From Anaerolineales bacterium (GTDB lineage Bacteria; Chloroflexota; Anaerolineae; Anaerolineales; Villigracilaceae), in assembly GCA_013140605.1 (NCBI GenBank), contig JABFSL010000035.1, positions 1 through 45,936 on the forward strand: a stretch of DNA of 45,936 nt, read 5' to 3'. The notes beneath the pieces were generated by a model, which saw nothing but the letters and a program-made list of their open reading frames with translations, made no database searches and was not told where the DNA came from. The position numbers and the translations under genes were made by a program. This document shows, piece by piece, positions 1-45,936 of the stretch (position 1 is its first letter; each line of letters starts with the position of its first letter).

Positions 1-63
1 TTCCCGCCATTTATTCAGCCCCTCGATCAAACCTCTATCCTCTTCCTGCTTGTTCTTTTCCAT
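1..63 (-). CDS. 5' end of an unidentified divergent gene (partial)
   Basis: An open frame runs from an ATG at 63 off the left edge of the window and encodes 21 residues beginning MEKNKQEEDRGL. A very good ribosome binding site (GGAAGGAGG) lies about 5 bases upstream of the ATG, which is the main reason for calling it. Too little protein is visible to name a family. It is divergent from the UvrA-like gene and shares a roughly 200-base intergenic region containing a palindrome, so a transcriptional regulator would be a natural guess, but nothing in the 21 residues shows this. Confidence 0.55.
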   Translation of the reverse strand, partial: MEKNKQEEDRGLIEGLNKWRE

Positions 64-141
64 CCGTGCCTCCTTCCTTTCTCCCCTTCATCTTACTCAC
101 TTTTCCGAAACTTTCAACCACACCCTCGGACAATTTCTGTC

Positions 142-170
142 TTGACTAACTAGAATAAATGTTCTAAAAT
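142..170 (+). promoter_or_regulatory. sigma70-type promoter with an embedded palindrome, upstream of the UvrA-like gene
   Basis: A TTGACT -35 box (142-147) and a TAAAAT -10 box (165-170) are separated by 17 bases. The spacer contains the interrupted palindrome TAGAATAAATGTTCTA (151-166), which reaches into the -10 box. A dyad in this place is typical of a repressor site, for example of the MarR or TetR type. The regulator is unknown; the divergent gene at 1-63 is a candidate. Confidence 0.6.
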
Positions 171-262
171 ATAGGGACATTCGTCTTGGGTGGGTGAAAG
201 CCATGCTTTTGCCCACCTATTGCATTAACATTAACTTCTGGCAAACATATCAAGGAGAATTC

Positions 263-2512
263 ATGCCACAGGAATATATCGAGATTCGCGGCGCACGCGA
301 AAATAACTTGAAGAACGTCTCGCTGCGCATCCCCAAGCGGAAGATCACCATCTTTACAGGCGTTTCAGGTTCAGGCAAATCGTCCATTGTGTTCGATACG
401 ATTGCCACCGAGTCACAGCGCCTGCTCAATGAAAACTTCAGCATGTTCGTGCGGAATTTTCTGCCGAAGTATTCCCAGCCCGATGCAGATGCCATCGAGA
501 ATTTGAGCATGTCCATTGTGGTGGATCAGAAGCGGATGGGCGGCGGTTCCCACTCGACCGTTGGCACGATCACCGACATCAACACGATCCTGCGCATGAT
601 GTTTTCGCGCATCGGGCAGCCTCACGTTGGGCCCACCAACGTATTCGGCTTTAATGATCCGCAGGGCATGTGCCCGAACTGCAACGGACTCGGTCGCAAG
701 CTGGATGTGGACATGGATAAGTTTTTGGATACATCCAAATCTTTGAATGAAGGCGCGATCCTATTTCCTGAATACGCCGTTGAAAGCTGGGGCTGGAGTA
801 ATGTAATCAATACGGGTTTATTCGACCCTGATAAGAAAATTTCCAAATACACCCAGAAGGAACTGAACGACCTTTTATATAGCGAACCCATCAAGGTCAA
901 GACCAAGATGGGGGCAAAAGACTTCAACATAACTTACGAAGGCATTATCAACCGCTTTACCAACAAGTACATCAAGCAGGATCTAAAGACCAAGTCCGAG
1001 CGGACTCAAAAGTCGATTGAGCCTTTCATGACAATGGGACCATGTTCCGAATGCAACGGTGCGCGGTTGAACCAGATCGTCCTGAAGTGCAAGATCAACG
1101 GCTACAACATTGCAGACCTGACGAGCATGGAAATCCCTGAATTGATCGAAGCCGTCAAAGAGATCAAAGTGCCAGCCGCCGAGCCAATGGTGCGGACGCT
1201 TCTCGAACGATTGGGTGAACTCGTAGATATCGGGCTGGAGTACCTCAGCCTCAACCGCGAGACGGATACGTTATCGGGCGGCGAGTCACAGCGAGTGAAG
1301 GTGGTCAAACATCTCGGCAGCAGCCTGACCGACGTGACGTACATCTTCGACGAGCCGAGCATTGGCTTGCATCCACGCGATGTGCATCGCATGAACGAGT
1401 TGCTGCAAAAACTGCGCGACAAGGGCAACACGGTCATCGTCGTGGAGCATGACCCAGATGTGATCAAAGTGGCAGACCATGTTGTGGATGTGGGTCCGCT
1501 TGCGGGTCCGCATGGAGGCGAGATCGTCTTCGAGGGCAGTTATGCAAACCTGCTCAAAGCGGACACGATCACAGGCAGGCACATGAAGCAATCCATCCCG
1601 CTCAAGGATTCGTTCCGCACACCGACGGGTAAACTGCCGATCAAGAATGCGAAGGTCAACAACTTGCAAAATGTCAGCGTGGACATTCCAACTAGCGTGC
1701 TGACCGTGATCACAGGCGTGGCAGGTTCAGGGAAAAGTTCGCTTATCAACGAGGTTTTCCAACACCAGCATCCCGATGCAATTGTGATCGATCAATCTGC
1801 GGTGGGAGTCAACAGCCGTTCCAATCCCGCTACATATACAGGCATTCTGGACGATGTCCGCAAGGCGTTCGCTTCGGCGAACAAGGTGCAGGCTTCACTG
1901 TTCAGTTTCAACTCGAAGGGTGCGTGTGAAAACTGTCAGGGGCTGGGCGTGGTCTTCACCGAGTTGTCATTTTTCGATAGTGTGAAATCGCCCTGCGAGG
2001 TCTGCGGTGGCAAACGCTTCAAGGACGAAGTGCTGGCGTACAAACTCAACGGCAAATCCATCAGTGATGTGCTGGCAATGAACGTGGAACAGGCGCTCGA
2101 ATATTTTGAGCTCAAGGAAGTGGTCAAAAAATTACAAGCCATGAGCGATGTGGGTCTGGATTATTTGAGTCTCGGACAGCCTCTGAGCACGCTTTCGGGC
2201 GGCGAATGTCAGCGCATCAAACTCGCCAGCGAACTTCACAAAAAAGGAAGCATCTACATCATGGATGAGCCGACCACTGGCTTGCACATGTCCGATATCG
2301 GTCACCTTATGCAAGTCATTGACCGCCTCGTGGATACGGGGAATACGGTCGTTGTCATCGAACATAATTTGCACGTCATCAAGAACGCCGATTGGATCAT
2401 TGACATGGGACCTGAGGGCGGCAGCAAAGGCGGCAAGGTCATGTTCGAAGGAACGCCCAAAGAATTATTGAAAGCGAAGCAATCGCTTACGAGTGAGTAT
2501 TTGAAAAACTAA
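263..2512 (+). CDS. UvrA-like tandem ABC ATPase (short form, about 749 aa)
   Basis: This is a soluble twin-ABC protein of the UvrA family. The first ATPase half has Walker A GVSGSGKS (residues 33-40), an LSGGESQR signature and a FDEPS Walker B. The second half has GVAGSGKS, LSGGECQR and MDEPT. CxxC zinc-module motifs (CPNC, CSEC, CENC, CEVC) are present. At about 749 residues it is roughly 200 shorter than canonical UvrA (about 940), so it probably lacks the UvrB-interaction part. Short UvrA homologues are often linked to drug tolerance rather than to the core repair complex; that role is inferred here. The ATG at 263 is chosen over the upstream in-frame GTG at 194 because AAGGAG lies just before it and the family homology begins there (PQEYIEIRGARENNLKN). 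Confidence 0.9.
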   Translation: MPQEYIEIRGARENNLKNVSLRIPKRKITIFTGVSGSGKSSIVFDTIATESQRLLNENFSMFVRNFLPKYSQPDADAIENLSMSIVVDQKRMGGGSHSTVGTITDINTILRMMFSRIGQPHVGPTNVFGFNDPQGMCPNCNGLGRKLDVDMDKFLDTSKSLNEGAILFPEYAVESWGWSNVINTGLFDPDKKISKYTQKELNDLLYSEPIKVKTKMGAKDFNITYEGIINRFTNKYIKQDLKTKSERTQKSIEPFMTMGPCSECNGARLNQIVLKCKINGYNIADLTSMEIPELIEAVKEIKVPAAEPMVRTLLERLGELVDIGLEYLSLNRETDTLSGGESQRVKVVKHLGSSLTDVTYIFDEPSIGLHPRDVHRMNELLQKLRDKGNTVIVVEHDPDVIKVADHVVDVGPLAGPHGGEIVFEGSYANLLKADTITGRHMKQSIPLKDSFRTPTGKLPIKNAKVNNLQNVSVDIPTSVLTVITGVAGSGKSSLINEVFQHQHPDAIVIDQSAVGVNSRSNPATYTGILDDVRKAFASANKVQASLFSFNSKGACENCQGLGVVFTELSFFDSVKSPCEVCGGKRFKDEVLAYKLNGKSISDVLAMNVEQALEYFELKEVVKKLQAMSDVGLDYLSLGQPLSTLSGGECQRIKLASELHKKGSIYIMDEPTTGLHMSDIGHLMQVIDRLVDTGNTVVVIEHNLHVIKNADWIIDMGPEGGSKGGKVMFEGTPKELLKAKQSLTSEYLKN

Positions 2513-2524
2513 TTACCGTACATC

Positions 2525-2626
2525 CGTCGTTGCGAGCCGCCGCTTTTGCCCTTTGGCGGCGAAGCAATCTCAAACTGTAAGGAGATTGCTTCGGGCAAAA
2601 AGCAAGATCGCCCTCGCAATGACGGA
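2525..2626. repeat. Palindromic repeat, family A, copy 1
   Basis: An imperfect inverted repeat with outer arms GTCGTTGCGAG and CTCGCAATGAC and inner arms GAAGCAATCTC and GAGATTGCTTCG. The same layout recurs at six further intergenic positions in this window (9033, 29140, 30938, 32731, 38020 and 40400). It lies between the UvrA-like gene and the FAD oxidoreductase gene and encodes no protein. Confidence 0.9.
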
Positions 2627-2727
2627 AATTACTTGTATTTGCGCGGTAGAGAAAAAACTGATTGAAATTAGCAAGTTTTATTAACTGAAAATTTTACAGA
2701 CCAACTTTAGAAATAAGGAGAAAAAAC

Positions 2728-4125
2728 ATGAATATCAAATCTCACCCAACATCTCAAATTGCCCCGTCAATTTCAGAACTGCGCGCGCTTTTCAACGGAC
2801 GGGTTATCGCTCCTGATGACCCGCGATATGAACAGGCGCGTACCGTCTTTTATGGCGGAGTTGACCGCCATCCCGCAGCGATTGTTCGAGTGGCTGATGC
2901 TGGCGATGTTTCCCGACTTGTGTCTGTCGCGCGCGAGGCTGGGATCGAGCTTGCCATCCGCAGCGGTGGGCACAGCAACGCAGGTTACAGCACCACCGAA
3001 GGCGGCATCGTCCTTGATCTTTCAGCCATGAAGGATCTGCAAATCAATGTTCAGGATAAAACTGCCTGGGCTGAAGCAGGATTAACTGCTGGCGAGTATG
3101 TTGTTCAAACAGCCGCCTACGGTCTCACCACAGGTTTCGGCGATACAGGCACGGTTGGGCTTGGCGGCATCACGCTGGGTGGCGGTGTCGGTTATCTCGT
3201 CCGCAAGCATGGACTGACGATAGATAACCTGTTGGCTGCCGAGGTTGTGACCGCCGATGGTCAGCTTCTGCATGTCGATCATCAGAATCATCCCGATCTA
3301 TTTTGGGCGATTCGTGGCGGTGGCGGTAACTTTGGGGTTGCAACCCGCTTCAAATTCCAATTACAGGATGTGGACACTATCCTCGGCGGGATGCTTTGCC
3401 TGCCTGCCACTGCGGATACTATCGCCTCTTTTATCGCCGAAGCTGAATCTGCTCCCGATGAACTTTCGACCATCGTGAATGTGATGACCGCGCCGCCCAT
3501 GCCATTTCTTCCAGCAGATGTTCATGGTAAGCCGATCATCATGGCGATGTTGGTTTACGCGGGCGATGTGAAAAGCGGCGAGCGAGTCATTGCCCCGTTC
3601 CGTTCTCTTGCCAAGCCATACGCTGACATGATTCGCCCGATGTCTTACCCTGAAATGTTTCCTGCCGAAGAAGGGGAATACCATCCAATGGCGGCGGTAC
3701 GCACAATGTTTATTGACCATGTCACCCGCGCTGATGCGGAGATGATCTTGAATCGCCTTCAGCGTTCGACTGGCTCAATGGCTGTGACCCAGCTTCGGGT
3801 GTTGGGAGGCGCGATGTCCCGCGTTCCAGCAGATGCAACAGCGTTCGCCCATCGCAATTCGAGGATCATGGTTAATCTTGCCGCGTTGTATGATAAGCCA
3901 CATGAAAAGGGAATCCATGAAGCCTGGGTGACGGAGTTCGCTGCGGCTTTGCGCCAAAGTGATAATGGCGCATACGTCAACTTCCTTGCGGATGTGGATG
4001 AGGCGCAAGTCCGCGCCGCGTATCCAAACGGGACCTGGGAGCGGCTCGCCGCCATCAAAGCCCGCTATGACCCTGATAATTTTTTCCACCTTAATCAAAA
4101 CATCCCGCCAGTATCCAATGGATGA
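2728..4125 (+). CDS. FAD-binding oxidoreductase (PCMH/BBE berberine-bridge-enzyme-like)
   Basis: A 465-residue flavoprotein of the FAD-linked oxidase class. The N-terminal PCMH-type FAD domain shows RSGGHSNAGYS with His82 in the position that usually carries the 8-alpha-histidyl flavin link, followed by GLGGITLGGGVGYL and FWAIRGGGGNFGVATRF. The C-terminus has the BBE segment ending YDPDNFFHLNQNI. The second covalent attachment cysteine seen in bicovalent members is absent: the matching stretch reads GFGDTGTVGLGG. Monocovalent FAD is therefore expected. The substrate cannot be told; relatives oxidise sugars, alcohols or alkaloids. The ATG follows AAGGAG, and the SnoaL-like gene begins 16 bases after its stop, so the two are probably co-transcribed. 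Confidence 0.88.
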   Translation: MNIKSHPTSQIAPSISELRALFNGRVIAPDDPRYEQARTVFYGGVDRHPAAIVRVADAGDVSRLVSVAREAGIELAIRSGGHSNAGYSTTEGGIVLDLSAMKDLQINVQDKTAWAEAGLTAGEYVVQTAAYGLTTGFGDTGTVGLGGITLGGGVGYLVRKHGLTIDNLLAAEVVTADGQLLHVDHQNHPDLFWAIRGGGGNFGVATRFKFQLQDVDTILGGMLCLPATADTIASFIAEAESAPDELSTIVNVMTAPPMPFLPADVHGKPIIMAMLVYAGDVKSGERVIAPFRSLAKPYADMIRPMSYPEMFPAEEGEYHPMAAVRTMFIDHVTRADAEMILNRLQRSTGSMAVTQLRVLGGAMSRVPADATAFAHRNSRIMVNLAALYDKPHEKGIHEAWVTEFAAALRQSDNGAYVNFLADVDEAQVRAAYPNGTWERLAAIKARYDPDNFFHLNQNIPPVSNG

Positions 4126-4141
4126 TAAAGGAGAAATTATC

Positions 4142-4516
4142 ATGTCAAATAAAAATAAAGATGCAGCTGTTTCCTTCCTGGAGATGGCATCCACAGGAAA
4201 AGTGGATGAAGCTTATTCAAAGTTTGTTGGCAATGGGTTTAAGCATCACAACCCATATTTCGAGGGGTCGGCAGAAGCCCTGCACGCGGCGATGAAGGAA
4301 AACGCAATTCAGAATCCCAGGAAAGCCATCGACGTGAAACGCGTGATCGCAGAGGGTGAGTTCGTTGTGGTGCATTTTCTTGTAAAGCATAAGCCTGACG
4401 AACTCGGCGCTGCCGTCATGCAGATCTTCCGCTTTGAGAATGGAAAGATCATTGAGATGTGGGATCTTGGTCAGGAGATTCCTGAAGAGACACCCAATCA
4501 ACATGGAATGTTCTAA
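4142..4516 (+). CDS. SnoaL-like / NTF2-fold protein
   Basis: A 124-residue protein with the small alpha+beta barrel pattern of the SnoaL-like (NTF2 superfamily) group. Recognisable parts are HHNPYFEGSAEALHAAMKE, a central strand pair (GEFVVVHFLVKHK) and the closing MQIFRFENGKIIEMWDLGQ. Such proteins include polyketide cyclases, isomerases and many of unknown function. I choose the ATG at 4142 because AAAGGAG precedes it; a longer reading from 3959 would overlap the oxidoreductase gene heavily. The reaction is unknown. Close coupling to the FAD oxidoreductase suggests they act on the same small molecule, which is inference. Confidence 0.8.
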   Translation: MSNKNKDAAVSFLEMASTGKVDEAYSKFVGNGFKHHNPYFEGSAEALHAAMKENAIQNPRKAIDVKRVIAEGEFVVVHFLVKHKPDELGAAVMQIFRFENGKIIEMWDLGQEIPEETPNQHGMF

Positions 4517-4549
4517 CAGGGATTATTTTAGAGTCTGAGAGGAGTATTT

Positions 4550-5170
4550 ATGCGGTTGAAAAAACAAGACCAGCAGGAATCCCCGTTTCCCAAAATAGGA
4601 GCCCCAGCAACGCGAGCCTTGGAGGCGGCTGGATATTCCCGACTTGAGCAGTTGACCAAAGTCTCTGAAGCGGAGCTGGGTCAACTGCATGGGATGGGGC
4701 CCAAGGCGCTCGACATTCTTCGCGAGACGCTCAAGGAAAAAGGGTTGTCGTTTAAGACAGGGGAGGCAGGCGACGCGCCGAAAAAGAAGAAGGGATCGCC
4801 CGTAAGCCGCACGGATAAGGTGAATGAATTCCTCGAGAATCTCAGTCACCCGCTCAAGGCGGAGGTGGAGGCGGTGCGTTCCATCATCAAGGGCGTGAAT
4901 AAGAACATCAACGAAGAAATCAAATGGAGAGCACCATCCTTCAATTACAAAGGTGAGTATTTGGTGACCTTTAATCTTTGGGAAGAAAAGCGCATTCATC
5001 TTGTCTTTCATAATCCGCAGATTTCCAAGGTCAAAAGTAAAATATTGGAAGGGGATTACAAAGACAGGCGCATGGCTTATTTTGCCGACATGAAGGATGT
5101 GAAGGCGAAGAAACCGATGCTGGAAAAAGCGTTGAAAGATTTAATCAAATTACAAAAGGAGAATTTATAA
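4550..5170 (+). CDS. Helix-hairpin-helix domain fused to a DUF1801 domain
   Basis: A 206-residue protein in two parts. Residues about 12-65 (FPKIGAPATRALEAAGYSRL...LGQLHGMGPKALDILRETL) resemble the helix-hairpin-helix seen in the RNA polymerase alpha C-terminal domain and in DNA-binding proteins. A basic linker (PKKKKGSPVSR) follows. Residues about 90-206 match the DUF1801 (YdhG/YdeI-like) pattern: VNEFLENLSHPLKAEVEAVRSII, then IKWRAPSFNYKG and WEEKRIHLVFH. DUF1801 proteins are small cytoplasmic proteins with no firmly assigned function. The ATG follows GAGGAG, and the stop abuts the ATG of the next DUF1801 gene, so the pair is translationally linked. Confidence 0.8.
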   Translation: MRLKKQDQQESPFPKIGAPATRALEAAGYSRLEQLTKVSEAELGQLHGMGPKALDILRETLKEKGLSFKTGEAGDAPKKKKGSPVSRTDKVNEFLENLSHPLKAEVEAVRSIIKGVNKNINEEIKWRAPSFNYKGEYLVTFNLWEEKRIHLVFHNPQISKVKSKILEGDYKDRRMAYFADMKDVKAKKPMLEKALKDLIKLQKENL

Positions 5171-5542
5171 ATGGCACTGACTCCCTCTCAAGAGATCGAC
5201 AAATTTATCAAAGAACTTACAGACTGGCGCGGAAAGTGGGTTGCGCAATTCCGCGAACTGATTCTGAAAACTGCTCCCGAAGTCAGCGAAGAATGGAAGT
5301 GGGGTGTCCCAGTTTGGTCGTATAAGGGCAATGTGGTTTCCAGCGGAGTTTTCAAAGATCATGTAAAGCTTAATTTTTTCAAGGGCGCATCGTTGAAAGA
5401 CCCAAAGAAATTATTTAATGCGGGTCTCGAAGCCAAAGCAACGCGTGCCATTGACATTGGCGAAGGGGATAAGATCAATGAGTCTGCTTTGAAGGAACTC
5501 ATTCGTGAGGCCGTTGTGCTGAATTCAGCCAAGAAGAAGTAA
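5171..5542 (+). CDS. DUF1801 domain protein
   Basis: A 123-residue protein with the DUF1801 pattern: an N-terminal helix (EIDKFIKELTDWRGKWVAQFRELI), then SEEWKWGVPVWSYKGNVVSSGVFKDHVKLNFFKGA, then a C-terminal helix. The motif EEWKWGVPVWSYKG aligns with EEIKWRAPSFNYKG of the preceding gene, so the two are diverged relatives. It starts immediately after the previous stop with AAAGGAG inside the upstream gene. Function is unknown. Confidence 0.82.
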   Translation: MALTPSQEIDKFIKELTDWRGKWVAQFRELILKTAPEVSEEWKWGVPVWSYKGNVVSSGVFKDHVKLNFFKGASLKDPKKLFNAGLEAKATRAIDIGEGDKINESALKELIREAVVLNSAKKK

Positions 5543-5565
5543 TACAATATCAGATTGGAGAAACC

Positions 5566-5853
5566 ATGTCATTTCAGGCTTATTTAGACAATATAGAAGA
5601 AAAAACAGGCAAGACGCCCAAGCAGTTCATAGCCGAAGCCAAAAAGAAGAAGCTTACAGAATCCAAAGATATCATTGCCTGGCTAAAAGAGGATTATGGA
5701 TTGGGCCTGGGGCATGCACGGGCGTTGGATTATGTGATCCGTAAAGGACCTAATTTTGAGTTGAAGCATACGACAGGAACTCACCGCGACGCTTCGGGCA
5801 CTTTAAAGCTGGGCGGTAAGCCGCGGAAGAGCAAGACTGTCAAAAAGAAGTAG
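5566..5853 (+). CDS. DUF4287 domain protein
   Basis: A 95-residue basic protein. SFQAYLDNIEEKTGKTPKQF, IIAWLKEDYGLGLGHARAL and a Lys/Arg-rich tail (KPRKSKTVKKK) fit the DUF4287 family, whose members often occur beside DUF1801/DUF5655-type genes. The lysine-rich tail could contact nucleic acid, but there is no evidence for that beyond charge. It follows the DUF1801 gene by 23 bases with GGAG before the ATG, so it belongs to the same transcription unit. Confidence 0.78.
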   Translation: MSFQAYLDNIEEKTGKTPKQFIAEAKKKKLTESKDIIAWLKEDYGLGLGHARALDYVIRKGPNFELKHTTGTHRDASGTLKLGGKPRKSKTVKKK

Positions 5854-5872
5854 TCAACAAGAGGAGATAATC

Positions 5873-6442
5873 ATGAGAAAAATTATTGTTCACGAATTCA
5901 TTACCTTGGATGGTGTGATCCAGGCACCGGGCAGCCCAACCGAAGATACCGATGGTGGCTTTGCGTACGGAGGCTGGACGCTTCCGTACTGGCATGACGA
6001 TATTGGCGCCCACTTCGGTCAAATTTTTCCTGACGCTGATGCCTTGTTACTAGGAAGAAGAACTTGGCAAACTCATGGTGAAGCATTTGAGCCCAACCCT
6101 GATGGAGACCCATTTGTGGGTATGAAAAAATATGTTGTTTCGGGCACTTTGAAATCTGCTGAAGGATGGCGTGACTCCGTTCTCATTAGCAAGAATGTAG
6201 TTGAAGAAGTACAAAAACTAAAGAATCAACCTGGCAAAAATATTATTATGGATGGTAGCAGTGTTTTGCTGCACACTTTGATAGAGCATGATTTGGTGGA
6301 TGAATATGCCTTACATGTTTACCCACTGGTGCTTGGCGGCGGCAAACGATTGTTCCCGGAAGGCAAACGTATAAACCTGAAATTGATTGAATCTTCCAGT
6401 CTTCCGACAGGTGTTGTATATCAACGATATCAACCTGCTTGA
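5873..6442 (+). CDS. RibD C-terminal / dihydrofolate-reductase-fold protein
   Basis: A 189-residue protein of the RibD C-terminal domain group (DHFR fold, usually NADPH-binding). The start MRKIIVHEFITLDGVIQAPG is characteristic, as are GRRTWQTHGEAF, YVVSGTLKSAEGW, IIMDGSSVLLHTLIEHDLVDEY and the closing YPLVLGGGKRLFPEG. These stand-alone homologues are common in bacterial genomes and their substrates are mostly unknown; true riboflavin or folate roles should not be assumed. GAGGAG precedes the ATG. Spacing of 19 bases on either side places it in the same run of small genes. Confidence 0.85.
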   Translation: MRKIIVHEFITLDGVIQAPGSPTEDTDGGFAYGGWTLPYWHDDIGAHFGQIFPDADALLLGRRTWQTHGEAFEPNPDGDPFVGMKKYVVSGTLKSAEGWRDSVLISKNVVEEVQKLKNQPGKNIIMDGSSVLLHTLIEHDLVDEYALHVYPLVLGGGKRLFPEGKRINLKLIESSSLPTGVVYQRYQPA

Positions 6443-6460
6443 TAAAACAAGGAGCCTTGC

Positions 6461-7330
6461 ATGAAAGTTCACTTGATAGATGGCACCTATGAATTATTTC
6501 GCGCTCATTTTGGTGCGCCTCCGAAAAAATCCACCAGCGGACTGGAAGTTGGAGCCACCCTTGGACTCATGCGAAGTTTGTTAATGCTCTTGCAAAGTCC
6601 GGGTGTGACTCATGTTGCTGTTGCATTTGACCATGTGATCGAGTCGTTTCGCAATAAACTCTATGCAGGCTATAAATCAAGCGAAGGCGTTGACCCGATC
6701 ATATTAGATCAATTCGAATTGGCTGAAAAGGCGGTCTCTGCTTTGGGCGTTGTGGTTTGGCCTATGGTCAAGTTTGAAGCGGATGATGCGATTGCCACGG
6801 CAACTGCGCGATTCAAAAAAGATAAATCCGTAGAGCAGATAATTATTTGTTCAGTTGATAAGGATTTGACTCAAATGGTGGATGGCAAAAAAGTGATCTG
6901 TTGGGATCGCCGTCGCGAGATTTTTCTGGATGAAAAAGGCGTGGTTGAAAAATTTGGCGTAAAGCCAGAATCGATTCCTGATTATCTTGCCTTGGTTGGC
7001 GATTCAGCCGATGGTTATCCTGGCATAAAAGGCTGGGGGGCTGCTTCCACATCCTCTGTATTGGCGAAATTCAAACATATCGAGTCGATTCCCAAGGATC
7101 CAAAAAAACTTCCGCTTGGGTTGGGTCGTGCAACAACACTTGTTGAAAACCTTCAACAAAATTATAAAGATGCTTTGCTGTTCAGGGAACTGTCCACACT
7201 TCGAGAGGATGTTCCGCTGAAAGGGAATCTCAAAGATTTGGAATGGAAAGGTGCATTTCCGAGGTTGAAGAAACTTTGTCAGGAGTTAAGAGATGAGCGA
7301 ATCCCAGAACGTGTTGCAAGATGGCGTTAG
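6461..7330 (+). CDS. 5'-3' exonuclease (DNA polymerase I N-terminal-domain type)
   Basis: A 289-residue stand-alone 5'-3' exonuclease/flap endonuclease. It shows the metal-binding acidic residues of the family: VHLIDGTYELFRAHF, VAFDHVIESFRNKLYAGYKSSE, FEADDAIATATARF, ICSVDKDLTQMV, then the helix-3-turn helix region DYLALVGDSADGYPGIKGWGAASTSSVLAKF. There is no polymerase domain, so it resembles the free-standing enzymes that remove RNA primers or flaps. AAGGAG precedes the ATG. It ends the accessory gene run and is followed by two hairpins. Confidence 0.88.
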   Translation: MKVHLIDGTYELFRAHFGAPPKKSTSGLEVGATLGLMRSLLMLLQSPGVTHVAVAFDHVIESFRNKLYAGYKSSEGVDPIILDQFELAEKAVSALGVVVWPMVKFEADDAIATATARFKKDKSVEQIIICSVDKDLTQMVDGKKVICWDRRREIFLDEKGVVEKFGVKPESIPDYLALVGDSADGYPGIKGWGAASTSSVLAKFKHIESIPKDPKKLPLGLGRATTLVENLQQNYKDALLFRELSTLREDVPLKGNLKDLEWKGAFPRLKKLCQELRDERIPERVARWR

Positions 7331-7333
7331 TTT

Positions 7334-7380
7334 AGTTACATTCATTGTAACTATAAGAGTACCCATTTGGGTACTCTTAT
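7334..7380 (+). terminator. Tandem hairpins after the exonuclease gene
   Basis: Two palindromes follow the stop codon. AGTTACA/TGTAACT occupies 7334-7352. A perfect dyad with 13-base arms, ATAAGAGTACCCA/TGGGTACTCTTAT, occupies 7353-7380. There is no long T run, so the second could be a terminator read from either side or a protein-binding site 20 bases upstream of the arg promoter. Its core ACCCATTTGGGT recurs at 23742-23765. Confidence 0.55.
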
Positions 7381-7400
7381 AAACTGACTTCCAAAAACCA

Positions 7401-7428
7401 TTGACTCATTTCACATTTCGAGTAGAAT
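7401..7428 (+). promoter_or_regulatory. Promoter of the arginine operon leader
   Basis: TTGACT (7401-7406), a 16-base spacer, and TAGAAT (7423-7428). Only 10 bases separate the -10 box from the leader ATG at 7439, so transcription would start 3 to 6 bases before the ATG and the leader message would be essentially leaderless. Much of this stretch matches the lysC promoter on the other strand. Confidence 0.8.
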
Positions 7429-7438
7429 AGCGCCCAAT

Positions 7439-7546
7439 ATGTTTATAGCGATTGCCCTCCCGCGTACACGTCGTCCGAAGCCCACTTCTTTGAGAAGGTT
7501 GGGAGTTTTTTGTTTTGACGGCGGTAGTAACGCAATGGTGCGCTAA
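7439..7546 (+). CDS. Arginine leader peptide (35 aa) of the argG attenuator
   Basis: The reading frame encodes 35 residues including LPRTRRPKPTSLRRLG. Arg codons fall at positions 9, 11, 12, 19, 20 and 35. It lies directly after the promoter, is followed by an intrinsic terminator (7568-7604), and precedes argG. This is the layout of leader-peptide attenuation: scarcity of charged tRNA-Arg would stall the ribosome and alter RNA folding. A TGTTTTG segment starting at codon 25 (7511-7517) can pair with CAAAACA (7567-7573) in the 5' arm of the terminator. This pairing is short and AU-rich, so the antiterminator is the weakest part of the model. There is no Shine-Dalgarno site; translation must be leaderless. 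Confidence 0.72.
   Translation: MFIAIALPRTRRPKPTSLRRLGVFCFDGGSNAMVR
7481..7514 (+). terminator. Internal terminator-like hairpin within the arginine leader ORF
   Basis: CCCACTTCT (7481-7489) pairs with AGAAG and TGGG (7493-7503, two-base bulge) and is followed by AGTTTTTTG. It overlaps codons 15-22 of the leader. A translating or stalled ribosome would prevent it, while an untranslated transcript could be terminated here. It may instead act as a pause hairpin. Confidence 0.5.
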
Positions 7547-7567
7547 GCAATAAGCACAAGTCAATCC

Positions 7568-7604
7568 AAAACAGCCATCCTTCTCGGGTGGCTGTTTTTA
7601 TTTG
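7568..7604 (+). terminator. Attenuator terminator before argG
   Basis: AAAACAGCCATCC (7568-7580) pairs with GGGTGGCTGTTTT (7586-7598) through one G-U pair, followed by a T-rich run. It lies 21 bases after the leader stop codon and about 155 bases before argG, as expected for an attenuator. Confidence 0.85.
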
Positions 7605-7609
7605 TCAGT

Positions 7610-7745
7610 TAAAAAATCTTTAAACACGAAGGACACGACGTACACAAAGGTTTAAAGATCTTAAGGTTTTCCTTCGTGACCTCACCTGCACTGCACCAAA
7701 CGCAGTGCGGCGCAAGTGTTGTGTCCTTTGTGTTTAATCTTTTCT
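7610..7745. repeat. Inverted repeat between attenuator and argG
   Basis: The arms are of the type TTTAAACACGAAGGACAC and GTGTCCTTTGTGTTTAA, with shorter internal inverted pieces (CCTTCGTG, GCACTGC/GCAGTGC). It is non-coding and separates the attenuator from the argG start. No second copy was seen in the window. Confidence 0.65.
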
Positions 7746-7760
7746 ATATAGGAGAAATAA

Positions 7761-9032
7761 ATGAACCCGCAACAAAAACCGCAAGTCAAGAAAGTTGTCC
7801 TAGCCTATTCGGGCGGACTGGATACATCCGTGATCGTGCCGTGGCTCAAAGAGAACTACGGCTGTGAAGTCGTCTGCTTTTGTGCAGATGTGGGGCAGGG
7901 AGATGAAGACATGCGCGGGCTTGAACAGAAAGCCATCAATAGCGGCGCGAGTCAGTGCATTATCCATGACATGAAAGAAGAGTTTGCTGCTGAATATCTT
8001 TTTCCAATGTTGAAGGCGGGGGCGGTTTATGAACACAAGTATTTATTGGGCACATCGGTGGCCCGTCCATTAATTGCAAAACATCTTGTTGATGTGGCTC
8101 ACGAAGTTGGCGCAGATGCGATCGCACATGGCGCGACAGGCAAGGGGAACGATCAGGTTCGTTTTGAATTGACTGTCATGGCGCTTGACCCACGCCTTAA
8201 GATCATCGCTCCGTGGCGCGAATGGGATATCCGCTCCCGCGAAGATGCGCTTGCGATGGCGGCAAAATATAACATTCCCGTCACCGCCACCATCAAATCC
8301 ATTTACAGCCGCGACTCAAACATCTGGCATCTTTCGCATGAGGGCGGCCTGCTCGAAGACCCATGGAACGAACCCGAAGAAGCGATGTTCCAAATGTCCA
8401 CTTCGCCAGAGAATGCACCTGAAGAAGGCGCGTATGTTGAGATCGAATTTGAAAGCGGCAATCCTGTTGCGGTAAATGGCGAAAAACTTTCCGCCGCAAA
8501 AATTGTCGAAACGCTCAACGTCATCGGCGGCGCACACGGCATTGGCCGCGTTGACTTGGTTGAGAATCGTCTCGTAGGTATGAAGTCTCATGGCGTGTAT
8601 GAAACCCCTGGCGGCACCATTCTGCTTTATGCCCATCGCGAACTCGAGTCACTTGTGCTTGACCGCGAGACCATGCACTTCAAGGAAATGGTCGCTGTGA
8701 AATATGCCGAGGTCACCTACAACGGACTTTGGTTCACTCCGTTGCGCGAGGCAATTGACGCCTTCGTCAATTCCACGCAGGGCCCTGTCACGGGTCTCGT
8801 GCGGCTCAAACTTTACAAAGGCAACATCATCACTGCTGGCAAGAAATCTCCGTTCAGTTTGTATCGCGAAGATTTTGCCACCTTCGGCGAAGAGGATGTC
8901 TACGACCAGAGTCATGCCGAGGGTTTCATTCGCCTCTTTGGTCTCAGCATGAAAGTCCGCGCGATGAATGGTCTGCCCGTTTCGGGCCTCGATATGCCCA
9001 AGCCCGATTATTCGAAATTCAAACGTGACTAA
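7761..9032 (+). CDS. argG: Argininosuccinate synthase
   Basis: ArgG joins citrulline and aspartate with ATP to form argininosuccinate in the cytoplasm. The 423-residue product has the N-type ATP pyrophosphatase loop [10 protein letters not shown] (about residues 15-24), [27 protein letters not shown] and [17 protein letters not shown], all typical of the family. GGAG lies ahead of the ATG at 7761. It is the first structural gene after the arginine attenuator. A family A palindromic repeat lies between it and argH. Length and motifs look intact. Confidence 0.97.
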
Positions 9033-9119
9033 TGTCATTGCGAGGGCGATAGCCCGAAGCAATCTCCAACAGTGTCGGGGATTGCTTCGTCGGAAAGAGC
9101 ATCCTCCTCGCAATGACGG
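9033..9119. repeat. Palindromic repeat, family A, copy 2 (argG/argH)
   Basis: Starts directly after the argG stop. Outer arms are GTCATTGCGAGG and CCTCGCAATGAC; inner arms are GAAGCAATCTCC and GGGATTGCTTCG. It fills most of the argG-argH junction. Confidence 0.9.
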
Positions 9120-9134
9120 AAAGAAGGAGATATT

Positions 9135-10496
9135 ATGACCCTTTGGGGCGGCAGATTTACTCAATCATTAGACTCTCTCGCATGGGCGCTCAATTCATCC
9201 CTGCCTGTGGACCAGCGCATGGCCATTCAGGATGTGGATGGTTCCATCGCGTGGGCTGATGCTTTGCACAAAGCAAATATTCTTTTGGATGAAGAGCACG
9301 CTTCAATCTCGCTCGGGCTTGCTACTGTCAAAGAAGAATTCGCTTCGGGACAGTTTTCCTTCGCCCCCTCCGATGAAGATATTCACACCGCTGTCGAGCG
9401 CCGCCTTACTGAATTGATCGGCGTAACCGCTGGCAAACTCCACACAGGACGAAGCCGCAACGACCAGGTCGCTACAGATTTCCGTCTTTGGATGTTGCAA
9501 GCCATCCCCGAATTAGATTCTGCATTCAAAAATCTGCAATCTGCATTGCTCGAGCAGGCTGAGCTCGCAGGTGAGACCATCATGCCCGGCTACACTCATC
9601 TGCAACGCGCCCAGCCGATTTTGTTATCTCACTGGTGGCTGAGTCATTATCATCCGCTTGAACGTGACCGCGAGCGACTCGCTGATTTAGTTAAACGAGT
9701 TTCGATCTTGCCTCTTGGTTCTGGCGCCCTCGCTGGCACCCCCGTTCCCGTGGACCGCGCCGCGTTGGCTGAATCCCTTGGCTTTGCAGTGGCATCCCCC
9801 AACAGCCTGGACTCTGTTTCTGATAGAGACTTCGCCGCTGAGTTCTTATTCTGCGTTACGATGACGGGTATCCATTTGAGCAAGCTCTCAGAGCAAATTG
9901 TCTTGTACACCAGCGCTGAGTTTGGTTTCTTCGAACTCTCGGATGCATTCTCAACAGGTTCGAGTCTCATGCCGCAGAAAAAGAATCCCGATGTGTTTGA
10001 ATTGACACGCGGCAAGGCGGGTACGTTAATTGGAATGTTGACTGGTTTGCTTGCAACACTTAAAGGCTTGCCATCTACATATGACAAAGATTTACAAGAA
10101 GACAAAGCGCCTGTCTTCGCGGCGACGGATACATTGCTGGCGATTCTTCCAGTCATTGCTGGCGCGATCAATACGATCACTGCCAAGCCTCAACGAATGC
10201 GAAATGCAATTGACTCATTCATGATGGCGACCGATCTGGCGGATTATCTCGTGGGCAAAAGAATCCCTTTTCGAGAGACTCACGCGATAGCAGGAAAAGC
10301 TGTCCGCGAGGCTGGCGAGAAAAAAGTTGGGTTGGAGGAACTGTCCCTCGAAGCGTATCAGGCACTCAGTCCAGCATTTGAAGCGGATGTGTATCAAGTT
10401 TTCGACCCGATGAAATCTGTCGAAAAAAGAAATGCGATTGGCGGCACGAGTCTCCAATCGGTCAAAAATCAAATCAAACAAATCAAAGGAGAATAA
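9135..10496 (+). CDS. argH: Argininosuccinate lyase
   Basis: ArgH splits argininosuccinate into arginine and fumarate, the last step of arginine synthesis. The 453-residue product starts MTLWGGRFTQ and carries HTGRSRNDQVATD, GYTHLQRAQPILLSHW and the fumarase/aspartase superfamily signature GSSLMPQKKNPD at about residues 275-286, which contains the catalytic serine. AAGGAG precedes the ATG. The lysW gene starts 3 bases after its stop, so the two are tightly coupled. Confidence 0.97.
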   Translation: MTLWGGRFTQSLDSLAWALNSSLPVDQRMAIQDVDGSIAWADALHKANILLDEEHASISLGLATVKEEFASGQFSFAPSDEDIHTAVERRLTELIGVTAGKLHTGRSRNDQVATDFRLWMLQAIPELDSAFKNLQSALLEQAELAGETIMPGYTHLQRAQPILLSHWWLSHYHPLERDRERLADLVKRVSILPLGSGALAGTPVPVDRAALAESLGFAVASPNSLDSVSDRDFAAEFLFCVTMTGIHLSKLSEQIVLYTSAEFGFFELSDAFSTGSSLMPQKKNPDVFELTRGKAGTLIGMLTGLLATLKGLPSTYDKDLQEDKAPVFAATDTLLAILPVIAGAINTITAKPQRMRNAIDSFMMATDLADYLVGKRIPFRETHAIAGKAVREAGEKKVGLEELSLEAYQALSPAFEADVYQVFDPMKSVEKRNAIGGTSLQSVKNQIKQIKGE

Positions 10497-10499
10497 ATC

Positions 10500-10670
10500 A
10501 TGTCTACTGTAACTTGTCCCGAATGTGCTGCAGAAATTACGTTGGAAGCTGGAACTGAAGCTGGTGAAATTATCGTCTGTTCGGATTGCGGTGTTGATCT
10601 TGAGATTACAGCGCTCGAACCTGCCACTGTGCAACTCGCACCCATGGAACAGGAAGATTGGGGCGAGTAA
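10500..10670 (+). CDS. lysW: LysW-type amino-group carrier protein (56 aa)
   Basis: This small acidic carrier protein protects the alpha-amino group of its substrate: the C-terminal glutamate is joined to glutamate or alpha-aminoadipate, and intermediates are processed while attached. The 56-residue product has a zinc-ribbon start ([10 protein letters not shown], then [10 protein letters not shown]) and ends in EDWGE, the diagnostic C-terminus. AAAGGAG precedes the ATG. Its position between argH and the lysX-Y-Z-J-K set identifies the pathway. With argG and argH in the same operon and an arginine leader ahead, its cargo is most likely glutamate on the way to ornithine. Confidence 0.95.
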
Positions 10671-10729
10671 ATGCAGAAGTCAGAATGCGGAATGCAGAAA
10701 AACCTGCCTTCTGCTTTCTGCATTCTCTT
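10671..10729. repeat. Inverted repeat between lysW and the ligase gene
   Basis: GAATGCAGAA and TTCTGCATTC style arms with inner GCAGAAG/CTTCTGC pieces. It starts right after the lysW stop and ends a few bases before the ligase start, leaving no clear Shine-Dalgarno site for that gene. Confidence 0.65.
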
Positions 10730-10740
10730 GGATGATCATT

Positions 10741-11610
10741 ATGCAAAAGAGATTGAAGATAGGCGTCCTTTATTCCCGTGTACGTGTGGAAGAAAAATGG
10801 ATTTTCGCGGCGATGGAAAAACGCGGCATTGATTACGAACGACTCGATGACCGCGCGATTTCATTTGACCTGGAAAACCCCGAACCTTGGCGCGCGTTTG
10901 ATGCGGTGTTGGAACGCAGTATCAGCTACACCAGCGGATTGTATGCGTTGCGATTGTTGAATTCATTTGGCGTACCGACAGTCAATACTGCGTCGGTGGC
11001 TGAAATATGCGGCGACAAATTGACCACGTCCGCGATGCTGGCGAAGGCGGGCGTGCCGCAGCCGCGCAATGTGGTGGCCTTCACACCCGAAGCCGCGTTG
11101 GAAGCGATTGAAGCGTTTGGTTATCCTGTTGTGTTGAAACCCGTTGTCGGTTCATGGGGACGGCTGCTGGCAAAGATCAATGACCGTGATGCGGCGGAAG
11201 CGGTACTTGAACACAAGGCGACGCTTGGTTCCGTGCAGCATTCCGTTTTCTATATTCAAGAATTCATCGAGAAGCCTGGTCGTGACATCCGTGCGATTGT
11301 GATCGGTGACCGTGTACTGACGGCGATGTATCGCAAGTCTGAACATTGGATCACGAACACTGCGCGCGGTGGCGAAGGGGAGTTGTGTCCCATTACACCT
11401 GAGATCGAAGAGACGTGCCTGAAAGCAACTGCGGCTGTGGGGGGCGGCGTGTTGGCCGTGGACTTGATCGAACATACCGAGCGCGGCTATCTTGTCAATG
11501 AGATCAATCACACGATGGAGTTTCATACTATGCAGCCTGTGAGCGGCATTGATATCGCGGGTGAGATCGTGGAGTATGTGGTGAAGTGCGCAAAAGCAAA
11601 TGATGGATGA
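10741..11610 (+). CDS. lysX: LysW-dependent amino acid ligase (LysX/ArgX, ATP-grasp)
   Basis: An ATP-grasp ligase that attaches the substrate amino acid (glutamate for ArgX, alpha-aminoadipate for LysX) to the LysW C-terminal glutamate. The 289-residue product shows [36 protein letters not shown], the central [19 protein letters not shown], and the metal-site segment [26 protein letters not shown]. These match the LysX/RimK-like family. The start is chosen at 10741, where homology begins; the in-frame ATG at 10732 is equally possible since neither has a good ribosome site. Context favours the glutamate-specific ArgX role. Confidence 0.92.
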
Positions 11611-11615
11611 TCAGT

Positions 11616-11808
11616 GTAAAAGCGGATTTTTGAAACGGATAGCGGATGTGGTCAACTGATGTGAGCAGATGTATGGATGTAAAAGCGGATTTTGAAACGG
11701 ATAGCGGATGTGGTCAACTGATGTGAGCAGATGTATGGATGTAAAAGCGGATTTTGAAACGAATAGTGGATGTGATCACCTGATGTGAGCAGATGCGCGG
11801 ATGAAAGC
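11616..11808 (+). repeat. 62-bp tandem repeat, about three copies
   Basis: Units start near 11616, 11679 and 11741, with a period of 62-63 bases. Each opens GTAAAAGCGGATTTTGAAAC and contains GATGTGGTCAACTGATGTGA. The first two units are nearly identical; the third has drifted. The array occupies the ligase-reductase junction and has no coding capacity of its own. Confidence 0.92.
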
Positions 11809-11868
11809 GAATGTGTCTACCTGTGTACCTGTCTACTTGAATTTGGATTTCGAATGGAGCAATTATTA

Positions 11869-12903
11869 ATGACAACAGTATCAATCATTGGCGGTTCTGG
11901 TTATGGGGGTGGGGAGTTATTGCGCTTGTTGTTGGGTCATCCCAACGTGGAGATCAAGCAGGTGACGTCACGCTCGCGTGTGGGTGAGTATGTGTACCAG
12001 ACTCATCCCAACTTGCGAAAGAAGACACAGTTGAAATTCAGCGACCCTTCGCAATTGGAGCCTGTGGATGTGCTCTTCCTCGCCCAGCCGCATGGACAAG
12101 CGCAGAAGCACATCGAAGAGTACGCCAAACTCGGCACGAAAATCATCGACCTTGCGGCGGATTTCCGCTTGCGTGATGCGGATTTCTACGAAAAATGGTA
12201 CGGCGAAAAACATGCCGCGCCTGAGTGGTTGAGCAAGTTTGTGTACGGACTTCCCGAACTGCACCGCGCCGAAATTGCGGGCGCAAGTTACATCAGTGGC
12301 GTGGGATGCAATGCCACGGCGAGCAATCTTGCATTGCTGCCATTGGTCAAAGCGGATTTGGTCGATCTGTCTGCCCCAGTCATTATTGAAATTAAAGTTG
12401 GTTCATCAGAGGGCGGAGCGGAGGGGAATTCTGGTTCGCTCCATGCGGAACGCGCAAATGTCATCCGCACCTTCTCTGCCTTCGGTCATCGTCACACGGC
12501 AGAAGTGATTCAGGAGATGAGTGTCAAAGATGTCTCGTTGACGATGACCGCTGTGGATATTGTCCGTGGGGTGTTGGCGACGGCTCATGCCAAAGCGAAA
12601 CAAGGCGTTGCGACGAAAGATTTGTGGAAAGCCTATCGCGCAGTGGCGAATGAAAATCCGTTCGTGCGGGTGGTGAAGGAACAGCGCGGGATTTACCGCG
12701 TGCCTGAGCCGAAGATTTTAGCTGGCTCGAATTATGCTGATTTGGGATTTGAGTTGGATGAAAGCAACGGGCATATCGTATCCATGTGCGCGATTGATAA
12801 TTTGATGAAGGGAGCTTCTGGTTCGGCGGTGCAGTGTATGAATTTGATGATGGGATGGGATGAGACGCTTGGGCTGGAGTTTGCGGGGCTACACCCGATT
12901 TAA
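11869..12903 (+). CDS. lysY: LysW-linked glutamyl/aminoadipyl phosphate reductase (LysY/ArgC)
   Basis: Reduces the LysW-bound acyl phosphate to the semialdehyde with NADPH. The 344-residue product has the N-terminal dinucleotide fold IIGGSGYGGGELLRLLL, the active-site cysteine Cys147 in SGVGCNATASNLALLPL, and VGSSEGGAEGNSGSLHAERANVIR followed by SAFGHRHTAEV, which fit the ArgC/LysY family. The ATG at 11869 has GGAG 9 bases upstream; longer readings run into the tandem repeat. It is followed by a family B palindromic repeat before the kinase gene. Confidence 0.93.
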   Translation: MTTVSIIGGSGYGGGELLRLLLGHPNVEIKQVTSRSRVGEYVYQTHPNLRKKTQLKFSDPSQLEPVDVLFLAQPHGQAQKHIEEYAKLGTKIIDLAADFRLRDADFYEKWYGEKHAAPEWLSKFVYGLPELHRAEIAGASYISGVGCNATASNLALLPLVKADLVDLSAPVIIEIKVGSSEGGAEGNSGSLHAERANVIRTFSAFGHRHTAEVIQEMSVKDVSLTMTAVDIVRGVLATAHAKAKQGVATKDLWKAYRAVANENPFVRVVKEQRGIYRVPEPKILAGSNYADLGFELDESNGHIVSMCAIDNLMKGASGSAVQCMNLMMGWDETLGLEFAGLHPI

Positions 12904-12914
12904 AAGATACTCCG

Positions 12915-13039
12915 ATGGTTGAGTAGCCCCGCATGTTCTTGGCGAGGCGTATCGAAACCATCAATTGAAAGTGAAAATGAAAGTTTATGATGTGGTCTCG
13001 ATACGTTCCTCACTATCGCTCGGAACTACTCGACCACCA
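12915..13039. repeat. Palindromic repeat, family B, copy 1
   Basis: Outer arms TGGTTGAGTAG and CTACTCGACCACC, and inner arms CGTATCGAAACCA and TGGTCTCGATACG. Copies with the same layout occur at 21994, 24884 and 33423. It lies between the lysY and lysZ genes. Confidence 0.9.
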
Positions 13040-13059
13040 GATGGAATGGAGATTTTTTT

Positions 13060-13869
13060 ATGGATATCACAGTTGTAAAACTCGGCGGCACAGAAGGTGT
13101 GGATTTTTCTGCGATCTGTAGTGACGCTGTGGAATTATTGAAGCAAGGCAAGCGCCTCGTTTTTGTACATGGCGGTTCTGCGGAGGCGAGTGCACTGGGT
13201 GAAGGCCTCGGCACGCCGCCTAGGATGATTACTTCGCCTTCGGGCTACACCTCGCGCTACACAGACCGCAAGACGCTTGAAATCTTTTTGATGGCGGTGA
13301 ATGGAAAAGTCAATTCACTGCTCACTGAACAATTGCAAATGCTCGGCGTGAATGCGTTTGGGTTATGCGGACTCGATGGAAAGTTGATGCAAGCCACACG
13401 CAAAGAGTCTGTGCAGAGCATTGAGAACGGCAAACGCAAAATTATCCGCGACGATTACACTGGGAAGATCGAGAAAGTGAATAGCGAATTGTTATTGATG
13501 CTGCTAAATGCTGGTTATATGCCTGTCATCGCGCCTGTGGCTGTTAGTGAAAAAGGAGAGGCGTTGAATGTGGATGCAGATCGCGCGGCGGCGATGGTTG
13601 CATCCGCGCTCAAGGTGGAGACTCTGCTGTTGTTAACGGCAGTGCCCGGGCTGATGAAGAATTTTCCAGACGAGTCCACGCTCATTCGGCAACTGCCGCA
13701 GAGTCAACTGGCGGCGGCGAGCGAGGCGGCTCAAGGTCGCATGAAGAAGAAAGTCCTTGGCGCGGAGGAAGCGTTGAAGGGCGGTGTGAGTCGCGTCATC
13801 ATCGCGGATGGACGAATTCAAAATCCAATCTCAAATGCTTTGGCAGGAAACGGAACGGTGATCGAATGA
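13060..13869 (+). CDS. lysZ: LysW-linked glutamate/aminoadipate kinase (LysZ/ArgB family)
   Basis: Phosphorylates the side-chain carboxylate of the LysW-bound substrate. The 269-residue product belongs to the amino-acid kinase fold: VVKLGGTEG at the N-terminus, FVHGGSAEASALGEGLG, DRKTLEIFLMAVNGKVN, the nucleotide-binding LNVDADRAAAMVASALK and LLLLTAVPGLM. These match LysZ/N-acetylglutamate-kinase-like enzymes. The stop overlaps the next start (ATGA at 13866-13869), so it is coupled to the aminotransferase. Confidence 0.93.
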   Translation: MDITVVKLGGTEGVDFSAICSDAVELLKQGKRLVFVHGGSAEASALGEGLGTPPRMITSPSGYTSRYTDRKTLEIFLMAVNGKVNSLLTEQLQMLGVNAFGLCGLDGKLMQATRKESVQSIENGKRKIIRDDYTGKIEKVNSELLLMLLNAGYMPVIAPVAVSEKGEALNVDADRAAAMVASALKVETLLLLTAVPGLMKNFPDESTLIRQLPQSQLAAASEAAQGRMKKKVLGAEEALKGGVSRVIIADGRIQNPISNALAGNGTVIE

Positions 13870-15044
13870 ATGCACAGCAAATTATAGATACCGAAAACAA
13901 ACATACTTCTGGCGTGTACGCCAAGCAGACATTGACTATTGTGCGCGGAAAGGGCGCGTCGTTGTTTGACGTGGATGGCGTGGAATATTTGGATTGCTCG
14001 TCGGGACACGGCGTTGCGAACCTCGGTCATGCTCACCCGAAAATTGCGGAGGCGCTCTACAAGCAGGCGAACACGCTGATCACTTTGTTTGAGTCATTTC
14101 CCAATGACCAGCGCGCGCAGTTGATGGAGAAAATCACGGCGTTGGCTCCGGGCTTGGACAGGGTCTTTTTCTGCAATTCAGGCACAGAAGCTGTGGAGGC
14201 TGCGTTCAAGTTTGCACGTATTTCCACGGGACGCAAGAATTTCATCGCGGCGATGCGAGCGTTTCATGGACGAACCTACGGTGCGCTTTCCGCGACGTTC
14301 AATAAAAAATATCGCGAAGGATTCGAGCCGTTTTTGCCTGGGGTTTCGCATGTTTCATACAACAACATCGAAGCGTTGGATAAAGCAGTGAATGAAGAGA
14401 CTGCCGCTGTGATTTTGGAAGTGGTGCAGGGCGAAGGCGGCGTGTATCCTGCAAGTTTGGAATACATCCAAACGGCGCGGCGGATCTGTGATGAGCGCGG
14501 CGCATTGTTGATCGTGGATGAAATTCAAACGGGATTTGGGCGCACGGGCAAGATGTTCGCGGTTCAACACTTTGGTGTGACGCCTGATCTGTTAACTTGT
14601 GCAAAGTCACTGGCTGGCGGTGTGCCGATGGGTGCAGTGTTGATCGGTGCGAATATCAAGAACCTTGTGCCGGGTGTGCATGGTTCGACCTTTGGCGGGA
14701 ATCCGCTTTCGTGCGCAGCAGCGAATGCGGCGCTGGATGTCATCCTTGGCGAAGATTTGCCCGGGCAGGCGGCGGCGAAGGGCGCGTATTTGATGGAGAA
14801 GCTGAAGAAGATTCAATCACCCAACATCCGTGAGGTGCGTGGAATTGGCTTGATGGTCGGCATTGAAATGAAGCAAAAGGTCACGCCGTATATCAAGACA
14901 CTACAGGAGAAAAAGATTATTGCTTTGAATGCGGGCTTGACCGTGATTCGTTTGCTGCCGCCATTGGTAATTACGTATGAACAGATCGATCATTTGGTGG
15001 ATGTGTTGACGGAAGTGTTGTCAACGGACTCTGTCACGGAATAA
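13866..15044 (+). CDS. lysJ: LysW-linked ornithine/lysine aminotransferase (LysJ/ArgD family)
   Basis: A class III PLP aminotransferase that converts the LysW-bound semialdehyde to the amine. The 392-residue product has [60 protein letters not shown] and the PLP lysine Lys247 in [15 protein letters not shown]. The last few residues (TDSVTE) and the stop fall inside the first unit of a 43-base direct repeat, so the C-terminus has been reshaped by repeat sequence. It overlaps lysZ by four bases. Confidence 0.93.
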
Positions 15045-15100
15045 CGGATGGAAACGGACTTGGTCAGCGGACTCTGTCACAGAATAACGGATAAAAACGG
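15025..15100 (+). repeat. 43-bp direct duplication at the lysJ 3' end
   Basis: The unit starting CGGACTCTGTCACGGAATAACGG at 15025 is repeated from 15068 with small changes. The first copy contains the lysJ stop codon; the second fills the gap before lysK. Confidence 0.85.
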
Positions 15101-15109
15101 ATAAAGTAG

Positions 15110-16192
15110 ATGAGTGATTTTGAGACGTTAGTTGGTTTGGTTTCGCAATACAGCCCATCAGGACAGGAACGCGGGGCGGTGGAATGGCTGGTAGCGCGGA
15201 TGAAGGCGTTGGGATTTGATGATGCTTTTGTGGATGAGGCGGGCAATGCTGTCGGTGTGATGGGCAAGGGGGCGAAGCAGGTTGTGTTGTTGGGTCACAT
15301 TGATACGGTACCTGGAGAGATCAAAGTCGCCCTCACCCCTAACCCCTCTCCCGAAGGGCGAGGGGAACTTTTGTATGGTCGCGGCTCGGTGGATGCGAAG
15401 GGTCCGTTGGCGAGTTTTGTGGATGCGGTGGCAAAAGTCGGTGCGAAGGATGGCTGGCAGTTTGTGGTCATCGGTGCGGTGGAAGAGGAACGCGATTCGG
15501 AAGGCACAAGATTTGTGGCGGAGCGATACAAGCCTGATTTCGCGATCATTGGCGAGCCCAATCAATGGGATCGGGTGGCACTTGGATACAAAGGAAGTGC
15601 TTGGGCGAATGTGACCGTTAAACGCGGACAGGCACATACGGCGAGTGGAGAAGAGACCGCAGCAGAAGCAGCTGTGGAAGTCTGGTTGCAAATCAAAGCG
15701 TATGTCGATTCGTTCAACGCGGACAAGCCAAAAGTGTTCGATAAATTATTGCTCACACTGCGCGGCATGGATTCAGACTCAAATGATTTCGAACAATGGG
15801 CACGGTTGAAGGTGGGAGTCCGCTTGCCTGTGGAAGTTTCGCCAGAGGATTGGTATGAAATATTAAACGAGACCCTAAGGGTTTCTGAAACCCTTAGGGT
15901 CTTAATCGAACCAGTTGGTTTCGCCATCCCTGCGTGGGGGTGTGAGAAAAATACTCAGCTTGTACGAAGCCTCTTGAGCGGAATCAGGTCACAGGGCGGA
16001 GAGCCGCGTTTCGTCTACAAAACAGGAACGGCTGATTTGAACATCGTCGCTCCCGTCTGGAAGTGTCCCGCAGTGGTATATGGTCCCGGTGATTCGGCGC
16101 TCGATCACACGCCAAATGAGCATATCAATTTGGATGATTATAAAAAAGCAGTGGATGTGTTGAGTGCGGCGTTGGAGAAATTGACAACATAA
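15110..16192 (+). CDS. lysK: LysW-ornithine/lysine hydrolase (LysK), carrying two in-frame palindromic insertions
   Basis: A zinc peptidase of the M20 family that releases the finished amino acid (ornithine here, lysine in other organisms) from LysW. The 360-residue product keeps the metal and catalytic motifs: [34 protein letters not shown] and [10 protein letters not shown], and near the end [11 protein letters not shown]. Two segments look inserted: residues about 74-87 ([17 protein letters not shown] 15329-15367) and 254-265 ([15 protein letters not shown] 15870-15902, a perfect 33-base palindrome). Both preserve frame and lie between conserved motifs, so the enzyme is probably active. 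The start has no clear ribosome site. Confidence 0.9.
15329..15367. repeat. GC-rich palindromic element inside lysK
   Basis: A CCCTCACCCCTAACCCCTC / GGGCGAGGGG element read as [11 protein letters not shown]. The same peptide string is known as a translated intergenic repeat in unrelated bacterial proteins. Here it sits between two conserved LysK motifs. Confidence 0.8.
15870..15902. repeat. 33-bp perfect palindrome inside lysK
   Basis: Sixteen-base arms AGACCCTAAGGGTTTC and GAAACCCTTAGGGTCT around a single T. Its architecture (33 bases, AGACC ends, one central base) matches the intergenic element at 36369-36401. Confidence 0.93.
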
Positions 16193-16246
16193 AATAGTAC
16201 TGGCGAGTGGAAAAGTTTAATGCCATCCCTGTTATGATTGGTGGCT

Positions 16247-17698
16247 ATGAGACGACATTACTATACTTTCCTAATCCTATTGATGTTTCTCGCTTCCTGT
16301 TCGTCCCGGGACCTGACTGCTGTTCCTGATGGTTCCATTGCGCTGGAAGATTGCGCGCTGACTTCGCCCGCTGGCAATCAAGTGGATGCGCGCTGCGGCA
16401 CATTGACTATCCCCGAAGACCGCTCGAATCCCAATGGACGGCAGATCGAATTGAAGGTGGCAGTCATCCCTGCGATCAAACGCAGCCCCGAAACAGACGC
16501 GCTTTTTCTACTGGCTGGCGGACCTGGTCAATCAGCAATCGAAGCTTTTCCCGGCATGATCTCGATGATGTCCCAGATTCATGAAAGCCGTGATATTGTG
16601 CTGGTCGATCAACGCGGAACGGGGAAATCGAATCCGCTGCGCTGTCTTGATCCCGAAGATGAATCGTTGACTGACGAAGAGGCGCTGGCAAAACTCAAAT
16701 CTTGTCCCGAAACACTCGATGCTGATTTGCGTTTTTACACCACTGAAATTGCCATGACCGATTTGGATGAAGTGCGGTCTGCGCTTGGGTATGAGACCAT
16801 CAATATTTATGGCGCATCTTATGGAACCCGCGCCGCATTAACCTACCTGCGCATGTTCCCCGAGCATGTCCGCACGGTGACTCTGGATGCGGTTGTGGAT
16901 TCAGACTTTGTCATGTTCATGGATGCGGCAGAGGATGGGCAGGCTGCGCTCGATCAATTCTTCGCGCGTTGTGATGCGGATGATGCCTGTAAAGTAACAT
17001 TCCCCAAATTGCAAAATGAGTTCGATGGGATTCTTGCTCGTCTGGAAGAATCTCCAGCGGAGATCACCATTCCGCATCCGCTGACCAACAATCCGCTTGA
17101 GCTGACCGTGACTCCTCAAATGATCACCAACATGGTATTCAACACACTTTATGTGCCAGACTTTGTTGCCACTTTGCCATTGTCAATTCATGAAGCGTAT
17201 GCGGATGAAAACTACGTCCCGTTGATCTCACAGGCGTTTCTTGTAAATGCAGGTATATATGATGGCATGTTCTATGCTGTCACCTGCACCGAAGATGCGC
17301 CGTTGATCTCTGCATCTGAGGCGAGCAAACGTGGAGAGCAAAGCGTCTTTGGTGATCGCACAGTTGATTTTGCTGCGGTTTGTGCGGAATGGCCGAAAGG
17401 AAAAGTTACACCCGAATTTCGTGAACCTGTTGCATCAGATGTTCCTGTGCTGATTCTCTCCGGCGAGGCAGACCCCATCACTCCGCCCTGGCATGCGGAG
17501 AAAGTTTCCGAAAGTCTCACCAACGAAATCCATTTGATCTTTTCAGGCATGGGACACGGCAATCTTTCAAGCCGCTGCAGCAGCAATCTATTCAAAACAT
17601 TTATCGAGAGCGCATCCATTGAAGGGCTGGATATTGCCTGTGTTGCAAACATCCAACCGCCGCCGTTCTTTGTCGATTTCAGCGGACCGCGCCCGTAA
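16247..17698 (+). CDS. Secreted lipoprotein alpha/beta-hydrolase (tripeptidyl-aminopeptidase-like)
   Basis: A 483-residue probable lipoprotein: MRRHYYTFLILLMFLASC is a lipoprotein signal with lipobox LASC and Cys18. The hydrolase shows GGPGQSAIEAF (oxyanion region), VLVDQRGTGKSNPL, the nucleophile Ser191 in YGASYGTRAAL, the acid in LSGEADPITPPWHAEK and the histidine in FSGMGHGNLSSRC. The C-terminal part fits the TAP-like domain of tripeptidyl/prolyl aminopeptidases. It probably acts outside the cell on peptides. The ATG at 16247 is chosen because the signal peptide starts there; the ribosome site is weak. Confidence 0.87.
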   Translation: MRRHYYTFLILLMFLASCSSRDLTAVPDGSIALEDCALTSPAGNQVDARCGTLTIPEDRSNPNGRQIELKVAVIPAIKRSPETDALFLLAGGPGQSAIEAFPGMISMMSQIHESRDIVLVDQRGTGKSNPLRCLDPEDESLTDEEALAKLKSCPETLDADLRFYTTEIAMTDLDEVRSALGYETINIYGASYGTRAALTYLRMFPEHVRTVTLDAVVDSDFVMFMDAAEDGQAALDQFFARCDADDACKVTFPKLQNEFDGILARLEESPAEITIPHPLTNNPLELTVTPQMITNMVFNTLYVPDFVATLPLSIHEAYADENYVPLISQAFLVNAGIYDGMFYAVTCTEDAPLISASEASKRGEQSVFGDRTVDFAAVCAEWPKGKVTPEFREPVASDVPVLILSGEADPITPPWHAEKVSESLTNEIHLIFSGMGHGNLSSRCSSNLFKTFIESASIEGLDIACVANIQPPPFFVDFSGPRP

Positions 17699-17709
17699 AA
17701 TTATTGGAC

Positions 17710-17731
17710 TCAAACGTCTCCTGACGTTTGA
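17710..17731. repeat. Small hairpin between hydrolase and ABC genes
   Basis: TCAAACGTC (17710-17718) and GACGTTTGA (17723-17731) flank TCCT. No T run follows, so a terminator role is doubtful. Confidence 0.55.
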
Positions 17732-17777
17732 ACTCGCAAATCGGGACGCGAAGCGTTCGACTCCCAGAGGTCAAACA

Positions 17778-18509
17778 ATGATTCAAGTACAAGGTCTTTC
17801 CAAATCTTTTGGCAAAGTAAAAGCCGTTCAAAACGTATCCTTTTCCGCGACGGATGGGCAAATCACCGGCTTGCTTGGCCCCAATGGCGCGGGTAAAAGT
17901 ACGATCCTGCGGATGCTTTACACTCTGCTTAAACCTGAAAGCGGATCAGCGCAGGTGGATGGATTTGATGTGAGTCAATCTCCAATTGAAGTTCAGCGCC
18001 GAATCGGTGTGCTGGCGGATGCGCGAGGTTTGTATTCGCGCCTGACGAGCCGCGAGAACATCCGTTACTATGGAAGGCTGCACGGCCTGACTGGCGAATC
18101 GCTTGAAAATAAGATCAACTCACTGATGCAGCTGCTCGATATGCAATCCATTGCCGACCGCAAGACAGAGGGCTTCTCCACTGGCGAAAAGCTCAAGGTT
18201 GCAATCGCGCGGACGCTGGTGCATGACCCGCAAAATGTTCTGCTTGATGAACCAACAAATGGATTGGATGTGATGAGCACGCGCGCGATGCGTCAATTCA
18301 TTCTGCGGCTGAGGGGAGAGGGCAAGTGTGTGCTCTTCACCAGTCACATCATGCAGGAGGTTGCCGCGCTTTGCGACCAGATCGTGATCATTTCGCATGG
18401 CGAAGTATCTGCCAATGGCAGCCCCGATGATTTGCGAAGGCAGACAGGGCACGAAAATCTTGAAGATGCATTTGTGGCCGTGATCGGCTCGGAAGAGGGG
18501 CTGGAATGA
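17778..18509 (+). CDS. ABC transporter ATP-binding protein (NatA-like)
   Basis: The 243-residue ATPase subunit of an exporter. It has Walker [10 protein letters not shown], a Q-loop region, signature [14 protein letters not shown] (STGEK in place of LSGGQ, common in NatA-like proteins), Walker [13 protein letters not shown] and H-loop FTSHIMQEV. The ATG at 17778 is chosen because AGAGG precedes it and the domain starts at once ([18 protein letters not shown]). The stop overlaps the permease start (ATGA), so the two form one transporter. The substrate is unknown; NatAB exports sodium in Bacillus, but this cannot be transferred safely. Confidence 0.9.
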
Positions 18510-19684
18510 TGAATAAGATTTTGGTTATTTTTCAAAAAGAAATACTCGACAATATGCGAGATTATCGCAGTTGGATGACGGGTTTGTTTTGGGCGCTCTT
18601 TGGCCCGTTGATTCTCGGCGGGATGATCATGCTGCTTGGAAGCTCCATTCGTGAAAATGTGGATGAGTCCCTGGTCCTGCCTGTCCTGGGTGCGGAGAAC
18701 GCCCCCAACCTGATCGCGTTTCTGGAACAACAGGATGTGATCATAAACCCCGCACCCGCCGACCCTGAAGCTGCCATCCTTTCTGGTGATATCAATGTGG
18801 CGCTGATCATTCCCCCGGATTACGGCGAAGATTTTTCCGCCGGGGAAACTGCCAAAGTGCAACTCGTCTTTGACAGCACGCGCCAGTCTGCAATGGTGGA
18901 TATTAATCGCGCTCAAAATCTGCTCGAAGGATACGGCAATTACATCGGTCTGCTGCGGTTGAGTTTGCGCGGTATCAGCCCGGAAGTAATGCGTGCGATT
19001 CAAATCGAAGAAGTGGATACCGCCACGCCGCAAAGCCAGGCGCTGATATTTCTCTCGATGCTTCCGTACTTTATTATCTTCGCCATCTTCAATGGAGCTT
19101 CGCCGGTCATTACCGACGCCACGGCCGGGGAGAGGGAACGCGGCTCTCTTGAACCATTGTTGATCAACCCATTACCGCGCGGCTGGATTGCCATCGGCAA
19201 GATGATTTCTGCCATGCCATTTGCCACAGTAAATCTCATTATCACACTCGCGGGGTTTGCCGCAGTATTCCGCTTTTTACCGATGGAAGAGCTGCTTGGC
19301 ATTCAAATTGGATTGGATATTGGCACCTTGTTGGCGGTGTTCCTAATCTGTCTGCCGATTGTTTTCCTTGCATGTGCCATTCAGACCCTGATCGCTTCCT
19401 ATGCAAAAACCGCCAAGGAAGCCGGAACGTACCTGCCGTTCATCGGTTTGATTCCCTCTCTGCCGGGATTGGCGCTTGCGTTTTTACCCGTCAAACCCGA
19501 GTTGTGGACGATGCTCATCCCAACCTTTGGTCAGCAGATCCTGATCAACCAATTCCTGCGCGCCGAACCGATCTCAGTTTTGAACATCGTTGTCTCCGCC
19601 TTTTTAACGATCATCCTCTCGATTGTAGTTACCTTTATCGCAATCAAATTATATGAAGGCGAGCGGATTATTACTGGGAAATGA
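18506..19684 (+). CDS. ABC transporter permease (NatB/ABC-2 type)
   Basis: A 392-residue membrane protein of the ABC-2 permease class. One N-terminal membrane helix (about residues 22-45, SWMTGLFWALFGPLILGGMIMLL) is followed by an external domain of about 120 residues. The conserved TDATAGERERGSLEPLLINPLPR cytoplasmic segment comes next, then about five further helices ending VSAFLTIILSIVVTFIAI. This matches NatB-like exporter permeases. It overlaps the ATPase gene by four bases. Its stop lies only 6 bases from the end of the convergent metY gene, with no terminator visible between them. Confidence 0.88.
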   Translation: MMNKILVIFQKEILDNMRDYRSWMTGLFWALFGPLILGGMIMLLGSSIRENVDESLVLPVLGAENAPNLIAFLEQQDVIINPAPADPEAAILSGDINVALIIPPDYGEDFSAGETAKVQLVFDSTRQSAMVDINRAQNLLEGYGNYIGLLRLSLRGISPEVMRAIQIEEVDTATPQSQALIFLSMLPYFIIFAIFNGASPVITDATAGERERGSLEPLLINPLPRGWIAIGKMISAMPFATVNLIITLAGFAAVFRFLPMEELLGIQIGLDIGTLLAVFLICLPIVFLACAIQTLIASYAKTAKEAGTYLPFIGLIPSLPGLALAFLPVKPELWTMLIPTFGQQILINQFLRAEPISVLNIVVSAFLTIILSIVVTFIAIKLYEGERIITGK

Positions 19685-19690
19685 GTCAAA

Positions 19691-20974
19691 TTACGCGTTC
19701 AGTGCCTGATCCAAATCCCAGAGAATATCCTCGATATCTTCAAGGCCAACGCTCAAACGAATGAAATCAGGGCTGACGCCTGCGGCGATCTGTTCCTCTT
19801 CTGAAAGCTGGGAGTGGGTGGTGCTGGCAGGGTGAATGGCGAGGGATTTTACATCGCCGAGGTTTGCAACATGACTGAAAATTTGCAGGTTATCAATGAA
19901 GCGCGCGCCCGCCTCCTTGCCGCCTTTTACGCCAAATCCCATCATGGCGCCAACACCTTTGGGAAGATATTTTTTTGCCTTCTCATAGTCTGGGTGACTT
20001 GGCAGCCCTGAATACGTAACCCACTTAACCTTTTCATGACTCTCTAAAAATTCGGCAACGCGCTGCGCGTTCTTGACATGCTGTTCCATCCGCAGGGACA
20101 GTGTTTCCAGCCCAAGCAGGAATTGCCATGAAGCGATTGGCTGTTGACACATGCCAAAGTCGCGCAAAATGCCTGCACGCGCCTTGGAAATAAATGCCAG
20201 CGGACCAAAATCGTCAGCGTAGACAACGTGATGATAGGCAGGATCAGGCTCGGTGAAGTTTTTGAAGCGTCCGCTTTTACTCCAATTGAATTTGCCTTTA
20301 TCCACGATCACACCGCCGATGGTGGTGCCATGTCCTCCGATGAATTTTGTTGTTGAGTGAGTCACAATATCCGCGCCCCATTCGAAGGGACGACAGAGAT
20401 ACGGCGTGGCAAAGGTGTTGTCGATCATCAATGGGATGCCGAATTCCTGTGCGATCTTTGAGACTTCGTCAAATGGAAAAATATTCACCAGTGGATTGCT
20501 GATGGTTTCTCCGTAAATAATTTTTGTGTTGGGTTGAATTGCGCGTCGAAAATTTTCAGGGTCGGTTGGGTCCACAAGCGTGACATTGATTCCAATCCGC
20601 GGGAATGTATATTTGAACTGCGTCACCGTCCCGCCGTATAACGTGGATGTGGAGACGATGTGATCGCCCGCGTTGCAAATGGCAAGGATGGCTGTCGCTT
20701 GTGCGGCGTGCCCCGAACTGACTTCCAGCGCGCCGACTCCGCCCTCCAGGCTGGCCATGCGTTTCTCGAAGACATTCGTCGTCGGGTTGGAGATGCGCGT
20801 GTAGATGTTGCCCTCTTCCTGCAAGGCAAAGAGGCGCGCGGCTCGTTCCGTGCTTTGCAGATCGTATGCAGAGGTCTGATAAATGGGAACGGCGCTGCTC
20901 CCCGTTGCAGGGTCTGGAGTGTAGCCTTCGTGCAGTTGACGGGTATTGAAACCAAACTTATGGGGTGTACTCAT
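19691..20974 (-). CDS. metY: O-acetylhomoserine sulfhydrylase, promoter-distal copy
   Basis: A PLP enzyme of the Cys/Met metabolism family that makes homocysteine from O-acetylhomoserine and sulfide. The 427-residue product starts MSTPHKFGFNTRQLHEGY and has [53 protein letters not shown] and the PLP lysine in [17 protein letters not shown]. The ATG at 20974 is chosen by homology and AAGGAC upstream; the longer frame has no support. It is clearly paralogous to the gene at 22131-23423. A strong hairpin with a T run separates it from metA, so it may be expressed less than the first two genes. A cystathionine-synthase-like role for one paralogue is possible. Confidence 0.92.
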   Translation of the reverse strand: MSTPHKFGFNTRQLHEGYTPDPATGSSAVPIYQTSAYDLQSTERAARLFALQEEGNIYTRISNPTTNVFEKRMASLEGGVGALEVSSGHAAQATAILAICNAGDHIVSTSTLYGGTVTQFKYTFPRIGINVTLVDPTDPENFRRAIQPNTKIIYGETISNPLVNIFPFDEVSKIAQEFGIPLMIDNTFATPYLCRPFEWGADIVTHSTTKFIGGHGTTIGGVIVDKGKFNWSKSGRFKNFTEPDPAYHHVVYADDFGPLAFISKARAGILRDFGMCQQPIASWQFLLGLETLSLRMEQHVKNAQRVAEFLESHEKVKWVTYSGLPSHPDYEKAKKYLPKGVGAMMGFGVKGGKEAGARFIDNLQIFSHVANLGDVKSLAIHPASTTHSQLSEEEQIAAGVSPDFIRLSVGLEDIEDILWDLDQALNA

Positions 20975-20987
20975 TGATAAAGTCCTT

Positions 20988-21026
20988 CTAAAAACAGGAG
21001 TCATATTTCTGTTTATGACTCCTGCG
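20988..21026 (-). terminator. Terminator-like hairpin between metA and the distal metY
   Basis: On the minus strand CAGGAGTCATA and TATGACTCCTG (21024-21014 and 21005-20995) form an 11-bp stem followed by TTTTTAG. It lies between metA and metY within what otherwise looks like one operon. Confidence 0.7.
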
Positions 21027-21035
21027 ATTCTTTCC

Positions 21036-21977
21036 CTATGAATTTGTCTTTGTTGTTTTTTGCGGAATGTCGTTCGGGTCAAAGGCTGTGGCTTGATAAA
21101 CGTAATAGTTCAACCAGTTTGAATAGAGCAGGTTGGCATGTCCACGCCAGCGGACATTGGGTGTCTTGCTTGGGTCATTCTTTGGATAATAATTTTGCGG
21201 GACGTGAATCGGAAGTCCCTTGCTTATATCACGGTCATATTCACCTTTGAGGGTGAGGGGATCATATTCAGAATGGCCTGTGATGAAGAGGTGGCGTCCA
21301 TCTTTGGAGCCGACGATGTACACGCCAGCTTCATCTGACTCGGCAAGCATTTGTATTTCATTTACTCTCTCAACATCTTCGCGGCGGATCTCGGTGTGGC
21401 GGGAATGCGGAGCGAAGAAAATGTCATCGAATCCCCGCAGCAGGTTCTCGGTCGAAGAAAGGATGCGATGCTCATAGACGCCGAACATCTTGGCAGGGAG
21501 GTCATATTTTGGGATGCCATATTTATGATAGAGCGCGGCTTGCGCTCCCCAGCAAATATAGAAATTGGATTCGACATTCGTCTCTGCCCAATCGAGTATT
21601 TGGGTCAGTTCATTCCAGTAATCCACTTCCTCGAAGGGTAGTTGCTCCACAGGCGCACCTGTGATGATAAGGCCGTCAAACTTTTCGTTTTTAATCTCCT
21701 CGAATGTGACGTAATGCTCGAGCAAATGATCAGCATCCGTATTTTTGGATTCGTGCGTGGCAGTGTGCAGAAGCGTGATCTCCACTTGCAGCGCGGAGTT
21801 GGAAAGCAATCGCAATATCTGCGTTTCGGTTGCGATCTTGGTCGGCATGAGATTCAGGATCGCCACACGCAGGGCGCGAATATCCTGATGCGCGGCACGA
21901 TCTTCATCCATGATGAAGATGTTTTCTTTTTCAAGAGTGGTTCGGGCGGGAAGGGTGGTGGGTATTTTTACGGGCAT
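21036..21977 (-). CDS. metA: Homoserine O-acetyltransferase of the MetA family
   Basis: MetA acylates homoserine to commit it to methionine synthesis. The 313-residue product has the family segments [36 protein letters not shown], the catalytic Cys142 in [23 protein letters not shown] and FITGHSEYD. Position 111 is Glu; in MetA enzymes Glu at this site goes with acetyl-CoA and Gly with succinyl-CoA, so this is probably an acetyltransferase, which fits the two flanking O-acetylhomoserine sulfhydrylases. The ATG at 21977 is chosen by homology ([16 protein letters not shown]); the upstream extension lies in a repeat. The promoter-proximal metY lies about 150 bases upstream across a family B repeat. 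Confidence 0.93.
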
Positions 21978-21993
21978 AACATTCTTTCTAAGC

Positions 21994-22120
21994 TTGGTGG
22001 TCGAGTAGCCCCGCATGTTTTTGCGGGGCGTATCAAGACCACATGTGACGGAGGGAATTCTTGTCACTGTTGGTTTCGATACGCCGCTCACCGCTTCGCG
22101 GTTCACGGCTACTCAACCAA
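21994..22120. repeat. Palindromic repeat, family B, copy 2
   Basis: Between the proximal metY and metA. Outer arms GGTGGTCGAGTAG and GCTACTCAACCAA; inner elements CGTATCAAGACCAC and GGTTTCGATACG. Confidence 0.88.
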
Positions 22121-22130
22121 CGGATTACTT

Positions 22131-23423
22131 TTACGCGTTGAGCGCTTGCTCCAGATCCCACTTGATGTCTTCGAAATCTTCAAGACCAATGCTCAAGCGG
22201 ACAAAATCAGGGCTGACGCCAGCGGTGACTTGCTGTTCATCGCTAAGCTGGCTGTGCGTAGTGGTGGCGGGGTGAATGGCGAGACTTCGCGCATCACCGA
22301 CATTGGCGAGGTGGCTGAACAGCTGTAGGCTTTCGATGAATTTCTTGCCAGCTTCCGCGCCGCCCTTGATACCAAATCCCAGAATTGCGCCTGCGCCTTT
22401 GGGAAGATACTTCTTCGCGCGCGCGTAATCGGGATGACTCTTGAGTCCAGGGTATTTGACCCAGCTAACTTTGGGGTGAGCCTCAAGATATTCCGCAACG
22501 GCTTGCGTATTCTGCACGTGACGGTCAATGCGCAAGTTGAGGGTCTCAAGCCCAAGCAGGGTTTGCCATGAATTGAACGGAGATTGGCATGCGCCGATGT
22601 CACGCAGAACTTGCACGCGCGCCTTGATCGCAAATGGAGGAAGTCCAGCGGCGGCGATGGAGGAATAGACCAGTCCGTGATACGAAGGATCGGGCGTGTT
22701 GAAATTCTCGAACTTGCCATTGCTCCAATCGTAATTACCGCCGTCCACGATGATGCCGCCGATGGATGTGCCATTGCCTGTGATGAACTTGGTGGTCGAG
22801 TGGGTGATGACATGCGCGCCCCATTCGAACGGGCGGAAAAGATACGGCGTGGCGAAGGTGTTGTCGATGAACAGGATCAGTTTGTGCTTGTTCGCGATCT
22901 CGGATACTTCTTCAAACGGAAAGACGGAAATGTCGGGATTGCCGAGAGTCTCACCGTAAATAATTTTAGTGTTCGGCTGAATAGCCGCTTCAAAATTCTT
23001 CGGGTCGCTTGGGTCAACAAATGTAACTTCGATTCCGTGTTTGGGCAATGTGTAGGCGAACTGATTGTAAGTGCCGCCATACAAACGTGATGACGAAACG
23101 ATATGGTCGCCTGCGCTACACAAAGTAAAAATTGCCTGTGCCTGCGCGGCATGACCAGAGCTTGCGGCCAGAGCCGCCACGCCGCCTTCGAGTGCGGCAA
23201 TGCGCTGTTCAAGCACGTCAGTGGTTGGGTTCATCAAGCGCGTGTAGATATTCCCCAGCTCTTTGAGCGCGAACAAATTCGCGGCATGTTCGGTGTTCTT
23301 GAACTGATAGCTTGTTGTTTGATACAACGGCACGGCACGGCTCCCAGTGGTGGGGTCGGGTGAATAGCCTGCATGAAGTTGGCGGGTTGCGAAACCTAAC
23401 TTGCGATCTTTGATTGCGGACAT
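22131..23423 (-). CDS. metY: O-acetylhomoserine sulfhydrylase, promoter-proximal copy
   Basis: A 430-residue PLP enzyme, first gene after the SAM-I riboswitch. It shows [58 protein letters not shown] lysine in [17 protein letters not shown] and [18 protein letters not shown] at the C-terminus. It makes homocysteine directly from O-acetylhomoserine and sulfide. The start [10 protein letters not shown] is preceded by GAGGAG. It shares the overall sequence and many identical blocks with the distal copy, indicating duplication within the operon. Confidence 0.94.
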
Positions 23424-23491
23424 ATTAAGTTTTCTCCTCTTGAATAATGTTTACCCGCCCTTCAGAAGAGATTTTATTATCCCCTTTAGGG

Positions 23492-23530
23492 GGAAAAAAA
23501 TAACCTCTTCTGAAAGTACAAGAAGAGGTA
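23492..23530 (-). terminator. Expression-platform terminator of the SAM riboswitch
   Basis: On the minus strand ACCTCTTCT and AGAAGAGGT form a perfect 9-bp stem, followed by TATTTTTTT. It comes immediately after the riboswitch aptamer and before metY, as expected for SAM-induced termination. Confidence 0.85.
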
Positions 23531-23542
23531 TACGTCTATACC

Positions 23543-23673
23543 GTCCTCTCATCTTCCAGATATGAATGACTTGTGTCATTCCTATTTGCCGAATTTGGCA
23601 CCTTAACTCATGTAATGGTTTGGTTGCCGAAGCTTCAAAGGGTCGGTCCCTCAGCTTCTCTGGATAAGAGCGA
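23543..23673 (-). ncRNA. SAM-I (S-box) riboswitch aptamer
   Basis: Read on the minus strand, the RNA opens CTCTTATCCAGAGAAGCTGA and continues GGGACCGACCC, GAAGCTTCGGCAACC, GGTGCCAAATTCGGCA and closes with GGAAGATGAGAG. These are the conserved blocks of the S-box: P1 pairing, kink-turn region, P3 and P4. It binds S-adenosylmethionine and would lower transcription of metY-metA-metY when SAM is high. Confidence 0.96.
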
Positions 23674-23689
23674 ATATTTAATTTCGCCG

Positions 23690-23719
23690 TTTATATCATG
23701 CGCCTTATGATTATGTCAA
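23690..23719 (-). promoter_or_regulatory. Promoter of the met operon
   Basis: On the minus strand TTGACA (23719-23714), 18 bases, then TATAAA (23695-23690), about 20 bases before the riboswitch begins. Confidence 0.75.
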
Positions 23720-23741
23720 GCGTTTTTTCTTAACCGATAAT

Positions 23742-23765
23742 AAGATTACCCATTTGGGTCATCTT
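23742..23765 (-). terminator. Hairpin after asd
   Basis: AAGATGACCC and GGGTAATCTT form a 10-bp stem with one mismatch around AAAT, 27 bases after the asd stop and upstream of the met promoter. The T run is weak. The core ACCCATTTGGGT is shared with the dyad at 7353-7380. Confidence 0.6.
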
Positions 23766-23791
23766 TTATAAAGTCTCGTTGCAAACGTGAC

Positions 23792-24853
23792 CTATAAAAG
23801 ACCTTCATTCACCAACAACTCGGCATTATAGATCGATGCACCTGCCGCGCCGCGAATCGTGTTATGTGAAAGCACAACAAATTTAAGATCAAGGATTGGA
23901 TCACGCCTCACGCGGCCGACTACTGTCGTCATGCCTTTGCCTGTTAATCGGTCGAGTCTCGGCTGCGGCCTATCCGCTTCATCCTTGACCTCGATAACTG
24001 GTTTGGGTGTCGAAGGCAGATTCCTAGCTGACGGTTTTGCAGCATAGTCGCGCAACGCTTGAATCGCAACCTCAGGCTCAACGGGTTTATCCAATGCCAC
24101 ACTCGCACAGACGGTATGACCGTCGATCACAGCTACGCGATTGGTATGCGCGCTGAATGTGATGTCTGCCATGTCAATTTTATTCTCGTTAAACCTGCCG
24201 AGCATCTTGCGCGGTTCCCATTCCACTTTTTCTTCTTCACCGCCATTGCCCACGTTGGGGATGACATTGTCCATAATATCGAGTGATGGCACGCCAGGGT
24301 AACCCGCGCCCGAAAGCGCCTGCAAGGAGACCATGAATACCTTCTTCACGCCAAAGGACTCATCCAATGCTTTGAGTGCGATTGTCAAACCCGTGCTTGT
24401 GCAGTTGGGATTCGTAACTATGCATCCGCTCCAGCCATTATTCTTCCGCTGCTGTTTCACCAATTGAATATGCTCTGCATTGATCTCAGGCAGCAGCAAT
24501 GGCACATCCTCGCCGCGCCGATAGGAGGACGCATTCGAGCACACCGCCGCGCCAGCTTTTGCGAAGGCAGGTTCAAGTTCATTAGCGATTTCAGTGTGTA
24601 AAGCCGAAAAGACGATCTTCGCCTGCACCGCATCCGTGTTGGCAGGGACAACAATCATGTCCCGTGCATACGCAGGCATCGGGTCATCCAACACCCAGCG
24701 CGCGGCTTTGGAATATGGCTGTCCGACGGAACGATCCGATGCGGCGAGCGCTACCACCTTGAACCACGGATGATTATCCAGCAAAGAAATAAATCGCTGG
24801 CCGACAGATCCTGTCGCGCCAAGAATTGCTACGGGGATTTGAGATTGGGACAT
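23792..24853 (-). CDS. asd: Aspartate-semialdehyde dehydrogenase (archaeal/fungal-type)
   Basis: Reduces aspartyl phosphate to aspartate semialdehyde, the branch point for lysine, threonine and methionine. The 353-residue product has VAILGATGSVGQRFISLL for NADP binding, the active-site Cys151 in TNPNCTSTGL, QALSGAGYPGVPSLDIMDNVIP, EEEKVEWEPRKML and RVAVIDGHT. The GYPGVPS/EEEK pattern is that of the archaeal/fungal branch rather than the E. coli type. It lies downstream of lysC across a family B repeat and is probably transcribed with it. A hairpin follows the stop. Confidence 0.95.
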   Translation of the reverse strand: MSQSQIPVAILGATGSVGQRFISLLDNHPWFKVVALAASDRSVGQPYSKAARWVLDDPMPAYARDMIVVPANTDAVQAKIVFSALHTEIANELEPAFAKAGAAVCSNASSYRRGEDVPLLLPEINAEHIQLVKQQRKNNGWSGCIVTNPNCTSTGLTIALKALDESFGVKKVFMVSLQALSGAGYPGVPSLDIMDNVIPNVGNGGEEEKVEWEPRKMLGRFNENKIDMADITFSAHTNRVAVIDGHTVCASVALDKPVEPEVAIQALRDYAAKPSARNLPSTPKPVIEVKDEADRPQPRLDRLTGKGMTTVVGRVRRDPILDLKFVVLSHNTIRGAAGASIYNAELLVNEGLL

Positions 24854-24883
24854 TGATAAGAACTCCTTTTAGGTTATACGCCG

Positions 24884-25018
24884 CTGGTTGAGTAGTTCCG
24901 AGCGACAGCGAGGAACGTATCGAAACCAGCAGTGAAAAGTAAACTTTTGATTTTACATATGTAATTCATTGGTGGTTTCGATACGCCCCGCAAAAGCAGC
25001 GGGGCTACTCAACCACCG
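24884..25018. repeat. Palindromic repeat, family B, copy 3 (lysC/asd)
   Basis: Outer arms CTGGTTGAGTAG and CTACTCAACCACC, inner arms CGTATCGAAACCA and TGGTTTCGATACG. It fills most of the lysC-asd gap. Confidence 0.9.
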
Positions 25019-25025
25019 GGATTGA

Positions 25026-26450
25026 TTAATTAACTATCAACTCATGCAGCGCCTTGACAGCATTCTCCGTATCCGCAGTCTCGACCACGAGACTAATGGA
25101 TACTTCCGATGAACCCTGCGCAATGGCGAGGACATTCACGCCGTCATTGCCGAGTTTGCTGAACACTCTGCCAGATACTCCAGGCGTGTGACGCATCCCT
25201 GCGCCGACGACGGTGATGATCGAAACATCCTCTGTCGCCCAAACGCGGTCGATGTCATCGTCTGCGATTTCGTTGGCGAATGCTTTTTCGAGTGCAGATA
25301 AAACAATCGGAGCGATTTCCGAAGGCACTGCAAAACAAATGGACTGTTCCGAAGAGGCCTGTGTGATGAGTGGGACACTTGTGCCCGTGGATGCCACCGC
25401 ACCAAACGCACGCGCCGCCACGCCCGGGACGCCCAGCATACCTCGTCCTTCGATGGTGATCAATCTCTGCTTGCGGATGGCGGTCACGGCTTTGATGACT
25501 TTTCCTTCCACCTTGCCGTTGCTTTTGACGCTGGCTATGAGCCGCGTGCCAGGGTGACTGGGATTGAATGTATTGCAAATGCGCAAGCCAATGCCAGCAT
25601 CCAACACGGGACGGATGGTTTTGGGATGCAAGACTTTCGCGCCATAATAAGCGAGTTCTGCGATTTCGCTGTAATTGATTTCAGGGAGTGTGACTGCTTC
25701 GGGCACAATGCGTGGGTCGGTGGTCATTACTCCGTCTACATCTGTCCAGATCCAGACATCGTCTGCGGGGAGGACTGCACCGATGATGGCAGCGGAGTAG
25801 TCAGAGCCGCCACGGCCTAAAGTTGTAATTGCGCCTTCAGGAGTTGCGCCGATAAAACCAGTTGTAATGGGAATAATTCCTTCGTCCATCAGTGGATTCA
25901 AAATCCCCCGTGTCTTTTCGGTTGTCGCTTTGAAATCGGGATGCGCGTTCTGGTAATGCGCATTTGTGACCACGAACTCTGTCGACTCGATGGCTTTGGC
26001 TTTGATGCCTGCTGCATTCACGACGGCTCCCAACAAGCAGACACTCATTCGTTCACCGAGTGATGCGACCGCGTCCATTGCGCGCGGACTGGCTTCGCCG
26101 AGTACGGCAATCGCTTTGCACAAGTCCACGAGCGAGAAGATCAGCGCGTTGATTTCCTGTTTCGTCTGCTCACGGAGTTTTTCATCTTTGATAAGCGCAT
26201 CGGCGGCGGCGAAGTGTTTTTCTCTCAGCGTGGATTCGGCCGCTGGAAGTGAATCAATTTTCCCGTGCGAAGCTGAAGCGGCGGAGTCCAATAACAGATT
26301 CGTCACGCCAGACATGGCAGATGTCACGACGACGACGCGCTTCCAATCCTTCTTCGCATCTCGAATGATCTGAATGGCGCTGACGAGCGCATCCGCTGAC
26401 CCAACAGATGTTCCGCCAAATTTCATGACGAGTGTTTGTTTTTCTGGCAT
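25026..26450 (-). CDS. lysC: Aspartate kinase with C-terminal ACT domains
   Basis: Phosphorylates aspartate, the first step for lysine, threonine and methionine. The 474-residue product has LVMKFGGTSVGSADAL, the catalytic region ITTGFIGATPEGAITTLGRGGSDYSAAIIGA, and DVDGVMTTDPRIVPEA. The C-terminal ACT pair includes ITIEGRGMLGVPGVAARAFGA and ITVVGAGMRHTPGVSGRVFSKL, so feedback by an end product is likely. No homoserine dehydrogenase is fused. The ATG at 26450 has GGAG upstream; the longer frame would start inside the attenuator terminator. Expression is probably governed by the Thr/Met leader at 26534-26635. Confidence 0.95.
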   Translation of the reverse strand: MPEKQTLVMKFGGTSVGSADALVSAIQIIRDAKKDWKRVVVVTSAMSGVTNLLLDSAASASHGKIDSLPAAESTLREKHFAAADALIKDEKLREQTKQEINALIFSLVDLCKAIAVLGEASPRAMDAVASLGERMSVCLLGAVVNAAGIKAKAIESTEFVVTNAHYQNAHPDFKATTEKTRGILNPLMDEGIIPITTGFIGATPEGAITTLGRGGSDYSAAIIGAVLPADDVWIWTDVDGVMTTDPRIVPEAVTLPEINYSEIAELAYYGAKVLHPKTIRPVLDAGIGLRICNTFNPSHPGTRLIASVKSNGKVEGKVIKAVTAIRKQRLITIEGRGMLGVPGVAARAFGAVASTGTSVPLITQASSEQSICFAVPSEIAPIVLSALEKAFANEIADDDIDRVWATEDVSIITVVGAGMRHTPGVSGRVFSKLGNDGVNVLAIAQGSSEVSISLVVETADTENAVKALHELIVN

Positions 26451-26474
26451 GATGTTTTCTCCTGTATTAAGATA

Positions 26475-26506
26475 ACAAAAACGCCTCACGGAAACGTGAG
26501 GCGTTG
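26475..26506 (-). terminator. Attenuator terminator before lysC
   Basis: On the minus strand AACGCCTCACG and CGTGAGGCGTT (26505-26495 and 26490-26480) form an 11-bp stem around TTTC, followed by a T-rich tail. It ends 25 bases before the lysC ATG. Confidence 0.92.
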
Positions 26507-26533
26507 TGGGTTTTGAGATAACCTATGTTGCGG

Positions 26534-26635
26534 TTACGTCTGACCAAGCACAAATGCCTCACGGAATTCACCGGAGGTAGTGGTCATGGTCATGGTACCA
26601 AGGCCGTGTTTTGTGCTGTTCAGAATGTTAAACAT
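26534..26635 (-). CDS. Threonine/methionine leader peptide (33 aa) of the lysC attenuator
   Basis: The frame from the ATG at 26635 encodes 33 residues with the run GTMTMTTTSGEFREAF: Thr at 8, 14, 16, 18-20 and 33, Met at 15 and 17. It resembles the E. coli thr operon leader in principle, with Met replacing Ile as the second signal. From codon 25 the RNA contains CGTGAGGCATT (26563-26553), which pairs with AACGCCTCACG, the 5' arm of the terminator: eight continuous pairs, one mismatch, then two. A ribosome stalled on the Thr/Met run would leave this segment free and prevent termination; a ribosome reaching the stop would cover it. There is no Shine-Dalgarno site. Confidence 0.85.
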   Translation of the reverse strand: MFNILNSTKHGLGTMTMTTTSGEFREAFVLGQT

Positions 26636-26646
26636 AATTGGGCGGT

Positions 26647-26675
26647 ATTCTATGCGAGTGATTGAAATGAGTCAA
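26647..26675 (-). promoter_or_regulatory. Promoter of the lysC leader
   Basis: On the minus strand TTGACT (26675-26670), 17 bases, TAGAAT (26652-26647). Eleven bases separate the -10 box from the leader ATG, so the transcript should begin within a few bases of the ATG. Confidence 0.82.
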
Positions 26676-26730
26676 GGGATTTGAGTGAATTGATCGGATG
26701 AGGAACAGTATAATTGCGTGAATGGATTTT

Positions 26731-26802
26731 TTTAGCCACAGCCCACAGGGTAAATAAGAGCACAGAGAAAAAAGAGTTTTAAGTCTCTGTGACTCTGTGG
26801 CT
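26731..26802. repeat. Inverted repeat upstream of the cyclase gene
   Basis: AGCCACAG...CACAG and CTCTGTG...CTGTGGCT arms (the left arm begins near 26735), with CACAGAGA and TCTCTGTG inside. A TATAAT box occurs just upstream at 26709-26714 and may serve the cyclase gene, though no matching -35 box at normal spacing was seen. Confidence 0.6.
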
Positions 26803-26825
26803 ATTTGTGCAAGAGGTATAAAAAT

Positions 26826-27524
26826 ATGATCGAAATCATTGACTTGAGTCAGGAAATTTACACAGGGATGCCGGTCTTTCCGAGTCTTCCTGAAGTAAAT
26901 ATTAGTATGCATGTATCACACGAACAATGGGACGGTATCACAGATAGTGACATAGTTTCCCCCGCTGTGAATCGACTGGAATTGGGCGAGCACACAGGCA
27001 CACACGTTGACGCCCTCAACCACATGGGACGTCAGTTTCGCGGACAGTCGATTGACACCATGCCGTTGACGATGTTCTATACCGAAGGCATCTGCCTGGA
27101 CTTATCGCATAAAAGTTTTCGCGAGTTGATCGAGACCACAGATTTACAATATGCCCTTTCCAATGCGGGACTTGAAATTAGGCAGGGAGATACAGTTCTG
27201 ATCTATACCGATCATTATCGCCGCGCCTTCGGGACAGCGGACTGGGATAACGGCCCGGGACTCAGCATCGAAGCCGCGCGCTGGCTGGGTGAGCAGAAGA
27301 TCGCGGCCTTTGGCGTGGAGACCATATCACCGGGCGTGCGCAAGGTTTCCAATAAACAAGTCCATGTAATTTGCGGAGAGATGGGATTTACGCATTACGA
27401 GAATATGGTCAACCTGCACCAACTCATTGGCCGCGGACGTTTTCGCTTTATCGGCCTGCCGCTCAAAATCCGCGGCGGGACAGGCTCGCCTGTGCGGGCA
27501 ATCGCTGTGTTCGAGGATCAATAA
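26826..27524 (+). CDS. Cyclase-family metal hydrolase (kynurenine-formamidase-like)
   Basis: A 232-residue protein of the cyclase family. The metal-binding motif HTGTHVDALNH places His56, His60, Asp62 and His66 as ligands; DLSQEIYTGMPVFPS at the start and the closing FIGLPLKIRGGTGSPVRAIAVF are also typical. Members include kynurenine formamidase, isatin hydrolase and other amide or ring hydrolases; the substrate here is not evident. The ATG at 26826 is chosen for the GAGG upstream and the standard family start. It stands alone, divergent from the lysC leader. Confidence 0.88.
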   Translation: MIEIIDLSQEIYTGMPVFPSLPEVNISMHVSHEQWDGITDSDIVSPAVNRLELGEHTGTHVDALNHMGRQFRGQSIDTMPLTMFYTEGICLDLSHKSFRELIETTDLQYALSNAGLEIRQGDTVLIYTDHYRRAFGTADWDNGPGLSIEAARWLGEQKIAAFGVETISPGVRKVSNKQVHVICGEMGFTHYENMVNLHQLIGRGRFRFIGLPLKIRGGTGSPVRAIAVFEDQ

Positions 27525-27536
27525 CTCAACTACAAA

Positions 27537-27633
27537 ATGTCGTTCTGAGCGAAAGCGAAGAACCTCCACGATTATCTTCGAGACCCTCACCGCGCTGGCG
27601 CGCGGCGCAAGTGTCGCTCTCGCTCAGGGAATC
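27537..27633. repeat. Repeat remnant between the cyclase and the AT-rich gene
   Basis: TGTCGTTCTGAGCGAAAGCGAAGAACC followed by a GC-rich inverted piece (GCGCTGGCGCGC) and CGCTCTCGCTCAGG. It resembles the dispersed 'ATTCTGAGCGAAGCGAAGAA' elements seen in many bacterial genomes. No second copy was seen in this window. Confidence 0.5.
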
Positions 27634-27720
27634 ATGAGTAAGTACAGTGATACAATCACGAAAGTTGCTTTAGAAGACAAAGAAAAGGAGTACCATTTTG
27701 GGCGCTATCCCAAGCTTTAA
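27634..27720 (+). CDS. Possible 28-aa ORF overlapping the start of the HExxH gene
   Basis: ATG at 27634 opens MSKYSDTITKVALEDKEKEY and ends at 27720, 23 bases inside the next gene. An AGGGA lies a few bases upstream. The overlap with the strong ribosome site and TTG start of the following gene suggests translational coupling, but the short length leaves chance a real possibility. Confidence 0.3.
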   Translation: MSKYSDTITKVALEDKEKEYHFGRYPKL

Positions 27721-28798
27721 TGAAACTTTTTCTGAAGATGGTGGTTGGTTTAATCCCGAAAACTTCCATCAGATTGATAGGATGCTTATTTTCGATTGGA
27801 TCACACCTCAGATAGAAGCTATTATTCAATCTCACATCCGAAATACTTTCTCTCCTTTTGAAGTGGAATTTGCATATATAGATAGCCCCACACTAAATGC
27901 TAGTGTGGAACTCTTTGTTCATGAAGATAAATCTTATATTGGCTTGAATGTTGGTTCGGCAAGAATTATTTTTAATCACTTCTTTCAAGCACTTTCCCAT
28001 CCAAACCTTTTTTTAAATATCGGGGACCCAAAATCTGAGGAATATAAAAAGAAAAAGATACAAGGAGTGACATTTAATATTAATTCTGATGGGGCAATCA
28101 ATCAGACCTATGCAAATGGTCAACCCATGATTGAATATTTCCCGAACGATCCAATTCGATTGGATTATGCAAGATTGCTTTCTCTTCACTCAATTATTTT
28201 TCTTATTGAACATGAAATTGCTCATTTGGTGAATGGACACTTAGCTCTTAGAAGTCGTAACAGACTGGATGTGTTTTCAGAACAGGTACTGGAATGGGAT
28301 GCAGATAGTTGGGCAATGTCCCAAGGAGTCGGTAGAACGATTAAGCATACAAGTCAATTGCCTTATGAAGAGCCTGAATCAATTCAGTGGATTTATTCAT
28401 CCTTTGAAAACGACCTTTCAGCATGGCTATTTTCTATCACGTCCCTTTTCCTTTTAAATTCATCCACACCCTTTGATATTGATAAGCTTGAAGTTTACGA
28501 TCATCCTCCAGCCCCATTAAGTGCATTTTTCGTTTTAGAGACTACAAAGGAACATTTATTGACCAAATCTACTGAGGAGTTTATTCGGAAATATAGCGAA
28601 ATGAACGATGGTTCAAATGCGCTTATCCAAAGTGTGGAAGCCCTGACATTGTTGACTGGAAATTCAATTTATCGGGATGAAATCAAGAAGGCATGTTCAG
28701 AATCTGCACTTTCTCATCCACAAAGACTTATTTCCAGATGGAAAGAAGTGCGTCCTCTCCTTGAGCCTTATGCATATGTAAGAAAATTACCCGATTGA
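27698..28798 (+). CDS. HExxH zinc-peptidase-like protein of unknown role (366 aa)
   Basis: A predicted cytoplasmic metalloprotease-like protein. It has a long hydrophobic helix running into FLIEHEIAHLVNGHL, giving the zinc motif His172-Glu173-x-x-His176 followed by GH, and LEWDADSWAM with Glu199 as a likely third ligand. This HEIAHLVNGH plus ExxAD layout is like M48-type peptidases, but there are no clear membrane helices. The start is a TTG at 27698, chosen because AAAAGGAG lies 7 bases upstream. The gene is clearly richer in A+T than its neighbours and stands between repeats, suggesting acquisition by transfer. I do not recognise a named family. Confidence 0.75.
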   Translation: MGAIPSFNETFSEDGGWFNPENFHQIDRMLIFDWITPQIEAIIQSHIRNTFSPFEVEFAYIDSPTLNASVELFVHEDKSYIGLNVGSARIIFNHFFQALSHPNLFLNIGDPKSEEYKKKKIQGVTFNINSDGAINQTYANGQPMIEYFPNDPIRLDYARLLSLHSIIFLIEHEIAHLVNGHLALRSRNRLDVFSEQVLEWDADSWAMSQGVGRTIKHTSQLPYEEPESIQWIYSSFENDLSAWLFSITSLFLLNSSTPFDIDKLEVYDHPPAPLSAFFVLETTKEHLLTKSTEEFIRKYSEMNDGSNALIQSVEALTLLTGNSIYRDEIKKACSESALSHPQRLISRWKEVRPLLEPYAYVRKLPD

Positions 28799-28902
28799 CT
28801 AGCTGAAGAGAGACAGCAATCAGGAACAACTAAAATTGAATGAAGCCAGCCTCCCAATTATTTTCAATTAGCTTTCATTTCTCCGAAACTTACATTTTCC
28901 CC

Positions 28903-28930
28903 TTGACTTATTTCCGTTTCCGCCTATAAT
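28903..28930 (+). promoter_or_regulatory. Promoter of the branched-chain operon leader
   Basis: TTGACT (28903-28908), 16 bases, TATAAT (28925-28930). The leader ATG lies 19 bases after the -10 box, giving a 5' UTR of roughly 12 bases without a Shine-Dalgarno site. Confidence 0.85.
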
Positions 28931-28949
28931 CGGGCGAAATATACAGCCC

Positions 28950-29054
28950 ATGAATCCATCTTTGTTCACCCTCACCCTTATTGTAGTCGTCCTTGTAGTC
29001 CTTATTATTAAAGGACAATTTTCGGTTAGGATGGCAACGGTGAGAACGAAGTAA
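28950..29054 (+). CDS. Branched-chain leader peptide (34 aa) of the ilv-leu attenuator
   Basis: The frame encodes 34 residues with the run LTLIVVVLVVLII at positions 8-20, eleven of the thirteen being Val or Leu or Ile within the stretch after the first Thr, followed by KGQFSVRMATVRTK. This is the pattern of ilvL/ivbL/leuL leaders. From codon 25 the RNA contains GGTTAGGATGGC (29024-29035), which can pair with GCCGCCCTAACC (29079-29090), the 5' arm and loop of the terminator: seven pairs, one mismatch, then four more. Stalling on the Val/Leu/Ile codons would therefore favour antitermination. The full branched-chain operon follows. Confidence 0.9.
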   Translation: MNPSLFTLTLIVVVLVVLIIKGQFSVRMATVRTK

Positions 29055-29074
29055 ATCACTGAGTAAGTAGAACG

Positions 29075-29109
29075 AAGAGCCGCCCTAACCACGGGCGGCT
29101 CTTTTTTTT
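29075..29109 (+). terminator. Attenuator terminator before ilvD
   Basis: AAGAGCCGCCC (29075-29085) pairs with GGGCGGCTCTT (29093-29103), and a run of eight T follows. It lies 20 bases after the leader stop. Confidence 0.95.
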
Positions 29110-29139
29110 GTATAAATTTAAAGACCGACATATCTCATA

Positions 29140-29237
29140 TGTCGTTGCGAGGAGGGCACTTGCTCTTCCCGACGAAGCAATCCCCTATTACGAGGAGACT
29201 GCTTCGGCTAAGAACAAGAACGCCTCGCAGCGACATA
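29140..29237. repeat. Palindromic repeat, family A, copy 3
   Basis: Between the attenuator and ilvD. Outer arms TGTCGTTGCGAGG and CCTCGCAGCGACA; inner arms GAAGCAATCCCC and GAGACTGCTTCGG. Confidence 0.88.
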
Positions 29238-29269
29238 ACATAACAGGTCTATAAAACTAAAGGAGCACC

Positions 29270-30937
29270 ATGCGTTCAGATACAGTCAAGAAAGGTTATG
29301 AGAAAGCACCGCATCGCGCATTGTTGCGCGCCACGGGTTTGCAGGACGATGATTTCAAGAAACCGTTCGTTGCCATTGTTAATTCTTATGTGGATATTGT
29401 CCCCGGGCATGTGCATTTGCAGGATTTCGGCAAACTGGTAAAGGACGCTGTCCGCGCGGCGGGCGGGGTTCCGTTCGAATTCAACACCATCGGCGTGGAT
29501 GACGGCATCGCAATGGGTCACATGGGGATGAAGTACTCGCTTCCTTCGCGTGAACTAATTGCTGACTGCGTCGAGACCATGATCGAAGCTCATAGATTCG
29601 ACGCGATGGTCTGCATCCCGAACTGTGACAAAATAGTTCCTGGCATGTTGCTGGCCGCAATGCGAGTCAACGTCCCGACCATCTTTGTCTCTGGCGGACC
29701 GATGAAAGCGGGCGTCACACCCGATGGCGAAACCATTGACTTGATCTCCGTCTTCGAAGGCGTCGGCGCATTTTCAGCGGGGAAAATTGACGAGAAGCGC
29801 TTGTCCATTTTGGAAAAGTTTGCATGTCCCTCCTGCGGTTCCTGCTCTGGCATGTTCACCGCCAACTCGATGAACTGCCTAATGGAAGTGCTCGGTCTCG
29901 CCCTGCCTTATAACGGATCTGCCTTGGCGAAGACTCCTGAACGAGAAGCATTGGCGAAACAAGCCGCCGCGCAGGTGATGACTTTAATCGAACGCGATAT
30001 CAAGCCAAGAGACATTGTCACCGCAGAAGCAATTGACGATGCGTTCGCGCTGGACATGGCAATGGGCGGCTCGTCGAATACAGTTCTGCACACTTTGGCC
30101 TTAGCCAACGAAGCCAATGTGGATTATCCGCTGGAACGCATTAACTCCGTCGCAGACAAAGTTCCGCATATTTGCAAAGTGAGTCCAGCGGGCAAATGGC
30201 ACATGGAAGATGTTCATCGCGCAGGCGGAATCCCTGCCATTTTGAACGAAGTCCAGCGGGGCACAGGCATGTTGCATTTTGACCGCATCACGGTCACAGG
30301 CAAGACGTTGGGGGAATCAATTAAAGGCGTAGAAATAAAAGATGAAGAAGTGATTCATAAATATGAAAATGCATATTCCAAGCGCGGAGGCTTGTCCATT
30401 TTGTTTGGCAACCTCGCGCCCAAAGGCTCAGTCGTGAAAGTTGGCGGAGTCAGCCCAGCCATGATGCAGTTCGAAGGTCCCGCGGTCATCTTTGAATCAC
30501 AGGATGACGCGATGGCTGGAATTCTCGCAGGCAAAGTCAAAGCCGGTGATTGTGTCGTCGTGCGCTACGAAGGTCCCAAAGGCGGACCGGGCATGCAGGA
30601 AATGTTATCGCCCACATCCGCGATCATGGGGCAGGGACTCGGCGACAAAGTTGCGCTTATCACAGACGGCCGTTTCAGCGGCGGGACTCGCGGCGCGTGC
30701 ATCGGTCATGTTTCGCCGGAGGCTGCTGCGGGTGGTCCGATTGGGGCGCTCAAAGCCGGGGATGTGATCCAAATTGATTTGGTGGCACGCAGTCTCAACG
30801 TCAAGTTGACCGACGCGGAGATTCAGAGTCGGCTTGCTGCGCTGACTCCGTTCAAGTCCACAACCACATCCAAATGGTTGAAGAGATATTCATATTTTGT
30901 AACGAGCGCGGATACAGGCGCAATATTAAGTAGCTAA
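29270..30937 (+). CDS. ilvD: Dihydroxy-acid dehydratase
   Basis: Dehydrates dihydroxy acids to the 2-oxo acid precursors of valine and isoleucine. The 555-residue product has the iron-sulfur cysteines in [12 protein letters not shown] and [19 protein letters not shown], the motif [14 protein letters not shown] and the C-terminal [26 protein letters not shown] segment. AAAGGAG precedes the ATG. It is the first structural gene after the branched-chain attenuator. A family A repeat starts immediately after the stop. Confidence 0.97.
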
Positions 30938-31026
30938 TGTCGTTGCGAGGAGGGTGCTCTTCCCGACGAAGCAATCTCCAATTATCAGGAGGTTGCTTCG
31001 GGCAAAGAACGCCCTCGCAACGACAT
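30938..31026. repeat. Palindromic repeat, family A, copy 4 (ilvD/ilvB)
   Basis: Begins at the first base after the ilvD stop. Arms TGTCGTTGCGAGG and CCTCGCAACGACA; inner GAAGCAATCTCC and GGTTGCTTCGG. Confidence 0.9.
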
Positions 31027-31044
31027 GAATTCAAAGGAGCGAGT

Positions 31045-32727
31045 ATGAAAAAAACAGGTGCTGAAATTATGTGGGAATGCGTGGTGCGCGAAGGCGTGGA
31101 AGTGGTCTTCGGGTATCCGGGCGGGGCGAACATGCCGATCTATGATGCGATGCTAAGTTATCCCATCCATCATGTGTTGGTACGGCACGAACAGGGCGGT
31201 GCGCACATGGCGGATGGATACGCGCGCGCTTCTGGAAAAGTTGGAATGGCGATGGGGACTTCCGGTCCCGGTGCGACGAATTTAGTAACGGGCATTGCCA
31301 CGGCGATGATGGATTCTGTGCCTGTGGTTTTTATTACGGGACAGGTTGCCGCACACCTGATCGGCGGCGATGCCTTTCAGGAAGTGGATGTGACCGGCAT
31401 TACCCTGCCGATTACAAAACATAATTATCTCGTGACCCGTGCCGACCAGATCGCGGAAGTTGTGCGCGAGGCGTTTTACATCGCCCGCAGCGGACGTCCC
31501 GGCCCCGTGTTGATTGACATCTGCAAGAACGCACAGGTGGAACAGTGTGAGTTTATTTACCCCGAAACTGTAAAACTTCCCGGTTATCAACCCGTTGCAC
31601 ATGCGCCAAAAGATTCGCTTGAACATGCAGTGAAATTAATTGAGAAAGCTCAGCGCCCGATCATCTTATGCGGACATGGCGTGCTGGCTTCCAAGGCCGA
31701 AGAAATCTTGATGAACTTTGCGGTGAAGACTCAAACGCCTGTGGCAAGCACCTTGCTTGGGCTTGGCGCGTTCCCTGCTTCGCATTCATTGAGCCTCGGC
31801 ATGATGGGTATGCACGGTGAAGTCCATACGAACATGGCAATTCAAAACTCCGATTTGATTCTTGCTTTTGGTATGCGCTTTGATGACCGCGTGACAGGCA
31901 CATTGAAGACTTATGCTCCGCGCGCAAAGAAAATTCATATTGAAATTGATCCATCCGAAGTCCACAAAAATGTGGCTGTGGATGTTCCGCTCGTGGGTGA
32001 CTTGAAGACAGTCCTGACCGATCTCGTCCCGATGGTGGATGAATACGATCACGACGAATGGTTGAAAGAGATCAGTGATTGGAAAGCGGAAGCTGACACG
32101 CGCAGCATCATGAACTGGCCTGATGACGACAAGTTGTACGTTCCGCATTTGATCGCCGATATTTGGAAAGCAACAGGCGGCGGCGCGATCATGACCACGG
32201 ACGTTGGTCAGCATCAAATGTGGACGGCGCAGTATTACGCACTTGACAAACCGAATCGCTGGCTCACATCAGGCGGCGCGGGCACGATGGGCTTTGGTCT
32301 GCCTTCTGCGATCGGCGCATGGTTCGCCGCGAAAGATCAGGAAATTTGGGCCATCGCTGGTGATGGCGGTTTCCAGATGACTGCCGCAGAACTCACCACC
32401 GCTGTTCAAGAGAACGCAAATGTAAAAGTCGCGATTATGAACAACAGCTTCCTCGGCATGGTGCGTCAGTGGCAGGAGTTCTTCTTCGAGAAGCGTTACT
32501 CTGCCGTCAACATGCTCTCGCCTGATTTTGTGAAACTCGCCGAAGCGCACGGAGTCCCTGCACGACGAGTCACCAAACGCGAAGAAGTGGACGAAGCCAT
32601 TGCCTGGGCGCGCAGTATCACAGGCCCGACAGTGATCGAGTTCCGCGTGGAGCAGGAAGATGCGGTCTACCCAATGGTTCCCGCAGGCGCGGCCTTGGAT
32701 CACATGATACAGAGGCCTCTAAAATAA
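31045..32727 (+). CDS. ilvB: Acetolactate synthase, catalytic subunit
   Basis: A thiamine-diphosphate enzyme that condenses pyruvate with pyruvate or 2-oxobutyrate. The 560-residue product shows VFGYPGGANMPIYDAML, the catalytic glutamate in VRHEQGGAHMADGYAR, GTSGPGATNLVTGIATAMMD, and the ThDP-binding GDGGFQMTAAELTTAV followed by NNSFLGMVRQWQ. The ATG at 31045 is chosen for AAAGGAG upstream; the longer frame begins inside the family A repeat. It is followed by another family A repeat and the regulatory subunit gene. Confidence 0.96.
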   Translation: MKKTGAEIMWECVVREGVEVVFGYPGGANMPIYDAMLSYPIHHVLVRHEQGGAHMADGYARASGKVGMAMGTSGPGATNLVTGIATAMMDSVPVVFITGQVAAHLIGGDAFQEVDVTGITLPITKHNYLVTRADQIAEVVREAFYIARSGRPGPVLIDICKNAQVEQCEFIYPETVKLPGYQPVAHAPKDSLEHAVKLIEKAQRPIILCGHGVLASKAEEILMNFAVKTQTPVASTLLGLGAFPASHSLSLGMMGMHGEVHTNMAIQNSDLILAFGMRFDDRVTGTLKTYAPRAKKIHIEIDPSEVHKNVAVDVPLVGDLKTVLTDLVPMVDEYDHDEWLKEISDWKAEADTRSIMNWPDDDKLYVPHLIADIWKATGGGAIMTTDVGQHQMWTAQYYALDKPNRWLTSGGAGTMGFGLPSAIGAWFAAKDQEIWAIAGDGGFQMTAAELTTAVQENANVKVAIMNNSFLGMVRQWQEFFFEKRYSAVNMLSPDFVKLAEAHGVPARRVTKREEVDEAIAWARSITGPTVIEFRVEQEDAVYPMVPAGAALDHMIQRPLK

Positions 32728-32730
32728 CAA

Positions 32731-32826
32731 TGTCGTTGCGAGGAGGGTGCTCTTCCCGACGAAGCAACCTCCAAATAAACAGGAGATTGCTTCGGGCAAA
32801 GAACAAGAGCGCCCTCGCAACGACAT
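32731..32826. repeat. Palindromic repeat, family A, copy 5 (ilvB/ilvN)
   Basis: Arms TGTCGTTGCGAGG and CCTCGCAACGACA around GAAGCAACCTCC and GGAGATTGCTTCGG. Confidence 0.9.
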
Positions 32827-32846
32827 AAGAAGAAATGGAGAATCAA

Positions 32847-33413
32847 ATGTTATACACTTTCATTGCATTAGTAGAAAACAAACCTGGTGTGTTGAACCGC
32901 GTGGCGTCATTGTTCCGCCGCCGCAACTTCAACATTGAGTCGCTGGCTGTCGGGCGGACCGAGAAAGCTGACATCTCGCGCATGACCGTCGTGGTGGATT
33001 GCCCCAACGGTGATCTGGATGCGCACAAGATTGAGGCGAATCTTTATAAACTCGTCAACGTGATCGATGTGCAGGACGTTACGCATCAACCTTCGGTGAC
33101 CCGTGACCTGGCTCTGATCAAGGTCATGGTCGGCCCCGAGAAACGCGCCGAGGTCAACAGCCTCGCTGAAATATTCCGCGCCCGCATTGTTGACGTGGCA
33201 GTTGATTCTGTGATCGTTGAGATCACCGGCACCGAAGACAAGATCGAAGGCATGATTGAGCTCCTGCGTCCAACCGGCATCGTCGAAATGGTGCGCACCG
33301 GTCAAGTCTCGATGACTCGCGGTGTCAACGACGGAGTCCGCCGTGTGCAGCAAGGCGCGGTGGGAAACAGGTACGAGAATGAATATGAAGACATGGCGGA
33401 AATGGCGCCGTAG
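32847..33413 (+). CDS. ilvN: Acetolactate synthase, regulatory subunit
   Basis: The small subunit that confers valine sensitivity on IlvB. The 188-residue product opens with an ACT domain (TFIALVENKPGVLNRVASLFRRRNFNIESLAVGRTE), followed by LYKLVNVIDVQDVT, then DLALIKVMVG and the C-terminal domain. The length fits the longer IlvN/IlvH form rather than the short E. coli IlvN. The ATG at 32847 is preferred because GGAG lies 6 bases upstream; an ATG at 32835 is in frame. Confidence 0.95.
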   Translation: MLYTFIALVENKPGVLNRVASLFRRRNFNIESLAVGRTEKADISRMTVVVDCPNGDLDAHKIEANLYKLVNVIDVQDVTHQPSVTRDLALIKVMVGPEKRAEVNSLAEIFRARIVDVAVDSVIVEITGTEDKIEGMIELLRPTGIVEMVRTGQVSMTRGVNDGVRRVQQGAVGNRYENEYEDMAEMAP

Positions 33414-33422
33414 AAAGCCCCT

Positions 33423-33553
33423 GTTGGTTGAGTAGTCCCGCATGATCTTAGCGGGGCGTATCGAAACCAACAAGTTGGATGTAAATCTAAAATTATTTGA
33501 AAACGTGGTGGTCTCGATACGGGCGAGAAAAGCACTCGCCCTACTCGACCACC
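33423..33553. repeat. Palindromic repeat, family B, copy 4 (ilvN/ilvC)
   Basis: Arms TTGGTTGAGTAG and CTACTCGACCACC, inner CGTATCGAAACCA and TGGTCTCGATACGG, each half carrying its own small hairpin (CCCGC/GCGGG and GGGCGAG/CTCGCCC). Confidence 0.9.
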
Positions 33554-33584
33554 GATATTATAAAAAAACAGGAGATTAGGAATC

Positions 33585-34637
33585 ATGGCAAAAATTAATT
33601 TCGGCGGTACGGTTGAAGACGTAGTAACTCGCGACGAGTTTTCACTTGATAAGGCGCGTGAAGTTTTGAAGAATGAAGTTGTGGCTGTTGTCGGGTACGG
33701 CGTTCAAGGGCCCGCCCAGGCAATGAACATGCGCGATAACGGAATCAATGTGATCGTCGGTCAGCGCGAAGGGACCAAGAACTGGGACAAGGCTGTCGCT
33801 GACGGCTGGGTGCCCGGCGAGACTCTCTTCAATGTTGAAGAAGCCGCAGAAAAGGGAACTGTCATTCAATACTTGCTCTCGGATGCGGGTCAGCGCTCCC
33901 AGTGGCCGAAGATCGTTGAATGTCTCAACGAAGGCGACATGTTGTACTTCTCGCATGGCTTCTCCGTCACTTTCAAAGATGATACCGGCGTTGTGCCCCC
34001 TCCGCATGTGGATGTGGCTCTCGTTGCGCCGAAGGGCTCAGGCACAAGCGTGCGCCGCAACTTTTTGGCAGGCAGTGGAATCAACGCCAGCTATGCAGTT
34101 CATCAGGATCACACTGGCCGGGCAAATGAACGCGCGATTGCCTTGGGTATTGCCATCGGTGCGGGATATTTATTCCCGACCACCTTCAAGAATGAAGTGT
34201 ACAGCGACCTGACAGGTGAGCGCGGAGTTTTAATCGGTGCACTCTCTGGCGTGATGGAAGCGCAATACAACGTCCTTCGCAAGCATGGACATTCTCCCAG
34301 TGAAGCCTTCAATGAAACAGTTGAAGAACTCACGCAATCATTAATTCGCCTCGTTGGCGAGAACGGCATGGACTTCATGTATGCCAACTGCTCCACCACC
34401 GCCCAGCGCGGCGCACTGGACTGGCATCCGCGTTTCCGTGATGCGGTTGCACCTGTGTTCGATGATCTATATGAATCCGTTTTGAGCGGCAACGAGGCGC
34501 GCATCACCCTCGAAGCCAACAGCCGCGCGGACTATCGTGAAAAACTTGAAGAGGAATTAGCTGCTTTTCACGACTCTGAAATGTGGCAGGCTGGCGCGGC
34601 GGTACGTTCGTTGAGACCGGAAAACTGGAAGAAGTAG
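33585..34637 (+). CDS. ilvC: Ketol-acid reductoisomerase
   Basis: Isomerises and reduces acetolactate and acetohydroxybutyrate with NAD(P)H and magnesium. The 350-residue product has the nucleotide fold VVAVVGYGVQGPAQAMNMRDNG, LVAPKGSGTSVRRNF, DLTGERGVLIGALSGVMEAQY with metal-binding acids, and MYANCSTTAQRGALDW. The length and sequence resemble the class I form found in Bacteroidetes and fungi more than the approximately 330-residue common bacterial form. GGAG lies upstream of the ATG at 33585. Confidence 0.95.
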   Translation: MAKINFGGTVEDVVTRDEFSLDKAREVLKNEVVAVVGYGVQGPAQAMNMRDNGINVIVGQREGTKNWDKAVADGWVPGETLFNVEEAAEKGTVIQYLLSDAGQRSQWPKIVECLNEGDMLYFSHGFSVTFKDDTGVVPPPHVDVALVAPKGSGTSVRRNFLAGSGINASYAVHQDHTGRANERAIALGIAIGAGYLFPTTFKNEVYSDLTGERGVLIGALSGVMEAQYNVLRKHGHSPSEAFNETVEELTQSLIRLVGENGMDFMYANCSTTAQRGALDWHPRFRDAVAPVFDDLYESVLSGNEARITLEANSRADYREKLEEELAAFHDSEMWQAGAAVRSLRPENWKK

Positions 34638-34639
34638 TC

Positions 34640-34712
34640 ACGCGAAGCGGTCGGCTTGTCGCTAGTCTTGTAGTCAAGAGCGACTACGTGACTAGCCGAC
34701 TAACGACTAGGA
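34640..34712. repeat. GACTAG-rich imperfect inverted repeat between ilvC and leuA
   Basis: Repeated TAGTC/GACTA and GTCGGCTTGTCG / CGACTAACGAC-like pieces form an interrupted dyad (GTCGGCT...AGCCGAC). The unit is unlike families A and B. Confidence 0.65.
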
Positions 34713-34721
34713 GACGATTTT

Positions 34722-36359
34722 ATGAGTAACTATGTAAAAATTTTTGACACTACCTTACGCGATGGCGAACAGTCACCGGGCGCAACAATGACTTCAGCGG
34801 AAAAGCTGGAAGTGGCGCGGTCACTGGCGCGCATGGGCGTGGATATTATCGAAGCTGGATTCCCTGCCGCCTCGCCGGATGATCTTGAAGCTGTCAGACG
34901 AATCGCTGTCGAAGTGGGCAGACCAGCCGCCGGTGAGCCTGATGCGAAAGTCCCCACCATCGCAGGTCTCGCGCGCGCAAATAAATCCGATATTGACAAA
35001 GCTTGGGAAGCCGTCAAAGATGCGCAGAAGCCGCGCATTCATACGTTCCTCGCCACGTCAGCGATCCACATGAAGCATAAGCTGAAGATGGATCCAGAGG
35101 AAGTGGTTCAGCGTGTTTCTGAAATGGTCGCGTACGCGCGCTCACTCTGCGCCGACGTGGAATTCAGCCCAGAAGATGCGGGGCGCTCCGACCCTGAGTT
35201 TTTGTATGTGGTATTGGGAGAAGCGATCAAATCTGGCGCAACCACTTTGAATATTCCCGATACGGTTGGTTACACCACGCCCGACGAATATTTCAAATTG
35301 ATCGACGGTGTTATCAAGCATACGCCCGGTATGCACGATGGCATCACGGTTTCAGTTCATTGCCACGACGATCTTGGTATGGCGACTGCGAATGCGCTGG
35401 CTGGAATTCAAGCAGGCGCGCGTCAGGCTGAAGTGACCATCAATGGCATCGGCGAACGTGCAGGCAACACGTCGCTTGAAGAAGTTGTGATGACGCTCAA
35501 GACTCGTCACCCTGTTTTCAATCTTGAAACGGGAATCGAAACACAGCAGCTTTCGCGCGTTTCAAAACTTGTCAGCAATTACACGGGCATTGTCGTTCAG
35601 CCGAACAAAGCCATCGTTGGCGCGAATGCGTTTGCGCATGAAGCGGGTATTCATCAGGATGGAATGTTGAAGCACCAAACCACGTATGAGATCATGCGCC
35701 CTGAAGATGTGGGCGTGAATCAAACCACATTGGTGATGGGAAAACATTCAGGACGTGCCGCGTTGCGTTCGCGCCTCGCCATCATGGGACATTCACTCGA
35801 TGAAGCCGAACTCGATAAGGCGTTCGCGCGTTTCAAGGAATTGGCTGACCGCAAGAAGGTCATCACAGATGCCGATCTTGAAGCTGTCATCGCTGATGAG
35901 TTCTATCGTCCGCGTGATGTGTTTTATCTCGAAGGCTTGCAGGTCTCGTGCGGCACGCTTGGCATGCCAACGGCAACCGTACGGTTGCGCGGACCAGACC
36001 GCGTTGTTCACAATTTCGCTTCGATGGGCACTGGTCCCGTGGATGCGACTTATAAAGCGATTGATGCCATTGTCAAAACGCCATGCAAGCTATTGGAATT
36101 CAACATCCATGCCATCACTGAAGGCATTGACGCGCTCGGCGAAGTGACTGTCCGCATTCAAAGCGACAGCAGCGATGATACAAAAATGGACGCTCAAAGT
36201 GAACAGGAATATGCGCGCGTTTATGGCGGCCACGGCGCGGACTCGGATATCATCGTCGCAAGCGCGAAGGCGTATATCAACGCGCTCAATAAATTGATCA
36301 TCGCCAAGACCGAAGGCACACAGCCTGTGCCCAATAATTTTGGCGTGATGTTGGGGTAG
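34722..36359 (+). CDS. leuA: 2-isopropylmalate synthase
   Basis: Condenses 2-oxoisovalerate with acetyl-CoA, committing carbon to leucine. The 545-residue product has the catalytic start [51 protein letters not shown] (metal-binding histidines) and [17 protein letters not shown], plus a C-terminal regulatory LeuA dimer domain from about residue 390, so leucine feedback is expected. It is distinguished from the CimA gene at 38831 by sequence and length. AGGAGA lies before the ATG. Confidence 0.95.
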
Positions 36360-36368
36360 TTCACGATC

Positions 36369-36401
36369 AGACCTGACAGGTTTTAAAAACCTGTCAGGTC
36401 T
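36369..36401. repeat. 33-bp perfect palindrome between leuA and orf53
   Basis: Sixteen-base arms AGACCTGACAGGTTTT and AAAACCTGTCAGGTCT around one A. The geometry matches the element inside lysK. It could work as a terminator-like hairpin, though genes of the same pathway continue downstream. Confidence 0.92.
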
Positions 36402-36425
36402 CAGAAAGAATAAGGAGAAATTACC

Positions 36426-36587
36426 ATGACCACTCAGAATGAAAATGCCAACTATGACTTTCAATCTTTCGATGCCCATCCTACCGCGCCGATGTACCCT
36501 GCCGGTTGGGATTTGAGCGCGCTTCCTTCCACACCGACAACTGATTCTGCTTCTGATGCAACTGACTCCGCTGAGAGCGAATCCTAA
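36426..36587 (+). CDS. Small acidic protein (53 aa) in the leucine operon, unknown
   Basis: An ATG at 36426 with AAGGAG 8 bases upstream opens a 53-residue frame (MTTQNENANYDFQSFDAHPT...) that ends TDSAESES. The protein is strongly acidic, has no cysteine or lysine, and has a Pro/Ser/Thr-rich, probably disordered C-terminal half. A central APMYPAGWDLSALP segment is the only part likely to be structured or to dock on a partner. It sits between leuA and leuC with 66 and 29 bases of spacing. The strong ribosome site and the position within the operon argue that it is made. No family was recognised. Confidence 0.65.
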   Translation: MTTQNENANYDFQSFDAHPTAPMYPAGWDLSALPSTPTTDSASDATDSAESES

Positions 36588-36616
36588 TCCGCAATCCAAA
36601 ATCGTAAGTAGAAAAT

Positions 36617-38017
36617 ATGCCTAAAACTCTCTTTGACAAAATTTGGGAATCTCATGTTGTTGCAGAACAACCTGAATCTCCCGCCATCCTTTACATTGAC
36701 TTGCACCTCGTGCATGAAGTCACATCCCCGCAAGCCTTCACCGGCCTGCGTCAGCGCGGACTCAAAGTCCGCCGCCCCGACAGAACTCTCGCCACGATGG
36801 ATCATTCCATCCCGACGACTCCGATCGAAGTCCCCATCGCAGATGCCATGGCCGCCGCGCAGATCAAGCAGATGGAAACCAATGCCGCTGAATTCGGGAT
36901 CACATTACACGGCATGACCAGTTCGCACCGCGGCATTGTCCACGTGATCGGCCCCGAACTTGGCCGCACCCAACCCGGTATGACCATCGTCTGCGGCGAC
37001 AGTCACACCGCCACGCATGGCGCATTTGGCGCGCTGGCTTTCGGTATTGGCACATCAGAAGTGGAACACGTCCTCGCGACTCAATGCCTGCTTCAAAATA
37101 AACCGAAGACATACGAAGTCCGCGTGAACGGAACTTTATCCAAAGGCGTTTCAGCCAAGGATATTATCCTTGCTCTTATTGCGAAGATCGGTATCGGTGG
37201 GGGAACGGGACATGTCTTCGAGTTCACAGGCGAAGCCATCCGTGGATTGACGATGGAACAACGCATGACCATCTGCAACATGTCCATTGAAGGCGGCGCG
37301 CGCGCCGGCATGATCGCCCCCGATGAAACGACCTTCGAATATCTCAAAGGCCGCGAGTTTGCCCCGAAAGGCGCGGATTGGGATAAGGCTGTTGCCTATT
37401 GGAAGACCTTGCCCAGTGACGAAGGCGCAACCTATGACAAGTCCATTACCATCGAAGCCTCCGAACTTGAGCCGATGATCACCTACGGTACAAACCCCGG
37501 CATGGGGATGAGAATCACAGATCGTGTTCCAAGTGCCGAGTCATTCACCGAACCTTCACAAAAAGCCGCGTTTGAAAAAGCATTGGCTTACATGGGACTC
37601 GAAGCTGGTCAATCCCTGCTCGGCAAAAAAGTGGATGTGGTCTTCATCGGCTCATGCACCAACTCACGCATCTCTGATCTGCGACTTGCAGCTTCTGTAC
37701 TCAAAGGCAATAAAGTTGCTGATGGTACGCGGGTAATGGTTGTGCCCGGTTCTCAAGATGTTAAGAAACAAGCAGAGCAAGAAGGTTTGGATAAAGTCTT
37801 CAAGGAAGCTGGCGCGGAATGGCGTGAGGCTGGATGCAGTATGTGTATCGCAATGAACGGAGATCAACTTCAGCCCGGTCAATATGCGGTTTCCACAAGC
37901 AACCGCAACTTTGAGGGTCGTCAAGGCAAAGGCGGACGAACATTTTTAGCAAGTCCCGTCACTGCGGCGGCTACAGCTATTTATGGCGTTGTCACCGACC
38001 CGAGGACAATAATTTAA
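36617..38017 (+). CDS. leuC: 3-isopropylmalate dehydratase, large subunit
   Basis: An aconitase-family iron-sulfur enzyme that isomerises isopropylmalate, and citramalate in the CimA route. The 466-residue product starts [15 protein letters not shown], has [32 protein letters not shown] and the cluster cysteines in [15 protein letters not shown] and [12 protein letters not shown]. It pairs with LeuD, encoded 165 bases downstream across a family A repeat. The start has no strong ribosome site (the upstream region is AGTAGAAAAT). Confidence 0.96.
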
Positions 38018-38019
38018 TA

Positions 38020-38141
38020 TGTCGTTGCGAGCGTTCTTAAGCGAAGCAACCCCGTGTTAAATGGATAAATCTCATCGGAGAGAATCCATCACTTAATTGG
38101 AGATTGCTTCGTCGGGAAGAACGCCCTCCTCGCAACGACAT
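38020..38141. repeat. Palindromic repeat, family A, copy 6 (leuC/leuD)
   Basis: The longest copy: arms TGTCGTTGCGAG and CTCGCAACGACA with GAAGCAACCCC and GGAGATTGCTTCG, plus an extra internal stretch (ATGGATAAATCTC...GAGAGAATCCAT). Confidence 0.85.
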
Positions 38142-38182
38142 TCATCAATCGTAAATCCAAAATCGTAAATCGGAAATCAACT

Positions 38183-38764
38183 ATGGCTCAATTCACAACA
38201 TTAACTTCCCGCATACTCCCTCTGCCTGTCAACGACATTGACACAGATCAGATCATCCCCGCGCGCTTTCTCAAAGCGACTGATAAAAAAGGCATGGGCG
38301 ATAATCTCTTTGCCGACTGGCGTTATAACGCCGACGGCTCTCCCAAAGCGGACTTTGTCCTCAACCAACCCAACTCAAAGGGCGCACAAGTTCTATTAGC
38401 CGGAGACAACTTCGGGTGCGGATCGAGCCGAGAACACGCTCCCTGGGCGTTGACCGGTTTCGGATTCAAGGCCGTCATTTCCACATCCTTCGCCGACATC
38501 TTCCGCAATAACTCTTTGAAGAATGGACTCATTCCCATCATCGTGGATGAAGCAACTCACAAGATGTTATTCGATCTCATCGAAGAAGTTCCCAATGCCG
38601 AGGTCACGGTTGACCTTGCTTCGCAGACGCTGATCCTGCCGAACGGTTCCGTGAAATTTCCAATTGACCCATTCAACAAGACCTGTTTGCTCAACGGCGT
38701 GGATGAACTTGGTTACATCCTCGGCTTCGAAAAAGAGATTGCCGCATTTGAAAATAGACCATAG
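38183..38764 (+). CDS. leuD: 3-isopropylmalate dehydratase, small subunit
   Basis: The swivelling-domain partner of LeuC. The 193-residue product has [63 protein letters not shown] and [19 protein letters not shown], all typical of LeuD. Its length is within the normal range. Upstream of the start is a stretch (AATCGTAAATCCAAAATCG) also found before leuC, so both starts follow similar short AT-rich repeats with weak ribosome sites. Confidence 0.95.
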
Positions 38765-38828
38765 ACCACAGACGGTGGACGGTGCAATCACAGTCTACGG
38801 TCTATCGTCCACGGTCAGACAAGAGAAC
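38762..38828. repeat. Imperfect repeat between leuD and cimA
   Basis: ATAGACCACAGACGGTGGACGG is mirrored by CTACGGTCTATCGTCCACGG, giving an interrupted dyad. A short related piece (GACCGTGGACAATAGACG) follows ilvE at 42512. Confidence 0.6.
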
Positions 38829-38830
38829 TC

Positions 38831-40387
38831 ATGACACATATAGAGATATACGACACAACCCTCCGCGATGGCACGCAGTCTGAAGGCTTCACGCTTTCAG
38901 CCAACGACAAAGTCCGCGTGGCACAGCATCTTGATGAACTCGGCGTTGCCTTCATCGAAGGCGGCTGGCCTGGCTCGAACCCGAAGGATGTTGAATTCTT
39001 CGAACGCGCGCACGACATGAAATGGAAGAATGCGCTTATCACAGCATTCGGTTCCACCTGCCGAGTCAAAGGCGGCCCTGAAGACGATGCCAACATCAAA
39101 GCCTTGCTTGATTCCAACACACCCGTTTGCACGATCTTTGGCAAGACCTGGACTCTGCACGTCAAGGAAGTTTTGCAAACCACGCCCGAAGATAATCTTC
39201 GCATCATCGAGCAATCGGTTGCGTATCTCAAATCGAACAACAAGCGCGTCATTTATGATGCTGAACATTTCTTCGACGGCTACAAAGCGGATTCATCCTA
39301 TGCGCTCGAAACTTTGCAAGCCGCGATTCGCGGCGGAGCCGAGACGATCGTTTTATGCGATACCAACGGCGGGACATTGCCCTGGGAAGTAGAACGCATC
39401 ATTCGTGACTTGAAGCTGGTCATAAAAACTCCATTCGGGATCCACACCCATAATGACGGCGAGTGTGCCGTGGTCAATTCGTTGACAGCGGTGCGCGAAG
39501 GCGCAATTCAAGTGCAGGGCACGATCAACGGTGTCGGCGAACGCTGCGGCAATGCCAATTTGGTTTCCATTATGGCTGACCTTGAACTTAAGATGGGATA
39601 TGAATGTTTGCCCAAGGGAAATATCAGCAAGTTATATGACCTTTCACATTTCGTCGCGGAAGTTGCCAACATCACACCCGATGAACATTTGCCTTTTGTT
39701 GGCAAATCCGCATTCGCACATAAAGGCGGCGTACACGTTGCAGCGATGAGACGCAGCGCACAATCCTATCAACACATTGAACCTGAACTCGTTGGAAATA
39801 AAATGCGCGTGGTGGTCTCGGACTTGTCGGGGCGCGGCAATTTGCTCAGCAAAGCCGAAGAGCATGGCGTGGAAGTGGACGGTACGGAGGTTGTGCCCAT
39901 TCTCAATGAAATCAAGGAACTCGAAGCGCGCGGCTTTTCTTTTGAAGCAGCCGAGGCATCCGTCACGATCATGCTCAAACGTCAGGAGTATGGATACAAA
40001 CCGCCTTTTGAATTAATTGACTTTTTTGTTAATGTCGAGCATCGTCAGGGGCGTGGCATCTTCGCGGAGGCTATGGTCAAAGTCCGCGTGCAAGGCGAGG
40101 TGCTTCACACCGCCGCTGAAGGCAATGGCCCGGTCAATGCGCTCGACCTTGCACTGCGAAAAGCGCTTGGCGGTTATTATCCGCAAATTATGAATTTTCA
40201 CCTGTCTGATTACAAAGTCCGTATTCTGGATTCAGATCACGGCACCGAAGCCATTACCCGCGTATTGATCGACACGCGTAATACTACCTCCCGCTGGAGC
40301 ACCGTCGGCGCAGGCACGAACATCATCGAAGCCTCATGGCGCGCGCTCGCGGATTCTGTTGAATACGGTTTGATGGTGGCGCATTAA
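38831..40387 (+). CDS. cimA: (R)-citramalate synthase
   Basis: Condenses pyruvate with acetyl-CoA to citramalate, feeding 2-oxobutyrate to isoleucine without threonine deaminase. The 518-residue product has IYDTTLRDGTQSEGFTLSAND, GGWPGSNPKDVEFFERA, LCDTNGGTLPWEVERI, FGIHTHNDGECAVVNSL and NGVGERCGNANLVS, which are the hallmarks of the long CimA type rather than LeuA. The C-terminal regulatory domain (from about residue 390) is present. No ilvA gene occurs in this window, so this is the only visible source of 2-oxobutyrate here. LeuC, LeuD and LeuB next to it can complete the route. Confidence 0.93.
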   Translation: MTHIEIYDTTLRDGTQSEGFTLSANDKVRVAQHLDELGVAFIEGGWPGSNPKDVEFFERAHDMKWKNALITAFGSTCRVKGGPEDDANIKALLDSNTPVCTIFGKTWTLHVKEVLQTTPEDNLRIIEQSVAYLKSNNKRVIYDAEHFFDGYKADSSYALETLQAAIRGGAETIVLCDTNGGTLPWEVERIIRDLKLVIKTPFGIHTHNDGECAVVNSLTAVREGAIQVQGTINGVGERCGNANLVSIMADLELKMGYECLPKGNISKLYDLSHFVAEVANITPDEHLPFVGKSAFAHKGGVHVAAMRRSAQSYQHIEPELVGNKMRVVVSDLSGRGNLLSKAEEHGVEVDGTEVVPILNEIKELEARGFSFEAAEASVTIMLKRQEYGYKPPFELIDFFVNVEHRQGRGIFAEAMVKVRVQGEVLHTAAEGNGPVNALDLALRKALGGYYPQIMNFHLSDYKVRILDSDHGTEAITRVLIDTRNTTSRWSTVGAGTNIIEASWRALADSVEYGLMVAH

Positions 40388-40399
40388 TTTAATTTTTTC

Positions 40400-40499
40400 C
40401 GTCATTGCGAGGGCGGTGTTTTTCCGCCCGAAGCAATCCCCAACACAATGGCTGAGATTGCTTCGTCGCGAAGAGCAAGGGCGCTCCTCGCAATGACGA
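40400..40499. repeat. Palindromic repeat, family A, copy 7 (cimA/leuB)
   Basis: Arms CGTCATTGCGAGG and CCTCGCAATGACG with GAAGCAATCCCC and GAGATTGCTTCG inside. Confidence 0.9.
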
Positions 40500-40510
40500 A
40501 AAGGATATTT

Positions 40511-41569
40511 ATGAAATATAACATTACCCTCCTCCCCGGCGACGGCATCGGACCTGAAGTGGTCGGTGAAGCCGTGCGCGTGCTGGACTTTATTGCCAGT
40601 AAATATAATCACACTTTCGAATACAAAGAACGCCTGATGGGCGGATGTTCGATTGACGCATACGGTTCATCTTTGACCGATGAAACTCTCGCCGATTGCC
40701 AATCTGCGGATGCGGTTTTGCTTGGCGCAGTGGGCGGCCCGAAATGGGATGACCCGACAGCCAAAGACCGCCCCGAACGCGGACTGCTTGCTTTGCGCAA
40801 AGGTCTAGGCGTGTTCGCAAATCTGCGCCCTGTCAAAGTCCATCCTGCGCTGATGGAATGGTCACCGCTCAAGCCAGAGAAATTGCAAGGCGTGGATATT
40901 CTCGTCGTGCGCGAGCTCACGGGCGGACTGTACTTCGGCTGGCCCAAGGGGCGCGATATCAAAGACGGGCGCGAGCGTGCTGTCGATACGCTTGAATATT
41001 ATGATTATGAAATCCGCCGAGTGATGGAACTGGCATTCAAGTTGGCGAAAGGCCGCAAGAAGAAAGTCACCTCTGTGGACAAAGCCAACGTGTTAGAGTC
41101 GTCGCGGCTGTGGCGTCAGATCGCAACCAAAGTCGGCGCGGAGAATCCTGACGTGGAACTTGACCACATGTTAGTAGATACCGCGTCCATGCGGCTGATC
41201 ACTGGTCCCGCGTGGATGGATGTGGTGGTCACTGAGAATATGTTCGGCGATATCCTCACGGACGAGGCGTCGGTCTTGGCAGGATCAATGGGGATGCTGC
41301 CTTCTGCCAGTTTGGGCGAATCCACTGTCGGCTTGTATGAACCGATTCACGGGTCCGCACCCGATATCGCAGGCAAGGGAATCGCAAATCCGATTGGCAC
41401 GATTCTTTCATCTGCAATGTTATTACGTCATTCATTGAAATTGGAAGTTGAAGCCGCAGCTATTGAAAAAGCAGTCGAGCAGACAATCACCGAAGGCGCA
41501 CGCACTGCGGATATCGGTGGCAAGTTAACGACCCGTCAAATGGCGGATGAAATTATAAAAAGGATGTAA
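40511..41569 (+). CDS. leuB: 3-isopropylmalate dehydrogenase
   Basis: Oxidatively decarboxylates 3-isopropylmalate, and the methylmalate of the citramalate route. The 352-residue product begins [14 protein letters not shown], has [77 protein letters not shown] and [18 protein letters not shown]. The ATG at 40511 is chosen for AAAGGA upstream and the normal family start; a longer frame runs into the family A repeat. The ilvE gene starts 12 bases after its stop. Confidence 0.96.
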
Positions 41570-41581
41570 GGAGAAATCATC

Positions 41582-42502
41582 ATGGGAATGGAATCGAAAT
41601 TTGTGTGGATGAACGGCGAACTTGTGCCGTTCGAAAAAGCGACCATGCACGTGCTTACCCCCGCCATTCATTACGGCGCGGCTGTGTTCGAAGGCGTTCG
41701 CGCGTATGATACGCCGAAGGGACCTGCTGTCTTTCGCCTGACGGATCATGCTGAACGTCTGTTGGATTCAGCGCGCGTCTTTGGTTTCCGCAATTTGCCG
41801 TGGACAACGGAAGATGTTGTGAAGGCGATCAAAGACACAGTGAGAGCCAATGGGTTCAAGGACTGCTATATTCGACCGCTTTTGTATTTGGATGGCGGCG
41901 GCTGGAACTTGAACGTGGACAACGGCAAACCGTCGCTGGCGATCGCTACATGGGAATGGGGTAACTACCTCGGCGAAGAAGCGATGGCGAAAGGCATTCG
42001 CGCCAACATCTCATCGTTCACGCGTCATCACCCGAACGTGTTGATGACCAAAGCCAAAGTGTCGGGCAACTATGCAAATAGTTTCCTCGCCAAGACCGAG
42101 TCTGAACGGTTGGGTTTCCAGGAAGCCATCATGCTCGATCCACAGGGTTACGTGGCTGAATGCACAGGCGAGAATCTATTCATGGTGCGTCATGGCAAGA
42201 TCATCACGCCGTCCACTGCGCCAGTGTTGGAAGGCGTGACCCGCCATTCCATTCATACAATTGCAAAAGATTTGGGCTTCCGCATTTTGGAACAGTCGAT
42301 CTCACGTGACCAGCTTTACATCGCGGATGAAGTCTTCGTCTGCGGCACCGCTGCCGAGTGTATTGGTCTGAGCGAAATTGATTTCCGTACCATTGGTGAC
42401 GGGAAGACTGGCCCCACGACAAGAAAGATCCAGAATATTTACCATGATGCCATTCGCGGAAAACTTCCGAAGTATGAGTCGTGGTGCGAGTACGTGGGGT
42501 AA
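41582..42502 (+). CDS. ilvE: Branched-chain amino acid aminotransferase
   Basis: The last shared step: a class IV PLP aminotransferase making valine, leucine and isoleucine. The 306-residue product has the start VWMNGELVPFEKATMHVLTPAIHYGAAVFEGVRAY, the PLP lysine in MTKAKVSGNYANSFLAKTE, ECTGENLFMVRHGKIITPS and ADEVFVCGTAAECIGLSEID. AAGGAG precedes the ATG. It is the last gene of the operon, and a strong terminator follows at 42531-42571. Confidence 0.96.
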   Translation: MGMESKFVWMNGELVPFEKATMHVLTPAIHYGAAVFEGVRAYDTPKGPAVFRLTDHAERLLDSARVFGFRNLPWTTEDVVKAIKDTVRANGFKDCYIRPLLYLDGGGWNLNVDNGKPSLAIATWEWGNYLGEEAMAKGIRANISSFTRHHPNVLMTKAKVSGNYANSFLAKTESERLGFQEAIMLDPQGYVAECTGENLFMVRHGKIITPSTAPVLEGVTRHSIHTIAKDLGFRILEQSISRDQLYIADEVFVCGTAAECIGLSEIDFRTIGDGKTGPTTRKIQNIYHDAIRGKLPKYESWCEYVG

Positions 42503-42530
42503 TTTGACGATTGACCGTGGACAATAGACG

Positions 42531-42571
42531 CAACAAAACAGGCACATCCATGTGACGTGCCTGTTTTGTTG
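42531..42571 (+). terminator. Terminator of the branched-chain operon
   Basis: CAACAAAACAGGCAC (42531-42545) pairs with GTGCCTGTTTTGTTG (42557-42571), a perfect 15-bp stem whose T-rich 3' arm provides the release sequence. Confidence 0.9.
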
Positions 42572-42600
42572 TATGCTAAGAGGGCGTCAAAGAATTCGGA

Positions 42601-42686
42601 GCGCAGACTTCAGTCCACACTGCTAAGCAGATTGAAGTCTGCGCTTCAATATAAACACCGACGCGCCGGGAGGTGCGCTTTTTTAT
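42601..42686 (+). promoter_or_regulatory. Structured leader region upstream of the P-loop ATPase gene
   Basis: A perfect 12-bp stem, GCGCAGACTTCA (42601-42612) with TGAAGTCTGCGC (42633-42644), is followed by a second hairpin, CGCGCC/GGTGCG (42662-42677), and CTTTTTTAT, which looks like an intrinsic terminator. No leader ORF with a codon run was found. A TATAAT box at 42706-42711 may be the actual promoter of the next gene. Confidence 0.5.
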
Positions 42687-42751
42687 ATAGCCATTTTGTT
42701 TGTTGTATAATTTCCCAAAGAGTGTAAAATGCGAAGGAGAGGATATACCAG

Positions 42752-44320
42752 ATGCTAACCACAGTCAGCCCTTACATTACAAGAGACGAACCATTTGGCC
42801 CGATTGATTCGGTTGATATTGACCCGAAGGATATTAGCGCCTTGAAGCTCCTGTTCGAGCGTCATAACTGGATCTATAAAAATCTGCGCCACAGGCCATC
42901 CATTATTATTGGGCGCCGAGGTTCGGGCAAGACATCCTATTTGAGAAGCGTTTTCTTTGACGGGAAATACAGTCACTTTACAGAGATTCGCACTGCGCGT
43001 GTGCTGAGTCAGATCACCAAGGTGATTCAAAGAATGTCGAAGGATGCCTTCTTCCCTGAGATGGTTTCAGAACTTTGGGAGATGGTGATCTGGATCGGTA
43101 TTTTTTCAGAGATCCGAAAGAATTCATTGCTGCCTTCGGATGATCTTTATGTTGTGAACGCCTATCTCGACAGGATGAATATTCAATACAGCGAGAACGT
43201 AGACGGTGTGCTATCGGACCTTGCCAGGGCGCTGGATGATGTGATGGATAAAAATCCCAGCGGCGGGGCAGCGGAGATATTAAAGGAGTTTGATCGAAGC
43301 AAGTTCGATTATGTCCGCTCGGTTGTCTTGAAAAGTTTTGAGAGCGCGAATAAGAATTTTGTGGTGTTGATGGATTCTCTGGACGATTTTCAACTGGATA
43401 TTGATTCCGTCTCCCATTCCCTGCAAGGATTGTTGAAATTGGTCGGTTCCATGAACAAGCCGAGGGATATTGTAGATATCCGATTCTGTATGCCGGCCGA
43501 GGTATATCACCGCTTTATCAAAATTTCCTCCAACCCAAACAAGGATTTTCGCCGCGCCCTCAAACTTCAATGGTCGGCGGCTGAACTGGTGTTGATTGGC
43601 GCGCAGAGATTGAATTTTTTCCTTGCCATTTATTACCAGGATTTTCTGAAAGGATTGTATCCGCTGGATATCACCAAGCGCGCGGATGCTTTAAAACTCT
43701 TTCAGGCTGTATTACCTGAAAAGATCACGAATCAAGCCGGGTTCCAGGAGGATACGATGTCCTACATCCTCCGCCATACCCAATTGCTGCCCCGCCATTT
43801 CATCATGCTGTTGAATTCCATCTTCAAGAAACCCGGCTTTACGCAAAGTTTGAATCCATTCCCAATTGGTGAAGACAAGATCATCAACGGCATCAGACAA
43901 GTGGAGGAGTTCATGGTGGGTGAGATCTTTGTGGCGTTCAAACCCACGTTCCCCACTGCCGAAGAGACTTGCAAGCGCTGTCTGCCGGAGCTTGGACATA
44001 AATTCACGCCGGGCGATCTTCATCGAGTTTTTACCCGTCATGGGAAAGCGGTCTTTGGTATCGGCAACTTGTTTGACTTTCAACGCATGCTGCTGGAGAT
44101 CGGCGCGATCGGAAGGGTAATTCCCGGCAAAGAAAAAGATGTGTACATCAAGGGAAATTTTGAATACACCGTCTCACATGAATTGATCCTTGGGCAGGAG
44201 GATGAACTGTGTGTTCACCCGCTCTTCTCTGGCATCTTTCATGCGAATGGCAGGGAACGCCCTGTCTATCCATATGGGAGCACCCTGGAGGATGAAGATT
44301 ATCGGGATGGCGATGAGTAA
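42752..44320 (+). CDS. P-loop ATPase of unknown function (522 aa)
   Basis: A cytoplasmic ATPase with Walker A GRRGSGKTS (from residue 54) and a Walker-B-like strand NFVVLMDSLDDFQLD (about residue 203-212). The sequence before the P-loop (ISALKLLFERHNWIYKNLRHRP) and the long helical C-terminal part (including LPRHFIMLLNSIF) are like AAA+/STAND-type NTPases; some resemblance to the Sll1717-type P-loop proteins is possible. The last 100 residues could include a winged helix. GGAGAGG lies upstream of the ATG, about 10 bases away. Some relatives of this general class act in defence or signalling; nothing here proves that. Confidence 0.7.
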   Translation: MLTTVSPYITRDEPFGPIDSVDIDPKDISALKLLFERHNWIYKNLRHRPSIIIGRRGSGKTSYLRSVFFDGKYSHFTEIRTARVLSQITKVIQRMSKDAFFPEMVSELWEMVIWIGIFSEIRKNSLLPSDDLYVVNAYLDRMNIQYSENVDGVLSDLARALDDVMDKNPSGGAAEILKEFDRSKFDYVRSVVLKSFESANKNFVVLMDSLDDFQLDIDSVSHSLQGLLKLVGSMNKPRDIVDIRFCMPAEVYHRFIKISSNPNKDFRRALKLQWSAAELVLIGAQRLNFFLAIYYQDFLKGLYPLDITKRADALKLFQAVLPEKITNQAGFQEDTMSYILRHTQLLPRHFIMLLNSIFKKPGFTQSLNPFPIGEDKIINGIRQVEEFMVGEIFVAFKPTFPTAEETCKRCLPELGHKFTPGDLHRVFTRHGKAVFGIGNLFDFQRMLLEIGAIGRVIPGKEKDVYIKGNFEYTVSHELILGQEDELCVHPLFSGIFHANGRERPVYPYGSTLEDEDYRDGDE

Positions 44321-44343
44321 CCGTTGATCTTGATCAGTAAAAA

Positions 44344-45309
44344 ATGAAAACAGTTTTTCGCATCTTTATCGGTAGTGCCATAGTTTTGTTTCTTGTAATT
44401 GCGGTCATTTTAGGACCTTACGTTTTGCGGGTCCAGCATTTCGAAGCTAGTCCCGCCAATGGCTGGCACGCGGATTTTTATCTTTATGTTTCACCTGAAT
44501 CACAACGCATCGCGCGTGACGGCGGGCAGGTGACCATCCTTGTTCAGCCAAATAATTCAGGCACAAATTCAGACGACCCCGAAGTCCATCGCAGGGATGC
44601 GTGGATGACGGGGTTTGAGCGTTATAGAATCGCAAACGAATTGGGCGTGGTTTTGCTCGTGCCTGCATTTATCCGCCCGGGGGAAGACTCATATATTTAT
44701 ACTCATGCGTTGGATCGCGACTCACTTATAACCGAACGTGTTGACATCAAGCGGATCGATTTGCAATTGATCGCGATGATAGACCACGCCCGCATCACAC
44801 TAGCCGACAGCGGGATTCAGACCGATGAGAGAATCTTCATCCAGGGATTCTCCGCCAGCGGAATGTTCGCCAACCGCTTCACCATTTTGCATCCTGAGCG
44901 TGTCAAAGCCGCGACGATCGGTTCTCCGGGCGGCTGGCCTGTTGTTCCTATCTCAATATTTAATGGCGAACAACTTAATTACCCCGCTGGCATTGCCGAC
45001 CTCGAATCGCTGACGGGCGTCCCATTCGATTCGGATTCATACAATGCCATCCCTCAGTTGATATACATGGGTTCATTAGACGATAACGACTCGCTCGATT
45101 TCACGGACGGTTGGGACGAAGCCGATGCCCAATTGGTGGATAATCTCTTTGGCGCTGATCCTCTGTCCCGTTGGAATGATGCGCAGGAAATTTATCTCGA
45201 TGTCGGCGCGAATGTGCAATTCCTGCTCGTTGATGGAGTCGGACACGACCGCAAAAATCTGCAAAAGTATTCGACTGAATTCTTCAAGAAGGTTTTGGAT
45301 AACCAATAA
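44344..45309 (+). CDS. Membrane-anchored alpha/beta-hydrolase
   Basis: A 321-residue protein with one N-terminal membrane helix (about residues 7-29, IFIGSAIVLFLVIAVILGPYVL) and an extracytoplasmic alpha/beta-hydrolase domain. The nucleophile motif is GFSASGMFANRF with Ser170; the family resemblance is to feruloyl-esterase/PHB-depolymerase-like enzymes with TILVQPNNSG at the first strand, and the likely catalytic histidine is in LVDGVGHDRKNL. The substrate is unknown. It starts 23 bases after the ATPase gene, so the two are probably in one unit, although the start lacks a good ribosome site. Confidence 0.75.
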   Translation: MKTVFRIFIGSAIVLFLVIAVILGPYVLRVQHFEASPANGWHADFYLYVSPESQRIARDGGQVTILVQPNNSGTNSDDPEVHRRDAWMTGFERYRIANELGVVLLVPAFIRPGEDSYIYTHALDRDSLITERVDIKRIDLQLIAMIDHARITLADSGIQTDERIFIQGFSASGMFANRFTILHPERVKAATIGSPGGWPVVPISIFNGEQLNYPAGIADLESLTGVPFDSDSYNAIPQLIYMGSLDDNDSLDFTDGWDEADAQLVDNLFGADPLSRWNDAQEIYLDVGANVQFLLVDGVGHDRKNLQKYSTEFFKKVLDNQ

Positions 45310-45375
45310 ATAATCGTGGCGTGTATCAATCGCGCCTTTCGCGTAGGCAGATACCTGCGCCAGATCATAACACCA

Positions 45376-45417
45376 AGCCACGGAGATTTAGACGCTGTTC
45401 ACTAAATCTCCGTGGCT
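45376..45417. terminator. Long hairpin between convergent genes
   Basis: AGCCACGGAGATTTAG (45376-45391) and CTAAATCTCCGTGGCT (45402-45417) form a perfect 16-bp stem around a 10-base loop, followed by AAATAATTTT. It lies between convergent genes and could stop transcription from both sides. It is also of the same general form as the dispersed AGCCAC...GTGGCT repeats. Confidence 0.7.
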
Positions 45418-45544
45418 AAATAATTTTCCGATCAAGTAATAAATTTAGAACTTACGCAGAATGATTCTCCCCGCTGCTCCACGCCAATCTTCGTGAATAT
45501 TAAAAAGGTTGGCGAACTCTTTCAAGGTTCGGTAAGCCCTTAAA

Positions 45545-45936
45545 TCATTTTTTCTTCTTTGGCTTGAACAACACATTGAAGATCGCGTAAGCCATCAAAG
45601 TGCCGAACCCCATCTGGCTCATCGTGCCGAGCAGGTCAGTGGTCTGCCATTCCTGCACAACTTTATTGCCTTGCACCTTGCGCATGAAAATGCCGCCAAT
45701 GTTCAAGTTATGATTCGTGGCGGGCGCGCCCATGAAATTGCCCGTGTGCTTGCTGGTCGTAATAAAGCGGATGCTGACAATATCGCCTTCATTGATCACA
45801 TGCGTAAATTCCATGTTCATATTACTAAAGGCGGCCTTCATGCCTTTCATAAAATCCATGTATTCCTGTTTGTTGAAATGCATCCCATCGCCTGTGTAGG
45901 TGAAATCATCAGACAATATCCCCGACAACTTATCCC
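45545..45936 (-). CDS. SnoaL-like / NTF2-fold protein (5' end outside the window)
   Basis: At least 130 codons, open at the right edge of the window, so the true start is not visible; the frame continues upstream of the first TTG as DKLSGILSDDFTYTG. Features are HFNKQEYMDFMKGMKAAF, EFTHVINEGDIVSIRFITTSKHTG and IGGIFMRKVQGNKVVQEWQTTDLLGTMSQMGF, a pattern of SnoaL-like/ester-cyclase proteins. It ends with a lysine-rich tail (FKPKKKK). Function is unknown. Confidence 0.75.
   Translation of the reverse strand, partial: DKLSGILSDDFTYTGDGMHFNKQEYMDFMKGMKAAFSNMNMEFTHVINEGDIVSIRFITTSKHTGNFMGAPATNHNLNIGGIFMRKVQGNKVVQEWQTTDLLGTMSQMGFGTLMAYAIFNVLFKPKKKK

Follow-up and report, generated by a model that had tools for sequence, protein, structure and literature searches.

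The window, i.e., the whole stretch of 45,936 nucleotides that was analysed, lies inside a 3.93-Mb assembly. On its minus strand, the aspartate kinase gene lysC is preceded by a promoter, a short open reading frame and a terminator, and is followed by asd. The initial annotation had described the segment upstream of lysC as a leader-peptide attenuator, and its coordinates and sequences proved right, exact to the base. The features of the locus are listed below.

26670-26675, minus strand: -35 box TTGACT, from a promoter scan (spacer 17)
26647-26652, minus strand: -10 box TAGAAT, then CGCCCAA, with 11 nt to the leader ATG
26534-26635, minus strand: leader peptide ORF, 33 codons plus TAA, no Shine-Dalgarno site, peptide MFNILNSTKHGLGTMTMTTTSGEFREAFVLGQT
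26576-26596, minus strand: control codons Thr-Met-Thr-Met-Thr-Thr-Thr (ACC ATG ACC ATG ACC ACT ACC)
26571-26577, minus strand: region 1, CCTCCGG, overlapping the last Thr codon; partner of region 2
26547-26564, minus strand: region 2, CCGTGAGGCATTTGTGCT (also written CCGTGAGGCATTTGTGC); partner of region 1 or region 3
26495-26510, minus strand: region 3, CCCACAACGCCTCACG, i.e., the terminator 5' arm and the upstream CACA extending the antiterminator
26474-26490, minus strand: region 4, CGTGAGGCGTT (terminator 3' arm), and the U-tract
25026-26450, minus strand: lysC, aspartate kinase (TIGR00657, E 3e-124, above cut-off)
23792-24853, minus strand: asd, aspartate-semialdehyde dehydrogenase (TIGR00978, above cut-off)
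23670-23546, minus strand: SAM riboswitch after asd (Rfam RF00162, 80 bits)

The 33-residue leader (ORF 26635-26534) carries the announced alternation of Thr and Met codons at 26596-26576, and the segment CGTGAGGCATT, already noted as able to pair with the terminator, corresponds to 26563-26553. The terminator, with a folding energy of -19.0 kcal/mol, consists of AACGCCTCACG (26505-26495), TTTC and CGTGAGGCGT(T) (26490-26480), then TTTGTT down to 26474. The pairing sequence of region 3 can also be written CACAACGCCTCACGG or CACAACGCCTCACG, and the antiterminator is extended by TTGTG pairing with CACAA, which the initial annotation did not include. As that annotation had proposed, the leader stands before lysC, which starts at 26450 and has its own AGGAG ribosome site (26463-26459), and asd, which follows at 24853-23792. 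Past the SAM riboswitch, the gene order is metY, metA and a second metY. Across the named loci with enough room, asd was found on the same strand within 1.5 kb downstream of lysC in 58 of 68. The gap between lysC and asd contains, at 24881-25019 of the window, two nested inverted repeats with arms of 20 and 21 nt, REP- or MITE-like in appearance. These repeats could affect the co-transcription of asd and, because they sit in the gap, a common transcript for lysC and asd is taken here as an assumption.

Conservation was assessed with 184 lysC upstream regions, reduced to 159 distinct ones by the removal of 25 near-duplicates, regions shorter than 200 nt being dropped. The close set amounted to 70 distinct regions, L172 of the same family among them and the rest with a lysC identity of 66% or more; the remaining regions numbered 89. 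Filtering brought 95 loose calls down to 90 (terminator of -14 kcal/mol or lower together with a Thr cluster), and then to 89 with the exclusion of L217, which has a TTG start and a protein-like ORF; leader starts were set by hand for 7 leaders and a GTG start was assigned to L180. Under these conditions, a Thr-rich leader followed by a terminator was called in 89 of the 159 regions, the putative attenuator appearing conserved in the close set (67/70) and found again in a fraction of the wider phylum (22/89 other regions). A stricter caller was also run, in which real and shuffled sequences were treated alike and an ATG leader of 14-45 codons, a Thr cluster and a terminator of -14 kcal/mol or better were demanded. 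With at least 3 Thr in 8, it retrieved 89/159 real regions vs 4/954 dinucleotide shuffles, and with at least 4 Thr in 8, 79/159 vs 0/954. At the DNA level, the window leader had a match at E<=0.01 in 59 of the 67 close leaders and in none of the 22 distant ones. L091 was counted as a miss of the caller, yet a leader (MSMSMTAT) and a terminator are visible there by eye. In L063 and L087, the leader is absent and no strong U-tract terminator was found near lysC either. The upstream sequence of lysC in L063 / L027 (252 nt) resembles by eye the end of a transposase-type zinc-ribbon ORF. Having neither leader nor terminator, lysC at L063 / L027 would escape attenuation. The initial annotation implied that Thr frame and terminator should be kept together; accordingly, the search of the 70 close regions returned no lysC upstream relative that had retained the terminator and lost the Thr frame.

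The leader is preceded by a sigma-70-like promoter, absent from the initial annotation, which would leave the leader mRNA almost without a 5' UTR. A promoter could be scored for 50 of the 67 close leaders, the scan demanding TA...T and giving none for the other 17; among the 50, 47 have 8-11 nt between the end of the -10 box and the ATG. If transcription began 6-8 nt past this box, the 5' UTR would measure 0-5 nt. In addition, no Shine-Dalgarno match of at least 3 was found before the leader ATG in any of the 67 close leaders, vs 54 of 67 before lysC. Because the leader ATG lies close behind the -10 box and lacks a Shine-Dalgarno site, the leader transcript is probably leaderless. Such a start is not general, since in some distant leaders (e.g., L181 and L182) 38 nt lie between the -10 box and the start codon, and a ribosome site is present. 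Leaderless leader peptides are reported for Actinobacteria (PMC11857589, PMC5784534 and PMC8079986), and PMC3160421 reports the detection of leaderless genes in 4 of 12 Chloroflexi genomes. For motif searches, the loose pattern CGCCCAN{0,5}ATG had no value, with 376 places; TANAATNNCGCSCA served instead, occurring in 11 places vs 5 in the reversed control.

The alternative helices were examined in an alignment of 65 close relatives (65 of the 67 leaders, L037 and L172 being left out). Region 1 (CCTCCGG), which the initial annotation had missed, completes the classical switch between helices 1:2, 2:3 and 3:4. In the 65 sequences, paired cells amounted to 99.4% for helix 3:4, 86.0% for helix 2:3 and 88.8% for helix 1:2, with 28, 36 and 10 doubly changed cells vs 6.3, 14.7 and 2.7 in shuffles, respectively, these cell counts coming from related sequences and not from independent events. 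When the partner was slid by 1-3 columns, pairing reached at most 66.5% (2:3), 52.7% (1:2) and 61.3% (3:4). Other measures of covariation did not stand out for helix 2:3, neither the pairs with a double change (6 vs 4.4 in shuffles) nor the further pair types (16 vs 16.4), and the same two measures were weak for helix 1:2, each being reached by 58 of 500 shuffles. The pairing of 26553-26563 with 26495-26505, for which compensatory changes had been proposed as a check, is kept in the 65 relatives with such changes. Columns 78/162 of helix 2:3 read UA in 45 sequences, CG in 11 and UG in 7, with 2 unpaired, and columns 80/160 read AU in 50, GC in 12 and GU in 2, with 1 unpaired. Column 80, in region 2, covaries with both of its partners, i.e., column 64 in region 1 and column 160 in region 3. 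Together with column 182 in region 4, columns 64/80/160 show T-A-T-G in 42 of the 65 sequences and C-G-C-G in 7. This triple covariation of column 80 is the most telling single result of the analysis. Similarly, columns 78/162/180 (regions 2, 3 and 4) read T-A-T in 43 and C-G-C in 11 of the 65 sequences.

Beyond the aligned relatives, the duplex between leader and terminator surpassed those formed by shuffled leader segments in 70 of the 89 leaders at p<=0.05 and in 41 at p<=0.01; among the 22 distant leaders, 9 passed at 0.05. L093, L104, L154, L155, L157, L160 and L180, several of which bear Met, were far from passing, and their switch is a putative one. L104, L157 and L180 fail this antiterminator test, so that the support there consists of leader and terminator.

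To describe the effect of a ribosome on these helices, the downstream RNA was folded at equilibrium for every codon position of a ribosome along the 65 leaders, using a 12-nt mask. According to this model, the family-mean probability of helix 2:3 was 0.79-0.92 when the A site lay between -16 and +2 nt from the start of region 1, and past the run it fell to 0.50 at +5, 0.04 at +8 and 0.00 from +11 onward. The upstream edge was gradual, with a mean of 0.49 at -34 and 0.23 without ribosome. The antiterminator is therefore predicted to survive with a ribosome on the control codons and to be lost just past them. The probability of helix 2:3 exceeded 0.5 at 114 of 123 Met A-sites vs 291 of 315 Thr A-sites, and results were similar with masks of 10 and 14, so that a ribosome with its A site at Met is predicted to be roughly as effective as one at Thr. 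The window's own leader is atypical, as its 2:3 probability before region 4 exists is 0.91 without ribosome, vs the family mean of 0.23; hence, the model there predicts a loss of helix 2:3 past the run and not a gain at the run. The complete RNA favours the terminator in the model (0.98), which implies that the decision must precede the synthesis of region 4, a timing shared with other attenuators.

The analysis establishes the leader frame and the geometry, the Thr/Met composition and three helices with their compensatory changes. From these we infer how the locus would behave in vivo: leaderless initiation, ribosome stalling, termination or read-through, and transcription of asd together with lysC. 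RNA polymerase would initiate a few bases before the leader ATG, or at it, and a ribosome would load at the nearly leaderless 5' end and trail the polymerase. When Thr- or Met-tRNA is scarce, the ribosome would stall in the Thr/Met run and cover region 1 (CCTCCGG), leaving region 2 free to pair with region 3. With helix 2:3 formed, the terminator would come too late and lysC would be transcribed. Instead, when both tRNAs are plentiful, the ribosome would reach region 2 or the stop codon, or would have departed so that helix 1:2 forms; in the absence of helix 2:3, helix 3:4 would fold and transcription would stop at the U-tract. The locus is thus very probably a Yanofsky-type ribosome-mediated attenuator that controls lysC, and probably asd, through charged tRNA-Thr with charged tRNA-Met as a second signal. 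The "almost textbook" reading given beforehand is well borne out, with a leader ORF carrying codons for end products, an intrinsic terminator and, in the close set, a mutually exclusive antiterminator together with helix 1:2 all recognizable in the DNA.

The same mechanism could operate with threonine as the sole signal, the Met codons being incidental, a product of shared ancestry, of local constraint on the DNA or of spacing, with methionine limitation having no effect on lysC. The proposed coupling of both amino acids holds for most leaders and is not universal, since 10 of the 89 have no Met in the cluster. Met lies inside the Thr cluster (within 3 residues on either side) in 62 of the 67 close leaders and 17 of the 22 distant ones. 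The 5 close leaders without Met are L015 and L046, with Asn/Ile instead, L026, which is Thr-only, and L068 and L090, with Leu/Ala; the 5 distant ones are L154, L162, L165, L211 and L229. L015 (LNITTTTS) and L046 (LNTTTITS), with Met replaced by Asn or Ile, are natural variants of the Thr/Ile type known from E. coli thrL. Beyond the existence of these Met-less leaders, a threonine-only signal would fit the last three control codons, nearest to region 1, which are mostly Thr (56, 59 and 63 of 65), and Met in the close set may be partly inherited.

However, the distribution of Met argues for a second signal. Among the 390 codons at positions -7 to -2 before the last Thr in the 65 aligned leaders, 172 were Thr, 121 Met, 3 Lys and 1 Ile, and the nine positions upstream of -7 in the same alignment held 2 Met in 391 codons. 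The seven-residue stretches showed 34 different patterns, 28 of them with Met, whose position shifts, e.g., TMSMTTT, MTMTTTT, TMTMTTT, MMTMTTT and TTTMMTT. Thr codons in the close clusters (n=338) were ACC (208), ACT (103), ACA (21) and ACG (6). As Thr is mostly encoded by ACC or ACT and rarely by ACG, single mutations would yield Ile more than Met; the reverse was observed, with 96 ATG vs 3 Ile codons in the close clusters. Counted with their 3 flanking residues, 10 of the 67 close clusters contain Ile and 13 contain Lys. Leaders were found in 10 labelled families, the named distant loci carrying no label, and in 7 of them one or more leaders contain Met (f1, f4, f10, f11, f23, f24 and f82; f2, f3 and f56 have none). 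Thr/Met clusters also occur in distant leaders, which have no DNA match to that of the window: TTPMTMTTM (L104), TFMMGMMTTSM (L106), MTTTMRTTTT (L157), TTTTMTLTT (L164), TTTTTTMMTT (L166), TTTTMMTTM (L180) and TMTGMMTT (L182). The comparable predicted effectiveness of Met and Thr A-sites points in the same direction. A purely threonine-driven switch is therefore rather unlikely in our view. Since some leaders are Thr-only or Thr/Ile, threonine appears as the core signal of the attenuator and methionine as a widespread second one.

A terminator controlled by a ligand or a protein, as in a riboswitch or with an antiterminator protein, would not use leader translation as sensor. Alternative helices do not by themselves prove that the ribosome is the sensor, and the fold is unusually stable: the transcript 26636-26479 folds at -55.1 kcal/mol vs a shuffle mean of -35.2, i.e., 5.2 SD better, with 0 of 200 shuffles as good. 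Against such control, the amino-acid choice of the run is strongly skewed, and no Rfam family was found over the leader at the gathering score, while the SAM riboswitch at 23670-23546 was detected in the same window. A lax scan (E<=10) gave 9 chance-level matches with a lowest E of 0.037; Phe_leader, at 24.8 bits vs a cut-off of 55, was discarded as being at chance level. We regard this kind of control as very improbable. That the short ORF encodes a functional microprotein, to which the terminator merely belongs, is scarcely credible: the run is in frame with the start codon in 65/65 relatives, though the caller sought in-frame leaders, whereas amino-acid identity between pairs of leaders amounts to 0.10-0.19 over positions -12 to -7 upstream of the last Thr. 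In 6/65, the distal peptide comes from a different reading frame, so that conservation does not extend to the amino-acid sequence. Some of the conserved distal columns are pairing ones, and a Pfam search with the 33-mer gave no family at E<=10, a query of this length having little power.

Ribosome-mediated attenuation may not be restricted to lysC in this genome. Leaders resembling that of lysC, i.e., a short ORF and a terminator-like hairpin before a biosynthetic gene, with other control codons, were found at argG, ilvD and aroH:

7439-7546, plus strand: argG leader with an Arg cluster (MFIAIALPRTRRPKPTSLRRLG...), by sequence; terminator at about 7568-7598, argG at 7761-9032
28950-29054, plus strand: ilvD leader with Leu/Ile/Val codons (MNPSLFTLTLIVVVLVVLIIKG...); terminator at about 29075-29110, ilvD at 29270
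1517-1591 of L146 (G000:C82): aroH leader with Phe/Tyr codons (MLTTVRFYFAYYFNGLRSVAAGCA) and a terminator-like hairpin; gene at 1706-2077

The argG leader, upstream of argininosuccinate synthase, uses the same promoter and start motif as the lysC leader; it has DNA matches in 19 of 41 genomes, and LPRTRR occurs in leaders of 9 further loci. The branched-chain leader precedes ilvD-ilvB and lacks the CGCCCAA motif, with DNA matches in 24 of 41 genomes and comparable peptides at the majority of the loci retrieved. The aroH-type chorismate mutase corresponds to TIGR01796, and the start motif TAGAATAGCGCCCAA is common to the argG and aroH leaders. Another candidate, L147 (G000:C98:89309), has the promoter motif and no leader ORF; it looked T-box-like by eye, but gave no Rfam match, and was rejected. 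The genome yielded a single homoserine dehydrogenase (L232), and inspection of its upstream sequence by eye showed no Thr/Met leader. It seems reasonably likely that Chloroflexota use leader-peptide attenuators at several biosynthetic genes, reading Thr/Met at lysC-asd, Arg at argG, Leu/Ile/Val at ilvD and Phe/Tyr at aroH, that their transcripts are nearly leaderless and in several cases share a start motif, and that the lysC one is a two-signal gate reading Thr and Met, the end products of the homoserine branch, and not the enterobacterial pair Thr/Ile.

Classical attenuation is known mainly from Proteobacteria, Actinobacteria and Firmicutes, and the present reading would extend it to a deep, mostly uncultured phylum. 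It also suggests that ribosomes on leaderless mRNAs may couple to RNA polymerase closely enough for attenuation outside Actinobacteria. Among the literature matches listed, no title or abstract dealt with attenuation in Chloroflexota, Met-codon leader peptides or Thr/Met/aspartokinase leaders; the work of Lopatovskaya and others (2010), reportedly a comparative survey, lay outside this scope. In the passages of PMC4833913 consulted, a single mention of Chloroflexi places them with the groups whose genomes are few or related. The nearest published Thr/Met leader found is metL of Streptomyces lividans, located upstream of metNIQ, for which PMC8079986 proposes a leader peptide with Met and Thr codons (MSTTSDRTPATEATTTPGARCMCRRMCAF) on a leaderless transcript. 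Unlike the window leader, it belongs to an actinobacterium, precedes a methionine importer and not lysC, and is reported there to miss a typical Rho-independent terminator (PMC8079986). In Corynebacterium glutamicum ilvBNC, the transcription start site lies one nucleotide from the leader start codon and three hairpins act as anti-antiterminator, antiterminator and terminator; this actinobacterial system differs from the window in its branched-chain codons, its operon and its experimental testing (PMC11857589).

The closest functional analogue is E. coli thrL, a Thr-rich peptide before an aspartate kinase gene (thrA). It has a terminator and an antiterminator, and Pfam holds a threonine leader peptide family. 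The Rfam model RF00506 (Thr_leader) had no match to the window leader at E<=10 and finds E. coli thrL (L289) at 122.1 bits; the lysC leader is therefore not a member of RF00506. The statement that the comparable E. coli leader reads Thr and Ile was right, as checked on the thrL sequence. Hence, the second amino acid is Ile in thrL and Met in the window leader, and thrL precedes a fused aspartate kinase/homoserine dehydrogenase whereas the window leader precedes lysC and asd. The natural variants, in which Met is lost, replaced by Ile or moved, make codon identity and position testable as inputs of an attenuator. On this reading, the amino-acid pair read before an aspartate kinase would be evolvable, with Thr and Met here, Thr and Ile in E. 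coli, and Thr alone in some families.
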